A DNA stretch of 64,000 bases from contig JABLUY010000002.1 in the NCBI GenBank assembly GCA_013306675.1, forward strand, positions 62,001-126,000, read 5' to 3'. The stretch comes from Thraustochytrium sp. TN22 (taxonomy: Eukaryota > Sar > Bigyra > Thraustochytrida > Thraustochytriidae). The position numbers and the translations under genes are program-made. Shown here one piece after another: positions 1 through 64,000 of this stretch (within the stretch, counting starts at the first letter, position 1; each line of letters begins with the position of its first letter). The notes under the pieces are model-generated. The model was not told the origin of the DNA and searched no databases. It was given only the letters and a program-made list of their open reading frames with translations.

Positions 1-1
1 T

Positions 2-385
2 GGAACTCAGAGGTTCAGCGAGGCTGGCGTTGGTTCAAGAGGCGATGAGGCGTCAAGAGGCGATGAGGCGTCAAGAGGCGATGAGGCGTCGAGAGGCGAT
101 GAGGCGTCGCCATCACCAGCGTCTGCAGTGCATGCCATCGATTTAAGCAAGGCACAGGACCACTCCGCGGGCCTGAATGAGTGGTACTACGTCGACGCAC
201 AGGGCGAGGTCCAGGGCCCCTTTTCGGACCAGCGCATGCGCACGTGGAACGAGCGAGGCTTGCTTCCCGCGGACCTTCGCATCCAGGCCAACAGCCAGGA
301 CCTGGCGAGCTTTGCACCGCTCAGCGAGATCTTCACGGACCCCTCCCATGCCTTTCAGTGCGCCACGCACTTTGACGATGAATGA
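2..385 (+). CDS. C-terminal part of a GYF-domain protein (5' end outside window)
   Basis: The frame is open from the first bases of the window to a TGA at 383-385, and no ATG occurs in frame, so this is the 3' end of a gene that begins upstream. The first part encodes four tandem copies of the six-residue unit SRGDEA. A compact domain follows, with the pattern W-Y-Y-x-D-x2-G-x-V-Q-G-P-F-S-x4-M-x2-W-x2-G-L, which is the GYF domain signature. GYF domains bind proline-rich peptides and occur in splicing, translation-repression and trafficking proteins. Here the domain lies close to the C-terminus. The body of the protein is not visible, so its role cannot be assigned. The fold call is fairly safe; everything else is open. 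Confidence 0.72.
   Translation, partial: GTQRFSEAGVGSRGDEASRGDEASRGDEASRGDEASPSPASAVHAIDLSKAQDHSAGLNEWYYVDAQGEVQGPFSDQRMRTWNERGLLPADLRIQANSQDLASFAPLSEIFTDPSHAFQCATHFDDE
35..106 (+). repeat. 18-bp in-frame tandem repeat, 4 copies
   Basis: Four head-to-tail copies of an 18-bp unit; the fourth differs by one base. They keep the reading frame of the GYF-domain gene and encode SRGDEA repeats. A length that is a multiple of three suggests recent expansion by slippage within coding sequence. Confidence 0.9.
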
Positions 386-972
386 TGATTGGATAGCCAG
401 CAAGCAAGCAAGCCAGCTAGGAAATCGCCTGCTGCAGCCACAGCGAGGCTCACCTCGCTGCAGTTGTAGCTCGATCAGTGGGATACTTCGTGTGCCCGCC
501 GCGTCATCCGAGGCCCTTGCACGTCCCAGCGCCAGCGCCAGGCTCCTGAGGACTCTGTCTGGTTTGCGATGGAATAGCCTCGGTCCAGCATGATGTCCGG
601 GAGGGAAGGCAAACAAACCTTCGTGCGACGGCTAGCGTTTCCACAGCAATGCGCGCCGCGTGCTTTTGAAACAAGTCGCATCGGAATCGAGGCATCGCAC
701 TCGGAATCGAGGCATCGCACTCGATCGATGCGTCGGCGAAGCTAAAACAACTTCTTCATTGTCAGCATGGACCATCGGTTGGTTCGCGCTTTTTTGTACT
801 GCTTCGTTTCCCAGCCGCCGTGGCCGGCCGCTGACCGGCCCTCCAAGTTCGCCAACCGCAGCAAACCAACCCAACGGCCGCCGCCGTCAGGGCGACGTGC
901 GCACGACGGCCGAGCCGGCCGACAGCCGGCAAAAGCCCAGACTCGGAGTCCCGCGGCGCGCGTCAGACCGCA
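386..972. other. Intergenic region between GYF gene and glycosyltransferase
   Basis: About 590 bp between two plus-strand genes, so it should hold the 3' end of the first and the promoter of the second. The only structure I see is a perfect 20-bp tandem duplication at 681-720. No TATA box and no convincing small gene are visible. Confidence 0.6.
681..720. repeat. 20-bp perfect tandem duplication
   Basis: Two identical adjacent 20-bp copies (681-700 and 701-720) about 250 bp upstream of the glycosyltransferase start. It may be simple slippage or a duplicated regulatory site; nothing decides between these. Confidence 0.85.
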
Positions 973-2439
973 ATGTGGCGGCGCTGGTCAGTGCTGGTCG
1001 CGGCGGCCTGGACGGTAGCCGCCGGCGCGGCGCCCATCGCGCCGACGCCGGCGGACTTCCGCGGCCCAGGCGAGTGGGCGGTCCTTGTGGATGTGAGCGG
1101 CGATGGGGATGAGACATGGCGATGCCCGCTCGAGCTGACGCCAGTGCGCGCAGAAGACAACCTCACGTGCGTGGAGCAGGCGGCGCGCCGCCGCGCGATC
1201 TTCTTCGTCCACACCAGTCACGAGGCGGGTGAGGCGTCGCCCACGGCGCTGTGCTCCGTGGAGAGCGCGGCGCGCGCCAACCCGGACGCTGACGTCCGCG
1301 TCGTGTCCTCCTCGTGGACCAGTCTGGGCGGCCTCGAGGACGACCTCCCCAACGTGCGCCTCGTGCGCCTCGACCTGGACAGCGTGTTTGGCGTCTTGCC
1401 GGAGCTGCAGACCTGGTATCGCTCGCGTGCCTGGGACAGCGGCTTCCGTTATCACCACCTTTCAGATGGCGCCCGTCTCGCGCTGCTCTACGGCTGCGGT
1501 GGCACCTACATGGATCTAGACATCATCTCTGTACGCCGCGTTGCGGACATCGCGCTGCGCGCGCACTTCGGCATTGAGGCGAACCCCGACCCTGCGTCCG
1601 GCGTCGAAGGCGTCATCTGCGGTGCCACCATGACCTTTCTGGACGCTCGGCGGGCCTTCGTGCGCGAGCTCGTGCGCGAGTTTACGGGCAGCTTTCAAGC
1701 AGACAACTTTTTTGGCTGGAACGGGCCTCAACTCTTACGCCGTGTCTGGACGCGTCGCACGGAAGAGAATGTGCGCGCAGACAAGGTGCACCTCCTGCCG
1801 CAGCGCGCCTTTTATCACATTCCGTGGCAGCATGTTGGCGCCTTCTTTGAGAGCAACCGGACGCTTGAAGACCTTCTGGCAGACGACGACGCGAGTGCCA
1901 TCCCAATCTTTGCTTTCCACCTCTGGGAGAGCCAGGTCCGGGGCCAGTTGCAGCGCGTCGGAAGCGACTATCGGGCATCCCTCATTGGCGAAATCTACAG
2001 CGCATATTGCCCCCGTACCCTGGCATCGAGATGGCCGCTGTCGCAGGACCAACAAGCGAACCCCCACCTTGACTACAAGCTGGAAATATCCTTTCCGCAC
2101 AGCGGCGTCCAGCTCTACGGCGATGGAGACATCTCTTTGCGCTTTAGCATTCATGCCAAGAGCGAGCCTGCGCGCCAGAGGCTCCAAGAGCGCGGCGCGC
2201 TCTTATGCTATGCGCTCCTCGCAATCGCTGAGGAGCGGACCCTCGGCGAGTGGATCTGTGGCTCTCTAGCCGCAGAGAACCTGGTGCTTCCCAACCCGGG
2301 CCGCGGTTTCCACCTGCTGCAGGCCAGGCTCTGCAGTGCGGATGCTTTGCCGCGAGCCTGCACCGAGACCGATGACGCTCTCCTCGCACCACGGGCGCTC
2401 GCCAGCTTCACGATCAACTTCCACTCCATACAAGCTTGA
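973..2439 (+). CDS. A4GALT-like alpha-1,4-glycosyltransferase (GT32 / Gb3-synthase family), secreted or luminal
   Basis: A 488-residue protein with a hydrophobic N-terminus (about residues 5-20) that looks like a signal peptide or short signal anchor. It matches the animal A4GALT / A4GNT layout. First comes a start motif with C-S-V-E-S-A-A-R (residues 94-101). Then comes the donor-binding core with the DXD motif at residues 181-183, in the context G-G-x-Y-x-D-L-D. The C-terminal Gb3-synthase region has W-N-G-P-Q-L-L near 250 and R-A-F-Y-x-I-P-W near 278-285. The family moves galactose or GlcNAc from UDP-sugar to glycolipid or glycoprotein acceptors in the Golgi. Roughly 120 residues after position 350 have no counterpart in A4GALT and look beta-rich. 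The sugar and acceptor cannot be read from sequence. The ATG at 973 is the first in frame. Confidence 0.88.
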   Translation: MWRRWSVLVAAAWTVAAGAAPIAPTPADFRGPGEWAVLVDVSGDGDETWRCPLELTPVRAEDNLTCVEQAARRRAIFFVHTSHEAGEASPTALCSVESAARANPDADVRVVSSSWTSLGGLEDDLPNVRLVRLDLDSVFGVLPELQTWYRSRAWDSGFRYHHLSDGARLALLYGCGGTYMDLDIISVRRVADIALRAHFGIEANPDPASGVEGVICGATMTFLDARRAFVRELVREFTGSFQADNFFGWNGPQLLRRVWTRRTEENVRADKVHLLPQRAFYHIPWQHVGAFFESNRTLEDLLADDDASAIPIFAFHLWESQVRGQLQRVGSDYRASLIGEIYSAYCPRTLASRWPLSQDQQANPHLDYKLEISFPHSGVQLYGDGDISLRFSIHAKSEPARQRLQERGALLCYALLAIAEERTLGEWICGSLAAENLVLPNPGRGFHLLQARLCSADALPRACTETDDALLAPRALASFTINFHSIQA

Positions 2440-4278
2440 AAGTCAAGACACCGAGATTGACCTGTATATCCTCGACGCTTTGGCGACTGCTCGCATCACA
2501 TGGCCAACGCTAATTCCGCCTGCAAGGTCTAGTTGCTTTCTCGCTCGAAGGTCAAATTGCTTTCTCGCTCTTTCTGATTGGAAGTTACAGCAGCGACAAA
2601 CACAATGCACACCCTGCCGGCTAGCGATCTCGCAGCCTCACACGTACCACCTCATCCTGCGGCCCAGCTCAGCCGCGTCACAAGGCGCCAGTAGCGGACC
2701 GATCGATCGGTCAATCGATTGAGCAATCCTAGAGTCAAAGGATAGACAACCTGAGCCCAAGATGGGTCGAAGTCTCTGCGCGATCCCGGCTCCTGAAACG
2801 AAACGCAGGGCCCTGCCTTCGCCAGACCTTCGCCACGTGCGTGAACTTTGCGTCTCTCATGCAGTGAGTGGCTCATTGAACCGCCAGCCAGGCAGGACTC
2901 GGAGACCTGAGCGTGGCCGGCAGGGACCAATCAGATGCAAAAAAAGGACGCGAGCATGCAGATTTTTTCAACCCAAGCCAACTTGAAGGTAGGCGGCAGT
3001 CAGTCCCAGGAGGCTGACTGCCCTGGCTGGAGACTGACTGCCAAGCGCATGCTCTAGCTTAGAGGACGAGATGCGCCGAGGAAGCGGCGCGCCCTGCCGC
3101 TTGGGTTGGCTCGCAACTGGCGACTCGGCGGCGGCCTAACTAACGCTGCGGCTGGCCATGGGCCAGATCCGGGAACGGGGAATCCCTGAGCCTCGGTTTT
3201 CCCGCATAACGGACTCCCCCGCAGCCAACCTGGGCGCGAGCCGCGGTGACGTGAAGGCGCCTCTCGGTGGAACCTTGTCCGAACAAGCGTCCGCACGCAG
3301 CGCCCTCCCCGCAGCCCCCTCGGCGCCTCACCCTCTCCTGAGGACGTTAGCCCCGCAGCCCTCTGGGCACGGGCGCAGCGGGGTAAGGGGGAGGCTTACG
3401 TCAGTGGTGGACCCTACCACAGCACGCCCGCAGCGCGCCGGTGTCAGCTATCTCATCCCCGGGGCGCCTCTGAAAGGTTCAGGTGGCAGTGACGGCGGCG
3501 AGGTCTCGTCGGCACTCCAGATCGGCAACCGCTGCGAGCCTCTCAGGTACGTCTCCTCTCGTCTCGTCCCGTCTCGTCTCGCCGCGCGCGCTCGGCAGCA
3601 AGCGCTGCCCACGCCTCGCGGCGAGCTCGGCGCCCGTGGCCGCCCCGCGCCCCGCCCGCCCCCCCTCGCCGCCGCCGCCGCCGCCCGCCGCCGCCGGGAG
3701 AGGATGGCGCCTCCCTGTGCCTGCTTGCCTGGCCTGGCTGCCCGCCAGCTGCGTCGCCCGCCCTCCCCTCCCGCGCCCTCCTCGCCGCCTCCGCCGCCGC
3801 CGACGTCGACGGCGACGCCCCGGACGGGCCGCCGTCGCTGCCCGCGAGGCGCCTGCTGTTCGCCCGCCGCGCAGGCGCAGGGCGCCGCTCTAGCCCGCGC
3901 GGCGCGAGGCGCGCAAGGAGCGCGGCGGGAAGCGGCAAACAGGCGGAGCGAAGGCAGAGCGAAGGCGGAAAAGGATAGACAGGCAAGGCAAGGCAGGCAG
4001 GCAGGCCTGGGTGGCGCCCAGCCAGCTCAGCTCGGCTCAGCAGGAGCGTGAGGCGCGTGAGGCGAAGCCAGGCCGGTCCGCGTCATCGGCGAGGCGCAGG
4101 GCGACGGGTCGGCGGCAGGGAGGGGGAGGGAAGCGGGGAAAGGGAGGGGGGCGCGAGGGGGAGGAGCAGACGCCGCAAGCCGATCTGGGCAGGGTGACTA
4201 ACTGGGCAGCGCGACCCGACGTGATCCAACTCGACAGGAAGCAAGTCTTTTGTTGCAAGCGCATCAAGCCAATCCAAA
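2440..4278. other. Long intergenic region and GC-rich 5' leader of 14-3-3
   Basis: About 1.8 kb without a supportable gene. It contains a 24-bp imperfect tandem repeat (2524-2570). From about 3500 onward it becomes a very GC-rich, CpG-dense, low-complexity stretch that fits the promoter and leader of the highly expressed 14-3-3 gene. A good splice donor, CAG/GTACGT, lies with the junction at 3546/3547 and could open a 5'UTR intron ending shortly before the ATG at 4279. I cannot fix the acceptor. Long open frames here encode Arg/Ala/Pro-rich nonsense and are rejected. Confidence 0.55.
2524..2570. repeat. 24-bp imperfect tandem duplication
   Basis: Two adjacent copies of a pyrimidine-rich unit of about 24 bp, differing at a few positions, just downstream of the glycosyltransferase stop. 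No coding role. Confidence 0.75.
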
Positions 4279-5043
4279 ATGGAGTCGTACATCTCGGACC
4301 TGTCGCGCGATGACTGCGTGTACCACGCCCGCCTCGCGGAGCAGGCGGAGCGCTACGACGACATGGTCCTGTACATGAAGGCGGTGGCCCAGGGCGACCG
4401 TGAGCTCTCGGTGGAGGAGCGCAACCTCCTCAGCGTGGCCTACAAGAACGTGATCGGCGCCCGCCGCGCGAGCTGGCGTGTTCTGTCCTCGATCGAGGCC
4501 AAGGAGAAGATGAAGGGCGACGACGGCAAGGTGTCCAAGGTGGCTGCCTACCGCAAGAAGGTCGAGGACGAGCTCGACGACGTCTGCGACGAGATCCTTA
4601 ACATTATCAAGGACAACCTCATCCCGCAGGCGGAGAACATGAAGGGCCCCGAGAAGGCCGAGTCCCAGGTCTTCTATTACAAGATGAGCGGCGACTACCA
4701 CCGTTATCTCGCCGAGTTCAAGCTCGATGAGATGCGCCGGGACTGCGCCGAGGCCGCCCTCGACTCGTACAAGCAGGCTCAGACTATCGCCGAGGACCCG
4801 GAGGACGGCCTCCCGCCTACCCACCCCATTCGCCTCGGCCTGGCCCTCAACCTGTCCGTGTTCTACTACGAGATCCTCGCCGAGCAGGAGCAGGCCTGCG
4901 ACCTCGCCAAGCGGGCTTTCGATAGCGCCATCGCCGAGCTCGACTCCCTCCAGGAGGAGTCGTACAAGGACGCCACCCTCATCATGCAGCTCCTGCGCGA
5001 CAACCTTACGCTCTGGACCAGCGACGGCGAGGAGAAGGAGTAA
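4279..5043 (+). CDS. 14-3-3 protein
   Basis: A 254-residue protein of normal family length. It contains the first 14-3-3 signature [11 protein letters not shown] (residues 48-58). It also has the phosphopeptide-pocket segment [10 protein letters not shown] and the C-terminal signature running from Y-K-D-A-T-L to L-T-L-W-T-S (about 228-247), followed by a short acidic tail. 14-3-3 dimers bind phosphoserine and phosphothreonine motifs in many client proteins and control their activity or location in cytosol and nucleus. The start is set by conservation of the N-terminus, and the context AAAATGG is a good initiation context. It converges on the downstream coiled-coil gene. The identity is firm; the isoform class is not determined. 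Confidence 0.98.
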
Positions 5044-5437
5044 AGCGCGGGCCTTGGAGTTCTAAAGACGCAAGTCCGAGACTAGAAGTGCCCATGCCGT
5101 TTCCTGGGAAGGAAAAATACCATCTCACTGCCGATTGCATGTCACATGTTTTGCTTGGTTTCTCTCTCTCGCTCTCGCTCTTGTGCCAATGGGTGGGTTC
5201 AACAAACAAGGACCGCCGCGTGCATCTCTCTCTCTCTCTATTCATCATCATTCGAGCCAATCCTGGTGATTCTGCTCGGCACCGAATGTTCGACGCTTGA
5301 GCCTTGGGGCGCACAAGGTGGGATGATGAAGCGCTTTTTCGTTTGTTTGTTTCCAAGGAGAAAGGAGATGCTTTGTCTTTACCTGGTGGGGATGAACGAA
5401 ACAAACGTGAACAACCTCCGCCAAAACTCTCTTGGGG
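5044..5437. other. Convergent intergenic region
   Basis: About 390 bp between the 3' ends of 14-3-3 (plus) and the coiled-coil gene (minus). It holds short CT-rich runs around 5160-5180 and 5226-5240. No gene or terminator structure is recognised. Confidence 0.55.
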
Positions 5438-6269
5438 TCAAGTACGTCCCAGTTGCTGCAGAGCCCGCTCTAGCTCCGCCTGCGCCTCGCGCTGCTCGCG
5501 CCGGAGCGACTCCAACGCATCGCCGTCCGCGCAGTCGCCTGGACGCCCTTCACCAGCCGCAGCCGCCGCCAAGGTCGGCGCACGGGCCTGGCCTTGCAAG
5601 CGCGCGCGAGCCTGCCCGCGCCAGGACTCCAGCTCACGGCCCAGCTCGTTCTCATAGTACATGAGCGAGTGCCGCAGCGCCTCCACGGCCGCTGCGTGCT
5701 CCTCGTCCACCGCCCACAGGATATGCGGCCTCTCACGGCGCTGCTGCGAATAGCTTGGCATGCAAAAGCGTGTGCTCAACACGTGCCACACCTCCCTTGG
5801 CGATTCCGTGTTCGCTAACGCCTCCGCGTCGGCCTCTGTGGCTTCCTCCTTGGCCTCCTCGACATTGACGAAGACGGCCAAGCCGAGCTCGCGCAGAACC
5901 TCGGCCTCCGCAGGCGTGTCAGCACGAACCTTGCGCTGAAGGCTGAGTAACGTGCGCACCACCTGCGCGACCATAACCAAACGCCACTTGCGACGAGATG
6001 GTAGTGGGCCCCGGTCCTGGAATGGGTTGGCCGCTGCGTCTTTGGGCAGCAGTCCGCCCAGGAGACGCTCCGCGTAAGCTTGCAGCTCCAGCACGGGCCG
6101 GGCCACCGCCCCACGAGGCGGCTCGTCGATGCGTGGCTGCACTCGCGCCTGCTCCAGTCGTCCTAGCGCGGCGCGCAAGCACAGCATGGCGAGTCGGAGC
6201 GCGCGCAGCAATCCGCGTATTTTGCGTTGTTGTTGATCTTGTTGTTGTTGCTGCTGCTGCTGCTGCTGC

Positions 6270-6334
<65 letters not shown>

Positions 6335-8536
6335 ATTGCGACGGTCAACTTGCTCCTCGGCTATTGATATAGTCGAGACACCCAAATTGCTGCCGGAGCT
6401 GTGGACTTTCGTCTCCAACTCGCGGACCCGCGCTGCAAGCATCTCCGAGACATGCACCTTATGGTCTAGCAGACTGCCGACAGTCTCGGCCAAATCCACG
6501 ACACTCCCATCAACCTCGTAGCGCGCCAGCTCGCTCTGCGGGCGCACAAGTTGCGACCCGGTGAGGCAGTCGAGCTGCGCGCGCAGCAGTCGCCTCCGGA
6601 TGGAGTGTGTGGACCGCTGCTGCGCATCCCTTTCCTGGCGTAGCTCGCGCTCCAGGGCCAGGACACAGTGATGCGATTCATGAAGCTCGGCGGCCTGACT
6701 CTCGCCCTGCGTGCGCGCCTCACGCAAACGGTCCCTCACCTGCTCAAGCTCCGTTTCCAGCTTGCGGATGCGCAGAGTCTGCTCCTTGGACCGCGCGCTC
6801 GCCTCACGTTCAGCGGCAATAGCTTCCTCGCGCTGGGCACTTCGGCCTTCGGCGCTCCGGCGCGCCTCGACGAGCGCCATCCTTAGCGCAGCAACAGCCT
6901 CAAAAACCGGGGTTGCCAGGGGCGCAAGACAGGCCGCAGTGGTGTCGAGATCCGAGACCGAGTCGCCAGCGCTGCTGCCGTCGCCGACGACACTTCCTGA
7001 AGGCACCGACGCGGTCGTCGCACAGGCCTGTCGTGTCCGCAGCTCGAGCATCTGCAGCACCCTCTCGTAGGCATTTACCTGGTCCGCGAGGCCCGTGCGG
7101 GACCGCTCGACCTCAGTGAGCCGAGCCTCGGATATTCGCGCGGTGGCCTCCGCCGCGCGCGCGGCCTCCGCGGTGGCCCGCAGCGCCTCTCGGGTGCGCT
7201 CAAGGTCTGCGCGGTCCGCGGCGCGGCTGGCGCGCTCCTTGCGCAGGGCATCCAGTTGCGTCTCCGCTTGCAGCGCGCGCGACTCGGCTGCGACCTGCTG
7301 CGTACGCGCCTCGTGCAGGCTGGCCTCTAGCGCGGCCTTGGACGTCTCCGCGTCGCGCGCAACCTTGCGGGCCTCGGCACACACGCGCCGCAGCTCGTCC
7401 GCTTCATCCTCCACCTCCTCGAGCCGTCGTGCACAGAGCTGCTCGCGTGCGGAAGCGCCCTGCAGACGGAGTACCTCGGACTCGGCGCGGTCCTTGGCAG
7501 CCGCCAGCGCGCGGGCCCGCTGCAACGCCTCCTGCAGCTCGCGCTCCACTTCCTCCAGGTGCCGCTGGCGCGCCGCCTGCAGCTCGCCGCGAGCGCTGCG
7601 CGCCTCCTGCAGCGCTGCCTCCGCGGTGTCCGCGGCCTCGCGCGAGCGCCGCGCCTCCTTTCCAAGGCGGGCGGCCTCGGCGCGGAGCTCTGCTGTCGTC
7701 TCGGCGTGTCGCCGCGCCTCGTCGTTGCGTTCCACTCGCGCGCGCTCTGCTGCCTTGACTGCCACGTCCCGCTCGTGTGCCGTCTTGTGCAGGGCGCGCC
7801 GAGTTTCCTCGAAGCTCTCGTTGGACACGAAGCGGTCCTGGAGCTTGGCTTCCGCCAGCCTGCGGAGCCGCCGCTCCTGCTGCAACTGGCCCTCCAGGTC
7901 CCCCAGCGCTTTGCACAAGGACCGTGCGCCCACCTCCTCCTCCTCCGCAGAGCGTCGCGCCGCGCGCAGCGCGGTCTCGCTCTCTTGCAGCGCTTGCCGC
8001 GCGGCCGCCAGCTCTTGGCGCAGCCCTCGGACTGCATCCTGTGCCCCTCGACCAGAGGTCGAGGTGGATGCCGGCGCCTGAGCCGCCCGCCTTGTCGCGC
8101 TCGTGGACGCGCTCGCGGCGCAGCGCCCGCTCGACCAGCGTCCGCTCCCGCTCAAGCTCAAGGGTGTCCCTGCCAGCCGCCGCACGTCCTCGAGCAGGTC
8201 CCTCGTCACGTCCTCTACAAGAAGCACGTCGTCCTCGTCCTCGTCCTCGTCCTGGGCGCCGCTGCTGCGCAGGCCCAGCGACCACCCGCCCGGGCTCGCT
8301 TCGCGCGCGGTCGTGCCGGCGTCGTTGCAGCTGCTGCCTCCACGCGTCGCGCGCTCCCGCACCGCCGCCGGTGGCGTGAACCATCCATCCCGCGACAGAG
8401 CGCCGCCTACTTGAGGCCGGCCGTCCGCGTCACCGTCGCCTTGAGCGGCATTCAGGCCGCTGCGCGCGGACGCGGGCCGCCGTGGCGCGCCTGCGGCCGC
8501 CGCGCCGCCGCCCGCCGCCCAGGCGTCGCTCGACAT
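5438..8536 (-). CDS. Large coiled-coil protein with polyglutamine tract
   Basis: The first in-frame ATG is at 8536 and gives 1032 residues. After a low-complexity N-terminus of about 150 residues, the protein is almost continuous coiled coil. It is rich in Glu, Arg, Ala and Leu in heptads to about residue 730. A polyQ tract of roughly 30 residues follows (about 734-768). A more globular part comes next, containing a short basic-hydrophobic helix (R-R-K-W-R-L-V-M-V-A-Q-V-V, about 848-870). The C-terminus is again a charged helix. The layout resembles centrosomal or Golgi scaffold proteins. The basic-hydrophobic helix faintly recalls the PACT centrosome-targeting motif, but the match is weak and it is not at the extreme C-terminus. 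I do not recognise the family. Confidence 0.7.
6241..6334. repeat. CTG/CAG trinucleotide repeat (coding polyQ)
   Basis: A run of CTG on the plus strand, with a few GTT and one CCG interruption, that reads as CAG on the minus strand and encodes polyglutamine in the coiled-coil protein. It is the longest trinucleotide tract in the window and likely to vary in length between strains. Confidence 0.95.
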
Positions 8537-8696
8537 TGGGTTCTGTCGCCTCTCTGACAACACAAGCGTCACGGTCACCGTCCGGTCCGGTGGTTAGAAC
8601 TATTACAGTTAAGCCGGCCCGCGGGGGGCTGCCTTGCTGCTGGCTGGGCTCGGGATCTTGCTTCTTTGCTTTCGCGCCATTCGCGCCAGGCTTAGG

Positions 8697-8738
<42 letters not shown>

Positions 8739-8998
8739 CCTCTCTCTTTACGTGGAGCTCTATCATGTTGAAGACTGGCTGAGCCTGAGTGCTTTGACGA
8801 CGCCGCCAGGGATAGCCATGCTTTGTTTGACGCCGCTGCCGTCAGCTCAACGGCAAGATGCTCACGACGGGTGATGGCAGCTCAACGGCGGCTAGACTTG
8901 AGCACAGTCACCACCGGGAGGCTCGTGCGTGCACTTCGCGCTGGTATCACGCCCACCTGTCAATTTCAGACAATGTGACACGTTTCGCAGCACGCGGC
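8537..8998. other. Intergenic region with CT microsatellite
   Basis: Upstream region of the minus-strand coiled-coil gene and 3' region of the next minus-strand gene. A long pyrimidine (CT) tract lies at 8696-8747. On the minus strand this is a GA tract about 160-210 bp upstream of the ATG, which could act as a nucleosome-excluding promoter element. No gene seen. Confidence 0.55.
8696..8747. repeat. CT dinucleotide microsatellite
   Basis: About 50 bp of almost uninterrupted CT repeats with single TT and CC interruptions, in the promoter-proximal region of the coiled-coil gene. Confidence 0.9.
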
Positions 8999-10126
8999 CT
9001 ACGAGATACTCATCGCCGACACGAGTGCGTCGACCTGCGTCGGTTCGATCAGCGTTGACAACTTGCGGCCGTCGAGTACAGATCGCTTGCGGCCCACCAC
9101 AGTCCGGCGCACGTCGGCGTAAAAGGCCAAGAAGTCGTCTACCCGGATTTCGTTGCGGTCATGCACGTCAAAGCTGGAGAAGGCGCGCGAGGCGAGGTTT
9201 TGTTGAATAGAGACGAGCCCGCTGCAGCGAATGGCGTTAAGAAACGCAGGCCGATCGATGCGCCCATCATCCTGAGCAGCACTCGCAAGGTGGCTCTGCA
9301 GCTGAGCCGTGGACACGAACTTGAAGCGAGGCAGCGCCTTGAGTGCCTCTGCGACCTGTCGCCGCATCGCCTTTCGCCGCCTGTGCTCGCGGAGTGGTGC
9401 CTCGAGCTCCACAAGCCGGGCCTCGCGTGTCAACTCATTTCGAACCACGACCGTGGCACTGTGCAGCAAATGCACGCAGTGCGCTGCAGGCGGACGAGGT
9501 TCCCCTGCGACGACGGGGCCGCGCGGCGCAGAACGTGGTCGCGCTCTATAGCGCTTGCAATACGGACACAAGTCGCCGCACTTGGGCAACATGTAGTGCG
9601 GGCGTTCATCAGTCGCACTCTCCCCATGCTCCTGTGACTGCGCTGTCCTCGACACATGTGCGGACCGTGGCCTTGCTCGTGCAACAGTAGCGCTTGCAAC
9701 GCCATCGGCTGCAGATGCTGCGCGGCGGGCCATTCGCAGGTTCTTTGGCTTCGCGCTCTGGGGTCTAGGACGCCTGCTGCCGCCACCATGCGCCTGGCGC
9801 AGCGTCAAGGTGGTCGCGGCACTCATGTTGTAAAGGTTGCAAATGCGCTTTAGCCTTTGCGTCTTCTCGCGTTGATCGTGCCAGCGCGTCTCGCGCTCCT
9901 CCATGTCGGCCCTGATGCGGTCCTCCAGGATACTCGTAACAAACCGGCTCTGCTTGTTCGTCTTGATGGGCACGTACACATCGGCTCTAGCCTCGGCCCC
10001 GCCGCCACCCTGACGATTGCCAAAGCCCATCTGCGATGCAAGCGATCCGGTCTTGGGTAGGTGCTGCGCCCAGGGCTGCTGCTTCGTCGTGCGCCCGCCC
10101 TTGGCGGCCAGAGCGTAGACCGGCAT
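8999..10126 (-). CDS. Orphan protein with degenerate EF-hand pair and Cys cluster
   Basis: The first in-frame ATG is at 10126, giving 375 residues. The N-terminus up to residue 100 is basic and ends in a charged helix. A short Cys cluster C-x3-C-x2-C (residues 183, 187, 190) with His residues about 30 positions later may bind metal. Residues 285-340 look like two helix-loop-helix units of EF-hand shape, D-D-G-R-I-D-R-P-A-F and D-V-H-D-R-N-E-I-R-V-D-D-F. Several calcium-coordinating positions are not acidic, so calcium binding is doubtful. No family recognised. A flagellar or cytoskeletal EF-hand protein is one possibility, unproven. It is divergent from the following plus-strand gene and probably shares a promoter region with it. 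Confidence 0.6.
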   Translation of the reverse strand: MPVYALAAKGGRTTKQQPWAQHLPKTGSLASQMGFGNRQGGGGAEARADVYVPIKTNKQSRFVTSILEDRIRADMEERETRWHDQREKTQRLKRICNLYNMSAATTLTLRQAHGGGSRRPRPQSAKPKNLRMARRAASAADGVASATVARARPRSAHVSRTAQSQEHGESATDERPHYMLPKCGDLCPYCKRYRARPRSAPRGPVVAGEPRPPAAHCVHLLHSATVVVRNELTREARLVELEAPLREHRRRKAMRRQVAEALKALPRFKFVSTAQLQSHLASAAQDDGRIDRPAFLNAIRCSGLVSIQQNLASRAFSSFDVHDRNEIRVDDFLAFYADVRRTVVGRKRSVLDGRKLSTLIEPTQVDALVSAMSIS

Positions 10127-10583
10127 GACACGCGCGTTGCAACAAGCGCGCGAGGCGCCACCTCCGCCACACACAGCCCGCTGGCCGCCTCCGGCTGGCT
10201 ATGGTTTGTCGTCGATGCTTGTCGATCGCTGTGGTCGATCTGAAAGCCAAACTTCGGGTGATGTGAGCCTGAGCAGCAATGCTCCTGAGCGGAGCACTCT
10301 GAGAGAGAGCATCGCCAGCGAGAGCAGCGCGGGCCATTGTTCCGATTGGCCAGCGAAGAAGAGAGAGCACAAACGGTGTGTACCGGGACGGTACTGTCCA
10401 GTCCCCAGGTGCGGACCGGCGGCCTTTTTGTTGTTGCTCGGGCTGCTGTTCAAGTGATTTGTGTTGGTTACAGCCATCAGAGTCTCAAGTTGTCTTTGAG
10501 CAACGCGGGACACCGCAGAGTAGTACGGCGCGGCGCGGAGACGCGCGGGCGCACCGGGCAGGCTTGCTGCGCGCGTCACTGGA

Positions 10584-10634
<51 letters not shown>

Positions 10635-10708
10635 AAAGACTGTGGCGGCGTGCGCCCTACAGGCGCTCCGCTTCGTACGGCAACCCCGAGCTGTTACCAG
10701 CGGGCAGC
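10127..10708. promoter_or_regulatory. Divergent promoter region with CGG/GGC repeat
   Basis: About 580 bp between two divergent start codons, so it must serve both genes. A pure GGC triplet run (10584-10634) lies about 75-125 bp upstream of the right-hand ATG, probably within its 5' leader. No TATA box is evident. If the open frame were extended through this region it would encode about 20 consecutive arginines and would lack any ATG. I therefore treat it as leader. Confidence 0.55.
10584..10634. repeat. GGC trinucleotide repeat
   Basis: About 17 uninterrupted GGC triplets in the putative 5' leader of the Ser-rich gene, comparable in kind to the CGG repeats found in some eukaryotic 5'UTRs. 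Confidence 0.92.
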
Positions 10709-12517
10709 ATGCAGCAACAGCTCGCTCACCAGAGGCTATCGTCCAATGGCAGCCAAGTGGTATCGCACTCGTCGTTGCACTCAGAGACGGAAACGTACTC
10801 AACGACGCACGGCGTCAAGGAGTCTGTGATGCCGTCGATGGCCCTGGAAATGATTGGGAGCACCTTCGAGCCTATCGACGCCCTGCGGGCTGCCACGAAG
10901 CCGGAGCCGCCCAGGAAGAACAGCTTGACCGTCAGTGCGCGCATGAGCGCGATGCTGCGAAAGGGCCGCAAGCTTAAGCCGCAGGGCTCGCCCGGTACGA
11001 TGATGGGAAGTGGGTCGGGGGCCGCCAGCAGGCGCAGCCCCTCATCCACCTCGACGCGACGCAAGCCACCGTCGGCCCACGCGGGCGTCTCTCCACGGCG
11101 TCGCACGAGCCTCGTGGAGGCCATCGCGGACCTCGGCATTGGAAATACGAGCAGTGACGACGCGGAGAACCTGGTGGAATCTGAGACCGAGACGGACGTG
11201 GGCAGCACCGCCGTCGCACGTAACTTCGCCAACGACCCAGAAATAGGGATGCTTCACCCTATGGCGCACCCGATTGGGCATCGGAGCTCAAGTTCCGCGG
11301 CTAGCGACGATGGTACCAACAGCTCCGGGCGTCCTGTGCGTCTGCCTATTTCATACGGCAACAACAAGCCGAGCGCACCGTCGATGTACTCGAGCTTCGC
11401 AAGTATGCGATCCAAGTCAGCAGAGTCAATCAAGCCTGTAAGCCAGCAGGCCAAGGCCGACTCAGCTGCTGCCGCCTCGGTACGCCTCTCCAGCAACGAG
11501 GCGCGAGCTTTCCTGAACAGGAAGGCGCTCACGCCCAAGACGCACTGGGTCTCGCAGGCCGGTGCGAAGAAGTCGGACGTTAGCTTTCAGCCGTATCTCC
11601 TCGAGTCCCTGCGAATTCAAAACAATGCCATCATTGGTGAGGAAGACGGTGAAGAGGAGGAGTCCGAGACAGAAGGCGCTCTCAGCAATCTACGTTCCAG
11701 TTTCGCCGGTTTTCCCACGCTCGAGGGGATGGCCGAGATCCAGGAGGAGCCCGTCGATGCGCCTGGTCGCCACCTCTCCACGCTTAGCGACAGCGAGCAC
11801 GGGGGCGTCTTTTATCCCTCCTCTTCCAACCTTGCTTCGATCGCGGATCCCCTTCGACAGCGTCAGAGCAGCCAGAGCAGTATTAGTCGCGCGGTGAACA
11901 GCAGACTGGGGTGGGCGAACGCATCTGCCGCCGGCTCCGTCGCCACGCTCGGTTCGAGCATAATCGCGCCGAGCAAGCAGCGCATGCGAGATCGTCTTCA
12001 GGCCCGGAAACAGGTTCACATTTGCATGCATCGCGCCCGCCAGGAGATCAAGCTCGCTGAGCCAGAAGCGATCACCCAGCATACCGCATGTGCAGTCAAC
12101 CTCACGCCTCAACAGGCAGAGCGCCACCAGGCGGCTCTGGAGAAGCTCATGAAGAAGCGAAAGAAGCCGGCTCGCTCCCCGCGCTCGCCGCAGGAGTCCA
12201 CTGGCGGCAGCACCATCTTTGGGAGTCTCGGCACGACGACTAGAATCCTGGGCAAATCGTCCACCTCGCGAAACCTCGTTGACCGTGAGCCCAGGGACTC
12301 GGGTGCAGGCATCGCGCGTTCGAACTCCAAGATCCGGCTGGTCTCGCGGATCGGCCGAGCGAGCTCGCTCGTGACCCTCGTTACCGGGCGGCACGACAGT
12401 GTGGACGAAGGCGAATTCTCTGGAAGGCGCAGCGAGTCGAGCGATGGCAACGAGACATCCAAGGAACACGAGTCAACCCTGAATCGCATGTTTACCGGCC
12501 TGACCAAGCGAACATGA
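10709..12517 (+). CDS. Ser-rich, largely disordered orphan protein
   Basis: 602 residues from the first in-frame ATG at 10709. Composition is dominated by Ser, Arg, Glu and Thr with many R-R-x-S and S-x-x-E sites, so it looks like a phosphorylated disordered protein. More ordered stretches are seen in two places. One lies around residues 260-300, with F-L-N-R-K-A-L-T-P-K-T-H-W-V. The other is a basic helix around 420-460 that includes R-M-R-D-R-L-Q-A-R-K-Q. An acidic run E-E-D-G-E-E-E-E-S-E-T-E separates these parts. I recognise no domain or family. The gene converges with VPS13 at only about 130 bp. Confidence 0.6.
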   Translation: MQQQLAHQRLSSNGSQVVSHSSLHSETETYSTTHGVKESVMPSMALEMIGSTFEPIDALRAATKPEPPRKNSLTVSARMSAMLRKGRKLKPQGSPGTMMGSGSGAASRRSPSSTSTRRKPPSAHAGVSPRRRTSLVEAIADLGIGNTSSDDAENLVESETETDVGSTAVARNFANDPEIGMLHPMAHPIGHRSSSSAASDDGTNSSGRPVRLPISYGNNKPSAPSMYSSFASMRSKSAESIKPVSQQAKADSAAAASVRLSSNEARAFLNRKALTPKTHWVSQAGAKKSDVSFQPYLLESLRIQNNAIIGEEDGEEEESETEGALSNLRSSFAGFPTLEGMAEIQEEPVDAPGRHLSTLSDSEHGGVFYPSSSNLASIADPLRQRQSSQSSISRAVNSRLGWANASAAGSVATLGSSIIAPSKQRMRDRLQARKQVHICMHRARQEIKLAEPEAITQHTACAVNLTPQQAERHQAALEKLMKKRKKPARSPRSPQESTGGSTIFGSLGTTTRILGKSSTSRNLVDREPRDSGAGIARSNSKIRLVSRIGRASSLVTLVTGRHDSVDEGEFSGRRSESSDGNETSKEHESTLNRMFTGLTKRT

Positions 12518-12649
12518 GATGGTTACACCCTCTTCATACACACGAGAGCAGGACCAGCGTACACAAGTAGGCAGCGAGGCTGTCACACTTCGCGTGCTAT
12601 CAGACCTTACAGAAAAGGAAACCTAATTCAAATCAGTTGTGCCGGCACG

Positions 12650-15600
12650 TCAGGACCGAAACGAGAGCGGGAGGCGATCCTCGATGGCGATCACGTAGAG
12701 TGCGTTGGTGCCTTGTACGTCGCGGTGCAGAAAAGACACGTTGAAGTTCTGGCTCGAGGAGATGGCCAGCTCGCCTGGCACGGACGCTTTGAGCTTGAAG
12801 GCGGCGCACTCCGCTGTCAGCGTGATGGTCTCTTTGAGCTTCGAGGACACCGCCCAGGCCGTGTAGCCGGACTTGTTCCAGTCCTGACCGGCCTCCCAGG
12901 CGTCCAACATCGAGGAGGAGTTGGCGGGTGGCATCTCCGTATGCGGTGCGAGAATCAAGTTGCGCGCCAGCCGGCTCGCCTTGGGCCGATCCAGGAGGAG
13001 GCTCTTCGATGACCGGTTTACGATGCCGATCACGCACAGCTTGCGCCCGTACAGGAAACGATGGTTGTTGCGCCAGTCAAAGACAAAGTTGCGCAGCAGC
13101 GTCATGTACGAGTCCATCCCATGGCACGAGGGACCCGGTCGCATCCGCTCCCGGTAGTCTCTGATGAGGTCCTCCGTGCTCGCGTACGTCCTCACCGTAA
13201 ACTCGTCTGACTGAATCTTGGCGGAGGTCAGCGAGAGACGGTCTCGAATCGCAGCAGCAATGCCAAAGTCCGTCGACCGGATGCTCACGGCTGAGAAGAT
13301 GCCCATCATGGAGTTGCGCGCCTCGCGCTTGTAGTGCTCTTGTAGGGCCTTCAGAAAAGTTGTGGGCGACCCGATGAAGTTGCTCTTGATCAGCTCGGCC
13401 AGGTTCATGCGCGCGTTGTCCACACGCAGGTTCATGCGGCTCATGATGCCGCCGCCAAGATCGTAGAGCGCCGCCGACTGCACCTTGTCCGGGTGTTGCT
13501 GGTAGCTCAGGCAAATCTCAATCTTGGAGATCTGCAACTGATTCACCTTGATGGCGCTTAAACTCTGCGCAGCGGTGCCTTTACCGCCGCCACTCGCCAC
13601 GCTGCCCGCCACCACGCTGCTGGCGCTGCTCCCTGGTCCATGCGCCGGGGACGACAGCGAGCCCCCGGTCCCGACCCCGGCCCCGGTCCTAGGACTCGTC
13701 GGCGAGAAGCCGGCGGGTCGGTCCTCGCCAGCGTCCGCCAAAAGCGCGCTCATGTTGAGCTCAGCCTGCGATGCATCGCGCCGTGCTACCCAGCGACGCG
13801 CCGCGCGTGCAACCTGGCCCAAGTCCTCCCAGAGGAGGACCTGCTGGATAGAGTCCACGCCTGACTCCGTCACGAGACGCGCTCCGATCGGGGTCGTGTG
13901 CATTACGCTCGTCTTGAGGTCTAGCATGTCCAAGACAAAGGTCTCGGCGATGCACACATCCATGCGACCAACCAGGACGCGCACGAGGTCCAACTCGAGC
14001 TGCCCGGGCACCTGCGTGCGTTTGTTGTAAAGCCGGAGTTGAAAGAAGGAGTCCTGCTCCATCGCGTCAGCCGGAGGGCTTAATCCGGCTGCACGGCCCG
14101 CCGCGACCGACCCGCCTGCGCCGTAGAGAACGCGCGGGAAGAGCGGGTCCGTGGCGCGGTCGTGGATCACCAGCGATCCGCAGACTACGTGCAGCTTGTC
14201 TGATGCCGGGTCCGAGAGAAGCGTCGCCGCGAACTTCCGCAGCAGGAGCGCCGCGACAGGCTCGGCGCGCTTGGGGCCAAGGCGTGGCCGCGCGTACGGT
14301 GGAGGCATCGGGCCCTGCCGCTCCTCGACCCTCTTTTGCCGGGCCTGTCGCGCTTCTGCTGGGCCGCGGTAGTACACGGTGAGGTCGGAGCGGTCTCGAA
14401 GCAGGTGAATCTGGACGGACTCAATGTTCAGGTTCACAGTCACCTTGGAGAAGCGCTTCAAGACCAGAGCCGGAGCAGCCTGAAGACCGCTCTCCAGCGC
14501 TTCACTGTCGCGCAGCTGCTCGAGACCGCGTTCCGTCAGCTCGACGACGATGGAACCCGCCGAATCGCCCACGCGCGCCTCGAGTGAATATGTCTCAAAG
14601 AAGGCGCCGCGCTTCAGCTTGCACGAAACGATGGCGCGGCTGTCGAGCGCCGTGACAGCGTCGAACGTGCTAGACCACTCCGTCGCCTGCGCACGGGGCG
14701 GCGGGCCACCGCGCTCGCCCATCAGCGGTGGCGCCACCCGCTGCGCGCCGAAGCGGATCTGGAAGCGCGGACTGATCTCCGGCGTAGCCGAGGCCGAGAC
14801 CCAGAACGGGAGACTGTTGCCCGGCGTAACGCGCAGCGGCTCCATTGCGGCGCCTTGCCGCGAAACGATGCGCACATAAAGGTCGCAGCTCGTGTAGTTC
14901 GCGAAGGTGAACCGAGGCGCGATGGTCACCATGTTGGTCCGATATAGGAGGCCTGGACCAACGTCCACTGCCACACCTAGATTCAACGAAAGCGACCCGC
15001 TGCCCGGGCGGCCAGGCACGAACACATGACCCCCGAGCCCCGGCTTGGTCACGTCGACGGGCTCCCGGCTGACAGCGCTCTCATGGCCGATTCGGAGGCG
15101 TCCGTCCGGCGGCTGGAAGAGGACGATCGAGCGGCGGTCCTTGGCCGTGTTCAGGCCCGTGGGGCTAACGACCATCTGCGGCAGGGCATCCGAAACGTAC
15201 CGCAGGTTGAGGCCGGTATGATTTATGATCCAAAAGTCGGCGTACACGAGGATCAGGATCCCGCCCGCCTCCGCCTCCTCACAGACGAATTTGACCACGA
15301 ACGCCCCGCCCGAGGCGCTCCGGAAGACCACCTCCTGCGTGTTCTGCTGCAAGGCTTCGGCGGCTGCCGCTGTGGCACTCGCGGCGCCGGCGCCGGCGCT
15401 CCCGCTGCTCAGCGCCGACTGCAACCGCGTCCCGCCGTCCGCGCCATCCCCATTCCCGTCCAGGGCCTCTGCCTCCTCGAAGTCGTCCTCATCATCCATG
15501 CCAAACTCATCAAGTTCGGTCCACTGTTGCGAGTTGACCGCCTCCTCGTCCAGGTCCGCCTCGTCCTCCCAGTCGTCCGTCTCCTCCGACATGGTCAGCC

Positions 15601-18600
15601 CAGAAGAGGTAGACCCGAAGCGGGTCCGCGTGCTCCCGGTGGTCACCGTCACGGTCGAGTCATCCTCGCTGCCGGACTGCTTCGCGGAAGATGTGGGCCC
15701 CCAGGACCGCCGCGCTGACATAGTCTTGGCCTTGGACAGCAGCGCCGTTGCACCTCTGCCTGCGCCGGCTGCCGCTTGTAACGCGGCCGAGTTGGCGCGC
15801 TGCATGGTACTGCCGGTGCCGGCGCCGGCGCCGGTGCCGCTGACACCGCGTCGTGCCGTGGATTGCGCAGCGCTGTACGCGTCAGAGCCAGGCCTCGGCG
15901 CGAGGAAGGCAATCTTGCGGAAGCGCTTGGCGCCGTGACGGCGGAACATGGAGGCACCACGGCGCCGCGTACGCTTGGCGCGCAGTGGAATCTGGGCGGT
16001 CCAATCCGAGTGCTCCAGCTTCATGCTCAGCTTGCTCAGCATGCCGCTCTCGAGGGTGGATGTAGTCAGCGAGTGTAGCTGTAGCTCCTCGCCCGCGGAG
16101 ATGCAACCGGCCCCAATGGGCATGTCCGGGCTGATGCTTGGGATGTGCTCCTGAAAGATGATGTCCTGCGGGAGCAGGTTGCGGATGCGCACCTGAGGAA
16201 AGAGCGAGAAGACTGTCGTGACGCCGTCCTCATCCGGTTCCACACTCGCGCATAAATACCGCGTCTTGCCGTTGGAGAGCGAGCACTCCAGCTCCGTATA
16301 GGCGGTGTTGCCTCGGGAAGCCAGCGTCGCATGAATAGGCCCGCTCCACTCGTACGCATGTGAGGAGTTCTCCTCAAGGTGCTCCGGTAGCATCGGTTGC
16401 ACGCGGATCTCCGTCGCATCGCCAAACAAGGCCGGCAGGCTGCGACTCTCACCCGAGTGTAGTGTCCACGAAACGGTACGCGCCGAAGGCCACGTTGGGC
16501 TATGCGCCAGCACGCGCACGTTGTAGTCGAGAAAATTGCACACGCGCAGCAGCGATGAGACGACGAGCTTCAGCTTGCGCGTGTCGTCGTCAATCTGCAC
16601 GCTCCACTTGATGCGTAGGCCGTTCGGCGACAGGTCGCGTCTGGACCTGCGCGCTACGAGGCGCGCCACGCCGTCACCAATCTTGTTGAGCACGATACCC
16701 TCGAGCGGCTCCCACGCCTGCTCTAGAAGGTCACTCTCCTGGAAGACAAGATCTTCCTCGGAGGTTTCGTCCTCGTCCGTGGCAGCGGCAGCGACCGTGG
16801 ACGAGGACGTCGCCTCGGTCGGCGTCCCGCCCCCCTCGACACGGGTAGGCGCATCGGGTCCAATCGCGGGGGCGCCAGTGTCCGGGTCGACGGGGAGAAA
16901 GAAGGCGATGCAGATGGGTTTGTCTTGGCACGAGCCACGAATCGTACCGCGACCGTAGCCCTCAAAGTGCGGAAATCCGAGCGAGGCCTCGGCGTCCTCA
17001 GGACCCATGAGGACAGAGGTGGACTCGGGATCCTCATCCGTCTTCCAGAATCGTAGTGGCAGGCCGGTCTCGTTGCGCACCAAAAAGGCGCGGTTGTTGT
17101 CCTGGTCCACCTGTGGATGGTTCTCGCGCGTCTTGGCGTAGAGGCGCTCCAGCTTGCGCTTCCATGCGCTCGCCGTCACGACCGGTCGCGGTCGACGGCC
17201 CTCCGCGCGCGCAACCTCGCCAGCGCGCAGCAGCGAGTTGCTCAGCACGCGTAAGAAGGTATCGGAGAGGTTGCAGCTGATGGGCTCCGGCACGTCCACC
17301 ACGGTCTCCAGCTCACCAGAGCTAAAGTACGTGCAGGACACGTTGACGCGCCCGGGCTCGAGCAGCACGCCCTTGGAACCCGCACGAAGGTCATAAAAGT
17401 GCGCCCCGGTCATGTGGAGCTGCGCGCCACAGACATAGTTTCCGTCGCTGGAACCGTTGAGGAAGGTATCGATCCTGGTCAGAACCAGGTCGCTGAGTGG
17501 CATGTCGCCGTTGTCCAGATCGTCGATCAGGTTGAAGATCACCTTCTCCGTTCCGAGGTTCAGCGAGTCCTGCAGCACTGCGGGGCGATCGCTGCGTGCA
17601 CGCAGGAACTTGAGCGTGAAGGGCGGTGACCGTGACCGCAGACGCTCCAGCATGATGTCCGGGCTTTCGTTGCACACGAAGACTCCGTCGACCTCGAGCA
17701 GGTAGTCGCCACGCACCACGCCCATGAGCTCGCACAGCGTGCGATCGCTGCTCTGCCCGGTCGCGTACATTTCTTTGACGCGGAGAAAGCCGCGGTCCTG
17801 TTCCAGGAGAATGCCCACGTCGGAGGTGTCCTTGGGCACGACGAACTCAACATAGTCCGCGTCGCTGCGATAGTTCTCGAAGAGCTCGCGCTCCCAGTCC
17901 TGCCAGCGATCCGAGTTGCTGCGCTCCGGCTCCGAGACGTCGTCCGCCGACCCGAGCGTACGGGCCGAGTCGAAGGACTGCAGGCCGCGCATCAGGTGCG
18001 CGAACCGCATGCGCGAGGACTCCTTCGCGCGCTCCAGGAGCTCGTCGCCGCCCCACTCGTCCTCGGCACCTCCGCGCAGGTTTGCTGCGATGGCGCTCAG
18101 CAAAGCCATGTCGTTCATCGACACGAAGAGCTCTACCTGGCCAAATGTGAGATGGATTCGCCGCGCATGGACGCGCGAGTGCAGGGCAACTTCCTCGTAG
18201 TCGTAGTTCCACTCGAGATCCGCCGGCTCCAGGAGCTGCTGCAGGACGCGCTCCTGGCCAAGGGCCAGGCCGCGCGGCTCTTTCTCGTCTTCCTCGTTCG
18301 AGGACGGGACGGCCGCGGCCGTGGCCACGTAGGCCTCCACGCGCTGGAGTTCGCCTTTCCAGTGCGAGAACTGGCGCTCCGTTGGGTCCCCGGATGCCGT
18401 CCAGCTGAACTTGATGTTGCTCCGCACAACCACCATGCGCGACGCGGGGTCCGCAAGGTCCGGGACGAGGTAGAGGCACGGGTCGACGAGATTGAACTGG
18501 CCGGTCCAGTTGGCCAGAGCAGGCTGTCCTAACCCCGCCTCGCCGGCGGCGGAAGCAGCGGCGGAGCTGCGCCGATGCGGGGCGGGTACGCCAGGCTCAT

Positions 18601-21600
18601 ATCCGGCGCCGACCTCGTCCTCATCGCCGTCTTCCGGGTCGGAGCTCGTCCAGAAGTGCACGACTTCCGTGAGCAGGTCGACCATAAAGACGGAGCGGAA
18701 GTTGACTAGGTCGAGGCGAATCTTGCGCTCAGAGTGAACGTAACGAAAAAAGAAAGCGAGACTCTCGTCCACGACGGCGTCCAGGTCGGCCGCGGCCGCG
18801 ATGTCGCCTTCCGCTACCTGCGCGCCCTCGCGAGGATTGGACATGATGAGATGGCGGAAGTTGTTCGCATGGCTCCGAGGGCGTTGATCCACGAGATCGA
18901 GCGAGGCGACTCGGATCTCGACCGCTGTACACGCGGTCGGGTGAGGGCGTAGCACGAGCGCCTGGAAGGCCTCCATGGAAAAGGTCGCAAAGACCGTGCG
19001 GGAGTCGGGGTCCGCGGCGCCTTGCCGCGAGAGGTCCAGCGCCGCGCGGCCGAGGCGGACATCAACGCGGAAGACCATGCCATCATCATTCTCGTCATAC
19101 TCGTCGTAGCCGTAGGCGACGAGCTGCGGTTCCTCCGTGGCCGTGCCGCGCTGCGACGGCACGCCCGGCGCATCCTCGTCCTCGGACGAGGACGCCAACA
19201 GACCAGCGGACAGATTGGACTCGCTCGTTACAGTTCCGACCGCCGGGACGAGCGGGTCCTCCATGATGTTGTAGGACAGCATGTTCTGAATGAGCCAGTA
19301 TTGTTCGGGTGACAGACTCATGTGCACGTCGGAAATGCGGCCGTCCACGAAAAGCGCATTGTCCTTGGAGACTGTGACGTCGACCTCGAAGTCCACCGGC
19401 TCGTCCAAGAGGGACGCCTCATGCGTGTAAAGACGGAAGGCGGCCATGCGCATGCGGGTCGCGGAGGAGACATCGTCCGCAGCCTCCGCGTCCTCGCGGA
19501 TGCTGCTGGCGTTGTTGGTGGCACGCAGGCTGGAGCAGCTGGCGGCGAGAAACCGCGACTCGTCAAGCGCCATGGAAACAGGCAGGACGATCTCGAAGGT
19601 CTTCATGTCGACCTCGAAGTGGTGCTTGGACGGGCGCCCAGCGCGCTCCGCCTCGGTTGCGCGGATCGCGCTCTTGAAGACATTGCCTGCGTTGTCAATA
19701 GCCGAGGCGGTCTCGCCGAAGATGGTCTCCATGATGCCTTCGGAAGCGTAGTCCAAGATCTCGAGGTAAATGAGGTTCAGGTGCACGTAGCGCGAGGAGT
19801 TGATGCGCACTGATACGCGGCTTTCCCCTAGACGCGGGCGAGCAGCGAGCGAGACCTGTACGAGCGACTCGTCCTTGGATGCCACGGTGAAGAGCTCGTG
19901 CCCGCGGGCTTGGACCAGGACGTTGCCCAGCTCGCCGTGCGCGCGCACCGTCTCGGAACCGCGGCTCAGGCGGACCGAGGCCCGCGTCATGGACGCCTCA
20001 ACCAACACGCTGTCTTTCTTGCGCAGCGCCACCGTCAGGGACGCCAGGTAGACGTTCACGACAAACCGCGTAGTCTCCGCCCCGCTCGACGAGAGCGAGG
20101 AAGCCGAGGTGGCGGCGACGACCGCCGCCTCGCCGGGCGCGCCGGACCCGGCGGCCTGCTGTGGCTGCATGCGCGGGCTGCCCTCAGGACGGCCGCGCAC
20201 CACCGCACCTGCATTGACGAGTCCATTGCGGAAGCGCTTGAGCACAAGAAAGCGCATCGCCGCCACGGTGTTTGGGTTCCATTGGATGCGGAGTTTGTGG
20301 AACTTGGCCACTGTATAGATGAGTTTGGGGCCCGCATCGGGCGAGTCAGCATGGCGCCAGCGCGTGTCAATGGAGATGAGCGAGCGCTTCTCGTCGGCGC
20401 TCTGCGCGTCGGACTGGATGAAATACACCTCTTCGCCAGGGGCCGCCTGCGGCTTGGCGAAGACGTCGATCGCGTCGATGCTGCGCAGCTCCACGTGCGC
20501 GTACGAGCCCTTGGATCGCTGGATGTGCTCGATCTCGAGCCCACGGAAGGCACATGACAGAAAGCGCAGTTGCGCGTAGCCTTCATGCGCGTCAGCACAC
20601 ACGTTGACTGTGATCTCACCGGACCGCAGGCTGTAGTGGGTACCAAAGGAGGCTTGCGTGCCTGCGCCGCCCACACCAAGCGTCGCGTCCTGCTCGAGCA
20701 GACGTCGCTTTTGCTCTGCGATAGAAGCCGCGCTGGCGGTGTCCGGTCGAGGCGGCGATGAGGGCGCCCCGAGCCCAACCTGCGGAGAAGATGAGCCCGG
20801 CGCAAGCCCGGATCGCACAGGTGGGGAAGGGGGCGGCGAGGAGCCCGAGCCCGAGCCCGAGGAGGAGGAGGAGGAGGAGGAGGAGGAGGAGGAGGAGGAC
20901 GACGACGATCGCCGAACTTTGCCCGGAGCGACAGGACGGTCAAGAGAGTTGAGACCGGGGACCTCAGCCTGGGTCCACCACCAGGTCTCCCTGAGCCACT
21001 GGTCGCGCAGCTTCCATACAGAGAGCAGGCCTGTCGGGGTTACATAGGCCGTGAGGACACCGAGGCTGACCTCGATGCGCGGACTGCGCTTGGTGGAGAA
21101 CAGTCCCGTGAGAGAGACATCGATATCGAAATCGTCGATGAGCGAGAGCACCTTGCGCTGTGAGGAAGCGCTCAGAATGGACCCGCCTCCGGCCTCCGCG
21201 AGGGCAGCGGTCCAGTCCGTGCCTGGAGCCAGCACGAGGATGCTCGACCGGATGCGCGCCACGTGCACGTTCCAAGCGCCGAGCGCGCTCCTGGGCTGCT
21301 CGCCCGCGCTGCCCTCCGTGCCGGCCGTCGCGTCCGAGGGAGGGGCCGAGGAGCGACGTCCCGCGGAGTCAGCAGCGCCAGGCGGTTGGGAGCTGTCCGA
21401 AGTTGAGCGTGCGAGAAAGTCCTCGTGCGATGGATGCTGGTGGTGGTGGTGATGGTCTGAGGCGTGCTGAACGGTTGCGTCAGCGAGCGCCACGTCGTCG
21501 TCGCGATCAAGCTGTGTCTCGACGGCCTGAAAGAAGTCGTCCTCGGCGCCAGCCATGAGCTGTTCCTCCGCCTCAGCATCGACTCCCTCATCCTCGCCCT

Positions 21601-24586
21601 CATCCCCGCGCAACCCGGCGCGGCCCGCGCGAAGGCCGCGCGCTCCCGCGCGCGCGCCGTCTTCGTTGCGGTCTGCATCCCGGCGGAGCACGCGGATGTG
21701 CCCGAGGTCAAGCATGAAGAGGGACTGGGAGGTCTCCCGGCCGGGACCATAGCGCAACCCAAAGACCGGGAGCAGAAGGATGGGCGCCGCAATGTTCATT
21801 TCGACATCAAAATCGGGCTTGAGGCGGGCGCCCAGCACGGACTGGATGCTCTCCTCCTCGAGGCGGCGCGTGGTCTCGTTGGAGCGCTCAACGTACTCGG
21901 CGACCCAGTTCACCTCGGCGTTGAAGGCCTGATCAAAAGAAGTCCCGGCCGTCGCGGCACCGCTTTCCTCGTCACCTGCACCGCCAAAGCTCGTGCGCAG
22001 GCCGTGAGCCGGACCTGTTGCACTTGACACGCGGCGCGCGCGGCCCGGGACCGACTGCATGAGGTCGAGGTCCGCCATCTGAACTGGCTGCGCCTGCTCG
22101 AGCGCCGTGCAGTAGTCGCCGCGCTCATATAGAAACTTGCTGAGCTGGTTCGTGGAGTGCGGAAGCAACACGACTCGAAAGGGCACGGCGGCCACGCGGA
22201 CCGTGTACTGCTCGCGAGCGAGCGGTTCCTTGGTCTCTGGGGAGTACTGCGCGGGTGAGTACTCGGCGTGCACCACGCACGCGTTGCCTTTGCCGCGGCT
22301 CGGCCTGCGCATGCCGGCGGCCTCAAGCTCGGCCTCATCCCCATCATCCTCATACTTGGGTGCAAGCAGCTGCGCTTGTGCCTCGCTGCCCGGCGTGCCG
22401 GCCGCGGCGGCCTCGTGGTCCCAAAGCGTGAGCGTTTTGAGCACGAAGGAGTGCGTCCACGAGTTGCCAAAGCGCGTTTCCACGACATGGCGGCCCGAGA
22501 TCTCCGAGGAGAACAGGACGCGGTGGTAGTCCGCGTCAGCTAGCGCGACCGAGCCGTATCGCAACGTGGATTTGACCAGGACGTGTATGGTGCCGTCTGG
22601 GACGTGGTGGTCCTGGATGGTTTCGAAAAAGTTGACAGCATCGATCAGCTCGGCCCGCTCCTCCGCCGTGAGCTGCGTGGGCGTGAGCGACGCGTCGGAG
22701 TTCGTGGCGCTCTGCTCCGCAAACCAGCCAGATAGCCAGCCTTTGGCCCGCGAGCCGCCCGAGGGGCTGCCGCTCGCAGCGGCAGCGGCGGCGTCCGCGG
22801 CAGACTTTTTCTGCTCGGCCGCCACCTCCGCCAGGGCGGCGGCGCGGTAGGCGAGCGTGTTTTCCACCTCGAGGTCGTCCTCGAGTGCCTGTAGGTCGAT
22901 GCGGATGCTCTCCACCTCCGCAGTGGCCTTGCTGTTGGCGGAGCCGGGTCCGGCCGCTACGGTGGCCGCCGCGGCTGCCGCTGCAGCAGCGGCGGGTCCA
23001 CCCTGCGAATAGAGGAGCTCCTTGTAAAGGTGGATGTAGCGATCGCGCTTCTGCACCTGGCGCACGAGATCGAGCCAGTCGACGCGCTGGTTGGATTGCG
23101 CAAGGCGAAGTAGGCGGGCGGCCTGGTCGCGCGCCTGCTCGCCGTGGTTGTCGTCATTGTCGTTGTCGTTGACCACGGCGACGCGGCGGTTGAGGCGCAG
23201 CGCGGCGTCGCGAATTCTGACGCACTTGTACGCATAGCGCCACCAAGCGGCCGGGTCCTCGGTTGGACTGTCGAGCGGGCGGTGCTCGCGGTAGACGGAG
23301 AGGATGGAATTCTGAGCGAGCGAGCGCTGTAGCGTGAGCGCCATCGAGTACTGACGGCGCGAGACAACGACGGCGACGTCATCAAAGTCCACGTCCATCT
23401 TGTACCGCGGCTTGGAGAAGTCGGAGGACTCATTCTTGGCTACGAGCATGGACGGCGAGCACGGGCGCAGCAGGAAATGATGCAGCTTGCGGTACTCGAG
23501 CACCGGGTCGGCGTTCGGGTCGCGATCGTGGTACGTGGCTCGCATCTCCTTGCGCCAGATACCCTTGGCCAGGAGGTAGGCAAAATCGAGCTCGGAGCGC
23601 GATTTGTCAAAGATCATGGGCTTGTCCACGTCCCAGTAGGCCGCGAGCGACTGCAGCTGAACAGACTTGTAGAAGGTGGAGCGGTCCTCGTCCTTGCGCG
23701 CTTGGCGCTCCACAAAGACGCGCTTGCCGTCCTTATCGCAAGTAACCGCGGAGAAACTCTCGAAAGTGACGCCGAGCGCATAAGGGTGGCCCGGGATGCT
23801 CATCATGTCCTCGAGACGCACATGCACGTTGGTGACGGTGATCTGGATGTTGTCCATGATCTTGGCGCCCAGACGACTCCAGAAGGACTGGTCGGCTGCG
23901 CTGTCCGAGCCGCGGTGTTCGCCCTCCTTGGAGCCCTCGCCCGCAGCCAGGAGGTTGGCCCACCGCAGGCGGATGCGCTTCTCCACGATGCGCCGCGGCA
24001 GCTTCTTCTTGCGCTGCATCTGGCGGCGGTGGGGGCGCTTGCGCGCTGTCGCGGAAGGCGTGCCAGGCGGCGTGAGCATGGGCGTGGGTGTGGGCGTGGA
24101 CGACGGCGTGCGCGCCCCTGCGTCATCGCCCTCGCCCTCGCTCTCAGCCTCACCACCCTCGGCCACCTCATCTTCATCCTCATCGTCCTCGTCCTCGTCG
24201 GGATCCTGCGCGTCCCTATGGGCGGCCCCGTCGGTCAACTCTTTCGAATCCTCGTCCTCGTCACACTCCTCGTCTTCGCCGGCCTCCTCATCTTCCTGCT
24301 CCTCGTCGGGCGCGAGCCTGGCGAGCAGATAGACGCCGTCGATGTGCACCTGGACGGGCTGGGAGCCAAGCTTGGACCAGGGCACGGATACCTTGAACTT
24401 GTGAATGTGCCCGCAGTGAATGTGTAGTGGCAAACGCAGCGCGTCAAGCACCTCCTTCTTGAGCTCGAGGCCCTCCAGGTCGATCTCGCCGGCCCAGACG
24501 GCGAGCCGCAGGTTCTCCTCGTTGATGCCATCGATGTAGCGCCCGAAGTAGTCCTGCAGCACGCCCAACAAGATGCGCTTCGCCAT
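12650..24586 (-). CDS. VPS13: VPS13-family bridge-like lipid transfer protein with internal PDZ domain
   Basis: A single uninterrupted frame of 3978 residues starting at ATG 24586. Residues 1 to about 115 are a classical chorein_N domain, with L-x2-Y-F-G-R-Y-I near the start, L-x-V-W-x-G-E-I, and later the W-x-x-L segment. A long chorein-type groove follows. The VAB adaptor-binding region shows repeats with conserved Asn, for example R-N-E-T-G-L-P-L-R-F-W near 2500 and D-F-W-I-I-N-H-T-G-L near 3110. The C-terminal part has the ATG2_C/VPS13_C-like helical segments; no PH domain is seen. VPS13 proteins form rods that move bulk phospholipid at membrane contact sites. Oddities are a PDZ domain inserted near 2243-2332, a poly-Ser tract near 1230, and acidic low-complexity inserts near 100-170. 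Human VPS13 proteins are of similar size. Confidence 0.96.
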   Translation of the reverse strand: MAKRILLGVLQDYFGRYIDGINEENLRLAVWAGEIDLEGLELKKEVLDALRLPLHIHCGHIHKFKVSVPWSKLGSQPVQVHIDGVYLLARLAPDEEQEDEEAGEDEECDEDEDSKELTDGAAHRDAQDPDEDEDDEDEDEVAEGGEAESEGEGDDAGARTPSSTPTPTPMLTPPGTPSATARKRPHRRQMQRKKKLPRRIVEKRIRLRWANLLAAGEGSKEGEHRGSDSAADQSFWSRLGAKIMDNIQITVTNVHVRLEDMMSIPGHPYALGVTFESFSAVTCDKDGKRVFVERQARKDEDRSTFYKSVQLQSLAAYWDVDKPMIFDKSRSELDFAYLLAKGIWRKEMRATYHDRDPNADPVLEYRKLHHFLLRPCSPSMLVAKNESSDFSKPRYKMDVDFDDVAVVVSRRQYSMALTLQRSLAQNSILSVYREHRPLDSPTEDPAAWWRYAYKCVRIRDAALRLNRRVAVVNDNDNDDNHGEQARDQAARLLRLAQSNQRVDWLDLVRQVQKRDRYIHLYKELLYSQGGPAAAAAAAAAATVAAGPGSANSKATAEVESIRIDLQALEDDLEVENTLAYRAAALAEVAAEQKKSAADAAAAAASGSPSGGSRAKGWLSGWFAEQSATNSDASLTPTQLTAEERAELIDAVNFFETIQDHHVPDGTIHVLVKSTLRYGSVALADADYHRVLFSSEISGRHVVETRFGNSWTHSFVLKTLTLWDHEAAAAGTPGSEAQAQLLAPKYEDDGDEAELEAAGMRRPSRGKGNACVVHAEYSPAQYSPETKEPLAREQYTVRVAAVPFRVVLLPHSTNQLSKFLYERGDYCTALEQAQPVQMADLDLMQSVPGRARRVSSATGPAHGLRTSFGGAGDEESGAATAGTSFDQAFNAEVNWVAEYVERSNETTRRLEEESIQSVLGARLKPDFDVEMNIAAPILLLPVFGLRYGPGRETSQSLFMLDLGHIRVLRRDADRNEDGARAGARGLRAGRAGLRGDEGEDEGVDAEAEEQLMAGAEDDFFQAVETQLDRDDDVALADATVQHASDHHHHHQHPSHEDFLARSTSDSSQPPGAADSAGRRSSAPPSDATAGTEGSAGEQPRSALGAWNVHVARIRSSILVLAPGTDWTAALAEAGGGSILSASSQRKVLSLIDDFDIDVSLTGLFSTKRSPRIEVSLGVLTAYVTPTGLLSVWKLRDQWLRETWWWTQAEVPGLNSLDRPVAPGKVRRSSSSSSSSSSSSSSSSSGSGSGSSPPPSPPVRSGLAPGSSSPQVGLGAPSSPPRPDTASAASIAEQKRRLLEQDATLGVGGAGTQASFGTHYSLRSGEITVNVCADAHEGYAQLRFLSCAFRGLEIEHIQRSKGSYAHVELRSIDAIDVFAKPQAAPGEEVYFIQSDAQSADEKRSLISIDTRWRHADSPDAGPKLIYTVAKFHKLRIQWNPNTVAAMRFLVLKRFRNGLVNAGAVVRGRPEGSPRMQPQQAAGSGAPGEAAVVAATSASSLSSSGAETTRFVVNVYLASLTVALRKKDSVLVEASMTRASVRLSRGSETVRAHGELGNVLVQARGHELFTVASKDESLVQVSLAARPRLGESRVSVRINSSRYVHLNLIYLEILDYASEGIMETIFGETASAIDNAGNVFKSAIRATEAERAGRPSKHHFEVDMKTFEIVLPVSMALDESRFLAASCSSLRATNNASSIREDAEAADDVSSATRMRMAAFRLYTHEASLLDEPVDFEVDVTVSKDNALFVDGRISDVHMSLSPEQYWLIQNMLSYNIMEDPLVPAVGTVTSESNLSAGLLASSSEDEDAPGVPSQRGTATEEPQLVAYGYDEYDENDDGMVFRVDVRLGRAALDLSRQGAADPDSRTVFATFSMEAFQALVLRPHPTACTAVEIRVASLDLVDQRPRSHANNFRHLIMSNPREGAQVAEGDIAAAADLDAVVDESLAFFFRYVHSERKIRLDLVNFRSVFMVDLLTEVVHFWTSSDPEDGDEDEVGAGYEPGVPAPHRRSSAAASAAGEAGLGQPALANWTGQFNLVDPCLYLVPDLADPASRMVVVRSNIKFSWTASGDPTERQFSHWKGELQRVEAYVATAAAVPSSNEEDEKEPRGLALGQERVLQQLLEPADLEWNYDYEEVALHSRVHARRIHLTFGQVELFVSMNDMALLSAIAANLRGGAEDEWGGDELLERAKESSRMRFAHLMRGLQSFDSARTLGSADDVSEPERSNSDRWQDWERELFENYRSDADYVEFVVPKDTSDVGILLEQDRGFLRVKEMYATGQSSDRTLCELMGVVRGDYLLEVDGVFVCNESPDIMLERLRSRSPPFTLKFLRARSDRPAVLQDSLNLGTEKVIFNLIDDLDNGDMPLSDLVLTRIDTFLNGSSDGNYVCGAQLHMTGAHFYDLRAGSKGVLLEPGRVNVSCTYFSSGELETVVDVPEPISCNLSDTFLRVLSNSLLRAGEVARAEGRRPRPVVTASAWKRKLERLYAKTRENHPQVDQDNNRAFLVRNETGLPLRFWKTDEDPESTSVLMGPEDAEASLGFPHFEGYGRGTIRGSCQDKPICIAFFLPVDPDTGAPAIGPDAPTRVEGGGTPTEATSSSTVAAAATDEDETSEEDLVFQESDLLEQAWEPLEGIVLNKIGDGVARLVARRSRRDLSPNGLRIKWSVQIDDDTRKLKLVVSSLLRVCNFLDYNVRVLAHSPTWPSARTVSWTLHSGESRSLPALFGDATEIRVQPMLPEHLEENSSHAYEWSGPIHATLASRGNTAYTELECSLSNGKTRYLCASVEPDEDGVTTVFSLFPQVRIRNLLPQDIIFQEHIPSISPDMPIGAGCISAGEELQLHSLTTSTLESGMLSKLSMKLEHSDWTAQIPLRAKRTRRRGASMFRRHGAKRFRKIAFLAPRPGSDAYSAAQSTARRGVSGTGAGAGTGSTMQRANSAALQAAAGAGRGATALLSKAKTMSARRSWGPTSSAKQSGSEDDSTVTVTTGSTRTRFGSTSSGLTMSEETDDWEDEADLDEEAVNSQQWTELDEFGMDDEDDFEEAEALDGNGDGADGGTRLQSALSSGSAGAGAASATAAAAEALQQNTQEVVFRSASGGAFVVKFVCEEAEAGGILILVYADFWIINHTGLNLRYVSDALPQMVVSPTGLNTAKDRRSIVLFQPPDGRLRIGHESAVSREPVDVTKPGLGGHVFVPGRPGSGSLSLNLGVAVDVGPGLLYRTNMVTIAPRFTFANYTSCDLYVRIVSRQGAAMEPLRVTPGNSLPFWVSASATPEISPRFQIRFGAQRVAPPLMGERGGPPPRAQATEWSSTFDAVTALDSRAIVSCKLKRGAFFETYSLEARVGDSAGSIVVELTERGLEQLRDSEALESGLQAAPALVLKRFSKVTVNLNIESVQIHLLRDRSDLTVYYRGPAEARQARQKRVEERQGPMPPPYARPRLGPKRAEPVAALLLRKFAATLLSDPASDKLHVVCGSLVIHDRATDPLFPRVLYGAGGSVAAGRAAGLSPPADAMEQDSFFQLRLYNKRTQVPGQLELDLVRVLVGRMDVCIAETFVLDMLDLKTSVMHTTPIGARLVTESGVDSIQQVLLWEDLGQVARAARRWVARRDASQAELNMSALLADAGEDRPAGFSPTSPRTGAGVGTGGSLSSPAHGPGSSASSVVAGSVASGGGKGTAAQSLSAIKVNQLQISKIEICLSYQQHPDKVQSAALYDLGGGIMSRMNLRVDNARMNLAELIKSNFIGSPTTFLKALQEHYKREARNSMMGIFSAVSIRSTDFGIAAAIRDRLSLTSAKIQSDEFTVRTYASTEDLIRDYRERMRPGPSCHGMDSYMTLLRNFVFDWRNNHRFLYGRKLCVIGIVNRSSKSLLLDRPKASRLARNLILAPHTEMPPANSSSMLDAWEAGQDWNKSGYTAWAVSSKLKETITLTAECAAFKLKASVPGELAISSSQNFNVSFLHRDVQGTNALYVIAIEDRLPLSFRS
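17590..17860 (-). other. PDZ domain segment inside VPS13
   Basis: Residues about 2243-2332 of the VPS13 protein have the order of a PDZ fold. A first beta strand ends in V-G-I-L-L. Then come F-L-R-V-K-E-M, the segment V-V-R-G-D-Y-L-L-E-V-D-G-V, and a final strand P-F-T-L-K-F-L. The carboxylate-binding loop is V-G-I-L-L rather than the usual G-L-G-F. It sits just before the VAB region. Confidence 0.75.
20859..20899. repeat. GAG trinucleotide repeat (coding poly-Ser)
   Basis: An in-frame GAG run on the plus strand that encodes a poly-serine tract on the minus strand, followed by Gly/Ser/Pro-rich sequence in a loop of VPS13 near residue 1230. Confidence 0.9.
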
Positions 24587-25327
24587 GCTGGCCGGCCGCG
24601 GTATCCCGCGGCGACCGGCCGCGCGCGCTGCGTCGGCGCCCTGCCGCCCCGCGCGCCGCGCCCGCGCCGGTTTCGGCGGGCGCGGCCTGGCGGCGAGGCC
24701 GTGCCTGGCGTCTTTGCGGGCGGCGGTCGGCGGCGAACTTGACGCGGCGGCGTCTCTGCCAGCCTTGCTTGCTCAGACGTAAGGTAGGTCTCTACTACGT
24801 TGCTTGGAGGAGGTGGCGCCCCAAGTGGGACGCGCCAAGGCTTTGCGTGCTGATCGGATCGGCCTGGCCTGGCCTGGCCTGGCCTGGCCTGGCCTGGCCT
24901 GTCCGTCACTGACGGCGAGGGGCCCACGCGTGCCGTGCATGGCAGGACGCCAGCTAGCTAGCCAGCTTCGACTTCAACTAGGAGGCTTTCGCCTCATGGT
25001 CGGGCGACGAGTGGCTCAATCGCCGCAAAACCGCATCACAAGAATCCTGGTGGTAACGTTAAGTTAGGGGTAGGCCTAGCTAGGTTAGCAAGACTCCGAT
25101 TCCTTTCATTCACTGTCAGTCAAGGCATTGCACGCAGCTGCCTCAAGGCCTCGCGGACGCTCGTGCGCATATTCTATTCTCCCCACCTTCACCGTCATCG
25201 AGCACGGCGCATGTCGTCGTGTCACTGGGTCGATATGCTTGAATGGATGGAAGCGTCGATGGTTCGATAGATCGATCGATCGACCTACATCGATCGATTA
25301 ATCTAAAATCCGCGCGGATCTCGCAAA
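24587..25327. other. Promoter region of VPS13 with GGCCT pentanucleotide array
   Basis: About 740 bp between the VPS13 start and the 3' end of the sulfotransferase gene (both minus strand). It contains eight tandem GGCCT units (24861-24900) and short palindromic GATC-rich sequence near 25263-25300. No gene recognised. Confidence 0.55.
24861..24900. repeat. GGCCT pentanucleotide tandem array
   Basis: Eight perfect copies of a 5-bp unit about 280-315 bp upstream of the VPS13 ATG. Confidence 0.92.
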
Positions 25328-26638
25328 CTATCGGTCCAACACCTCGAGGATGCTCTGACGTACATGAGTGTTGACGTCCTCGCAGCGAACGGTGCGCTGC
25401 CAGGGCTGGTCCTTCGTGAGCTTGTAGCCGTAGAGAGCCATGGCTTCGCGCACGATAGGCAGTGCGTTGGCCTCGTTGGTGAAACGGCCCGACTCGTTGT
25501 GCAGCCACTTGCGGCCCGAATAGGAGGAGGCGTGCGAGTGGAAGCTCTCGACAAGGAAGTTTTGGTTGATGCGCGCGGCAAAGCCGTCCGGACCGACGCC
25601 AACGAAGTTGGCGACCTCAGCCAGGCAGTGCATGCCGCCGTCGATGAGGTCCTCGACGCGCAGGATTTGATATTGGTCTGGATCGAGGTGGGCTACAGCC
25701 CAGCGGGTGAGGTCGAGGTTCATGGCGGCCCAGAATTCGAGGCGATCGCGCATGTGCTTCTCGCAGGGGCGGTCCAGATAGACATCGCACAGACCCTTGA
25801 ACATCTGACGATTTTTGCCATTTGCGACGTCGCGGCCGTCCCGCAGCACGTGCAGGAACTTGAATTTGCGGCCGAGCGTGGCCTTAAAGAACGGCAACGA
25901 GAGGCCGGTGCGCGGATGCTTGAAGCCGAAGAGCGCCGAGGGGTGGATGGTACGGTCCAGCTCGCGGTCCGTTCTGGCGAGCGCCGCCATGCGCATGGTG
26001 ATGTTCGAGACGAACTGCATGCCCATGTGCCAGTAGTCTTCGTCCTTGAGCTGCGAGCGGTCGTAACCGACCTTGTGAGTGCTGCGCAAGCCGTGGAGGT
26101 AGATATCGTGCATCTTGATGGTGCGCTCTGTGGCCCGGCCCTGTGCGCAGGTGAGGACCGGCAGCCTTTCCATGAAGATGAGGGAGTCGTACGTGAAAAA
26201 GACCGTGTCCTCGAGGCCGGGGAACTTGTAGTGACCCATGTCAACGCCGAGCTTGCTAACGAAGTGCTGCACGCCCCGCGTGCCGCTGTCCCCGATTCCG
26301 CCAACGAGCAACGGGCCTGGGTGGCCCGGGCCGAGGAAGGCGCGCGCCTCCGCAGCCATCGCCTCGGCCCGTGCCTCGCAGGGCGAGAGTATGGTGCTCT
26401 GCGTCTCTTGCTGCGGCACGGGGCTGCCCGCGCTGCTGCCGCGCCCCACACCGGGCTCGTCGTCGAACGGCGAGGCCCACATAGCGTACCAGTTCCACGC
26501 CATAGACTTTGAGTCGGACCCGGCCGCCACGAGCACGGCCAGGACCGCAAGCGTCAGGAGCCCCAAGGCCGCCGGGATCCAGCGCTTGGCAGTGAGCGCG
26601 GCAGCGGCGGAGGCGGCGCGAGGCTGCGTGAAGTGCAT
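25328..26638 (-). CDS. Type II membrane sulfotransferase-like protein
   Basis: 436 residues from the first in-frame ATG at 26638. A short basic N-terminus is followed by one transmembrane helix (about residues 20-39), then a stem and a luminal catalytic domain, the standard Golgi type II layout. The segment G-G-I-G-D-S-G-T-R-G-V-Q-H-F (about 113-126) fits the 5'-phosphosulfate-binding loop, although it lacks the usual Lys. F-L-H-V-L-R-D-G-R-D-V-A (about 261-272) is the classical 3'-phosphate-binding motif of PAPS-dependent sulfotransferases. The expected role is transfer of sulfate from PAPS to a glycan or protein in the Golgi. Thraustochytrid walls contain sulfated polysaccharide, which would fit, but the acceptor is not readable from sequence. 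The Lys-poor first loop leaves some doubt about activity. Confidence 0.78.
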   Translation of the reverse strand: MHFTQPRAASAAAALTAKRWIPAALGLLTLAVLAVLVAAGSDSKSMAWNWYAMWASPFDDEPGVGRGSSAGSPVPQQETQSTILSPCEARAEAMAAEARAFLGPGHPGPLLVGGIGDSGTRGVQHFVSKLGVDMGHYKFPGLEDTVFFTYDSLIFMERLPVLTCAQGRATERTIKMHDIYLHGLRSTHKVGYDRSQLKDEDYWHMGMQFVSNITMRMAALARTDRELDRTIHPSALFGFKHPRTGLSLPFFKATLGRKFKFLHVLRDGRDVANGKNRQMFKGLCDVYLDRPCEKHMRDRLEFWAAMNLDLTRWAVAHLDPDQYQILRVEDLIDGGMHCLAEVANFVGVGPDGFAARINQNFLVESFHSHASSYSGRKWLHNESGRFTNEANALPIVREAMALYGYKLTKDQPWQRTVRCEDVNTHVRQSILEVLDR

Positions 26639-28232
26639 GGCTTTGTCGTTGGCCGCTGCTGGCAGGTGTATGTTCAAGCCCCGCGGTCTGCGCGGTGCGT
26701 CGCCGGTCCGGGCCTGCAGAGGCCTCAGGACGCCGCCGCGGTGCCGCGGCCCATGGACGAGCCACGCCGCGCCGCGGGCTGGCTGGCTGGCGGTGGCTTG
26801 CTTTTGCCATCCTCATCCTCATCCTCATCCTCATCATCGTCATCGTCTCCTGGCGCATCGGAGTCGGGCGGTGCGCGCCCACATGTTCGCAGATCGCAAA
26901 ATGCGCGCGGGCACGCTTGCTGCGGGCGGGGCGCTCCCTCGACGAGCATCCTCCCTCCACGAGCCTCGGAAGAGGTCGCCAGCGGCCAGGCGTCGCGTCG
27001 CGGCCCGCCGTGGACCTCGCGAGCGAAAGCTACAGCGCCCACGGGCACTTGGCTCATCGGTCTTCATTCATGCCGCGCGCAGACGCCGCGGTCGTGGTTT
27101 GGGTCACGGCGGCTTTGCTTGCGTACGAAGGCATCGCATGCATGTTCTCACTGGCCGGCAAGCTCGCAAGCTCGTACTGCAGGCGAGCCTACTGGCAAGG
27201 CGGCGCGAGCCCGGACCGCCGCGCGCCTGGCCTGCCGCCGCAGGTGGAATGCTTTTACCAGGGGCCAAGCCAGCCCGAGTCACAATCTTCAGCCTTCGCC
27301 GCTTCGCGAGGGCAGGGACTCATCCGACCCATCTCCGCAAAGCGGCCCAACCGAAGGCGCGGCCTATCCAGCAGGAAATTCCCAGGCTCTCACACGGCTC
27401 GCTGCGGGCCAGTGGCAGCGCCCCTCTCGCTGCACAGAAACCCATCCGCCATATTTCCCCCTCTGGTGCTCGGCCCGCAGGAAGGCAACTTTTTTTTTCC
27501 TGTCGCCCCCTCTCGCGTCACGCCCGTCGCCTCTGCGGGGCGCGTGTGGCCCTCCCCCTGCCCTCACCCCGGTCTGGGCGCAGTCGCTCGCTGCGGCCCG
27601 CAGTGCATTCCCCCGAGCCCCCGACACGCTCCGACGCCACGTTCTGCCGGGCGCGGCGCGGCGGGAGTTTCCCCGCCACTGGCCGCCGCGGCACTGGCTG
27701 CGGCGGCCGGTGCTGGCCGGCGGCGGCCTGTGCGCGCTCGGCGGCGCAAGTCCGCGCGGCGCGAGAGCCCGACTTGCGCGGGCCGAGCGCCACTTGCGGC
27801 CGAGCCGCCGCCACCGGCCAGTAGGGAAAAAGGCGCAGAAAGGGCAAGCCAAGGCCCGAAAAAGGCGGGCGCGGGGAGGCATCTAACTTAACTTGCCCGG
27901 CGAAAGGGGCGGGAAGGGGGGAAAGGCAGGCAGGCAGGCGGGCAGGCAGGCAACAGGCGCGGCAAGCAGTCAGTCAGCCGCGGCGAGCGCGCGGCAACCG
28001 CAGGCCCTTTTGAATTTGAAGGCCGGCGGCGCTGCGCTCGCGCGCGGGCGCGGCGGCGGCGGCGGCGGCGGCGGCGCGGGGCGGCGCGGGCGGCGCGGGC
28101 GGCGGCGGCGCGCTGGGCGGCGGCTCGCGCGCGGAGGAGAGGGGAGGGAGGGGAGAGGAGGGCAGCGGCTCGGAGGCGGGATTGATACGGGGCGCGGCGG
28201 AAAGCGAGCGGCGCGCGGCTGCGCGCGGGACC
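26639..28232. promoter_or_regulatory. Divergent promoter region between sulfotransferase and CHD genes
   Basis: About 1.6 kb between divergent starts. It has a CAT/CCT-type hexanucleotide array (26809-26846) close to the sulfotransferase start. A very GC-rich, CpG-dense 700-bp stretch precedes the CHD ATG. It also contains an AGGC run near 27926-27950. Several very long open frames cross it on both strands. They are low-complexity Arg/Ala/Pro-rich, overlap each other and have no domain, so I take the region as non-coding promoter and leader. Confidence 0.6.
26809..26846. repeat. ATCCTC hexanucleotide tandem repeat
   Basis: About five to six copies of a 6-bp unit, grading into CATCGT, roughly 170-210 bp upstream of the sulfotransferase ATG. 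Confidence 0.85.
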
Positions 28233-28492
28233 ATGGACCTGGATGGGCTCGCCGGCAGCCTCGAGGGCGCGGGCGGCGGCGGGGACATGCACGTGCAGGG
28301 AGGCGGCGGCGCGCATAACGCGTTACAGGCGCAGCAGCACTACGGGGCGCAGGCGGCGGCGGCGGGGGCGGGGGCGGGCTACGTGCAGCAGCAGCAGGCG
28401 GGCGGGCAGCAGCAGCACTACGCGGGTCACTACGGCGGCGGGGCCCCGTCCCAGGCGTATGCGCAACATCAGCATCAGCAGTACTATGCGCA

Positions 28493-28523
<31 letters not shown>

Positions 28524-31500
28524 CAACAGTACTATGGAGGCGCAGCGGCTCAGTCGCAGCAGCAACAGCCGCAGCAGTCCATGGCCGCGTATCAGATGCA
28601 GGTGCAGCCGAGGCCGACGCGGCCGCCGGGCCTGCCGCCGGTGACGTCGACAACGCGGCGTGAGCTGGAGGGCCGTGACGAACCGGAGCGGTCCGCCTCG
28701 GGTCGCAAGAAGAAGAAGAAGTCGCTCGCGGAGGACAAGCTCATGGACGAGGATGACGAGGCTTTCTTCGAGGAGATGGACCGCGAGGATGCTGCGGCAC
28801 CCCGTGATAAGGAAGAGCCCCTCATCGAAAATATCCTGGGCCGTCGGCTTCGCGAGGACTATGACCCGGACGCGGAGGAGGCGCCCGAGAAGGAGTCGGG
28901 CGGCGGCGGCGGCGGCGGTGGCGACGAAGATGACGAGGACGACTCGACGAGCGGCGGCGGCGGCGGCGCCCTCCTGGAGAGCGTGGCAACGCCCAAGAAG
29001 AAGCGCACGCGCCGAGAGATCCTGGAAGAGGAGGACGAGAAGCGGCGGCGGGAGCAGGACAAGTACGAGTTCCTGGTCAAGTGGCGCAATAGGTCCTACC
29101 TGCACGTGGAATGGGTGAGCCCAGACCTGATCGATCAGGACGTGAACGGATCGCAGCGGCTGAAGCGATACGTGAACGGGCTGCCGCCGGAGCAGCACGA
29201 GGCCAAGGCCGTTGCGCGCGGCAAGGACGTGACGGAGTACTTTGACCCGGCGTATGTGGAGGTGGACCGCATCCTAGATGAGGCCCAGGAGAACCCGGCC
29301 GACTCGCAGATGCGGCGCACGCCATCGTGGGTGCGCGAGGCGACGCAGATTCTGTCCAAGCTCATCAACCACCGGCACCAGGGGAGCAAACTGTCCATGT
29401 TCTTCATGGAGCCGGTGGACGAGGAGCGTGATGGCGCGCCGGGGTACTATGAGATGATCACGCACCCGATGGACTTTGGGACGATTCGGCAGCGGCTCAT
29501 GGGTGGCCGGCACTACTCGAGCGTGGAAGAGTTCGCGCGCGACGTGCGGCTTGTCTTCAACAACTGCCGCACGTACAACACGAACCCGGAGCTCTTTGTG
29601 CGCGACTGCTGCGAGCGGCTGTCGGAGCTCTTCGAGAAGAAGTTCGCGGCGCTTCAGGCGGGCCAGGCGGATCGCGACGCGGAGGAAGCCAACAAGCCGA
29701 GCGGCCCGCTGTACCTGGTCAAGTGGAAGAACCAGAGCTACGCGGACGCGACCTGGGAGCACGCGTCGGACATTCTGGACGACCATGCCATCGCGGCCTA
29801 CCACCGGCGGTGCAAGATTCCGTCGAACCGGCCGGCGAACAACCCGAGCCTGGACAAGAAGATCGACATGGAACGCCAGATTCTGAGTCAGCAGCAGAAC
29901 CTGCACCGCAGCCGGGCGAGCGAGCACCTGACGCGCCAGCAGCAAGCGCTCCGGCAGCGCCAGGAGCAGGAGATGCATCAGCTGCAGGAGCGGCAGCTGC
30001 AGGAGCAGCAGCGGCTGCAGGCACACCAGGAGCAGATGGCCAATGGCGGTGCGGAGTTCCAGTACGGCAACCTGCCGTCACCGCAGCAGCTGCAGCACGC
30101 CCACCAACAGCAGGGCGAGAGGCTTCGGCAGCGGCACATGGAGCAGAACCAGCAGTTGCGCGCGCAACAGGAGCAGCAGGTGCAACACATGAACTCGAGC
30201 CTAGAGCAACAGAACCAGCAGCTGGCGCAGCGCCACGAGGCAATGCGCCAGCAGATGGAGGCCGAGGGCGACTCGGGGTCGCGCTTCTTCAAGTATGCGG
30301 AGTCACCCATGTTCAAGGACGGCCTGCAGCTGCGCTCGTACCAGCTAGAGGGCCTGAACTGGCTCGCCTTCAACTACGCCAACAAGCGTGGGTCGCTGCT
30401 GGCGGACGAGATGGGCCTCGGCAAGACGTGCCAAACGGTGTCCTTTGTGCGTCACCTCAAGCAGCACGGCAAGCCGTCCGGCCGGCCGGCCATCGTGGTG
30501 GCGCCCCTGTCCACGCTGGGCCACTGGCGCAACGAGTTCGAGCGCTGGACGGACCTGAACTGCGTTGTGTACCACGACGGCGGCAACCGCCGCGTGACGG
30601 GTGCGCAGGCGCGCACGCTCATTCGCGAGCACGAGTTCTTCTACTACCGGCGCGGCAAGAATGGCGAGCTGCGCGAGATCCCGAACCTTTACAAGTTTGA
30701 CGTGGTGGTGACCTCGTACGAGGCGCTGAGCGCGGACGGGGAGAAGTTCAAGGACATCAAGTGGTCGGCCGTCATCGTAGACGAGGGGCACCGGCTCAAG
30801 TCCAAGAAGAGCAAGCTCTCGCAAACCTTCTCGGACTTTATCAAGGCGGATGTGCGCGTCATCTTGACGGGCACGCCGCTGCAGAACAACGTGGGCGAGC
30901 TGTGGGCGCTGCTGAACTTCATCGAACCGGACGAGTTCCCGGACCGCGATGACTTTCTGGAGCACTTTGGCGACATGCAGAACGCCGAGCAGGTGCAGGC
31001 GCTGCAGGCGCGCGTCAAGCCGTACATGCTGCGGCGCCTCAAGGAGCATGTGGAAAAGGACATTCCGGCCAAGGAGGAGACGGTGATCGACGTGGAGCTC
31101 ACCATTCTGCAGAAGAAGTACTACCGCGCCATTTTCGAGCGCAATCGCGAGTTCCTGGGCGGCGGGCCCGGTGCGCAGCCCAACTCGCGCGCAGGCATCA
31201 ACCCGCAGCTCATCAGCATCGAGATGGAGCTCCGCAAGTGCTGCAACCACCCGTTCCTCATCTCGGGCGTGGAGCAGCGCGAATCGCTCGGCCCCGCGGT
31301 CAAGTACGACTCAGAGGAGTGGATTCAGCACATGATTCAAGCCAGCGGCAAGATGGTGCTCCTCGACAAGCTGCTGCACAAGCTTAACTCGGAAGGCCGC
31401 AAGGTGCTCATCTTCTCGCAGTTCAAGATGATGCTGGACATCATCGCGGACTACTGCGCGCATCCGCGCCGCAAGTATCCGGTGGAGCGCATCGATGGCA

Positions 31501-34094
31501 ACGTCTCGGGCAACGCGCGCCAGAAGGCCATCGACCGCTTCTGCGACCCGCTGGCCAAGAGCTTCGTGTTTCTGCTCTCCACGCGCGCTGGCGGCGTCGG
31601 CATTAACCTCACGGCGGCCGACACGTGCATCATCTTTGACAGCGACTGGAACCCGCAGAACGACCTGCAGGCCATGGCGCGTTGCCACCGCATCGGCCAG
31701 AAGAAGTCCGTCAACGTGTATCGCTTCGTGACGCGCCTGACATACGAGGCGCACCTTTTTGACCGCGCCGCCAAGAAGCTCGGCCTGGAGCAGGCTGTCC
31801 TCGGCCGCCAGGGGTCGAGCAACGTGACCGAGCCCGCTTCCAAGGAGGAGATCGAGGAGCTTCTCAAGTACGGTGCCTACCGCCTGCTGGAAGACGACGA
31901 GGAGGCTGCGAAGAAGCAAAAGGCCTACTCGGAGGCCAACATTGACGATCTCCTGCGCGACAGCCGCAAGGTGAACTGGGACCAGGCCAACGATGGGGCC
32001 GACAATCAGGGCGGCTTCTCCTTCTCCAAGGCATCATTCGTAGCGGCCGGCACGGACCAGGAGATCGACGTGCAGGACCCCAAGTTCTGGACCAAGGTCC
32101 TTGGCGAGGACCCCCGCGGCACCATGGTGGCGCGCCTCACCGACGGGTCCGCCTATGAGACGGAAGAGAAGAAGCAGGCCTTCTTCACGGAGCTGCGCAC
32201 CGTGGGCCACCAGGTCATCGAGGAGAAGCTGCGCGGTAACCCGGCGCCCGACTACGAGCAGGACGTGGCCAACTGCCTGCAGATGATCGTCACGATGAAG
32301 CGCACCTTCTCGGACCGCGAGGTGACGGCAGCCACGCAGTTCGTCAAGCAGATCGAGCGTCCCTCTCGCCGCAACTACGACATCAGCAAGATCAAGACCT
32401 TCTTCGATGGCGAGCGCCTTCCCGGCGCCGATGAGCCCTCGCCCGCGCCGCCAGCGAAAGAGACCAAGGCGCCCGTCGACGACAGCGCCGACGACGACGA
32501 GAAGGACGACGACTACAGCGGCACGCCCTCCAACAACAAGAAACCGCGGCGCTGGACCACTGTGGACGGCCGCAAGGTCGAGATGCTCATCATCCAGGGC
32601 AAGTGGATCGACCCGGAGATTCTGCGCAAGACCGTCGAGGACTTTGGCGGCTACGAGAAGGTCGTGCTGGAGCGCCTCTGGCAGTCCATCCGCCGCACGC
32701 TCGAGCTCCGCGAGACGTCCTCGTGCGGGCATCAAATCCACAAGGCCTACAAGAAGTACTTTTACCCGGACCCGTCCAAGATCCCAGTCGTCGACTTTGA
32801 CGAGGCGCGCCGCAAGAAGAAGGAGGAAAAGGAGCAGCGCCAGCTGGAGGAGTCTGCCGACCGAAAGCGCCGTCGCTCCGAAGCCGGCTCTGGGAAGCGC
32901 AGCCGCGGCGCTGCCTCGGCCTCCAAGGCCAAGAAGGCGCGCGTGTCCAGCGGCGCCAGCGCCTCGGGCAGCGCCTCGGGCGCAGGCAAGCGCGCCGCCG
33001 TCGACGACGTAAAGGTCGAGATCTTCGACCCCTCTGTCTATGAGAAGCTCACCGCTGAGGGCAAGCCCTGGTGCCGCTACTGCGGTGCCACCGAGACTTC
33101 TTCCTGGTCGCGCGGGCCCTGGGGCTCCCAGACGCTCTGCATCGCACACTACTCCCAGCACTACCAGAAGAAGTCGCTCAAGCTCGACGACTATCCAGAC
33201 ATGCCGGAGCAGCCAATCAACCCGGAGGCCAACTCGCAATTCAAGTACCTGGCCCGCAAGCGCGCCAAGGAGCGCCGGCGCCGCGAGGAGGAGGGCAGCG
33301 CCTTTGGTGGCGAAGATGACGACGACGAGGACCTCATGGATGACGACGACGACGCCGACACGGGAGCCGACGGTGCCAGCAGCACCGGCCGCTCTCGCCG
33401 TAGCGGCCGCCGCTCGAGCCTTCGTCGCCGCGCCTCCGCGAACCGCCGCAAAATCGTCGACGACGACGACGACGAGGATGAAGATGACGAAGTCGATGAA
33501 AACGACGAGGACGAGGATGCTGCGGGGGAGCAAGGCGCGGCTGAAGATGACGACGCCGGCGATGGCGACGGCGCAGACGACGCCGACGCCGACGCCGACG
33601 CTGACGAGAAGGAGTCCAAGGCGAACGGGGCCGAGGAAGAGGATGGCGGCAAGTCTGCAGAGGGGAAAAGAAATAGGCGGCGAAGGAAGAAGAAGGACGA
33701 GGAAGAGGAGGACGACGAGGAGCGCGAAAACGGTGACAAGGCCGAAGGTGGCGAGGGCGCCGCCAGAGGCAGCGGCAGCTCCAAGCACGACGACGATGAG
33801 GAGGACGAGGGTGAGGGGAAGGGCAAGTCTGAAAAGGATGAGCAGCAGGATTCAGAGGAGGAGGCTGAAGCGCCGGCCAGGAGGAAGACGCCAGCCAAGA
33901 AGAAGACCTCGGCGAAAGCAGCAGCGGCAGCCAAGAAGAAGACGCCGGCCAGAAAGGCCGGCACCGGCTCCGACTCTGACGACGCCCCCGCCTCCGACAA
34001 AGCCATCCCTCCGAGCCTCGAGGAGGACGAAGCGCTGGCGCGCAGGCTGCAGAATCGCCGTGCCTCTTCCAGGCGCCGTAGTTTCATTTCATAG
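28233..34094 (+). CDS. CHD-type chromatin remodeler with bromodomain between its chromodomains, ARID-like domain and GATA-like finger
   Basis: 1953 residues from ATG 28233 (context GACCATGG). Domain order: a Gln/Gly-rich N-terminus; an acidic/basic linker; chromodomain 1 (from about 277, Y-E-F-L-V-K-W); a bromodomain (about 365-475) with the acetyl-lysine Asn at 449 in C-R-T-Y-N; chromodomain 2 (about 490-540, Y-L-V-K-W-K-N-Q-S-Y); and a Gln-rich helix. The SNF2 ATPase follows, with Walker A Lys731 in D-E-M-G-L-G-K-T and the DEGH box at 850-853. The helicase C lobe is at about 1035-1170. An ARID-like region lies at about 1438-1515. A GATA-like finger is built from C1614, C1617, C1636 and H1639. 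The tail is highly acidic and Lys-rich. CHD proteins slide nucleosomes and chromodomains read methylated histone tails; a bromodomain would add acetyl-lysine reading. The remodeler call is firm. The ARID call is moderate. Confidence 0.95.
28488..28530. repeat. CAG/CAA repeat (coding polyQ) in CHD N-terminus
   Basis: About 13 consecutive Gln codons, first CAG then CAA, in the disordered N-terminus of the remodeler. Mixed codons suggest an older, more stable tract than the pure CTG run at 6.3 kb. Confidence 0.88.
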
Positions 34095-34255
34095 CTTGCG
34101 TGGGGTCCAAGAAGCCCGCGGCGCGAGCTAGTCGAAGAACGAGAAAAGCAAACGAGAGAGTATCAAATCCGGTTGATGTGAATGGGATGTTTTGTTGAGA
34201 GTTCCCTTGGTGCTGCAGGGCAGGATGAGACGCAGGAGCAGAAGCAGGAACATCG

Positions 34256-34284
34256 TCAACAACAACAACAACAACAACAACAAC
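34256..34284. repeat. CAA trinucleotide repeat
   Basis: About nine perfect CAA triplets in the 3' flank of the CHD gene. Confidence 0.9.
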
Positions 34285-34482
34285 GATGTATTTTCGTACT
34301 GATAAAATACTCAAAATGCCGAGGCAAGGAACTCGAGCAAGTCAGCGTGCGCAGCATCTTCATGCACGCTCGTGCAAACCAAGCATCCTCTTGCATGCTC
34401 AAGCTCAGTCGACGTTTCGACGTTTCTCGTGCATGCTCGCGTCCTCCCGGCGACATAGTTCACGCTCGCGCTGACCTTTGAA

Positions 34483-34490
34483 TATAAAAG
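34483..34490 (+). promoter_or_regulatory. TATA-box-like element in convergent intergenic space
   Basis: The 8-mer TATAAAAG is the best TATA box I noticed in an otherwise GC-rich window. It points toward the 3' end of the next minus-strand gene, so it could drive an antisense or short non-coding RNA. The evidence is one motif only. Confidence 0.3.
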
Positions 34491-34548
34491 GGCAGTCGAT
34501 GCGAAGCACGCGAAGCGCTTGTGAGCATGTTCACGCTCGCTCGGTCCT

Positions 34549-35877
34549 CTAGTTGGCAGGCGTCTGGAAGGTGTGCGTGAGACGGCGCGCGCCGCGACTG
34601 TCGCGCTTGGGCCTGAAGAAGATGCCAGCTGCTTCGTCGAAGATGGGCGGCAACGTTGGGCGCGTGGTGCTTCCGCGGTCGCCCGCCCGGAGCGCTGCGG
34701 TGAGGCGCATGAGCGAGAGCCGGCGCCGATTGCTCGGGTTGCTGCGAGGCACCTGGGACGCGCCGCCTTGGGTACCCAGCGGCGCAGTGCCGAAGCTTGC
34801 GCTGGCACGCTCGAGGTTCCACCGGCGCAAACGGCCTGAACCCGTGCTTTCCGCAGAGGAAGCACCTCCGTCCTCGTTCACGCGGGCCGCCTCGTCGCGG
34901 TCGTCCAGAGGTGCCAGGGCTTGGCCTTGGGCCTGGGCCTGGCCCTTTGCACGTAGCGCCGCGAGCGCCGCAGGCCGGGCACGGGTACGCGTCGGCGCAG
35001 CCTTGGATCTCCGAGCCTGGCAGATCGTGACTCGGCGACGAAACTCGACGCAGTGCGCCGGCGTCGGAAAACGGAGCTCCACGCCAAGAATGTGTGTGGC
35101 GACACGCATGCGGCCACTCGTCTGACTGCGCACGTGCGTGCGGAGCGCATAGCGAAAGCGCAGCGAGGAATCCTCATCGCCGGATGACGTCATCTTGATG
35201 CGCGCTAGCTTGAGCATGTAGACGACCTCGAGCGGGAAGGCGTCCGGGTCATCGGCGCCGTCTTCATCATCGCCTTGGTGTGACCGCGAGCGCCCCGCGG
35301 GCTGCGCATCGGCATCGTTTCCATGGTCGAAGTCAATGCTCGTGAGGTCGAGATCGTCAATGCACCCAGAAGACTCCCCATTCTCGCGACGGATGCGCTC
35401 GAGGCCGGCGCGGAAGCGCTGCTGCACGCGGTCCGTGTCGACGAGGCCCGGAACCCACCCCTCGCGCGTGGCCAAGATGTCTGACCGCGACCCTGCGATG
35501 ATGACCGCGTCGTGCAGCAAGAACACGCAGGCGCCCACGGAGTCCGGCTGCACGTCCTCGTGGTTCGCGTCCGAATTCATGTCTGTGCTCTCCCACAGCG
35601 CCACGTCCTCGAAGAGCGCCACAAACTGGTATCTGCGCTGCGGAAGCAGCGCGTCCGCGCCATGCACGTCGTTGCGCAGCATGAGCGCGTCCTCCACCGC
35701 CGTTCGGCACAGTCTACCGCCGTCGCCACCGCCGTGCGAGGCACCCGCCTCTTGCGCCTCTTGCGCCTCGGGCCCTTCGCTCTCCCCGGACAGCGCGCTG
35801 GCACCGCTCATCATGCTGCGCAGGCTGCCGTCGCGCCCCAGCTCCGGCGGCTCTTCGTGGCCGCCTGCGTGCATCAT
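34549..35877 (-). CDS. Orphan protein with possible split PH-like domain
   Basis: 442 residues from the first in-frame ATG at 35877. After an acidic Ser/Glu/Gly-rich start, residues about 80-125 contain beta-like strands (Y-Q-F-V-A-L-F-E-D-V-A-L-W-E and C-V-F-L-L-H-D-A-V-I-I-A). A disordered acidic insert comes next, and then further strands (V-V-Y-M-L-K-L-A-R-I-K-M and H-I-L-G-V-E-L-R-F). A helix with H-C-V-E-F-R-R-R-V ends the segment. This order is what a PH or PTB-like domain with a long loop insertion would give, but no signature proves it. The C-terminal third is basic and disordered. I cannot assign a function. Confidence 0.55.
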   Translation of the reverse strand: MMHAGGHEEPPELGRDGSLRSMMSGASALSGESEGPEAQEAQEAGASHGGGDGGRLCRTAVEDALMLRNDVHGADALLPQRRYQFVALFEDVALWESTDMNSDANHEDVQPDSVGACVFLLHDAVIIAGSRSDILATREGWVPGLVDTDRVQQRFRAGLERIRRENGESSGCIDDLDLTSIDFDHGNDADAQPAGRSRSHQGDDEDGADDPDAFPLEVVYMLKLARIKMTSSGDEDSSLRFRYALRTHVRSQTSGRMRVATHILGVELRFPTPAHCVEFRRRVTICQARRSKAAPTRTRARPAALAALRAKGQAQAQGQALAPLDDRDEAARVNEDGGASSAESTGSGRLRRWNLERASASFGTAPLGTQGGASQVPRSNPSNRRRLSLMRLTAALRAGDRGSTTRPTLPPIFDEAAGIFFRPKRDSRGARRLTHTFQTPAN

Positions 35878-36454
35878 GTCGGCGGCGCCGCCGCCGCGCC
35901 GCGCGCCCGCGCGAGGCTCCCCTGCCCCTTGCAGCCTGCCTCTCACGGGGCGAGCTGCCCGCGCCGCTCGCTGGCTGACTGCTGCTGCTGCTGCTGCTGC
36001 CGCTGCTTCGCAGCGAGCTCCAAGACTTCAGCGGTGAGCACGACCTGCGTCAGCGAGCCACGCCGGCCAGCCTGAGGCGGTCAGCCTCGCCTCGGCCCTG
36101 CTGCTGGCCGCCAGCGCCCCGCCCGCTTGCCCGCGCGCGGGCAAGCCTTCTCTCCGCCAACGGCGACGTGCGCTCCGCGGCTCCGCAGCCCGCCCTGCTC
36201 CAGCCGCTGCGCGCTTTCCTGCCCGCCTCGCGCCCGTCCCTACCAGTGGCCGCGGCCGCGCCGCGCGTGCCGCGCACGTGCACGTGCGCCGTGAGCGACG
36301 AGTGCCTCGCCACGCGCGCGACGCCGCGCCGCGCCGCGCCGCGCCGAGCCGAGTCGAGCCGAGTCGAGCCGAGCCGAGCCAGGCCGAGGCGCGCGTGCTG
36401 CGCTCGCCCGCCGCGCGCGGCGGCGGCGGCGGCCCCGCGGCGCGCTCGGACTTG

Positions 36455-36515
36455 AGGCGAGGCGGCGCGGCGGCGAGGCGGCGCGGCGGCGAGGCGGCGC
36501 GGCGGCGAGGCGGCG
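36455..36515. repeat. 15-bp GC-rich tandem repeat
   Basis: About four copies of a GGCGAGGCGGCGCGG-like unit in the divergent promoter region upstream of VPS11. Confidence 0.85.
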
Positions 36516-36607
36516 GCGGGATGGGAAGAGGGGAGGAAAGCAGAAGGAGGTGAGCGCGACTGTGAGAGGGAGGAGGGCTCCGACCGGAGCAGCCTGCGCG
36601 GCGCTCG

Positions 36608-36631
36608 CAGGCAGGCAGGCAGGCAGGCAGG
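36608..36631. repeat. AGGC tetranucleotide repeat
   Basis: Six perfect AGGC units; the same motif recurs near 27926 and 46288. Confidence 0.9.
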
Positions 36632-37659
36632 GCTCGCGCGCGGCGCGCTGCGCTGCGCGGCGCGGGGCGCGCCGGCAGTCAGCGCTCGAGAGGCGCGGGC
36701 TAGACAGCGCGCAGGCCGCCTGGCCTGGCTGGCTGGCCGGGCTGGCCTGCCTCAAGGGCGGGAGGCGAGATACGGGCTTGCGGCGGAGATCGAGCGAGGG
36801 CGCGGCCTCCTCCTGGCCCGGCCCGGCGCGCGCGGCGCGGCGAGGCGAGGCGCGGCGAAGCTGGGCGGCGCTGGCCAGCCAGCCCGCGCCGGCGCCCGCT
36901 CGCTGCTGTGCGTCGCCGCCGCCGCTCGCTCGTTGCTCGCTGGCTTGCTCGCTTGCTCGCGAGCCTGCTGGCGGCGGACGCGGCGAGGCGGGTTTGCGCG
37001 GCGCCTGCGCGGTCTGCGCCCTCGCTGGCCACACTGCGGTGGCGATGCGTGGCGATGGGGGGCGGTGGGCGACCGGCGAGTCCTAAAACTTGAACCCAGG
37101 CAGCGTCGCTTCGAAGTTCGCCGGCGTCGCTGGCTGGCTGGCTGGCTGGATGGCTGGCTGTTGCCAGCGGAGTGGTGCCGGCGGCTGCGGCGCCCACCAG
37201 CGGCAGTGGGTTGAGCTTGGCCGGTCACGGTCGGGTCGCGCAGCCTCTTGTCCACCGCCGGTGCCAGAAGGAGTCCCTGCCTGACTTTTTTAGCTTTTTG
37301 GTATTGAGAGGCCGGGGCTCTGAAAGCAAATGCACTGCTCGTGCGACATGGCTCCGACTCAGTCTTCTTCAAGTTGTATTCGAATGTAACTCACCATGGT
37401 AACGTTATCGATAATTCCCTTGACGGCCGGCCAGGCGGGCCAGGCGGCAGCAGCGCAGCGCACGAAGCTCGTCACCGCACCGCACAGCGTAGAGGAGAAA
37501 GGCAGCTCCGCGAGTCTCAAGGCTTGGCAGAGTCCGAGTGCGAGTCACTGTGACTCACAGCCAGGCTGACAGGAGGACGAAGGAGGACGAAGATAACTAG
37601 AAAAGATAGACAGCCAAGCAACAGCAGACCCGACCCAAGCCGACGCAGGCCGCGGCGGG

Positions 37660-40600
37660 ATGCTGAAGCGCTTCGACTTCTTCGCGCGCGAGGAGGCGCG
37701 GGTGCCGGAGGCGCGGCGCAGCGGCGCGGCGGCGGGCGGCGGCGGCAGCGGCGGCAGCAGCAGGAGCAGCGCGAATGGCGCAGATGGCGTCGCGCCAGGG
37801 CGGCCAGCGGCGCTGGGCCGCGTGCGCAGCGCCGCGGGCGGCGGCAGCGCGTTCCTGCTGGTGGCGAGCGAGGACGCAGACGTCTTCGCACTGACGCGCA
37901 AGATGGAGGTCGCCGGCCACGTGCGGGCGCACGCCGGACGGCTGGAGCTGCTGCGGCAGCTCCCGACGCGGCCGCTCGCCGTCACGGTGGGCGACGGCCC
38001 TGTAGACGGCGCCGGCACGACGCTGCAAACGACGGTCAAGTTCTGGAGCGTCGGCGCGGCCCGCGCGGACCGCGACGCGGGCCCGGCCACGCGCGCCGAG
38101 TTCACGCTGGTGCGGTCCTTCACGCTGGCCAGCGTGCTGCCGCGAGAGAAGAGCCGGCCGCGCTGGGCCGTCTCTGACCCAGCGCAGCTCGGGCCTGACT
38201 TCGTCTGGCCGCACGTCACCTGCGTCGAGGTCAGCGAGGACGTCACGCAGATGGCGCTCGGCTTCTCGGATGGCTACGTCGTGGTCATCCGCTCCGACCC
38301 GCACGGGTCGGCCCCCCTGCTCTCCAACCTCGTGGAGATGGCCACGCACCGGGCCGCGGCCGGCGCGACTGCCGCCGCCGGCGTGGTGCAGGCGCAGGCG
38401 CAGGCACACGCGGGGGCGGCGTCCGGCGTCGCTGCGGGCGTGGGCGGCGCGTCCCCTTTCTCTGCGTCCGCACAGGCGTCTTCCTCCTCGCAGCATGCGA
38501 CAGGCATGGCGCAGACACAGGGGCAGCAACGTCACACGCTCCTGCACGACCGCGGCCACCTGTACACAACGATCCAGACGTCTGCGGACGTGACCAAGAT
38601 GCCGTGTGTGACGGGTCTCGGCTTTGGCACCTCATCAGGAGGTGCCCTGCACCTATGGATCGCGACGACGCGCAACCTGCGCTCGTACCGAACCAACGCC
38701 GTGCAGGGGTCAGCGCCCGGGGCCCGCAGGTCGTCACTCTCCGGCAAGTCAAGCGGACGCCTCGCCGAGATCGAGGCCGGCCCGGAGCTGGACGCCGAAG
38801 GCTGCGCGCCGCGCTGCTGCACTGTGGCGCACGTGTTGCCGGCCGGGCCCGCGTCCCTCCCGCCGCTGCGCTCCTTCGCCTCGCTCCTGATGGCCGAAGA
38901 CGTGCCCCGCGCCAGCGCAAACAGCAGCCAGCCGCAGGTCTCGCAGCAGCAACAACAGCAGTTGGAGGCAGAAGAGGCGGCAGCGCGCGAAGCAGCGAGC
39001 ACGCGGCAGACCGAGTTTGTCCTGGCCAAGGCCGACCGCGTTGAGTTCTTCTCCTTCGAAGATCCACGCGCAGTGTACGCGGTGGTGGGCGAGAAGCAGC
39101 ATCTCTCGTGGTTCGGCGACTGCCTCGTGGTCGTGACGCGCGGGCGCAGTGGGCTGGCGCTCAGCGCACAGCAAGCCGCCTCGGGCTCTCCAGCCGCCAC
39201 GCCTGGCGCCGCCGCCAGCGCCGCCGCTAGTCCCGCCGCGGACGCGCCTGAGTCTGTGCAGCTGTTCGACTTCCGGAACAAGTTCATCGCCGCCAGCCTC
39301 ACCCTGCGCGGGCCCGAATCCGGGCACGTGCTGGCACTGACGCAGCAGTGGAACCGGCTTGTCATCCTCACATCGACGGGCCGCGTCCTCCTCCTCAAGG
39401 AGAAGGACACGCAGATCAAGCTGGGCGACCTTTTGCGCCGCAACCTGTACGCGACGGCGCTCTCTCTCGCGCGGTCCTCCGGTGTGGACGACGCCCAGGT
39501 GATGGACATTCACCGCATGTACGGCGACCACCTCTACGCCAAGGGCAGCTTCGACGAGTCGATTCTGCAGTACTGTCAAACCATCGGCCGCCTGGAGGCC
39601 TCCTACGTGATCCGGCGTTTCCTCGACTCGCAGCGCCTGGAGAACCTCATCACCTACCTGGAGGCGCTGCACACTTCGCCGGAGCAGACGCCCACGGGCG
39701 ATCACACCACCCTCCTGCTCAATTGCTACACAAAGCAGAAAATGGAGGACAAGCTGGAGAGCTTCATCTCCAACAAGCGCATCACGGCCGCCATCGACGT
39801 GCATGCCGCTGTTGCTGTCCTGCGCACTGCGCACTACTTCGACCAGGCCATCCAGCTCGCCAGGGAGCACGGCCAGCATGCGCTCTGCTTGCGTATTTTG
39901 CTCGAAGAGACGGACCAGCACGAGCAGGCGCTCGCCTACCTCCGCGACCTCCCGGTGTCCGTGGCCAATGAACACCTGCAGACCTACGGCAAGGCGCTGA
40001 TGCGCCGTCTGCCGGACGCGACCACGGAGGCGATCCAGCTGATGTGCTGCGACCCGGATGCCTGGACCGGGCAGGGGACCACGACCACCAGCGCGAGTGC
40101 GAGCGCGCCGCAGGCTGAGGATTTCATCCACATCTTTGTCGATCACCGCGCGCACCTTGCCCGCTTCCTCGAGGCCGTCGTGGAGCGTAACGGTGGTCGT
40201 CTCGCGACGCCAGCCATCTGGAACACCTATCTGGAGCTGCTCCTGGTCCCAGCTACCGCCCAGGACGCCAAGGGTTCCGCCACAGCGCCCGCTGCCGGCG
40301 AGCCAGCTGGCGCGCCGGCCCGTTTGGATGCGGAGGCGGAGGACCGCGCCATGGGCGTGCTGAAGAATCCGGCCGCTGACTACGACCGGCACCACGCGTT
40401 GGTGCTCGTTCAGTCGGCTGGCTTCCAGCGCGGTCTGCTGTACCTTTACGAGCGCCTGCAAATGTACCATATGCTCATCCGGCACTACATGGAGACGCAC
40501 GACAGCGCCGCCATCCTCGCGAACTGCAAGGCGTACGGTGCCAAGGACCCAGACCTGTGGGTCCAGGTGCTGCAATACTTTGCGAATCGCTTCTCAGCCT

Positions 40601-41250
40601 CGGACGAGAGCGGCGCCGCCGACTCCGACTCGGCGGAGCGCGACCTGCAGGAGGTCCTCAAGCAGATCGAGCGCTTCCGCATCCTGCCGGCCCCGGTGGT
40701 TGTGGAGATCCTTGGGGCCAACCCAAAGATTCACCTGCGCATGATCCGCCCGTACATTCGTAGCCAGCTGGAGATGTCGCAGCGGCAAATCGAGGAGCTC
40801 TCGCAGGACATCCAGCAGCTACGGCGCGACACGGATGGCATGAAGCGCACCGTCACGGAGCTGCGCACGCAGCCCAAGGTCTTCAACAACTCTAAATGCA
40901 ACTGGACTGGCGCCCCTCTCGAGCTGCCCACCGTGCACTTTCTGAGCGGCAATTCGTACAACCTGAGCAGCCTGCCCGGCGCCGCGGCCGCCTCGGCCGC
41001 CGCCGACACCGCGGCCGCGGCCACGGCGCATTCGCGTGGGCCCGCGCCGCACGAGCGCGCCCTCGAGGACCCGGAATGCGCCGGCGAGCAGCACGCGGTC
41101 GCCGACATCATGCGCAAGCTGCGCCAGAACGCACAGCACGTGGATGAGGAGTTCTTCAACCAGCTCGAGATCTCCCCGGACGGCTTTTCCACCGTCGCGG
41201 AGTACTTCTCCAAGTGCCTCTTTGAGCCGCAGCCGCAGAACGGCCCTTGA
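37660..41250 (+). CDS. VPS11: VPS11 (HOPS/CORVET core subunit) with degenerate C-terminal RING
   Basis: 1196 residues starting at ATG 37660 with the family-typical M-L-K-R-F-D-F-F. The N-terminal half is the beta-propeller with long low-complexity loops. The middle is the clathrin heavy-chain-like alpha solenoid, for example Y-G-D-H-L-Y-A-K-G-x-F-D near 620-635. A coiled-coil helix comes near 1040-1075, and then the position of the RING. There C1080 and the flanking L-E-L-P-T-V-H-F-L remain. The usual H-F-L-C-G-H-S-F-H reads H-F-L-S-G-N-S-Y-N, and an Ala-rich linker replaces the rest of the finger. The conserved tail after the RING (F-S-T-V-A-E-Y-F) is intact. VPS11 bridges CORVET and HOPS subunits for endosome and vacuole tethering. 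It is longer than human VPS11 mostly because of loops. Confidence 0.93.
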   Translation: MLKRFDFFAREEARVPEARRSGAAAGGGGSGGSSRSSANGADGVAPGRPAALGRVRSAAGGGSAFLLVASEDADVFALTRKMEVAGHVRAHAGRLELLRQLPTRPLAVTVGDGPVDGAGTTLQTTVKFWSVGAARADRDAGPATRAEFTLVRSFTLASVLPREKSRPRWAVSDPAQLGPDFVWPHVTCVEVSEDVTQMALGFSDGYVVVIRSDPHGSAPLLSNLVEMATHRAAAGATAAAGVVQAQAQAHAGAASGVAAGVGGASPFSASAQASSSSQHATGMAQTQGQQRHTLLHDRGHLYTTIQTSADVTKMPCVTGLGFGTSSGGALHLWIATTRNLRSYRTNAVQGSAPGARRSSLSGKSSGRLAEIEAGPELDAEGCAPRCCTVAHVLPAGPASLPPLRSFASLLMAEDVPRASANSSQPQVSQQQQQQLEAEEAAAREAASTRQTEFVLAKADRVEFFSFEDPRAVYAVVGEKQHLSWFGDCLVVVTRGRSGLALSAQQAASGSPAATPGAAASAAASPAADAPESVQLFDFRNKFIAASLTLRGPESGHVLALTQQWNRLVILTSTGRVLLLKEKDTQIKLGDLLRRNLYATALSLARSSGVDDAQVMDIHRMYGDHLYAKGSFDESILQYCQTIGRLEASYVIRRFLDSQRLENLITYLEALHTSPEQTPTGDHTTLLLNCYTKQKMEDKLESFISNKRITAAIDVHAAVAVLRTAHYFDQAIQLAREHGQHALCLRILLEETDQHEQALAYLRDLPVSVANEHLQTYGKALMRRLPDATTEAIQLMCCDPDAWTGQGTTTTSASASAPQAEDFIHIFVDHRAHLARFLEAVVERNGGRLATPAIWNTYLELLLVPATAQDAKGSATAPAAGEPAGAPARLDAEAEDRAMGVLKNPAADYDRHHALVLVQSAGFQRGLLYLYERLQMYHMLIRHYMETHDSAAILANCKAYGAKDPDLWVQVLQYFANRFSASDESGAADSDSAERDLQEVLKQIERFRILPAPVVVEILGANPKIHLRMIRPYIRSQLEMSQRQIEELSQDIQQLRRDTDGMKRTVTELRTQPKVFNNSKCNWTGAPLELPTVHFLSGNSYNLSSLPGAAAASAAADTAAAATAHSRGPAPHERALEDPECAGEQHAVADIMRKLRQNAQHVDEEFFNQLEISPDGFSTVAEYFSKCLFEPQPQNGP

Positions 41251-41356
41251 CCTTTTTCCAGCTTTTTCTCTCGGGAAATTTTCTCCTTGATGTTTGGTAA
41301 GCCGAAGTAATGAAGGACAAGTTGCCGCACCCCTCGTTTCTCCTCTCTCTCACACT

Positions 41357-41393
<37 letters not shown>

Positions 41394-41451
41394 AACTGGT
41401 ACCAGGGTAGTAAGGTGGTTTGTAGTACCCTATGGACTGCTAGTACCTCAT
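41251..41451. other. Short convergent gap with CT microsatellite
   Basis: About 200 bp between converging genes; contains a pure CT run at 41361-41390. Nothing else seen. Confidence 0.6.
41361..41390. repeat. CT dinucleotide microsatellite
   Basis: About 15 CT units between the 3' ends of VPS11 and the small membrane protein gene. Confidence 0.92.
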
Positions 41452-41940
41452 TCATGCCTGTGCCGGCGGTGCAACCGTCGGCTCCGTGGGCAGCTCGATC
41501 GAGTCCACCTCCTGCTGCACGCGCAGTGCGACCAGATCAAAGGCGGACCGCAGCTTGAGCCGCAGCGCGTCCTCCGGGTCGGCACTCTTGCGAATGGATG
41601 CCGCTGCCTCAGCGAGCCAGTCGCCCTCGAGCATGAGGTCGCGCACGCGCTGCACGGCGCGCTCGTTCAGCAGGTCGCGCTCCAGCGCCTCGCGCTCCAG
41701 GGCGCGCTCCTTGCGCAGCTGCTTCGCCTCCTTCGTGGCCTGCGCCACCTGCACGCCCAGGCCGAAGACGAGCGTCGCCCACACGATCTGCGACGCGTTG
41801 CTCGCGCCTGTCCGCGGCGCTGCCGCCGTCGCCGCTTTGCCCGTCTCCGTGCTGCTGGCCAGCTGCCGCCGCCGAGCGGCGCCGCCTGCCGTGCGCCGTG
41901 CCGCGGCCGCGGCGGCGCCCTTGCGCGCCAGCGCCATCAT
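41452..41940 (-). CDS. Small, probably mitochondrial single-pass membrane protein with coiled coil
   Basis: 162 residues from the first in-frame ATG at 41940; a second ATG follows at once. Residues 1-30 are rich in Ala and Arg with no acidic residues, as in mitochondrial presequences. A hydrophobic helix follows at about residues 50-70 (I-V-W-A-T-L-V-F-G-L-G-V). Then comes a strongly charged helix (K-Q-L-R-K-E-R-A-L-E-R-E-A-L) that should form a coiled coil, and an acidic C-terminus. No family recognised. A topology with the coiled coil facing matrix or intermembrane space is possible. Confidence 0.55.
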   Translation of the reverse strand: MMALARKGAAAAAARRTAGGAARRRQLASSTETGKAATAAAPRTGASNASQIVWATLVFGLGVQVAQATKEAKQLRKERALEREALERDLLNERAVQRVRDLMLEGDWLAEAAASIRKSADPEDALRLKLRSAFDLVALRVQQEVDSIELPTEPTVAPPAQA

Positions 41941-42872
41941 GATACTTGGCGATACTTGGCGATGGCTGGACGCCACGCACCCCAAGCCTGCCCCGTGGAC
42001 GAGCGCGAGCCGGGGCGAGCGCGGCACGGGTTGACCGTGAGCGCGGCCGTGCCGAGGTGGAAAGAGCGCGATTTGATGGAGTCAACCTTGCTGTGCGCTT
42101 GCTTGTTGCGGCGCTGGGCGCTGGGCGCGCCACTCTGACGACATCGTGCACGGCATTCTGGTTGTGAGAAAAAAGCATGCTGACTGTCATGATCACGGTG
42201 GTGAGGTTGAAGGCAAAGGCACCCGAGTACGCGACGAGTAACGTTACGACCAGATGGTGTAAAATGTAGACAAGTGCCGGTGGGCCGATGGGCCGTGGTT
42301 CTCCGCTAGCTATCTTTCGAGGACGGCCGAAGTTAATGGCAGCCTCCCTGACCGTGTCAAACCTCCAGCTGATGTCTTCGCTGTTGAACCAGCTCTGAGG
42401 CGCCGGTCTGGCTGCGGACTTGCCACGACGAGGTGGGGCTCCTTCGCCGGCGCTCGTGCGAGCCAGCCCTTGTACCAACGCCTGACCAACGCCTGCACGC
42501 CGAGAAGTTTTTGCAGTAGTCCCGCTGTAATAGCCAGAACAGCGCGTTTTCACCCACCCGGTGCTCGTCTAGATGCTGGTCCAGGGCCTGGGCGAAGGGG
42601 ACTGCGACGAGGAGCGTACGCTCCCAAGCGTCGTCAACAATAGCTCGGCGTCGCTCGGCGTCGCTCGGCGTGGCTCGCCTGCGTCCACCAGACCTGGCGC
42701 GGACCTTGGTGCACACCCGTCCGAGTCCGGGTTTCAAGCAGCGAGCAGCGCGCTCAGCAGTGGTGGCGCCGTCACGGTGGCGGCCGCGGCCACCGCCACA
42801 GTGCAGTGCACAGTGCAGTGCTTCGGCAAAAGCAAGGGCAGCACGGTCGGCTGACTCAGAGGGCATCCGCCG
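41941..42872. promoter_or_regulatory. Divergent intergenic region
   Basis: About 930 bp between divergent genes. It contains two copies of a GATACTTGGC decamer (41941-41960) immediately upstream of the left gene, and an 11-bp tandem repeat near 42643-42675. A short CAGTGCACAGTGCAGTGC run lies near 42800-42820. Open frames on the minus strand overlap the next gene and are not supported. Confidence 0.5.
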
Positions 42873-43550
42873 ATGCCGACAATGGGCGTGGTGGTGCAGG
42901 TGGAGCGATGCGCGGCGTGCTGGGAGCACCAGCACTGCACAAATCACAGGGTCCGGCACGTGTGTGAGTTTCCGCGATGCGGCGAGGCGTGCGAGAGCGA
43001 GCAGGCGTGGAGGCAGCACAAACGGAGGCATGGGAACAGGGCGACCTGCGCGCTGCGGAGCAAATATGACGACTACGAGGATGCCCTCCGGGCGGCGCTG
43101 AGCTGCAAAATCCCTCAAGCAAGGATAAAAGTCAACTCTGGGCGATCGCCGCGACTGGGCGCCTTTGAAGTGCGCGTCGAGCTCGACGACGGGACCCCGG
43201 TGCGCAACGTATATTCCAAGCTGGAGACCAAGCGCTGGCCCAAGGTCGACCAGCAGGCAGAGAGGATCCTCGGCGCTGTGGAGGCGTTTGGCAAAAGTAT
43301 AGGGCGGCCGCTTTTGGCTTCGGCGCCAGTACTAACAGAGCCTCTGGCGCGGTCGCGTGAGGACGCGGCACATGCACGAGGCGGTGGCGGCGGGCCCGGG
43401 GCTGCCGCGCCGGATGCCGCGCCGACTGTGAGCACGAACGCTTCGCATGCCGTGCTGCGCGACGTGATGACGCTTCTCCAAGCGAGTTCACTCTCCGCCA
43501 GCGACCAGAGCGACGAGGCCGAGGCTGAGTACGACAGCGACGACTTTTGA
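42873..43550 (+). CDS. SelW/Rdx-family thioredoxin-like protein with inserted C2H2 zinc finger
   Basis: 225 residues from ATG 42873 (ATG 42882 also possible). It opens with V-V-V-Q-V-E-R-C-A-A-C, the first strand and CxxC redox motif (C13, C16) of the Rdx/SelW fold. The rest of the fold resumes near residue 65: Y-E-D-A-L-R-A-A-L, then I-P-x-A-R-I-K-V-N, then G-A-F-E-V-R-V-E-L-D-D-G and a final Y-S-K-L-E-T-K-R-W-P. Between them sits a perfect C2H2 spacing, C31-x4-C36-x12-H49-x3-H53. SelW-like proteins are small redox proteins; here no selenocysteine is needed because both positions are Cys. The C-terminal 80 residues are low-complexity and end acidic. The Rdx call is moderate; the finger spacing is exact. 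Confidence 0.68.
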   Translation: MPTMGVVVQVERCAACWEHQHCTNHRVRHVCEFPRCGEACESEQAWRQHKRRHGNRATCALRSKYDDYEDALRAALSCKIPQARIKVNSGRSPRLGAFEVRVELDDGTPVRNVYSKLETKRWPKVDQQAERILGAVEAFGKSIGRPLLASAPVLTEPLARSREDAAHARGGGGGPGAAAPDAAPTVSTNASHAVLRDVMTLLQASSLSASDQSDEAEAEYDSDDF

Positions 43551-43813
43551 AAAAGCGCGAACAAGGATGCAAAGGGCCCCGATCTGCGGCGCGTGCACGA
43601 AGGAAGGCGCACGAAACACGTCCGGTTCACTTCATTCACATGTTGTCAGACACGGTCATCATTCATCAAATGGGCGGTGGGGACCATGGCCCGCGGCCCG
43701 CGGGCTGAAGGCGAGGGCGGCGCGTCTGCGCGTGGCTGCTCGCTCGGTGGCAGAGGAAGGCTGCGGCCCGGAGAAAACTCGTCCGGTCCAGCGCGCTTGG
43801 GTGTGCAACTCGT
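43551..43813. other. Short convergent intergenic region
   Basis: About 260 bp between converging 3' ends. Nothing recognised. Confidence 0.55.
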
Positions 43814-44826
43814 TCAAAAGACAGTGATGAGCGCGAAGCAGGCGTAGATGAGAAAAACCGGGAAGGCGATGAGAAAACGCTGCTCAGACATTTGCGTGAC
43901 CGCCTCGAAGAAGCGCGTCGCCGTCTGCGTGCACCAGAGGATAGCAATGAGCGTGAGCGGCGTGCCGACCGTGGTCGCCTGGCTGAGATCGAAGAGAATG
44001 GTGATCGCGGACAACAAGACGATGGGTAGCAGGCAGTAGCCGAGGATGGAGCAAACGCGGTAAATGTCAATGACCGTGTTGCCGGCGTGATTCATGAGGT
44101 TGACCACGAGGTAGATGAAGAGACAGCCCATGACGCCGAAACCAAAGACGTAGCCAAAAAAGAGCTTGCCGCTGAACATGAGGCAAAAGCCCTGCACAAG
44201 GCAGAAGACCAGAGGTCCGGCCATGTCGGAATCCGCGAGGATCTCGGGCTCGATGGCGCGTGTCGGCACGAGCACCGCAACGGTCTTGGTGTAGATGTGA
44301 TCGAAGTTGATGCCGAGCTCCTCCAGAAGAGGCGGCTCGTCGTCGAAATCAACGGGCCCATCGCCCGTGCCGTAGCCGGCCGCCGCCGGCTCCGGAGGCG
44401 GCGGCGGGTTGAAGCCGTGCGAGGTATACCTGGGCTGCTGCGGGGCCTGCGAGGCAGCGCCGCCGCCTCCCGGGGCGGGGCGGCCAAAACCCTGCGACGA
44501 GGAGCCCGAGGGTCCGCTGAAGCCATTTGATGTGTAGCCCGTGTTCTGTTGGCCGCTCATGCCGCCGCCCATGCCAGGGTCCGCCGAAGCCGCGGTCGAA
44601 AACCACTCATCGTCGCCCTGCTGACCCGGCGGCACCTGTACATGCGACACCATCTGGGGCGGCCCCTGCTGCCCGTCATGGGTGCCGCTGCTACCCCAGT
44701 CGCCCGAGCTCTGGTACTCGGACTGCGGCTGCTGCTGTTGCTGGTAGTCGTACCGGCTGTCGTACTGGTTGTCCTGGCCTTGCGGCTGGTAGTAGCTCTC
44801 ACCACCGTAGCCTCCGTATTGTTGCG

Positions 44827-44858
<32 letters not shown>

Positions 44859-44959
44859 GACGAGTCATACTGGCCTTCATACTGGCCCTGCTGGCCGTAC
44901 CGCGACGACGACGATGACCCGTAGCCGCCGTACCCCTGCTGGTCACCCGACTGATACAT
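43814..44959 (-). CDS. YIPF5/YIPF7-type (Yip1) Golgi membrane protein with prion-like N-terminus
   Basis: 381 residues from ATG 44959. The C-terminal half (about 205-381) closely follows animal YIPF5. It begins P-P-L-L-E-E-L-G-I-N-F-D-H-I, continues with D-x-A-G-P-L-V-F-C-L, then G-Y-V-F-G-F-G-V-M-G-C, G-Y-C-L-L-P and the terminal A-L-I-T-V-F. It has about five membrane helices. Yip1-family proteins bind Rab GTPases and Yif1 and act in ER-to-Golgi transport and COPII vesicle formation. The N-terminal 190 residues are rich in Gln, Gly, Tyr and Ser with a run of Q, much more extreme than in animal relatives. The identity is firm at family level; YIPF5 versus YIPF7 cannot be separated. Confidence 0.93.
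44820..44862. repeat. CTG/CAG repeat (coding polyQ) in the YIPF5-like N-terminus
   Basis: Triplet run encoding about ten Gln in the prion-like N-terminal region, with a few GTT codons. Confidence 0.85.
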
Positions 44960-46119
44960 GGCTCACGCAGGCGACAACACGCAAGCACGCACGCGCGCAC
45001 GCACACGGTTCGCCTGGGAGCCCGCCGCGCCCGCTCGCCAGCCTGCGCGCCTCGCGCCCGCCGCCTGCGCCTCCCCGTTGCGGCTCTGCCTTCGCTGTCA
45101 GCTGTGCTCTGGCTGCTAGCCTGGCAACCGTGCCTGCTAGCTCTAGCTAGCTAGCTCGCCTTGACGCGCCGCGCTGCGCCTTCGAGTTGACCTACGTCCA
45201 GGAGGGCAACTGGGAGGACTCGAAGAACTCACACTCAATCGAGACTCGGAAGCTGGCGAATAGTGGTTACGGCGAACGAAAGCGAAGGTATCGCGAGGTC
45301 CTCCTCCTTCATCTATTTCATGCACGGGAACCTCGCTTTGCAATGATGCTAGCTAGAGTGCAGCTTCAGCAGGACACGTCGTTGTAGCCGCCGCCCTGCT
45401 GGCAAGAACGACATTCGCAAGCACAAGCGGGGCACAACATCGCGGTGCGCACAAGAAATGTCTTTCACGCGAGTGGAAAGGAAACGTGATTGATCTCACT
45501 GTCACTGTCAGTGTTGGTACTCCTGCACCAAGCCAAGTCCATGCAGAGCCTGCGCTGTCTCTAGGTAGAGGCGCGTGGCACGAACAGACCACGAGCTGTG
45601 CACTGCAATGCTTGGTGGTGGTTTATATCATATTGGTCCCCGGTAGTAGGCCGCCGGTCGGCCGCCGCCAAGGTTTTTCCAAGGTTTTTCCAAAGCTCAA
45701 GGACATTTTTCAGGAACACTGCATTGCTTCGAGCCTTCCTCTGAAGGGCCTTCTTTCACTCCTCCTCCTCCTTTCTCTCTTTCTCTCGCTCCCCTTTCTC
45801 TCTCTTCTCTCTTCCGTTCCCTCCTCTTCGCACGCGCGCCGATGGTGCAGTCGCTCCCATGTCAGCGCTACATCTTCATGCGAAACAGCTGAAGTCAGGC
45901 CGAGCTCTGCACGGCAAGCGCTCTCCCGCTCGCTCGCACGCACGTCCACCTCTTCTGCTTCACAGCCAAGCACAAGCACGAGCAGAACAGCAGCCAGAGC
46001 GCAGGCCGGAACGGCGACAGGGAAGACGGCCGTGCCTGAAATGAACGGAGAGCGCGCGAGGCCGGCGCGGGCCTCGTCGCGCGTCCCGAGCCCGGTGGCG
46101 GCGGCCGCCGCGCCGCGGA
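44960..46119. promoter_or_regulatory. Divergent intergenic region between YIPF5-like and RibB genes
   Basis: About 1.2 kb. It holds CTAGCT palindromic words near 45135-45152, a CCAAGGTTTTT direct repeat near 45666-45690, and pyrimidine-rich stretches at 45755-45830. No supportable gene apart from the possible RibB upstream exon that follows. Confidence 0.5.
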
Positions 46120-46188
46120 ATGCCGGCATTCCCGCGGCTGCCTAGGCAATCCTTGTCAAGCCGCGGGTCGCGCTTGCGAGCGACCAAG
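46120..46188 (+). other. Possible upstream coding exon of RibB (mitochondrial presequence-like)
   Basis: An ATG at 46120 opens 23 codons rich in Arg, Ser, Leu and Pro and free of acidic residues. They end exactly at an AAG/GTAAGT consensus splice donor (46188/46189). An acceptor CCCAG at 46421-46425 would join this in phase 0 to four codons and the RibB ATG at 46438, with an intron of 237 bp. The resulting N-terminus looks like a mitochondrial presequence. The donor is excellent and the frame fits, but the RibB ATG alone is also a good start. This is a proposal. Confidence 0.4.
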
Positions 46189-46285
46189 GTAAGTGCCTGT
46201 CGCAGGAGGCCTGGCTGGACCGCACGGGCACGAGCGGTGGCGGCGCGCGGTGTCGGCGAGCGGCAGAGCGGAATTGAATCGCGCG

Positions 46286-46287
<2 letters not shown>

Positions 46288-46326
<39 letters not shown>
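46288..46326. repeat. AGGC tetranucleotide repeat
   Basis: About nine AGGC units upstream of RibB, inside the proposed intron. Confidence 0.92.
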
Positions 46327-46327
<1 letters not shown>

Positions 46328-46437
46328 TCGGGCGCGCGGACGTCGGCTCGGTCGCTTCGCCCGCTCGCGGACAGTGGGATTGACGCAGCAGCAGGAGCAG
46401 CAGCAGAAGCAGCTTCACCGCCCAGGCCACGAGAAAG

Positions 46438-47235
46438 ATGAGCGGGCCGGACGGCGAGGCGCCGACCGCGGCGACGGCGGTGGTGAGCGATAACGTGAAG
46501 GCGTGCGTGGAGGCCTTCAAGGCCGGCAAGCCGTGCATGGTCTTCGACAGCGCGTTCCGCGAGGGCGAGACGGACCTGCTCTTCCCCGGCGGCGGCACGC
46601 AGCCCGAGTGGATCCGTCAGCTGCGCAAGGAGTGCGGCGGCCTGCTCTTCCTGGCCATCGGCGACGAGGTCGGCGAGATGTTCGGCATGCCGTACCTGCA
46701 GGATCTCTTCAAGGAGAACGAGGAGAAGCACGCCGTGCTCAAGGCGCTCGACACCACCGACCTCCAGTACGACGCGCGCTCCGCCTTCACCGTCTCGCTC
46801 AACCACCGTGAGACCTTCACCGGCATCACCGACAAGGACCGCGCGCTCACCACGCGCCGCTTTGCCGAGCTCACCGGCGAGCTGCTTGAGGAGAAGGCCG
46901 ACCAGGCCACCTGTATCGCGCGCCTGGGCAAGGAGTTCCGCACGCCCGGCCACATCCCCGTCTGCCGCGAGAGCACCGGTGGCCTGAAGAAGCGCCGCGG
47001 TCACACTGAGCTCGCCGTCTCCATCGCGCGCCTCGCCGGCCTCCCGCCCGTCACCATTGGCGCCGAGATGCTTGCGCCGGAGGGCGACCTCGCGCTCCCC
47101 GTCGAGGAGGCGCGCGCCTACGCCAAGAAGCATGGCATCCCCATGGTTGAGGGCTACGAGCTCCTCGAGGCCCATGGCTATGCCTCGGCCGAGGACCGCC
47201 CGGCCAAGAAGGCCAAGACTGAGGAGGACGAGTAA
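46438..47235 (+). CDS. ribB: 3,4-dihydroxy-2-butanone 4-phosphate synthase (riboflavin synthesis)
   Basis: 265 residues from ATG 46438. It contains the DHBP synthase core V-F-D-S-A-F-R-E-G-E-T-D-L (R-E-G-E-T-D at 41-46, the acidic metal and substrate loop). Further along come D-R-A-L-T-T-R-R, then F-R-T-P-G-H-I-P-V, then R-x-G-H-T-E-L-A-V-x-I-A-R-L-A-G-L-P-P and the closing I-P-M-V segment. The enzyme converts ribulose 5-phosphate to formate and 3,4-dihydroxy-2-butanone 4-phosphate, the four-carbon unit of riboflavin. The R-E-G-E-T-D form of the loop is more like archaeal enzymes than the D-D-E-D-R-E-N form of bacteria. It is a stand-alone enzyme with no GTP cyclohydrolase II domain. An upstream exon may add a targeting peptide. 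Confidence 0.9.
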   Translation: MSGPDGEAPTAATAVVSDNVKACVEAFKAGKPCMVFDSAFREGETDLLFPGGGTQPEWIRQLRKECGGLLFLAIGDEVGEMFGMPYLQDLFKENEEKHAVLKALDTTDLQYDARSAFTVSLNHRETFTGITDKDRALTTRRFAELTGELLEEKADQATCIARLGKEFRTPGHIPVCRESTGGLKKRRGHTELAVSIARLAGLPPVTIGAEMLAPEGDLALPVEEARAYAKKHGIPMVEGYELLEAHGYASAEDRPAKKAKTEEDE

Positions 47236-47823
47236 AAGCGCCGTCGCAGTATCGCTTGCCGGACTCTGCCCTCACGGGGCCACGTCTCGCCAGCGCGGCG
47301 TGCCGAACTGGCCGCCGTCACTTGCAGGTCGCCCGCCCGCCCCTCACCTTTCCTCCTTTCCTGTTTGCTCTCACATACCGGCCTTCGCCCGGGCCCGCGC
47401 TAGTGGCGCGCTCCGGCGATGGGCTCGTCTCTGATGCTCTTGCACGATCAAGCTCGTCCTGTCTGGTGAGGATGATGGTGATGACGATGATTTTGCGCAG
47501 TTGAGCGACCTTTTTTTTCTTATTTTTATGATCGAGGTGGGACAATGACGGTGATGACCATGCGCACTTGGAGGATCGGTGACTTGTAACACTTGACGTA
47601 GGACTCGCGCAAGATGACTTACACCACACGCCTAAAGGAGCGGGTTCTCGCGCTCGCCTATCGAGCACAGTCGCTCGAGAAGGCGTTTTCGCTTCGTCAC
47701 GTTTTGGCGCCAGCGCAGTCGACCGTGCACGATCTTCATCTCATCTCAACTCAACTCAACTCATCCGAATGGGCAGTCAGACATAGCTTTCCACTCGTTA
47801 TTTAGTCGTAAAGAGGCAACTTC
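47236..47823. other. Convergent intergenic region
   Basis: About 590 bp between the 3' ends of RibB and NDK. It includes a T-rich run at 47511-47529 and the words CTCAACTCAACTCAACTC near 47743-47762. No gene recognised. Confidence 0.55.
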
Positions 47824-48496
47824 TTAGTTCTCGTAGGTCCAGGACTCAAGCGGGTGCTTGTAGTCGTTGAGGCCCTCCGGGAACCAGAGGCCGATCTCGG
47901 CCTTGGCGGCGTCGACGGAGTCCGAGCCGTGGAAGCAGTTGCGGCCGATGTCGATGCTGAAGTCGGCGCGGAGGGTGCCCGGGGCCGAGTCCTTGGGGTT
48001 GGTGGCGCCGAGCATGGCGCGGCCGGTCTTGACGGCATCATCGCCCTCCCAGACCATGGCGACCACGGGGCCGCTCTGCATGTACTCAATGAGCGAGCCG
48101 AAGAAGCCCTTGGAGGACAGGTCGGCGTAATGCTTCTCGAGGTGCTCCTTGGACGGGGTCATCATCTTGAGGCCCACCAGCTTGAAGCCCTTGCGGGAGA
48201 AGCGGTTGATCACCTCACCAGTCAGGCCGCGCATGACGCCGTCCGGCTTGATCACTGTGCATCGCGCTTGCCGTCAGTACTCTTCCCCGCTCACTCCCTC
48301 CGCAGCCTCGCCTCCTCGCCTCGCGTTCCACCCGGTCCCCGCGCTCGCCACGCTGGCCGGGCCCGCGGCCGTCGGTGGCTGCGGCGCGATCGCGACCAGC
48401 CAGTCGCCTCCCGTATCCACGCGCGCCGCGCGGTCCTCCCCGCGGCGCTTCCCGCTCCCACCCCTACTCACTGATGTACGTCTGCTCGCGCGCCAT
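47824..48496 (-). CDS. Nucleoside diphosphate kinase, two exons
   Basis: Exon 1 is 48496-48472 (ATG plus seven codons and one base, M-A-R-E-Q-T-Y-I). Exon 2 is 48254-47824. Joining them restores the universal NDK start M-A-x-E-x-T-Y-I-M-I-K-P-D-G-V, with the Met9 codon split by the intron, and gives 151 residues, the normal family length. The catalytic His117 sits in N-C-F-H-G-S-D-S, and R-N-C-F-H is intact. NDK transfers the gamma phosphate from ATP to other nucleoside diphosphates through a phosphohistidine. Without exon 1 the protein would lack its first strand and has no ATG, so splicing is required. The identity is firm. Confidence 0.97.
48255..48471 (-). other. GT-AG spliceosomal intron of NDK (217 bp)
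   Basis: On the minus strand the donor is GTGAGT (48471-48466) and the acceptor is GCACAG (ending at 48255). It interrupts a codon after its first base. It is the only intron in the window that protein continuity proves. Confidence 0.93.
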
Positions 48497-48991
48497 CTTG
48501 CTCTCCTTGCTGCTCTCCTTCGAATGCGGCTGCTGCTCCTGCTGCGCGACGATGCCGGTCTGCCGCCCCCCGGCCGCCGCCGCCGCCGCCGCCGCCGCCT
48601 CCGCCACCGCCGCTCGCCCCCGCCACCACTGGCAGCCAGCCACTGCCCGGCCCAACGGCGGCGGCGCGCGATAGGCCCCTTGATCGCCTTCATTTGAAGT
48701 ACGTTTCGAACGAGCCATCGCAAGATACCGGGGCCCGCTGCTGGGTCGCGCCGTGCGCCGGGGGTGCGCCGCGCCGAGGCGTCATCCCCGCCCGCGGAAG
48801 GATCAAGCGCGAGGCGCAGGCGCGGCGCAGCGCGGCGCGGCGCGGCGAGGCGAGGCCAGGCGAGGCCAGGCGAGGCGAGGCCAGGCGAGGCGAGGCGAGG
48901 CCAGGCCAGGCCAGGCGCGGCGCGGCGCGGCGAGGCTGCGCCGCGCTGGCGCGCTGGCGGAGGGCGCAGAGCCCGCGGCGCTGGGCACGCC
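48497..48991. promoter_or_regulatory. Divergent promoter region with GAGGCCAGGC-type repeats
   Basis: About 500 bp between the NDK start and the next plus-strand gene. From 48830 to 48930 it consists of irregular repeats of AGGCGAGGC and AGGCCAGGC. The plus-strand frame is open through this stretch but has no ATG and would encode Arg/Ala/Gly repeats, so I leave it as leader. Confidence 0.6.
48830..48930. repeat. Irregular AGGCGAGGC / AGGCCAGGC repeat array
   Basis: About ten degenerate 9- to 10-bp units in the divergent promoter between NDK and the helical-repeat gene. Related words occur near 58450-58530, also directly upstream of a start codon. Confidence 0.8.
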
Positions 48992-50941
48992 ATGAGGGCG
49001 GCGGCGCGGTTGGCGAGGTCAAGAGCGCGGCCAGCGTCGTGGGCGAGCGGGCGGCAAGGGCTCGTGAAAAGGGCCCACGACGACGGGCAGCGGTGGGCAG
49101 GGGAGACGCTGCTGGCGCGACGCGGGCGCGCCGGCAGGGAGCCTTGGCTTTGGGCAGGCGGCAGCCACGGCTTGTGTACGAGCCGGGGCTCCAGCAGCAA
49201 CAGCACGAGCAAGGATATCGACAGCAAAGACACGGACAGCCCTGGACGCGAATTCATCAGAAGACTAGGCGAAGCCAAGCTCGCGGCCAGCTCCGGCGCC
49301 AACACCAACACCAACACCAACCGCAGTACCAGCACCAGCACCAGCACTAGCGCCGGTGCCAGCGCGAGCTCGGGTAAGCCGTCATCCGGAGCGCCCGTCC
49401 ACGATGGCCCGCCCCTTTCGTACGCGGAGGTTGCAGCAGGAGCCGCTGCGCAGGCCACGCACATGCCGCGTGCCTGGCTGACGTCCCTGCGTGCGGTGCT
49501 AGAGACACTGGCGCCACAGGAAATACGCAAGACCCTCGTCCAGCGCATGCTTGCACTCCGGGCAGCGGGTAGCAGCGGTAGTAGCGGCGGCGGTGGCGGC
49601 GCCAGCGGGGGTAGTGGTAGCGGCAGTGGCAGCGGACGTGGTAGCGGCAGTGGCAGCGGCACTGGAGAAGGCGGGCCGTCCACACACAAACGAGCCTCAG
49701 GTGTGGCGGCGCTTTACGAGAATGAGACGTACGACTCGCTGCGCGACACCATCCGCAGGCTGGATAGCTCCATGCAATACAAGGAGTACCATACGCTGCG
49801 GTGGAGCGTGGCGTTCCTAGCGCTGGTCGTCTGCCTCATGTACTACTTCCGTGACGAACTCACGCGCTGGTTTGGCACCACGAGCGCCGACATCACAAGT
49901 CGCACGCTGGGCGACGAGAGCGTGCAGCGCGAGGCGCAGAACCTGGCGCAGGGCGTGGTGTACCAGCTGCTCAACGACGCGCATGCGCTGCGCCTCACAA
50001 CCGAATTCCTCAACGAGTTGCTCGAGCGCGAGCACACGCGCCGCGCCGTGCTGGACCTGCTGGCCAGCGTCGCGGCGCGCGAGGAGACGCAGACGCTCCT
50101 GCACAACCTCTTTGTGCACATCATGACGCAGCCTGCCTTCGTGGACCAGACCAGCCTCTTCGTGCAGGACGTGCTGGCGCGCGAGTCCACCAAGGTGGCG
50201 CTACGCGACCTCTTCGCTGCGCTTTTTGCCGACCCGGAGGCGCAACAGCTCATGGCTGACTTCTTCCAGCATGTCATCAACACCGACACCTTCCGCAATA
50301 GCGTCTACGAGCTCGGCAAGGCCACCACGCATGACCTTCTCAACAATCGTGAGATATCGCAGCACGCCGTCGTCTGGGTACAGGACGTTCTGGGCGAGCC
50401 CGACCTTCACTCCAAGGCCGGCGATGCCATTTGGGGCGCCATCACGTCCACCTTTATCCCGGGCTTCCTCGGCGGCACCTCCCACAACAACAAGAAGGAG
50501 GACATCATCAGCATCGACGAGGCCATCGAGAGTTTGCGCCGCGACCGCGCCAAGAAGGCCCAGCCCGACGCCGACGCCTCCGCAGCCAAGTCTGATCGCA
50601 ACGCCGCTCGGACCGCTGCCGCGCCGCCCGACAAGGACTCCTCGGGCCTGCGCATGGCGCCGACTCCGCCGCGCCCGCCGCGCCCGCAGCATAATCGTCA
50701 TGCGCCGCCCGCACGGCACGCTGCATCTTCGCCTGCAGCCCCAGACGAGACCTCCGCTACCGCCATGGACTCGAGGGACGCAAGTGACGCTCGGGACTCC
50801 AACGCAGCCTCGCTTCCAGTCCTCAAAAAGCTCCACTCGGACCTGCCTCGCGCCGACATTCCGGTCTACGTAGCGGCCGAAGCCGCCGCCGAGGCAGCCG
50901 TCGGCACCCCGTCGCGCGACGCTGACGCCAACACGCCTTGA
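48992..50941 (+). CDS. Probably mitochondrial membrane protein with three-helix repeats
   Basis: 649 residues from the first in-frame ATG at 48992. The start M-R-A-A-A-R-L-A-R-S-R-A-R is a good mitochondrial presequence. A long Ser/Thr/Gly-rich region with TN, TS and GS dipeptide runs follows. One membrane helix lies at about residues 268-288 (W-S-V-A-F-L-A-L-V-V-C-L-M-Y-Y-F). After it comes a regular helical array (about 300-470). Roughly 50-residue units of three helices recur about three times, with the pattern L-x2-L-L/F in each helix. A conserved-looking W-V-Q-D-V-L-G and an amphipathic W-G-A-I-T-S-T-F close the array. The tail is disordered. I do not recognise the family and suggest no function. 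Confidence 0.65.
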   Translation: MRAAARLARSRARPASWASGRQGLVKRAHDDGQRWAGETLLARRGRAGREPWLWAGGSHGLCTSRGSSSNSTSKDIDSKDTDSPGREFIRRLGEAKLAASSGANTNTNTNRSTSTSTSTSAGASASSGKPSSGAPVHDGPPLSYAEVAAGAAAQATHMPRAWLTSLRAVLETLAPQEIRKTLVQRMLALRAAGSSGSSGGGGGASGGSGSGSGSGRGSGSGSGTGEGGPSTHKRASGVAALYENETYDSLRDTIRRLDSSMQYKEYHTLRWSVAFLALVVCLMYYFRDELTRWFGTTSADITSRTLGDESVQREAQNLAQGVVYQLLNDAHALRLTTEFLNELLEREHTRRAVLDLLASVAAREETQTLLHNLFVHIMTQPAFVDQTSLFVQDVLARESTKVALRDLFAALFADPEAQQLMADFFQHVINTDTFRNSVYELGKATTHDLLNNREISQHAVVWVQDVLGEPDLHSKAGDAIWGAITSTFIPGFLGGTSHNNKKEDIISIDEAIESLRRDRAKKAQPDADASAAKSDRNAARTAAAPPDKDSSGLRMAPTPPRPPRPQHNRHAPPARHAASSPAAPDETSATAMDSRDASDARDSNAASLPVLKKLHSDLPRADIPVYVAAEAAAEAAVGTPSRDADANTP

Positions 50942-51013
50942 ACGTGCTCGAGGCTTGCGGTCGAGCCCACCAGCCCAGCCCACCAGAACTTAGCTCAGCC
51001 CAGCCCAAGTGTG

Positions 51014-51073
<60 letters not shown>

Positions 51074-51448
51074 TCGGAAAACAGTACAACGCAACGTACC
51101 AGTAACTAAAGTTAACGTAGTCGTAGTTCCCGTGCCAGCGCTTCTTAGAGGCCGCGCAAACCTTCGTGTTCCGTCGTGGACAAGGTTCTGAGACCAGCCT
51201 GAGATACGACCATGTCGAGCGTTGTTCAAGAAGTCTATGTGGCGTGTTTGACACGCGCTGTCTCAGGCTGCTGCCACTGCAAGACGGCACTTGTGAGCGC
51301 GCGTCCACCTCGTCCCAGATTTCAGGCCCCAGGCCCGGCTCGTCTCGGATCCTGCGCGAGCCTGATAGGGTTCGCAGACACGTGACTCTCTTCCTGCCTG
51401 CAAGGCGTTGCACGGCGCAGAGGTTGCGGTTGCGCACAGCGGGCCATC
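50942..51448. other. Intergenic region with TCTG microsatellite
   Basis: About 500 bp upstream of NAGLU. A pure TCTG array spans 51016-51073. A short inverted similarity exists between words near 51187-51200 and 51250-51280 (GAGACCAGCCTGAG against CTCAGGCTG). No gene seen. Confidence 0.55.
51016..51073. repeat. TCTG tetranucleotide microsatellite
   Basis: About 14 perfect TCTG units about 380 bp upstream of the NAGLU start. Confidence 0.95.
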
Positions 51449-54013
51449 ATGGGCACTCGCCGGGCCGCCGCGCGCGTCGTCGCTTCACTTGCCGCTGCTG
51501 TCTTCGCCGCGGCCATGGTGACCTTGGCGAACGGCATGTCACCCGTGGACTTCGAGTTCCGTGGCCGCGGCGAGGCCGACGCTGTCCTGGAGCTCGTGGC
51601 CCGCGTCCTTGGAACGAGCACCGCCTGGGTACGGGAGCGCTTCGTGCTGCGGATTCAGCCCGCGACGCAGTGGGACTCGGAGGGCTATGGTTACTTCGAG
51701 GTCTGCGATGGAAAGGAGGAGGAGGGCGAGAACCTGGCCAAGGTGCACGTGCGGGGCGCCTCCGGGCCAGACCTCGCCTACGGCGTTGCGCACTACCTTC
51801 GTGAGGTGTACAGCATGAGCTTTAGCTGGAACCGCACGGGCGGGCATCAGACGAGCGGAATTGACCCGGACGAGCCCTTGCAGCCCGTTGGCGGCTGCCG
51901 GGCTGGGGCGCGCGGCACGCAGATCTCGTACCTCAATAACGTGGTCACCTTCTCCTATTCATACGCGTGGTACTCCTTCGCGGACTGGGAGTACCTGCTG
52001 GACTGGATGGCGCTTTCCGGCATCAATCTCTCCATCGCGTACACGGGCCAAGAGGAGGTCTTCCGCAAGGTTTTTCGATCCTTCGGGGTCAGCGACGAGG
52101 AGTTCGCCGCCTGGTCCAACGGTGTCGCCTACTTGGCGTGGTCGCGCGGTCAGCGCCTGCACGGCTGCGCCGGCGGCCTGCCACTCAAAGTCATGCGCCA
52201 GCAATGGGACCTCCAGCGCCAAATTCTTGCGCGCATGCGCCAGCTCGGAATCGTCGCTGTGCTCCCTGCTTTCCAGGGCAACATGCCGTCCTCCATGCGG
52301 CACCTTTTCCCCAATGCAACCATGTCTCCAGATGGGGTCGCCTGGGTCGACGGCACCGACCCGCTCTTTCGCGACGTGCAGACGCGCTTTCTCCAGACGC
52401 TCCTCGAGGACTTCGGCACTGACCACTGGTACGAGACAGATGGCTACTTCAACTTCGAGCCAGAGCCCTGGCGAAGCACCGAGACCAACGACTCCTTCAA
52501 TCCAAAGTGCCGCTACAACAACGTGCCGGACGCCCGGGACGATGCAGTGTCCGAGGGTTTCTCTGAGCAGGACGGCTTCGCGCACGCGTCCAGTGTATTC
52601 GCTTCGCTCACTTCCGTGGACGCTGCGGCCGTCTGGCTGTACCAAGGCTGGATCTGGCGGGGCTGGGGCGAGGATCGCCTTCCTTACATGTCGGGCTTCG
52701 AGCGCGGCGTGCCCAAGGGCCGCTTCGTGGTGCTCGACATGTTCGACGAGATCGACTCGGAGTGGGACAAGTTTAGCTACTTCGCGTACTTTGATCGTCC
52801 TTATATTTGGGGCACCCTGCACAACTTTGGCGGCAACATCGGCCTCTGGGGCAACCTCAATGTCCTCGAGGCCGAGCCGCGTCGCGCTCGCGCCAAGACG
52901 ACCAGCCTTGCCGGTGTTGGGTCGGCACCGGAGGGCATCGATCAGAACCCCGTGTACTACACGCTCCTCCTCGACATGCCTTGGCGCATGGCGCCGCAGG
53001 CCCGCCAACACCGAGACAAGATGTCGGCAACCTCAAGCACCACCGTCACACGAGGCGACGTGGTCTGCATGCGCAACGCCACGTCGGGAGAGCGCTGCCT
53101 CATCACCACGGCACAGGACCGCGTTGCGGCCTACCTCGAGTCCTACGCACGACAGCGCTACGGATTTCACGACGCGGACGCCGCACGCGCCTGGGCTTTG
53201 CTGCACGCGTCCGTCTACGGCGACGCCAACGAGCCGCTGATCCGCGACCGCGAGTGGCTTGCCGAGAAATCCGCTGACGGCGTCACCGCCTTGGCGTACG
53301 GGGGCTACTTTAATACGCCCACGCCCACCTGGTACGATCTCAGCAAAGTCATCTCTGCGTGGCGCCTACTCACGAGCGTGGCGCGCGATCCTGCGCACCA
53401 GCCGCCACCCAGAAGCCTGGCGTACGACGTGGTGAATACCGGCCGAGAGGTTCTTGCCAAGCTCTCGGGCGGCCCTTTCCTCCGTATGATCGACTCGGCC
53501 CGCCCCAAGCCAGAGCGCCGGCAAGCTGGCCGTGAGCTGCGCGCCATGCAGGCCGACCTGGACCGTCTCCTGTGTACAGAGCGCTCCTTCACGCTGTGGG
53601 ACGTCTTGGAGCAAGCTGAGCGACTGGCCCGGGCTGTGGATCCGGAGGACGACACCTTGCGGCGTGACCTCCTCGTGCAGGCGCGGTCGCAGTCCACCAC
53701 GTGGGGGCCGCAGACGGCCGGAGCAGCCAAACCGGATTCGACGAATCTCGACTACGCCAACAAACACTGGGCCGGCCAAGTCGAAGGGTTCTACTCCCTG
53801 CGCACCGAGTGCTACCTAGCCCACCTCGACGCGCGGCAGGACTTTCAGCGTTGCGTCGCCAACGCGTCCCACGTTTGGACGCACGCAGTGGAAAGCGCAA
53901 TGGTCTGTACGCCGGAAGTGTCTCGTAACACGTCGAGCGCCGCGGAGGTCTCGCAGCAGCTCATTGACAAGTACGCTCAGCACCTGGTTCAGCGTGCATC
54001 TGCTCTCTCATAG
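51449..54013 (+). CDS. NAGLU: Alpha-N-acetylglucosaminidase (GH89), lysosomal/secreted
   Basis: 854 residues from ATG 51449 with a clear signal peptide (residues 1-30, ending A-N-G). All GH89 landmarks are present. These include F-S-Y-S-Y-A-W-Y-S-F-A-D-W-E, then the W-M-A-L-S-G-I-N segment, then Y-F-N-F-E-P-E-P (Glu337/339, region of the acid/base residue). Next come V-W-L-Y-Q-G-W, L-H-N-F-G-G-N, and A-P-E-G-I-x-Q-N with Glu495 matching the human nucleophile Glu446. NAGLU removes terminal alpha-GlcNAc, in animals from heparan sulfate. In a protist the substrate may be its own sulfated glycans or ingested material. Length is about 110 residues more than human NAGLU. Confidence 0.95.
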   Translation: MGTRRAAARVVASLAAAVFAAAMVTLANGMSPVDFEFRGRGEADAVLELVARVLGTSTAWVRERFVLRIQPATQWDSEGYGYFEVCDGKEEEGENLAKVHVRGASGPDLAYGVAHYLREVYSMSFSWNRTGGHQTSGIDPDEPLQPVGGCRAGARGTQISYLNNVVTFSYSYAWYSFADWEYLLDWMALSGINLSIAYTGQEEVFRKVFRSFGVSDEEFAAWSNGVAYLAWSRGQRLHGCAGGLPLKVMRQQWDLQRQILARMRQLGIVAVLPAFQGNMPSSMRHLFPNATMSPDGVAWVDGTDPLFRDVQTRFLQTLLEDFGTDHWYETDGYFNFEPEPWRSTETNDSFNPKCRYNNVPDARDDAVSEGFSEQDGFAHASSVFASLTSVDAAAVWLYQGWIWRGWGEDRLPYMSGFERGVPKGRFVVLDMFDEIDSEWDKFSYFAYFDRPYIWGTLHNFGGNIGLWGNLNVLEAEPRRARAKTTSLAGVGSAPEGIDQNPVYYTLLLDMPWRMAPQARQHRDKMSATSSTTVTRGDVVCMRNATSGERCLITTAQDRVAAYLESYARQRYGFHDADAARAWALLHASVYGDANEPLIRDREWLAEKSADGVTALAYGGYFNTPTPTWYDLSKVISAWRLLTSVARDPAHQPPPRSLAYDVVNTGREVLAKLSGGPFLRMIDSARPKPERRQAGRELRAMQADLDRLLCTERSFTLWDVLEQAERLARAVDPEDDTLRRDLLVQARSQSTTWGPQTAGAAKPDSTNLDYANKHWAGQVEGFYSLRTECYLAHLDARQDFQRCVANASHVWTHAVESAMVCTPEVSRNTSSAAEVSQQLIDKYAQHLVQRASALS

Positions 54014-54186
54014 AGTAAAAGTCTTGCAGTTTGGTCTTCGCTTTACGCCCTCGATGTATTGGTCGCTCTCGACCCTTTTTTCAATTATAATCATTCACTC
54101 TACTAGTTCCGTGGTTGAGGGCGTCACAGCTTCGCCATTCGCATCGTTTTGGTTGCCTTTGGTATCGCCAAGCCCGCACGTACGCA
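54014..54186. other. Short convergent gap
   Basis: 170 bp between converging 3' ends, locally AT-rich (54080-54110), consistent with shared 3' processing signals. No other feature. Confidence 0.5.
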
Positions 54187-56121
54187 TCAAAGATGCGTCC
54201 AGCGAAACAGGTTCCAGACAAGGACGAGGATCCAGAGGACGCCAGCGAGCGCAGACTGGATTGTCTGGAAGGTGACGACGCGTCCGAGGACCTCGACCGA
54301 CGGGTGCAGCTTGATCTGTGTGGCGACCACGTCGATGGCAGACAAGGCGTGATCGGCGCGCGTCTGCGCCACCTCCCGCTCCTGGTCATCGAGGAAGAGA
54401 GGGCCCGCCTGCCCAGAACCCTTACGACTACCCTCTTCCTTGGCGTAGCGCGCGGCATGGGAGGAGCCCTCGCAACGGAAGCGCATGGTCTCGACCCGCG
54501 TTCGGATGTCACTGAGCGCCTCGAGGTAGCCGTGCTGGATGCAGCTGTTCGTCTCAGCGGCAAGCAGGAAGGCTTTGCCGATGAAGAACCCGATCATGGC
54601 AAAGTCAGCCGCAAAGATTACAAGTGTGCGCCAGTCTGTCATGGCGACGCCATCCAGCACGAGCGAGGCGGCCATGATGAACAGCGAACCTGAGACGAAC
54701 ACCGCGTAGGTGCCAAAGATGATGGAGAAGCGCAGGTTGAACACGCGACCGTACTCGCTGAGCATGAGCGAGGCGGCGCCCCACGCATAGATGTTGGGCG
54801 CCAGGTAGCTGTCAAGCCGGAGCGGGGCGCCCGTCTCGGTGCACACAAAGTCGTCGTCCGCGGCGCCGCGGCCCAGCAGGGCGAGCAGCCCCCGCGCGAG
54901 GAAGACTCCGCGCCGCAAATTGGTGACTACCGACACCAGAAAGGTGAAGACGAGCATCATGAGGTAGGTCCGGAGGGCGAATGCGCAAAACTTAACCACA
55001 AAGCCGAACGCCGGCACGTCGGTCGCGAAATAAAGCTGGATGCTGGTGACGGCGCCATCAACGAGGAAATGGACTGCGCCGTAACAGATCGATGGGTACG
55101 CGGACGAGCTCGCGGTGACAGTGCGGTACACGTTGCGAACAAGCAGAAAAAGAACGTGTCGAACCGGGAGCTCGTAGCCTTCGGCCTGAGCCCCGCTGGG
55201 CCCCGGGGTCTTGTCAGCGGGAGCAGTGGCGTCGGGCCTTAGCGTGTACTTGGTATCCCTTCGCGAGCTCTTGAAGCTGCCGCAAAACTCCTTTTGAGCG
55301 CGCTTGTAGATCCGCGCCAGCCCGTTTGCCGTGGCGGGCGCTACGGGCTCGCGCATGACAAAGACGTCGGTGAGTGGTGAGATGCGCAGGCGCGAGAAGC
55401 ACACCTCAAACTGATCATAAAGGATGGCGTCACTCGGTGCGGAAGCAAAGGTGACCATGAGCAGGTTGCTCAAGCGCGTCTCGCGAACCGGCCGGCGCCG
55501 CATGTCCAGCAGCGTGGCCCGTGGGATGAAGGCGTACTTGATGCCGATCATGGCGCTCCGAGTAAAACTAAGCGCCATGATGAAGAACATGTCGAAGTTG
55601 ACATCGAAGGTGGGGCCCGCCTGGCACATGCCCAGCATGAGCAGCACGAATTCGACTTGAATGGGGACCATGAAGAGGAAGCAAATGGTCTGTATCCAGA
55701 AGACGATGACGTTGCTGCGGCCATCTGCGAAAGAGCCCGGACGGAAGGCGCTCTGCAGCGCTCCATTCCAGCCGAGCAGCGCCACGATGAGCGGCAGTGC
55801 GAAGATGCCCGCGATGCCAAAGCTCACCTCGCTCACACAGTATTCAAAGAAGCTGCGCAAGGACATGTTACACTCCCCATACAAACAATTCGATGGCACA
55901 TGCGCCTTCCAGGCGTCCAAATCTTCTTCTTCTACATCTTTGCCGGCGCCCCCGCCGCCTCCGCCTCCTCCTCCTCCTGCTGCTGCTGCTCTTGCTGCCG
56001 CCGCCGCCGCAGCGCGGGTGTCGGCCAGGCCCAGCCGCGCGAGGAGCACCGTCCCGAGATCCGCATCTTCGGTCTCGGCCTCAGGCGGCGCAGTCACGCC
56101 GCGCGGCGCGACGCTCGCCAT
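54187..56121 (-). CDS. Multipass membrane protein of unknown family
   Basis: 644 residues from the first in-frame ATG at 56121. A disordered, Ala/Gly-rich N-terminus with a poly-Gly run comes first. About eight to nine hydrophobic helices follow, including V-I-V-F-W-I-Q-T-I-C-F-L-F-M, L-M-M-L-V-F-T-F-L-V-S-V-V, and a final pair near the C-terminus that ends in V-L-W-I-L-V-L-V-W-N-L-F. Between the third and fourth helix sits a soluble loop with basic residues and a Pro-rich stretch. A charged helix precedes the last membrane helix. I recognise no channel or transporter signature. Related orphan multipass proteins are common in stramenopile genomes; that is memory, not a match. Confidence 0.62.
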   Translation of the reverse strand: MASVAPRGVTAPPEAETEDADLGTVLLARLGLADTRAAAAAAARAAAAGGGGGGGGGGAGKDVEEEDLDAWKAHVPSNCLYGECNMSLRSFFEYCVSEVSFGIAGIFALPLIVALLGWNGALQSAFRPGSFADGRSNVIVFWIQTICFLFMVPIQVEFVLLMLGMCQAGPTFDVNFDMFFIMALSFTRSAMIGIKYAFIPRATLLDMRRRPVRETRLSNLLMVTFASAPSDAILYDQFEVCFSRLRISPLTDVFVMREPVAPATANGLARIYKRAQKEFCGSFKSSRRDTKYTLRPDATAPADKTPGPSGAQAEGYELPVRHVLFLLVRNVYRTVTASSSAYPSICYGAVHFLVDGAVTSIQLYFATDVPAFGFVVKFCAFALRTYLMMLVFTFLVSVVTNLRRGVFLARGLLALLGRGAADDDFVCTETGAPLRLDSYLAPNIYAWGAASLMLSEYGRVFNLRFSIIFGTYAVFVSGSLFIMAASLVLDGVAMTDWRTLVIFAADFAMIGFFIGKAFLLAAETNSCIQHGYLEALSDIRTRVETMRFRCEGSSHAARYAKEEGSRKGSGQAGPLFLDDQEREVAQTRADHALSAIDVVATQIKLHPSVEVLGRVVTFQTIQSALAGVLWILVLVWNLFRWTHL

Positions 56122-56393
56122 GCCCGCACGCGCGCACGTCACAGCGCGCCTCTCTCCGTTCTGGCTGCGCGGCACCCCACGCGGCGCCCAACGCGGCGCT
56201 TGCGGAGCTCTGCAGGCGCACCTGAGGCGACTCCTGTGGCGAGCGCAACTCCACGATAAGGCCGTTGAGCACACTCACGGTCAGTGGCAGCGCGGCGCTG
56301 CGCGGCCACGCGGGCCGCCGCAGGGGCGGCGCGGTGTGGCCCGTGCGCGGGTACCACCACCACCACCATCACCACCACCACTTGGCTGGCCCA
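56122..56393. promoter_or_regulatory. Promoter region of multipass gene with CAC repeat
   Basis: 270 bp between the multipass start and the 3' end of MYB (both minus strand). Contains a CAC/CAT triplet run (56350-56381). Confidence 0.5.
56350..56381. repeat. CAC trinucleotide repeat
   Basis: About ten ACC/CAC triplets with one CAT, just downstream of the MYB stop codon. Confidence 0.88.
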
Positions 56394-58415
56394 TCACCGT
56401 GCGGCGCTGTCGTCCTGGAGCGCGTCAATGAGCATGAAGCGGTCCTGCGAAGTGAAGGATGTGGCGGACATTTGCTGGTGGCGCGAGAGGTGGCCGCTGG
56501 AGCCGCGCATGGGCGCGTGCGGGTCGTGCTCAATGTGCTGCGGGTGGTGAAAGGTGGGCTGCTCTTGCTTGAGGACCGCCGGGACCTCGCTGCCGGCCTC
56601 GGCGAAGACATGGCGGAAAGAACCCGGGTTGGAGGCCGGCGCGTCGTCGTGCGCGCTGAGCTCGAGGCCGAGCGAGTCCAGAAAGAGCGCCGGGTCGTCC
56701 TCGCCAAGGCCGGAGTCGGCGTGCGGCTCGTGCGTGTCAAAGGCCGGCGTCGCCTGCTGGTGCTGGTGCTGGTGGAGATGGGCTTCATGTGGAGTCGCGG
56801 CCGGGGCAAACTGGGTTTCGGCCGAACGTGCGGTCTGCTGATAGTGCTGCTGCTGCTGCTGCTGCTCCTGCTGCTGCTGCTGAAGCTGGGACTCCTGCTG
56901 CGGCGGGATGTAGGGCGGGTCAACCTCGTACTGCCTCACCTCGTGGTGCGTATGGAACATCTCGTACTTGACGGGACCGGCGGCGGGAGCCTTGGTGTAG
57001 GCCGCGTCCGGGGAATGTGCTGCCTCGTTGCCGGTGCTAAAGGAGTGCTGCCGTGACCAGTCGGCCGCGCCGGCCTCCGGGTAGGCCATGTGCATGGCGG
57101 CGTCCTCGTCCGCAACGGAGGGCGGCGTACCCATGACCGTGAGGTCCGTCATGTCCGCGTAGGCGGCCTGCGCGTCGTGATACGGCTCAAAGCCGGGCTC
57201 GAAGCCGGGCGGCTGCGCATGCAGGTGCGGCTCCGTCGCCGCCGCCGCCGCCGCGTCCACGTTGTCTGGGAAGAGCGGAATGCCGAGAGCGTCCGGCCCA
57301 ACCGGCGGCTGCTGCACAATGCCCCCCGGGGCGAGCGGCGCGAGCACGTCGCTGAGCGAGACGGAGGCGCGCATGGCATGGTGCATGGGGTGGGTGGGGT
57401 GGACAGCCGTCTGCAGGTGCGGCGGCAGAGAGTAGACATAGCGCGGGTCGGAGGCGACCGTCTCCTCGAGGCGCGGGTACTCGCCTGCAAGCTGCTTCCA
57501 GCGCTGGCGTACGGCGTTCTTTGACCGGCCCGGCAGCTGGCTGGCGATGGCGACCCAGCGGTTGTTGGCGGTGGCCTTGGCGTCAATGATGACGCGGTCC
57601 TCGGCTGCACTCCACTGCTTCTGCTGCGCGCGCAGCAGCGACTTGAAGCGAGTCTTGACGGCGTTCTCGGTGCGGCCGTTCATCTGGCCCGAGATCTCGG
57701 CCCACTTGTTGCCGAGCTGCGCCTGCAGGTCCATGAGCTGGTTGTCCTCCTCGGCGGTCCACGGCTCGCGGTTGATGCTCGGGTCCAGGTTCAAACTCCA
57801 GCGTTCACGGCACTGCTTGGCAGTACGCCCAGGGATGAACTTGGCCACGGCCACCCAGGAGGTGTCCCCAGTGGGCGAGACCAGGCTGCGCAGCTTGTCG
57901 TCTTCCTCCTGTGTCCAGTGGCCCTTGACCAAGCCGGGCTGCAGCACCTTCTTCCACCGCTGCAGGCACTGCAGGTGGCTCTTCTCCGGCACGCGTTCCG
58001 CAATGGCCTTCCAGTTCCTCCCGCCGAACTCCTCCACGGCCTTGCGCAGCAGCTCGTCCTCCTCCGGCGACCACTTCTTGCTCGGGTAAGGCGGCGTCGA
58101 CTCATGCACCGACGCCTTCTCGCGCGATGTGGCGTGCATGCGGTCGCCCAGCTCCGGCTGCGCCTTGCGCACGGGCTGCTTCAGGTTGAGCTGAAAGCCG
58201 CCGCCCGCGGCCTTGCCGCTCTTGCGCCCGCTGCGCGCGCCAGCGTCCTCCCGCCCGCCCACGCTCAGCCCTGCGAACTGCGCCGCCAGCGCCTCGCCAT
58301 CCTTGCCGCCGCTCCCGGCCGTCGACTCCAGGAACGCCTTCTTGCCCTCCTGCGACAGCTTGTCCTTGTCGGCCTTGCGCCGCGCCACCTTGCGCGCCGA
58401 GCTGTTGTTGCCCAT
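56394..58415 (-). CDS. 3R-MYB-type transcription factor with a fourth MYB repeat and myristoylation-type N-terminus
   Basis: 673 residues if translation starts at ATG 58415, the first Met followed by orderly sequence. R1 (about 115-158), R2 (166-212) and R3 (219-262) have the canonical spaced Trp pattern of 3R-MYBs, with R-W-K-K-V-L closing R1 and C-R-E-R-W closing R2. Directly after R3 a fourth unit (about 267-312, Q-W-S-A-A-E-D ... R-W-V-A-I-A ... A-V-R-Q-R-W) repeats the fold. 3R-MYBs bind MSA-type promoter elements and control G2/M genes in plants, protists and animals. The C-terminal half is disordered with a polyQ tract. The N-terminus M-G-N-N-S-S fits the N-myristoylation consensus. 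Upstream frame is open but low-complexity, so the start is likely rather than certain. Confidence 0.88.
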   Translation of the reverse strand: MGNNSSARKVARRKADKDKLSQEGKKAFLESTAGSGGKDGEALAAQFAGLSVGGREDAGARSGRKSGKAAGGGFQLNLKQPVRKAQPELGDRMHATSREKASVHESTPPYPSKKWSPEEDELLRKAVEEFGGRNWKAIAERVPEKSHLQCLQRWKKVLQPGLVKGHWTQEEDDKLRSLVSPTGDTSWVAVAKFIPGRTAKQCRERWSLNLDPSINREPWTAEEDNQLMDLQAQLGNKWAEISGQMNGRTENAVKTRFKSLLRAQQKQWSAAEDRVIIDAKATANNRWVAIASQLPGRSKNAVRQRWKQLAGEYPRLEETVASDPRYVYSLPPHLQTAVHPTHPMHHAMRASVSLSDVLAPLAPGGIVQQPPVGPDALGIPLFPDNVDAAAAAATEPHLHAQPPGFEPGFEPYHDAQAAYADMTDLTVMGTPPSVADEDAAMHMAYPEAGAADWSRQHSFSTGNEAAHSPDAAYTKAPAAGPVKYEMFHTHHEVRQYEVDPPYIPPQQESQLQQQQQEQQQQQQHYQQTARSAETQFAPAATPHEAHLHQHQHQQATPAFDTHEPHADSGLGEDDPALFLDSLGLELSAHDDAPASNPGSFRHVFAEAGSEVPAVLKQEQPTFHHPQHIEHDPHAPMRGSSGHLSRHQQMSATSFTSQDRFMLIDALQDDSAAR

Positions 58416-58454
58416 GTCTGACTGCGCCACGACACGACACGCCACGAGCCGGCT

Positions 58455-58530
58455 CGCGAGGCGACGCGAGGCGAGGCGAGGCGACGCGACGCGAGGCGAG
58501 GCGAGGCGACGCGAGGCGATGCGAGGCGAG
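58455..58530. repeat. GCGAGGCGACGC-type repeats at MYB start
   Basis: Degenerate 5- to 10-bp units of GAGGC and GACGC immediately upstream of the MYB ATG. They resemble the array upstream of the 48992 gene. Confidence 0.75.
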
Positions 58531-59336
58531 GCGCGCTCAGACGCCGACCCGCCGCAGCCTGCGCCGCTGCCGCGCCGGCCGCCCGCCACGCTTAACGCGC
58601 GCGCGCGGGATGGACGCGATGGACGGAGCCCTGCGGCTGTCGCGGGATGCAGAACTGCGCGCTCGCCGCACCTGCGCGGGTCCGCGCGGGCGGCCCAGCC
58701 GACGAGGGACGGCGCGCGCGGGGGAGCGGGGGGGGGTGGCGAGCTGCTGCGCTCGCTCGCTCGGCGCCGCGCCGGCCGCGACCGCTCCCTGGCTAGCCGC
58801 TCGGGGTCTGCGGCCGTCGTACAACTCCACGCGGGCGCCGGGCGCCGCCGCGCGCTGGGCCGAGCTCCCGGGTCCGGTGCCGCCGCCGCCATTTTCCAAG
58901 CCCTGTGCAGGCCGCAGCGGACCCCGCGTCGCCAAATCGCATCGGCCGAAAAGAGACCTTCAAATCTGCGGAACAGGAGAACGTTGCGAACGTTCAGGGC
59001 GCTGTTCGCCGCGGCCGATCCGAAGTTCCACTTCGAGTTCCAGCGGGTTGAGGACGAGCACGTCGACGATGGGAAGAACCGGACTCGTACGAGCAAGGGG
59101 CAGCAAGGGCGGGTCCGAGAGAGAGAGGGAGAGATGCCCGACCGCGGCGCGGGCGGCTGCGCGCAGCCGAGCTGGGCTGAGCTGAGCTGGACTGGACTGC
59201 CTGACTGACTGACCGTGAGCTCACGTAGCCTGGAAATCGGCTGGCGGACACCTACCTGGCCGGCCGACCAGCTGCCACTGACTCGAAGACGAGGCCGGCG
59301 ACCAAGGCGCTGCCCGGATGGGCATGAGATTTTTGG

Positions 59337-59630
59337 TGTCGCGTTGCTCATGCTGGAACCATACCACTGCAGCTGCTGTGCCGCGGGATGCCGCTGGACT
59401 GGCCGTTGTTGACTCGCTTGCACGCAGCACTCTGGCCAGATCTGATCTACTGGGTTGCGAGATCGAATTGGGTTCGGGCTTGTTCGAGTCATCAAGCTGG
59501 GACTTTACAAGTTACAGCGGACACGCATCCTGGTACGCTGACATTTGGCTGGCTCGGCTGGCTCGGCTTGACTCAGCCGGCTCGGCTGGCTCGGCTGGTT
59601 CGGCTGGCTCGGCTGGCTCGCGGCGCCTCA
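59337..59630. repeat. Tandem segmental duplication, copy A (294 bp)
   Basis: First copy of a direct tandem duplication. It starts TGTCGCGTTGCTCATGCTGG and ends with an array of GGCTGGCTCG units. It lies beside copy B without spacer. Most of the body is identical, with a few indels, which points to a recent event. Confidence 0.9.
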
Positions 59631-59930
59631 TGTCGCGTTGCTCATGCTGGCAGCTGGAACCGTTCCACTGCAGCCGCTGGCCGCTGGATGCCGCTGGGCG
59701 CCGCTGGACTGGCCGTTGTTGACTCGCTTGCACGCAGCACACTGGCCAGATCACTGGGTTGTGAGATCGAATTGGGTTCGGGCTTGTTCGAGTCATCAAG
59801 CTGGGACTTTACAAGTTACAGCGGACACGCATCCTACGTCGACATTTGGCTGGCTCGGCTAGCTCGGCTTGACTCAGCCGGCTCGGCTGGCTCGGCTGGC
59901 TCGGCTGGCTCGGCTGGCTCGCGGCACCTC
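59631..59930. repeat. Tandem segmental duplication, copy B (about 300 bp)
   Basis: Second copy, with a small number of substitutions and short indels relative to copy A and a slightly different number of GGCTGGCTCG units at its end. No open frame, terminal inverted repeats or target-site duplications, so it does not look like a transposon. Confidence 0.9.
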
Positions 59931-59971
59931 TTGGGCTCGCACGATGCAAGATGACGAGCAGGTCTATGCAT

Positions 59972-60005
<34 letters not shown>
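59972..60005. repeat. AAGC tetranucleotide microsatellite
   Basis: About eight perfect CAAG/AAGC units downstream of the duplicated block. Confidence 0.93.
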
Positions 60006-60006
<1 letters not shown>

Positions 60007-60408
60007 CGTTCGCTGAAGCTCGCTCCTTGCGAAGAACTTCTCATGTGCGGTCCTGACTTGCACCCTTGCGATGCGTTGCAGTTGCTCTATTGTCAGTGCC
60101 CTGCGCTGAGCGGCACGGCGGCACAGGATCGGCGACTGCCTGCAGCGTTTCGTACGGCACCGAGACAAAGCCACCCGAACTTCACGGCTTGCGGCTGTTG
60201 TTACAGGCAAGTGTCTTGGAGCAACTTCGGCTGGCACGCGTGCGCGGCTGGACTCTTGGCGGCCGCTGACATGGTCCAACACAGTCTTGCCCTGCGCTTC
60301 TGTGTCAGAACGTGCCTCTCCTTTTTTGGCATTCCTTGACGGCCCACTGAAAGGGCATGCCTCAAGTTTTGCACGCCTCACGGAGCGTCCCTTTGCATTT
60401 GCAGAACT

Positions 60409-60444
60409 TGACGTCAAGTGCATGTGCAAGTGCACCTGACGTCA
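60409..60444 (+). promoter_or_regulatory. Pair of TGACGTCA (CRE/ATF-type) palindromes
   Basis: Two perfect TGACGTCA palindromes at 60409-60416 and 60437-60444, 28 bp apart. Both are followed by AAGTGC and then TGTGC one base later, so a unit of about 20 bp is duplicated. They lie 130-170 bp upstream of the helicase ATG. In other eukaryotes this palindrome is bound by bZIP factors of the CREB/ATF type. Confidence 0.55.
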
Positions 60445-60576
60445 AGTGCTTGTGCGCTCTGCTTGCACTGACACTGCGCGTGACTGCTCCGAGTCCGAGT
60501 CCGAGATGGCGGTGGCGCCGCAGCGGTGGTTAGGCTCCTGACGGGCTCCTGGCATTGCGAAAAAGGCGCGCGCGGG

Positions 60577-61243
60577 ATGGCGAGCCGCGCGGGAGGCGGC
60601 GGTGGCGGCGGCGGCGGCGCGGGCGCAGGCACGGGCGCAGGCATGGCGGAGCGCGACATCGCGCTCTGGCTGCGACTGGCCTGGGTGTGCGAGCCGGCCT
60701 GGCGGTCTGCCGATGAGCTGCCGCTAGGTCTGACGGAGACCTCGAGCGGGGCGCTGCGCGTGGAGTCCGTGGGAGAGGAGGCGCGACGACGTCGCTGGGC
60801 GGTGCGCCCGGGTGACGTCTTGTGCAGCGCGCACGGCTTCGAGAGCTTGACTAGAGTGGCCATGTTGAATGGGGGACTCCAGGTGAGCGCCGCAGGCACG
60901 TACGCGGTGCGGCTCAAGCAGGAGGTCGTCTACGACCGTGCGACGCTGCTCCGGGCGAATGCGATCGCGGTCGCGCCCCACGTTGCGGGCGGGCCGGAGA
61001 GGTACCACTGGAACCTGGAGATGGTCAAGGGCATCTGCGGACTTCCACCCGGCGCGTCTTCCGAGGTGGTGGCGGTCAATGGGCTGTGCCTGAAGCGCGG
61101 TCTCATGGAGCTCAAGGTGGCCATCGGGGATTGGCTCGCGGCCTCGGACGGGCCCTTTCGGCTTGACATCGAGTGCACGTCGCGCCCCAACGAGCTGGAA
61201 CGGTTGCCAGCTACCGCCATTGCCCCCGCCTCCGCAGTGCCCT

Positions 61244-61274
<31 letters not shown>

Positions 61275-64000
61275 CCCAAAGCGTGCCTCGCCCAGCGCCG
61301 TGGACCTGACCCCAAGCAAGCGTGCGGCACGCGCGGAACGCAAGGAACTGGATGGCCTGGAGAATGACGATTTTGGCGACGGCGTCGACCTGATGGTAGC
61401 GACGCAGACCATCACCATGATCTGCCCGGTGAGCCTGTGCAAGCTTCGCAATCCGGCGCGAGGGCCGGCGTGCACGCACGCGAGCGCTGTGGAGCTCGAG
61501 TTTTGCAAGGTGGGCCGCCCCTGCCCCATCTGCGGCAAGCCGATTACCCACGCGATGATTGACCCTAACTTTCAGCTAGCAATCCACACTGCTCCGGCGA
61601 GCTGCGAGCGGCTCAATGTCGTGCCACATGGACCCGGCGGGAGACCGTTCACCTTCACGCACGTGCTTCCGGCCCCGGTCAATAACAAAGTGATCTCCAT
61701 CCTCGACGAGGACAACCCGGGGCTCGCGAACGGGGCGCCGACGCCCGCGCCGAAGCCCTTCATCAAGGCCGAACCAGTGGGCGTCCCGGCGGCTGCCACG
61801 GCAGCGCATGTTCTGGCCCAGCGCGGCGGAGCGATCGGAGCATTGGATCACGGCGGCGCCGTGCCCACGCAAGCTGGTGCTGGTGCTGGTGCTGCGAACC
61901 CAATCGTTGAAGTGCAAAGCGTGCGTGAGGCGATTCGCCACTTCGGTGGCGAGCAAGAGTCTTCCTTCCCGGACCGGCTCTCCAAGGTGCTGTCGCAGCT
62001 GTCGCTGCAGCAGGCAAGGCTCGTAGCGCAGCGATCCCAGATGTCGCTCGTGGAGCACGCGCGCTGGGGGCCGTGCGCGATGCGCCCGGACAAGGCGAAG
62101 AAGCGACTCATAGTGGGCGGCGTCAAGGTGCACTTCCCGCACCGCAAACTGCTCGGGCCGCAGGTACGGCTTGTCGTGGAGATGCTGTCTGCCTTCAAAG
62201 AGCAAAAGCACGCTCTGGTGGAGTCGCCCACCGGCACGGGCAAGACGGCCGCCCTGGTGTGCGCGGCGCTCGCGTGGCAACGCCACCACGACGAGCTCAA
62301 GTGGGCGGACCTGGGCGGGAAGCAGCGTACCATCTTCTTCCTGACGCGAACGCATTCCCAGGTTGCGCAAATCGTCTCCGCCATGCGCGACATGCCATAT
62401 CGACCGGTGATCGACTCGCTCGGGAGCCGCCAGAGCTTGTGCAACAACGAGGAGTTGCGCGCGCAGACCAAGGGCTCGCGCGAGGCGCTCAACGTACGGT
62501 GCCAGCTGGCCGTGCAGAAGGGCTCTTGCAAACGCTACAAGAGCATGCTGAACGAGTCCTTTGTGAGCCGTGTGCGCGACCTGGCGCGGCCCATGCCGGC
62601 GGCAAACCTGGGCCAGCCGCAGGAGCGCGACGGTCTCTATGACATCGAGGACTTGGTCCGTGCAAGCGAGGACGGCGCCGTGAGCGGGTGCGCCTTCTTC
62701 ACGTCCAAGTCGCTGCAGAACTCGGCGCAGTTCATCGTCTGCCCGTACAACTATGTCGTGGACCCAACGATCCGCGAGATGCTGGTTCCGGAGAGCCAGG
62801 CTGGCACGCCCATCTTCATCTTTGACGAGGGCCACAACCTCGAGTCCACCTGCATGGAAACCGGCTCCTGCTCGCTGACTCTGCCCAACGTGCTGGAGGT
62901 GGTCCGCGACCTCTGCGTGCTGGCCTCTTTCACGAACTGGGTCGTTGAGCCGGGCCCCGACGGATGCACCATGGCAAGCCTCGTCCGGGATATCATCCCG
63001 ATCTTCGATAGCCTGGCGCAGTTTATGCTAGCGCAGCGCGCCGCCTGGGTTGCCTCGCCGCAAAGCCGCCAGGTCTCCAGGTACGAGTCGCGCTTCGAGG
63101 TCTACCGTCGCGGCGGCATGACAGACGACGGCAAGTCCGCCGTGGCAGCCACTTTCCTGTCCCAGTTGGGTCTCGAGGCTGACGCGCTCAAATTGGCTGC
63201 CGAAAGGTTGGTACAAGTCCTGCGCGCGATGACCGAGTCGAGCACGGAGGAGGGCGAGGAGGACGAGGAGGGCGGGGCGGAGGGCGAGGACCCCTTCGGC
63301 CTGCACGGCCGGCGCGAGTTCCAGCGCGGCGCTGGCCGCCGCGGCGACCGCCCGCCCACCTACCTACGGTCGCTCTCGCAAACCGCCTCCCAGGGCCTGC
63401 TAGTCCTTGGCCTCCTCAGCAAGACACCGGCCGACTACTACGTGGTGCTCTCCGCGGAGCGCCTGACCGAGCCCAAGGAGGACATCACGCACGGCGAGCA
63501 CGACTTCGGCTACCGCTTCCCCTTTCGGCAGTGCTCCATGGGCCACGGATCGTACCTTGGGAGGGGCAACTACAGGCTCTCCTCGTGGTCGATGGACCTG
63601 CAGCTGGTGCTCATGAACCCAGGGGTCATCTTCGATCTCTTCTCCTCGATTGCGCACTCCGTCGTGGTGGCCTCGGGGACGCTCTTCCCCATGAGTCCGG
63701 GAGAGTTCGGCAAGGACTTCACGCGGCGCCTACGCGGCCAGGGCGTGGCACTTGACCATGTCATCGACCAGAAACGCCAGCTGTACATGGCGGTGGTCGA
63801 AAGCAGCCCATCGGGCGAGTCGCTCAACAGCACATACAAGGCGCGTAAGGAGCGGCGGAAGTTTGCCTACGAGCAGGCGCTGATCGATTCCATCCGGAGT
63901 ATCCTGCGCGCCATCACCGTTCCGGGCGGCAGCCTGGTCTTCCTGACCAGCTACAAGCAGCTAGCCGAGGTGCAGAGCTATCTAGACAGCTCCCGCATCG
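60577..64000 (+). CDS. FANCJ/BRIP1-type iron-sulfur DNA helicase fused to a PIAS-like SP-RING (3' end outside window)
   Basis: ATG 60577 is the first in frame after a TGA at 60481; ATG 60643 is an alternative. 1141 residues lie in the window. Order: a Gly-rich start; a PDZ-like segment (about 48-112, with R-P-G-D-V-L); and an SP-RING (about 279-330). The SP-RING begins C-P-V-S-L at 283 and has zinc ligands C299, H301, C316 and C319, then M-I-D-P-N-F. A SUMO-interaction-like motif V-I-S-I-L-D-E-D (372-379) and the SUMO acceptor consensus I-K-A-E (Lys397) follow. The XPD-family helicase comes next: G-G-V-K-V-H-F-P, Walker A Lys556 in S-P-T-G-T-G-K-T, iron-sulfur cysteines C622, C642, C651 and C705, and DEGH at 750-753. 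Motif S-G-T-L-F-P-M closes the visible part. The helicase remains open at the window end. FANCJ helicases unwind interstrand-crosslink and G-quadruplex DNA; SP-RINGs are SUMO E3 ligases. Confidence 0.92.
61405..61570 (+). other. SP-RING (MIZ-type) zinc finger segment in the helicase protein
   Basis: Residues about 277-331 follow the PIAS/Siz SP-RING closely. They run from T-M-I-C-P-V-S-L through P-A-R-G-P-A-C-T-H and then C-P-I-C-G-K to M-I-D-P-N-F-Q. All four zinc-ligand positions of the SP-RING (Cys, His, Cys, Cys) are kept. A RING or U-box is less likely because the first C-x2-C pair of a RING is absent. Confidence 0.85.

Follow-up and report, generated by a model that had tools for sequence, protein, structure and literature searches.

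The finger-helicase gene and its reading frame

At the downstream end of the window (the whole 64,000-nucleotide stretch of DNA analysed here, C222:62001-126000), a single open frame of 1418 codons runs on the forward strand from an ATG at 60577 to a stop 833 bases beyond the window. Translation of positions 60577-63999 gave 1141 residues with zero stops, and the frame continues in the overlapping stretch L002, which is identical to the window across the 5000 bases that the two share. The features of this predicted gene, all on the forward strand and given in window coordinates, are as follows:

60577..64000, + strand, the finger-helicase gene: residues 1-1141 lie in the window and the rest outside it, with the stop at L002:5831-5833 (C222:126833), for 1418 aa in total
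60712..60921, + strand, the PDZ-like module of a preliminary description (about residues 46-115); unsupported
61405..61611, + strand, SP-RING-like zinc finger, residues 277-345, with candidate ligands C299 (61471-61473), H301 (61477-61479), C316 (61522-61524) and C319 (61531-61533)
61690..61713, + strand, SIM-like motif VISILDED, residues 372-379 (sequence match)
61762..61776, + strand, psi-K-x-E-P SUMO-site motif IKAEP, at residue 396, with Lys397 (sequence match)
61777..62091, + strand, residues 401-505, which link the finger to the helicase; stop-free, with a weak codon signal in 61744-61923
62104..64000, + strand, XPD/FANCJ-group helicase, from about residue 510 to about residue 1375, its end lying outside the window (profile and PDB matches, motifs)
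62233..62247, + strand, Walker A motif GTGKT, residues 553-557 (motif alignment)
62440..62691, + strand, iron-sulfur cluster region with cysteines 622, 642, 651 and 705 (alignment)
62824..62835, + strand, motif II as DEGH, residues 750-753; this motif is DEAH in all four paralogues in the genome

Coding signal along the locus was measured with a codon score for which seven frames from the same genome, comprising 5127 codons, were the training set. Upstream of the ATG the score of the gene frame is negative; from 60574 onward, it is the highest of all six frames in 36 of 37 scoring windows and exceeds zero in 34 of them. The three low-scoring windows fall within two stretches of low complexity, at 61114-61383 and 61744-61923 (residues ~180-270 and ~390-450), neither of which contains a stop. 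Within 61744-61923, a minus-strand frame outscores the gene frame. The preliminary description, made from the letters of this DNA, had proposed one continuous frame, and this is borne out by the uninterrupted course from the ATG through the end of the window to the stop and by the coding signal that flanks the linker. We take the finger and the helicase to be parts of one protein, as predicted from the DNA.

Repeats were observed at the 3' end of the gene and upstream of it. Just outside the window, a 415-bp tandem duplication with 95.7% identity (L002:5541-5954 and 5954-6356) copies the terminal part of the helicase gene together with some of the sequence that follows motif VI. Upstream of the gene, a repeat in direct orientation, about 251 bp long and with 92.4% identity, lies at 59379-59629 and 59689-59930 of the window (L002 379-629 and 689-930). 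A minus-strand open frame at 56394-59495 of the window appears to encode several Myb-like repeats (W-x-x-EED), which were recognised by eye in its translation.

The helicase domain and its paralogues

The two Pfam models with which the preliminary description proposed to check the helicase, Helicase_C_2 (145.7 bits) and DEAD_2 (98.6 bits), both match the full protein, as does TIGR00604 (rad3; 278 bits, cut-off 246.95), and by these profiles the helicase match is far above chance. In addition to the motifs given above, alignment places TRTHSQ at residue 590, ASGTL at 1032, FLTSY at 1122, RGRMSEG at 1243 and QALGRVIR at 1320. The hallmarks by which an XPD-family iron-sulfur helicase is recognised (DEAD_2, Helicase_C_2, Walker A, motif II, here in the form DEGH, motif VI and the four cluster cysteines) were thus all found, and the earlier assignment of a full XPD/FANCJ helicase holds. 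Near Walker A the paralogue alignment is poor for three of the paralogues, and the FANCJ match in that region rests on a separate alignment.

When the helicase part was compared to solved structures in the PDB, human FANCJ was the first match (203.7 bits); RAD3 reached 97.3 bits and CHL1 90.9 bits, and RTEL1 was absent from the PDB matches. A DEAD_2 search of the whole genome scored five places: the window helicase and four others, L021, L022, L023 and L024. L022 contains the HBB domain of XPD, and L023 we name CHL1-like from its sequence. L024 matches the RTEL1 ARCH domain at 25.3 bits, slightly below the cut-off of 27, and FANCJ at 344.2 bits, while L021 matches FANCJ at 361.7 bits. In a comparison of five long branches from one genome, the window helicase groups with L021 (support 100/98, or 100/99 when L023 is omitted), and forcing it to pair with the RTEL1-like, CHL1-like or XPD protein on these same five branches gave p values of 0.024, 0.047 and 0.002, respectively. 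An insertion between motifs I and Ia spans about 170 residues in both human FANCJ and L021, and fewer than 10 in the window helicase.

That the window helicase is simply the genome's own FANCJ was rejected because L021 is the better FANCJ match. Most likely, judging from these matches, the window helicase is a divergent fifth paralogue of the FANCJ group that stands beside L021.

The zinc finger and its flanking motifs

Starting at residue 283, the finger reads CPVSLCKLRNPARGPACTHASAVELEFCKVGRPCPIC. It has CPVS at 283, CTH at 299 and CPIC at 316, with S286 replacing the second RING cysteine. SP-RINGs keep a single zinc site, formed from CxH and CPxC, and have lost the other RING site; in the finger, likewise, the SP-RING zinc site is complete and the other RING zinc site is missing. 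The pattern CPx[ST]-CxH-CPxC occurred in none of 2000 shuffled copies of the full protein, and none of nine shuffled versions of the finger region matched any Pfam family. By its sequence, the finger is a RING-superfamily domain.

To which branch of the superfamily it belongs was examined with profiles. An 81-residue finger query matched zf-Nse at 19.5 bits (E 0.00086), zf-MIZ at 19.0 bits (E 0.0012) and zf-RING_UBOX at 11.8 bits, a score that no RING or U-box Pfam family exceeds; the first two fall below their curated cut-offs of 27 and 33.5 bits, respectively. Within a query of the full-length protein the scores were 15.4 bits for zf-Nse and 12.0 bits for zf-MIZ, and both models align only their first half to the finger. 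Genome-wide, two candidates were scored with zf-MIZ, a PIAS protein at 56.3 bits and then the finger at 15.7 bits (E 0.585), and with zf-Nse the finger ranks last of 12 places. For comparison, MMS21 of this genome reaches 13.6 bits with zf-MIZ.

Eight RING/U-box loci served as controls; these are eight of the nine non-SP-RING places matched by zf-Nse (the ninth lies on C428) and were thus chosen for matching this model. On zf-Nse, all eight exceed the finger (20.3-28.6 versus 19.5 bits), so this match is non-discriminating and carries little weight. Among the matches listed (the best 25 of 42 for L014 and the best 25 of 36 for L016), zf-MIZ appeared in two of the eight controls, at 8.3 and 8.5 bits, and a RING or U-box family was the top Pfam match in seven. 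The zf-MIZ scores favour an SP-RING over a RING or U-box, though at a level below the Pfam cut-off.

A home-made model built from eight SP-RINGs scored the finger at 24.6 bits, RING2 at 41.6 bits and U-box 12 at 13.9 bits, with two of the eight genomic RING/U-box loci above the finger (29.8 and 26.2 bits). True SP-RINGs that were left out of such models scored 40.5-103.4 bits, compared to 18.5-25.7 bits for the finger on the same models, and no shuffled sequence reached the score of the finger (1972 scored of 2000 made). The home-made model sets the finger apart from shuffles, but not from RINGs. In the PDB, RING2 was the best match to a 133-aa query and U-box 12 the best match to a 76-aa query, with scores similar to or better than those of SP-RINGs; we gave the RING2 match no weight because the genome's true MMS21 likewise matches RING2. 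The finger aligns without gaps to SIZ2 over CPVS...CTH. The Trp that precedes CPxC in PIAS/Siz proteins is absent from it, and its segment from CxH to CPxC is short. An AlphaFold model of residues 255-356 had a mean pLDDT of 45.1, below what is usable for fold comparison.

One further finger in the genome bears on the missing zinc site. The C-terminal RING-like finger (L011:1456-1698, on C430) of a long coiled-coil-like protein, which we take to be perhaps of Bre1 type, has CxH and CPxC, with CPLR replacing CxxC. Its top Pfam match is zf-Nse at 28.6 bits, above the cut-off, and RING families reach up to 24.8 bits. This ligand loss shows that fingers other than SP-RINGs can lack the first zinc site as well. 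Taken together, we regard SP-RING as the best reading of the finger, one that is unproven and that we hold to be probable. The preliminary description had asserted an SP-RING with all of its zinc ligands and had proposed zf-MIZ as a check: the four ligands are indeed all present and zf-MIZ does match, but the profile scores lie below the Pfam cut-offs and part of them fails the controls, leaving the SP-RING itself a probable assignment.

The motifs that follow the finger were compared to shuffled copies of the protein. The proposed SIM, VISILDED, is present, but a SIM with an acidic tail arises in 13% of shuffled copies. The consensus SUMO site proposed at Lys397 is likewise present as IKAEP, but lies near chance, as psi-K-x-E occurs in 52% and psi-K-x-E-P in 3.6% of shuffled copies. 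Both motifs carry little weight. The order previously pointed out, with the SP-RING-like finger followed by the SIM, is seen here and likewise in the PIAS of this genome, a protein with SAP and zf-MIZ matches and the C-terminal end IEILDSDDDE. The PDZ-like module, on the other hand, found no support: neither a PDZ nor any other Pfam domain matched the N-terminal module up to E=10, and the AlphaFold model of residues 22-210 (mean pLDDT 36.2) is too poor for use. A search of the genome for another copy of the N-terminal part returned only itself and one match at E=0.72, and no relatives were found in viral contigs, searched with the N-terminal and helicase parts, or in prokaryote genomes, searched with the N-terminal part.

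A possible SUMO ligase in cis with a helicase

Several components of SUMO and crosslink-repair pathways were identified in the genome. These include the PIAS, an MMS21 match in a 332-aa frame, Peptidase_C48 at 14 places (the best at 133.5 bits), an SprT-like protease (92.2 bits) and, at L031 (C343:69901-70501), a frame with a QQGG site that we name a SUMO-like protein from its translation. The upstream end of L031 resembles the end of another such unit, so this may perhaps be a tandem SUMO gene. Rad60-SLD matched 27 places in the genome, many of them ubiquitin-looking and with arrays at 228-base spacing; two of the four places that were read are presumably ubiquitin with a ribosomal tail. FANCD2 gave no match in the genome search, and the control genomes gave no match either.

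Published work, in the excerpts available, links both activities to the repair of crosslinks. In reconstituted repair, FANCJ meets the crosslinked protein and unfolds the adduct, enabling cleavage by SPRTN, and adducts are SUMOylated by SUMO E1, E2 and PIAS4 and then ubiquitylated by RNF4 (excerpts of PMC12279946). RTEL1 of Arabidopsis functions downstream of SMC5/6 when crosslinks induced by zebularine are repaired, a process in which SUMOylation mediated by SMC5/6 is important (excerpts of PMC13087486).

On balance, we lean toward the explanation that this gene specifies an iron-sulfur DNA helicase of the FANCJ group, an additional and divergent paralogue, in which an N-terminal SP-RING finger and a SIM act as a SUMO ligase. 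The finger would recruit SUMO-charged E2 (Ubc9), the SIM would keep the donor SUMO in place, and the protein would SUMOylate proteins that it encounters during its travel along DNA. The most attractive substrates would be DNA-protein crosslinks and stalled repair proteins; when animal repair is reconstituted, adducts of this kind are unfolded by FANCJ and SUMOylated by a separate SP-RING ligase, PIAS4. This explanation draws on what can be read in the DNA, namely one frame, intact helicase motifs, the set of zinc ligands and the SUMO-like, Peptidase_C48 and SprT-like genes of the genome, and beyond these we infer SP-RING identity, E2 binding, ligase activity, a substrate and self-modification. 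More tentatively, and as a conjecture that we consider plausible but short of likely, a eukaryotic lineage may have duplicated its FANCJ helicase, after which one of the copies became joined to an SP-RING and a SIM, such that one self-contained chain unfolds DNA-protein crosslinks or strips proteins off DNA and also marks them with SUMO, work that animals divide between FANCJ and PIAS4.

Other explanations of the locus differ mainly in what the finger is. It could be the ubiquitin ligase domain of a classical RING or U-box-like type that has degenerated and lost its first zinc site. The FANCJ-group helicase would then carry a ubiquitin E3 in cis, by a logic similar to that of Rad5 and HLTF, which have a RING. 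The best PDB matches, to RING2 and U-box 12, are consistent with this, as are the higher score of RING2 on the SP-RING model and the CPLR of L011, by which such ligand loss does occur in this genome; we nevertheless consider it doubtful, given that the Pfam RING and U-box families stay at or below 11.8 bits for the finger, whereas such a family comes out on top for seven of the eight controls and even L011 reaches 24.8 bits, and that the RING2 match, being common to the true MMS21, is not telling. That the finger is instead an inactive zinc module that holds partners or DNA, giving the helicase an additional arm for docking but not the activity of a ligase, would agree with the weak family scores and the shortened segment between the ligand pairs. 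We judge this quite unlikely, as neither ligand pair is disrupted and the finger resembles the matched SP-RINGs in its CPVS start and its CPIC loop.

It is very improbable that the fusion is only apparent, produced by separate transcripts, an intron or an assembly join. The codon signal does drop in 61744-61923, where another frame is higher, GC-rich DNA gives long chance frames on other strands, and the tandem duplication at the 3' end implies that the locus was rearranged in the past. The linker, however, is free of stops with the identical frame on both sides, the gene frame is the best nearly throughout, and the other low-scoring stretch is of low complexity as well.

If the finger of this candidate SUMO ligase works, the gene would represent a natural fusion in which a single polypeptide both acts as a helicase and marks with SUMO, which would be new. 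No fusion of a helicase to a SUMO-ligase finger was found in the literature searched by titles and abstract openings, in agreement with the earlier statement that no helicase of the XPD/FANCJ/RTEL1 group is known to have a SUMO ligase domain. Two steps of crosslink repair would then be combined in one FANCJ-group helicase with an SP-RING in cis. This would point to shared substrates for unfolding of the FANCJ type and SUMOylation by an SP-RING, which belong to separate proteins in reconstituted crosslink repair as excerpted from PMC12279946, and the order and mutual dependence of both steps would be testable with one purified protein.

Among known systems, human FANCJ/BRIP1 (PDB 9ej9) is the best solved relative, with helicase motifs and iron-sulfur cysteines that align to those of the window protein; it differs in its long motif I-Ia insertion, which the window protein is without, and to our knowledge it has no SP-RING. 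With PIAS/Siz ligases, the window protein shares the zinc site of CxH and CPxC, the SIM-like motif after the finger and a weak zf-MIZ match, but it is without the SAP match found in the genome's PIAS and the Trp before CPxC, has a shorter middle segment and scores far under true members. MMS21/NSE2 resembles it in placing an SP-RING finger in a DNA repair setting, with a similar acidic lead and CP[IV][TS] start; unlike the window finger, it is a separate small subunit of Smc5/6, and the genome has its own. RTEL1 and Rad5/HLTF each join a repair helicase or translocase to a RING-type domain in one chain: the RING of RTEL1 is C-terminal and classical, and Rad5/HLTF is an SNF2 translocase with a ubiquitin RING.
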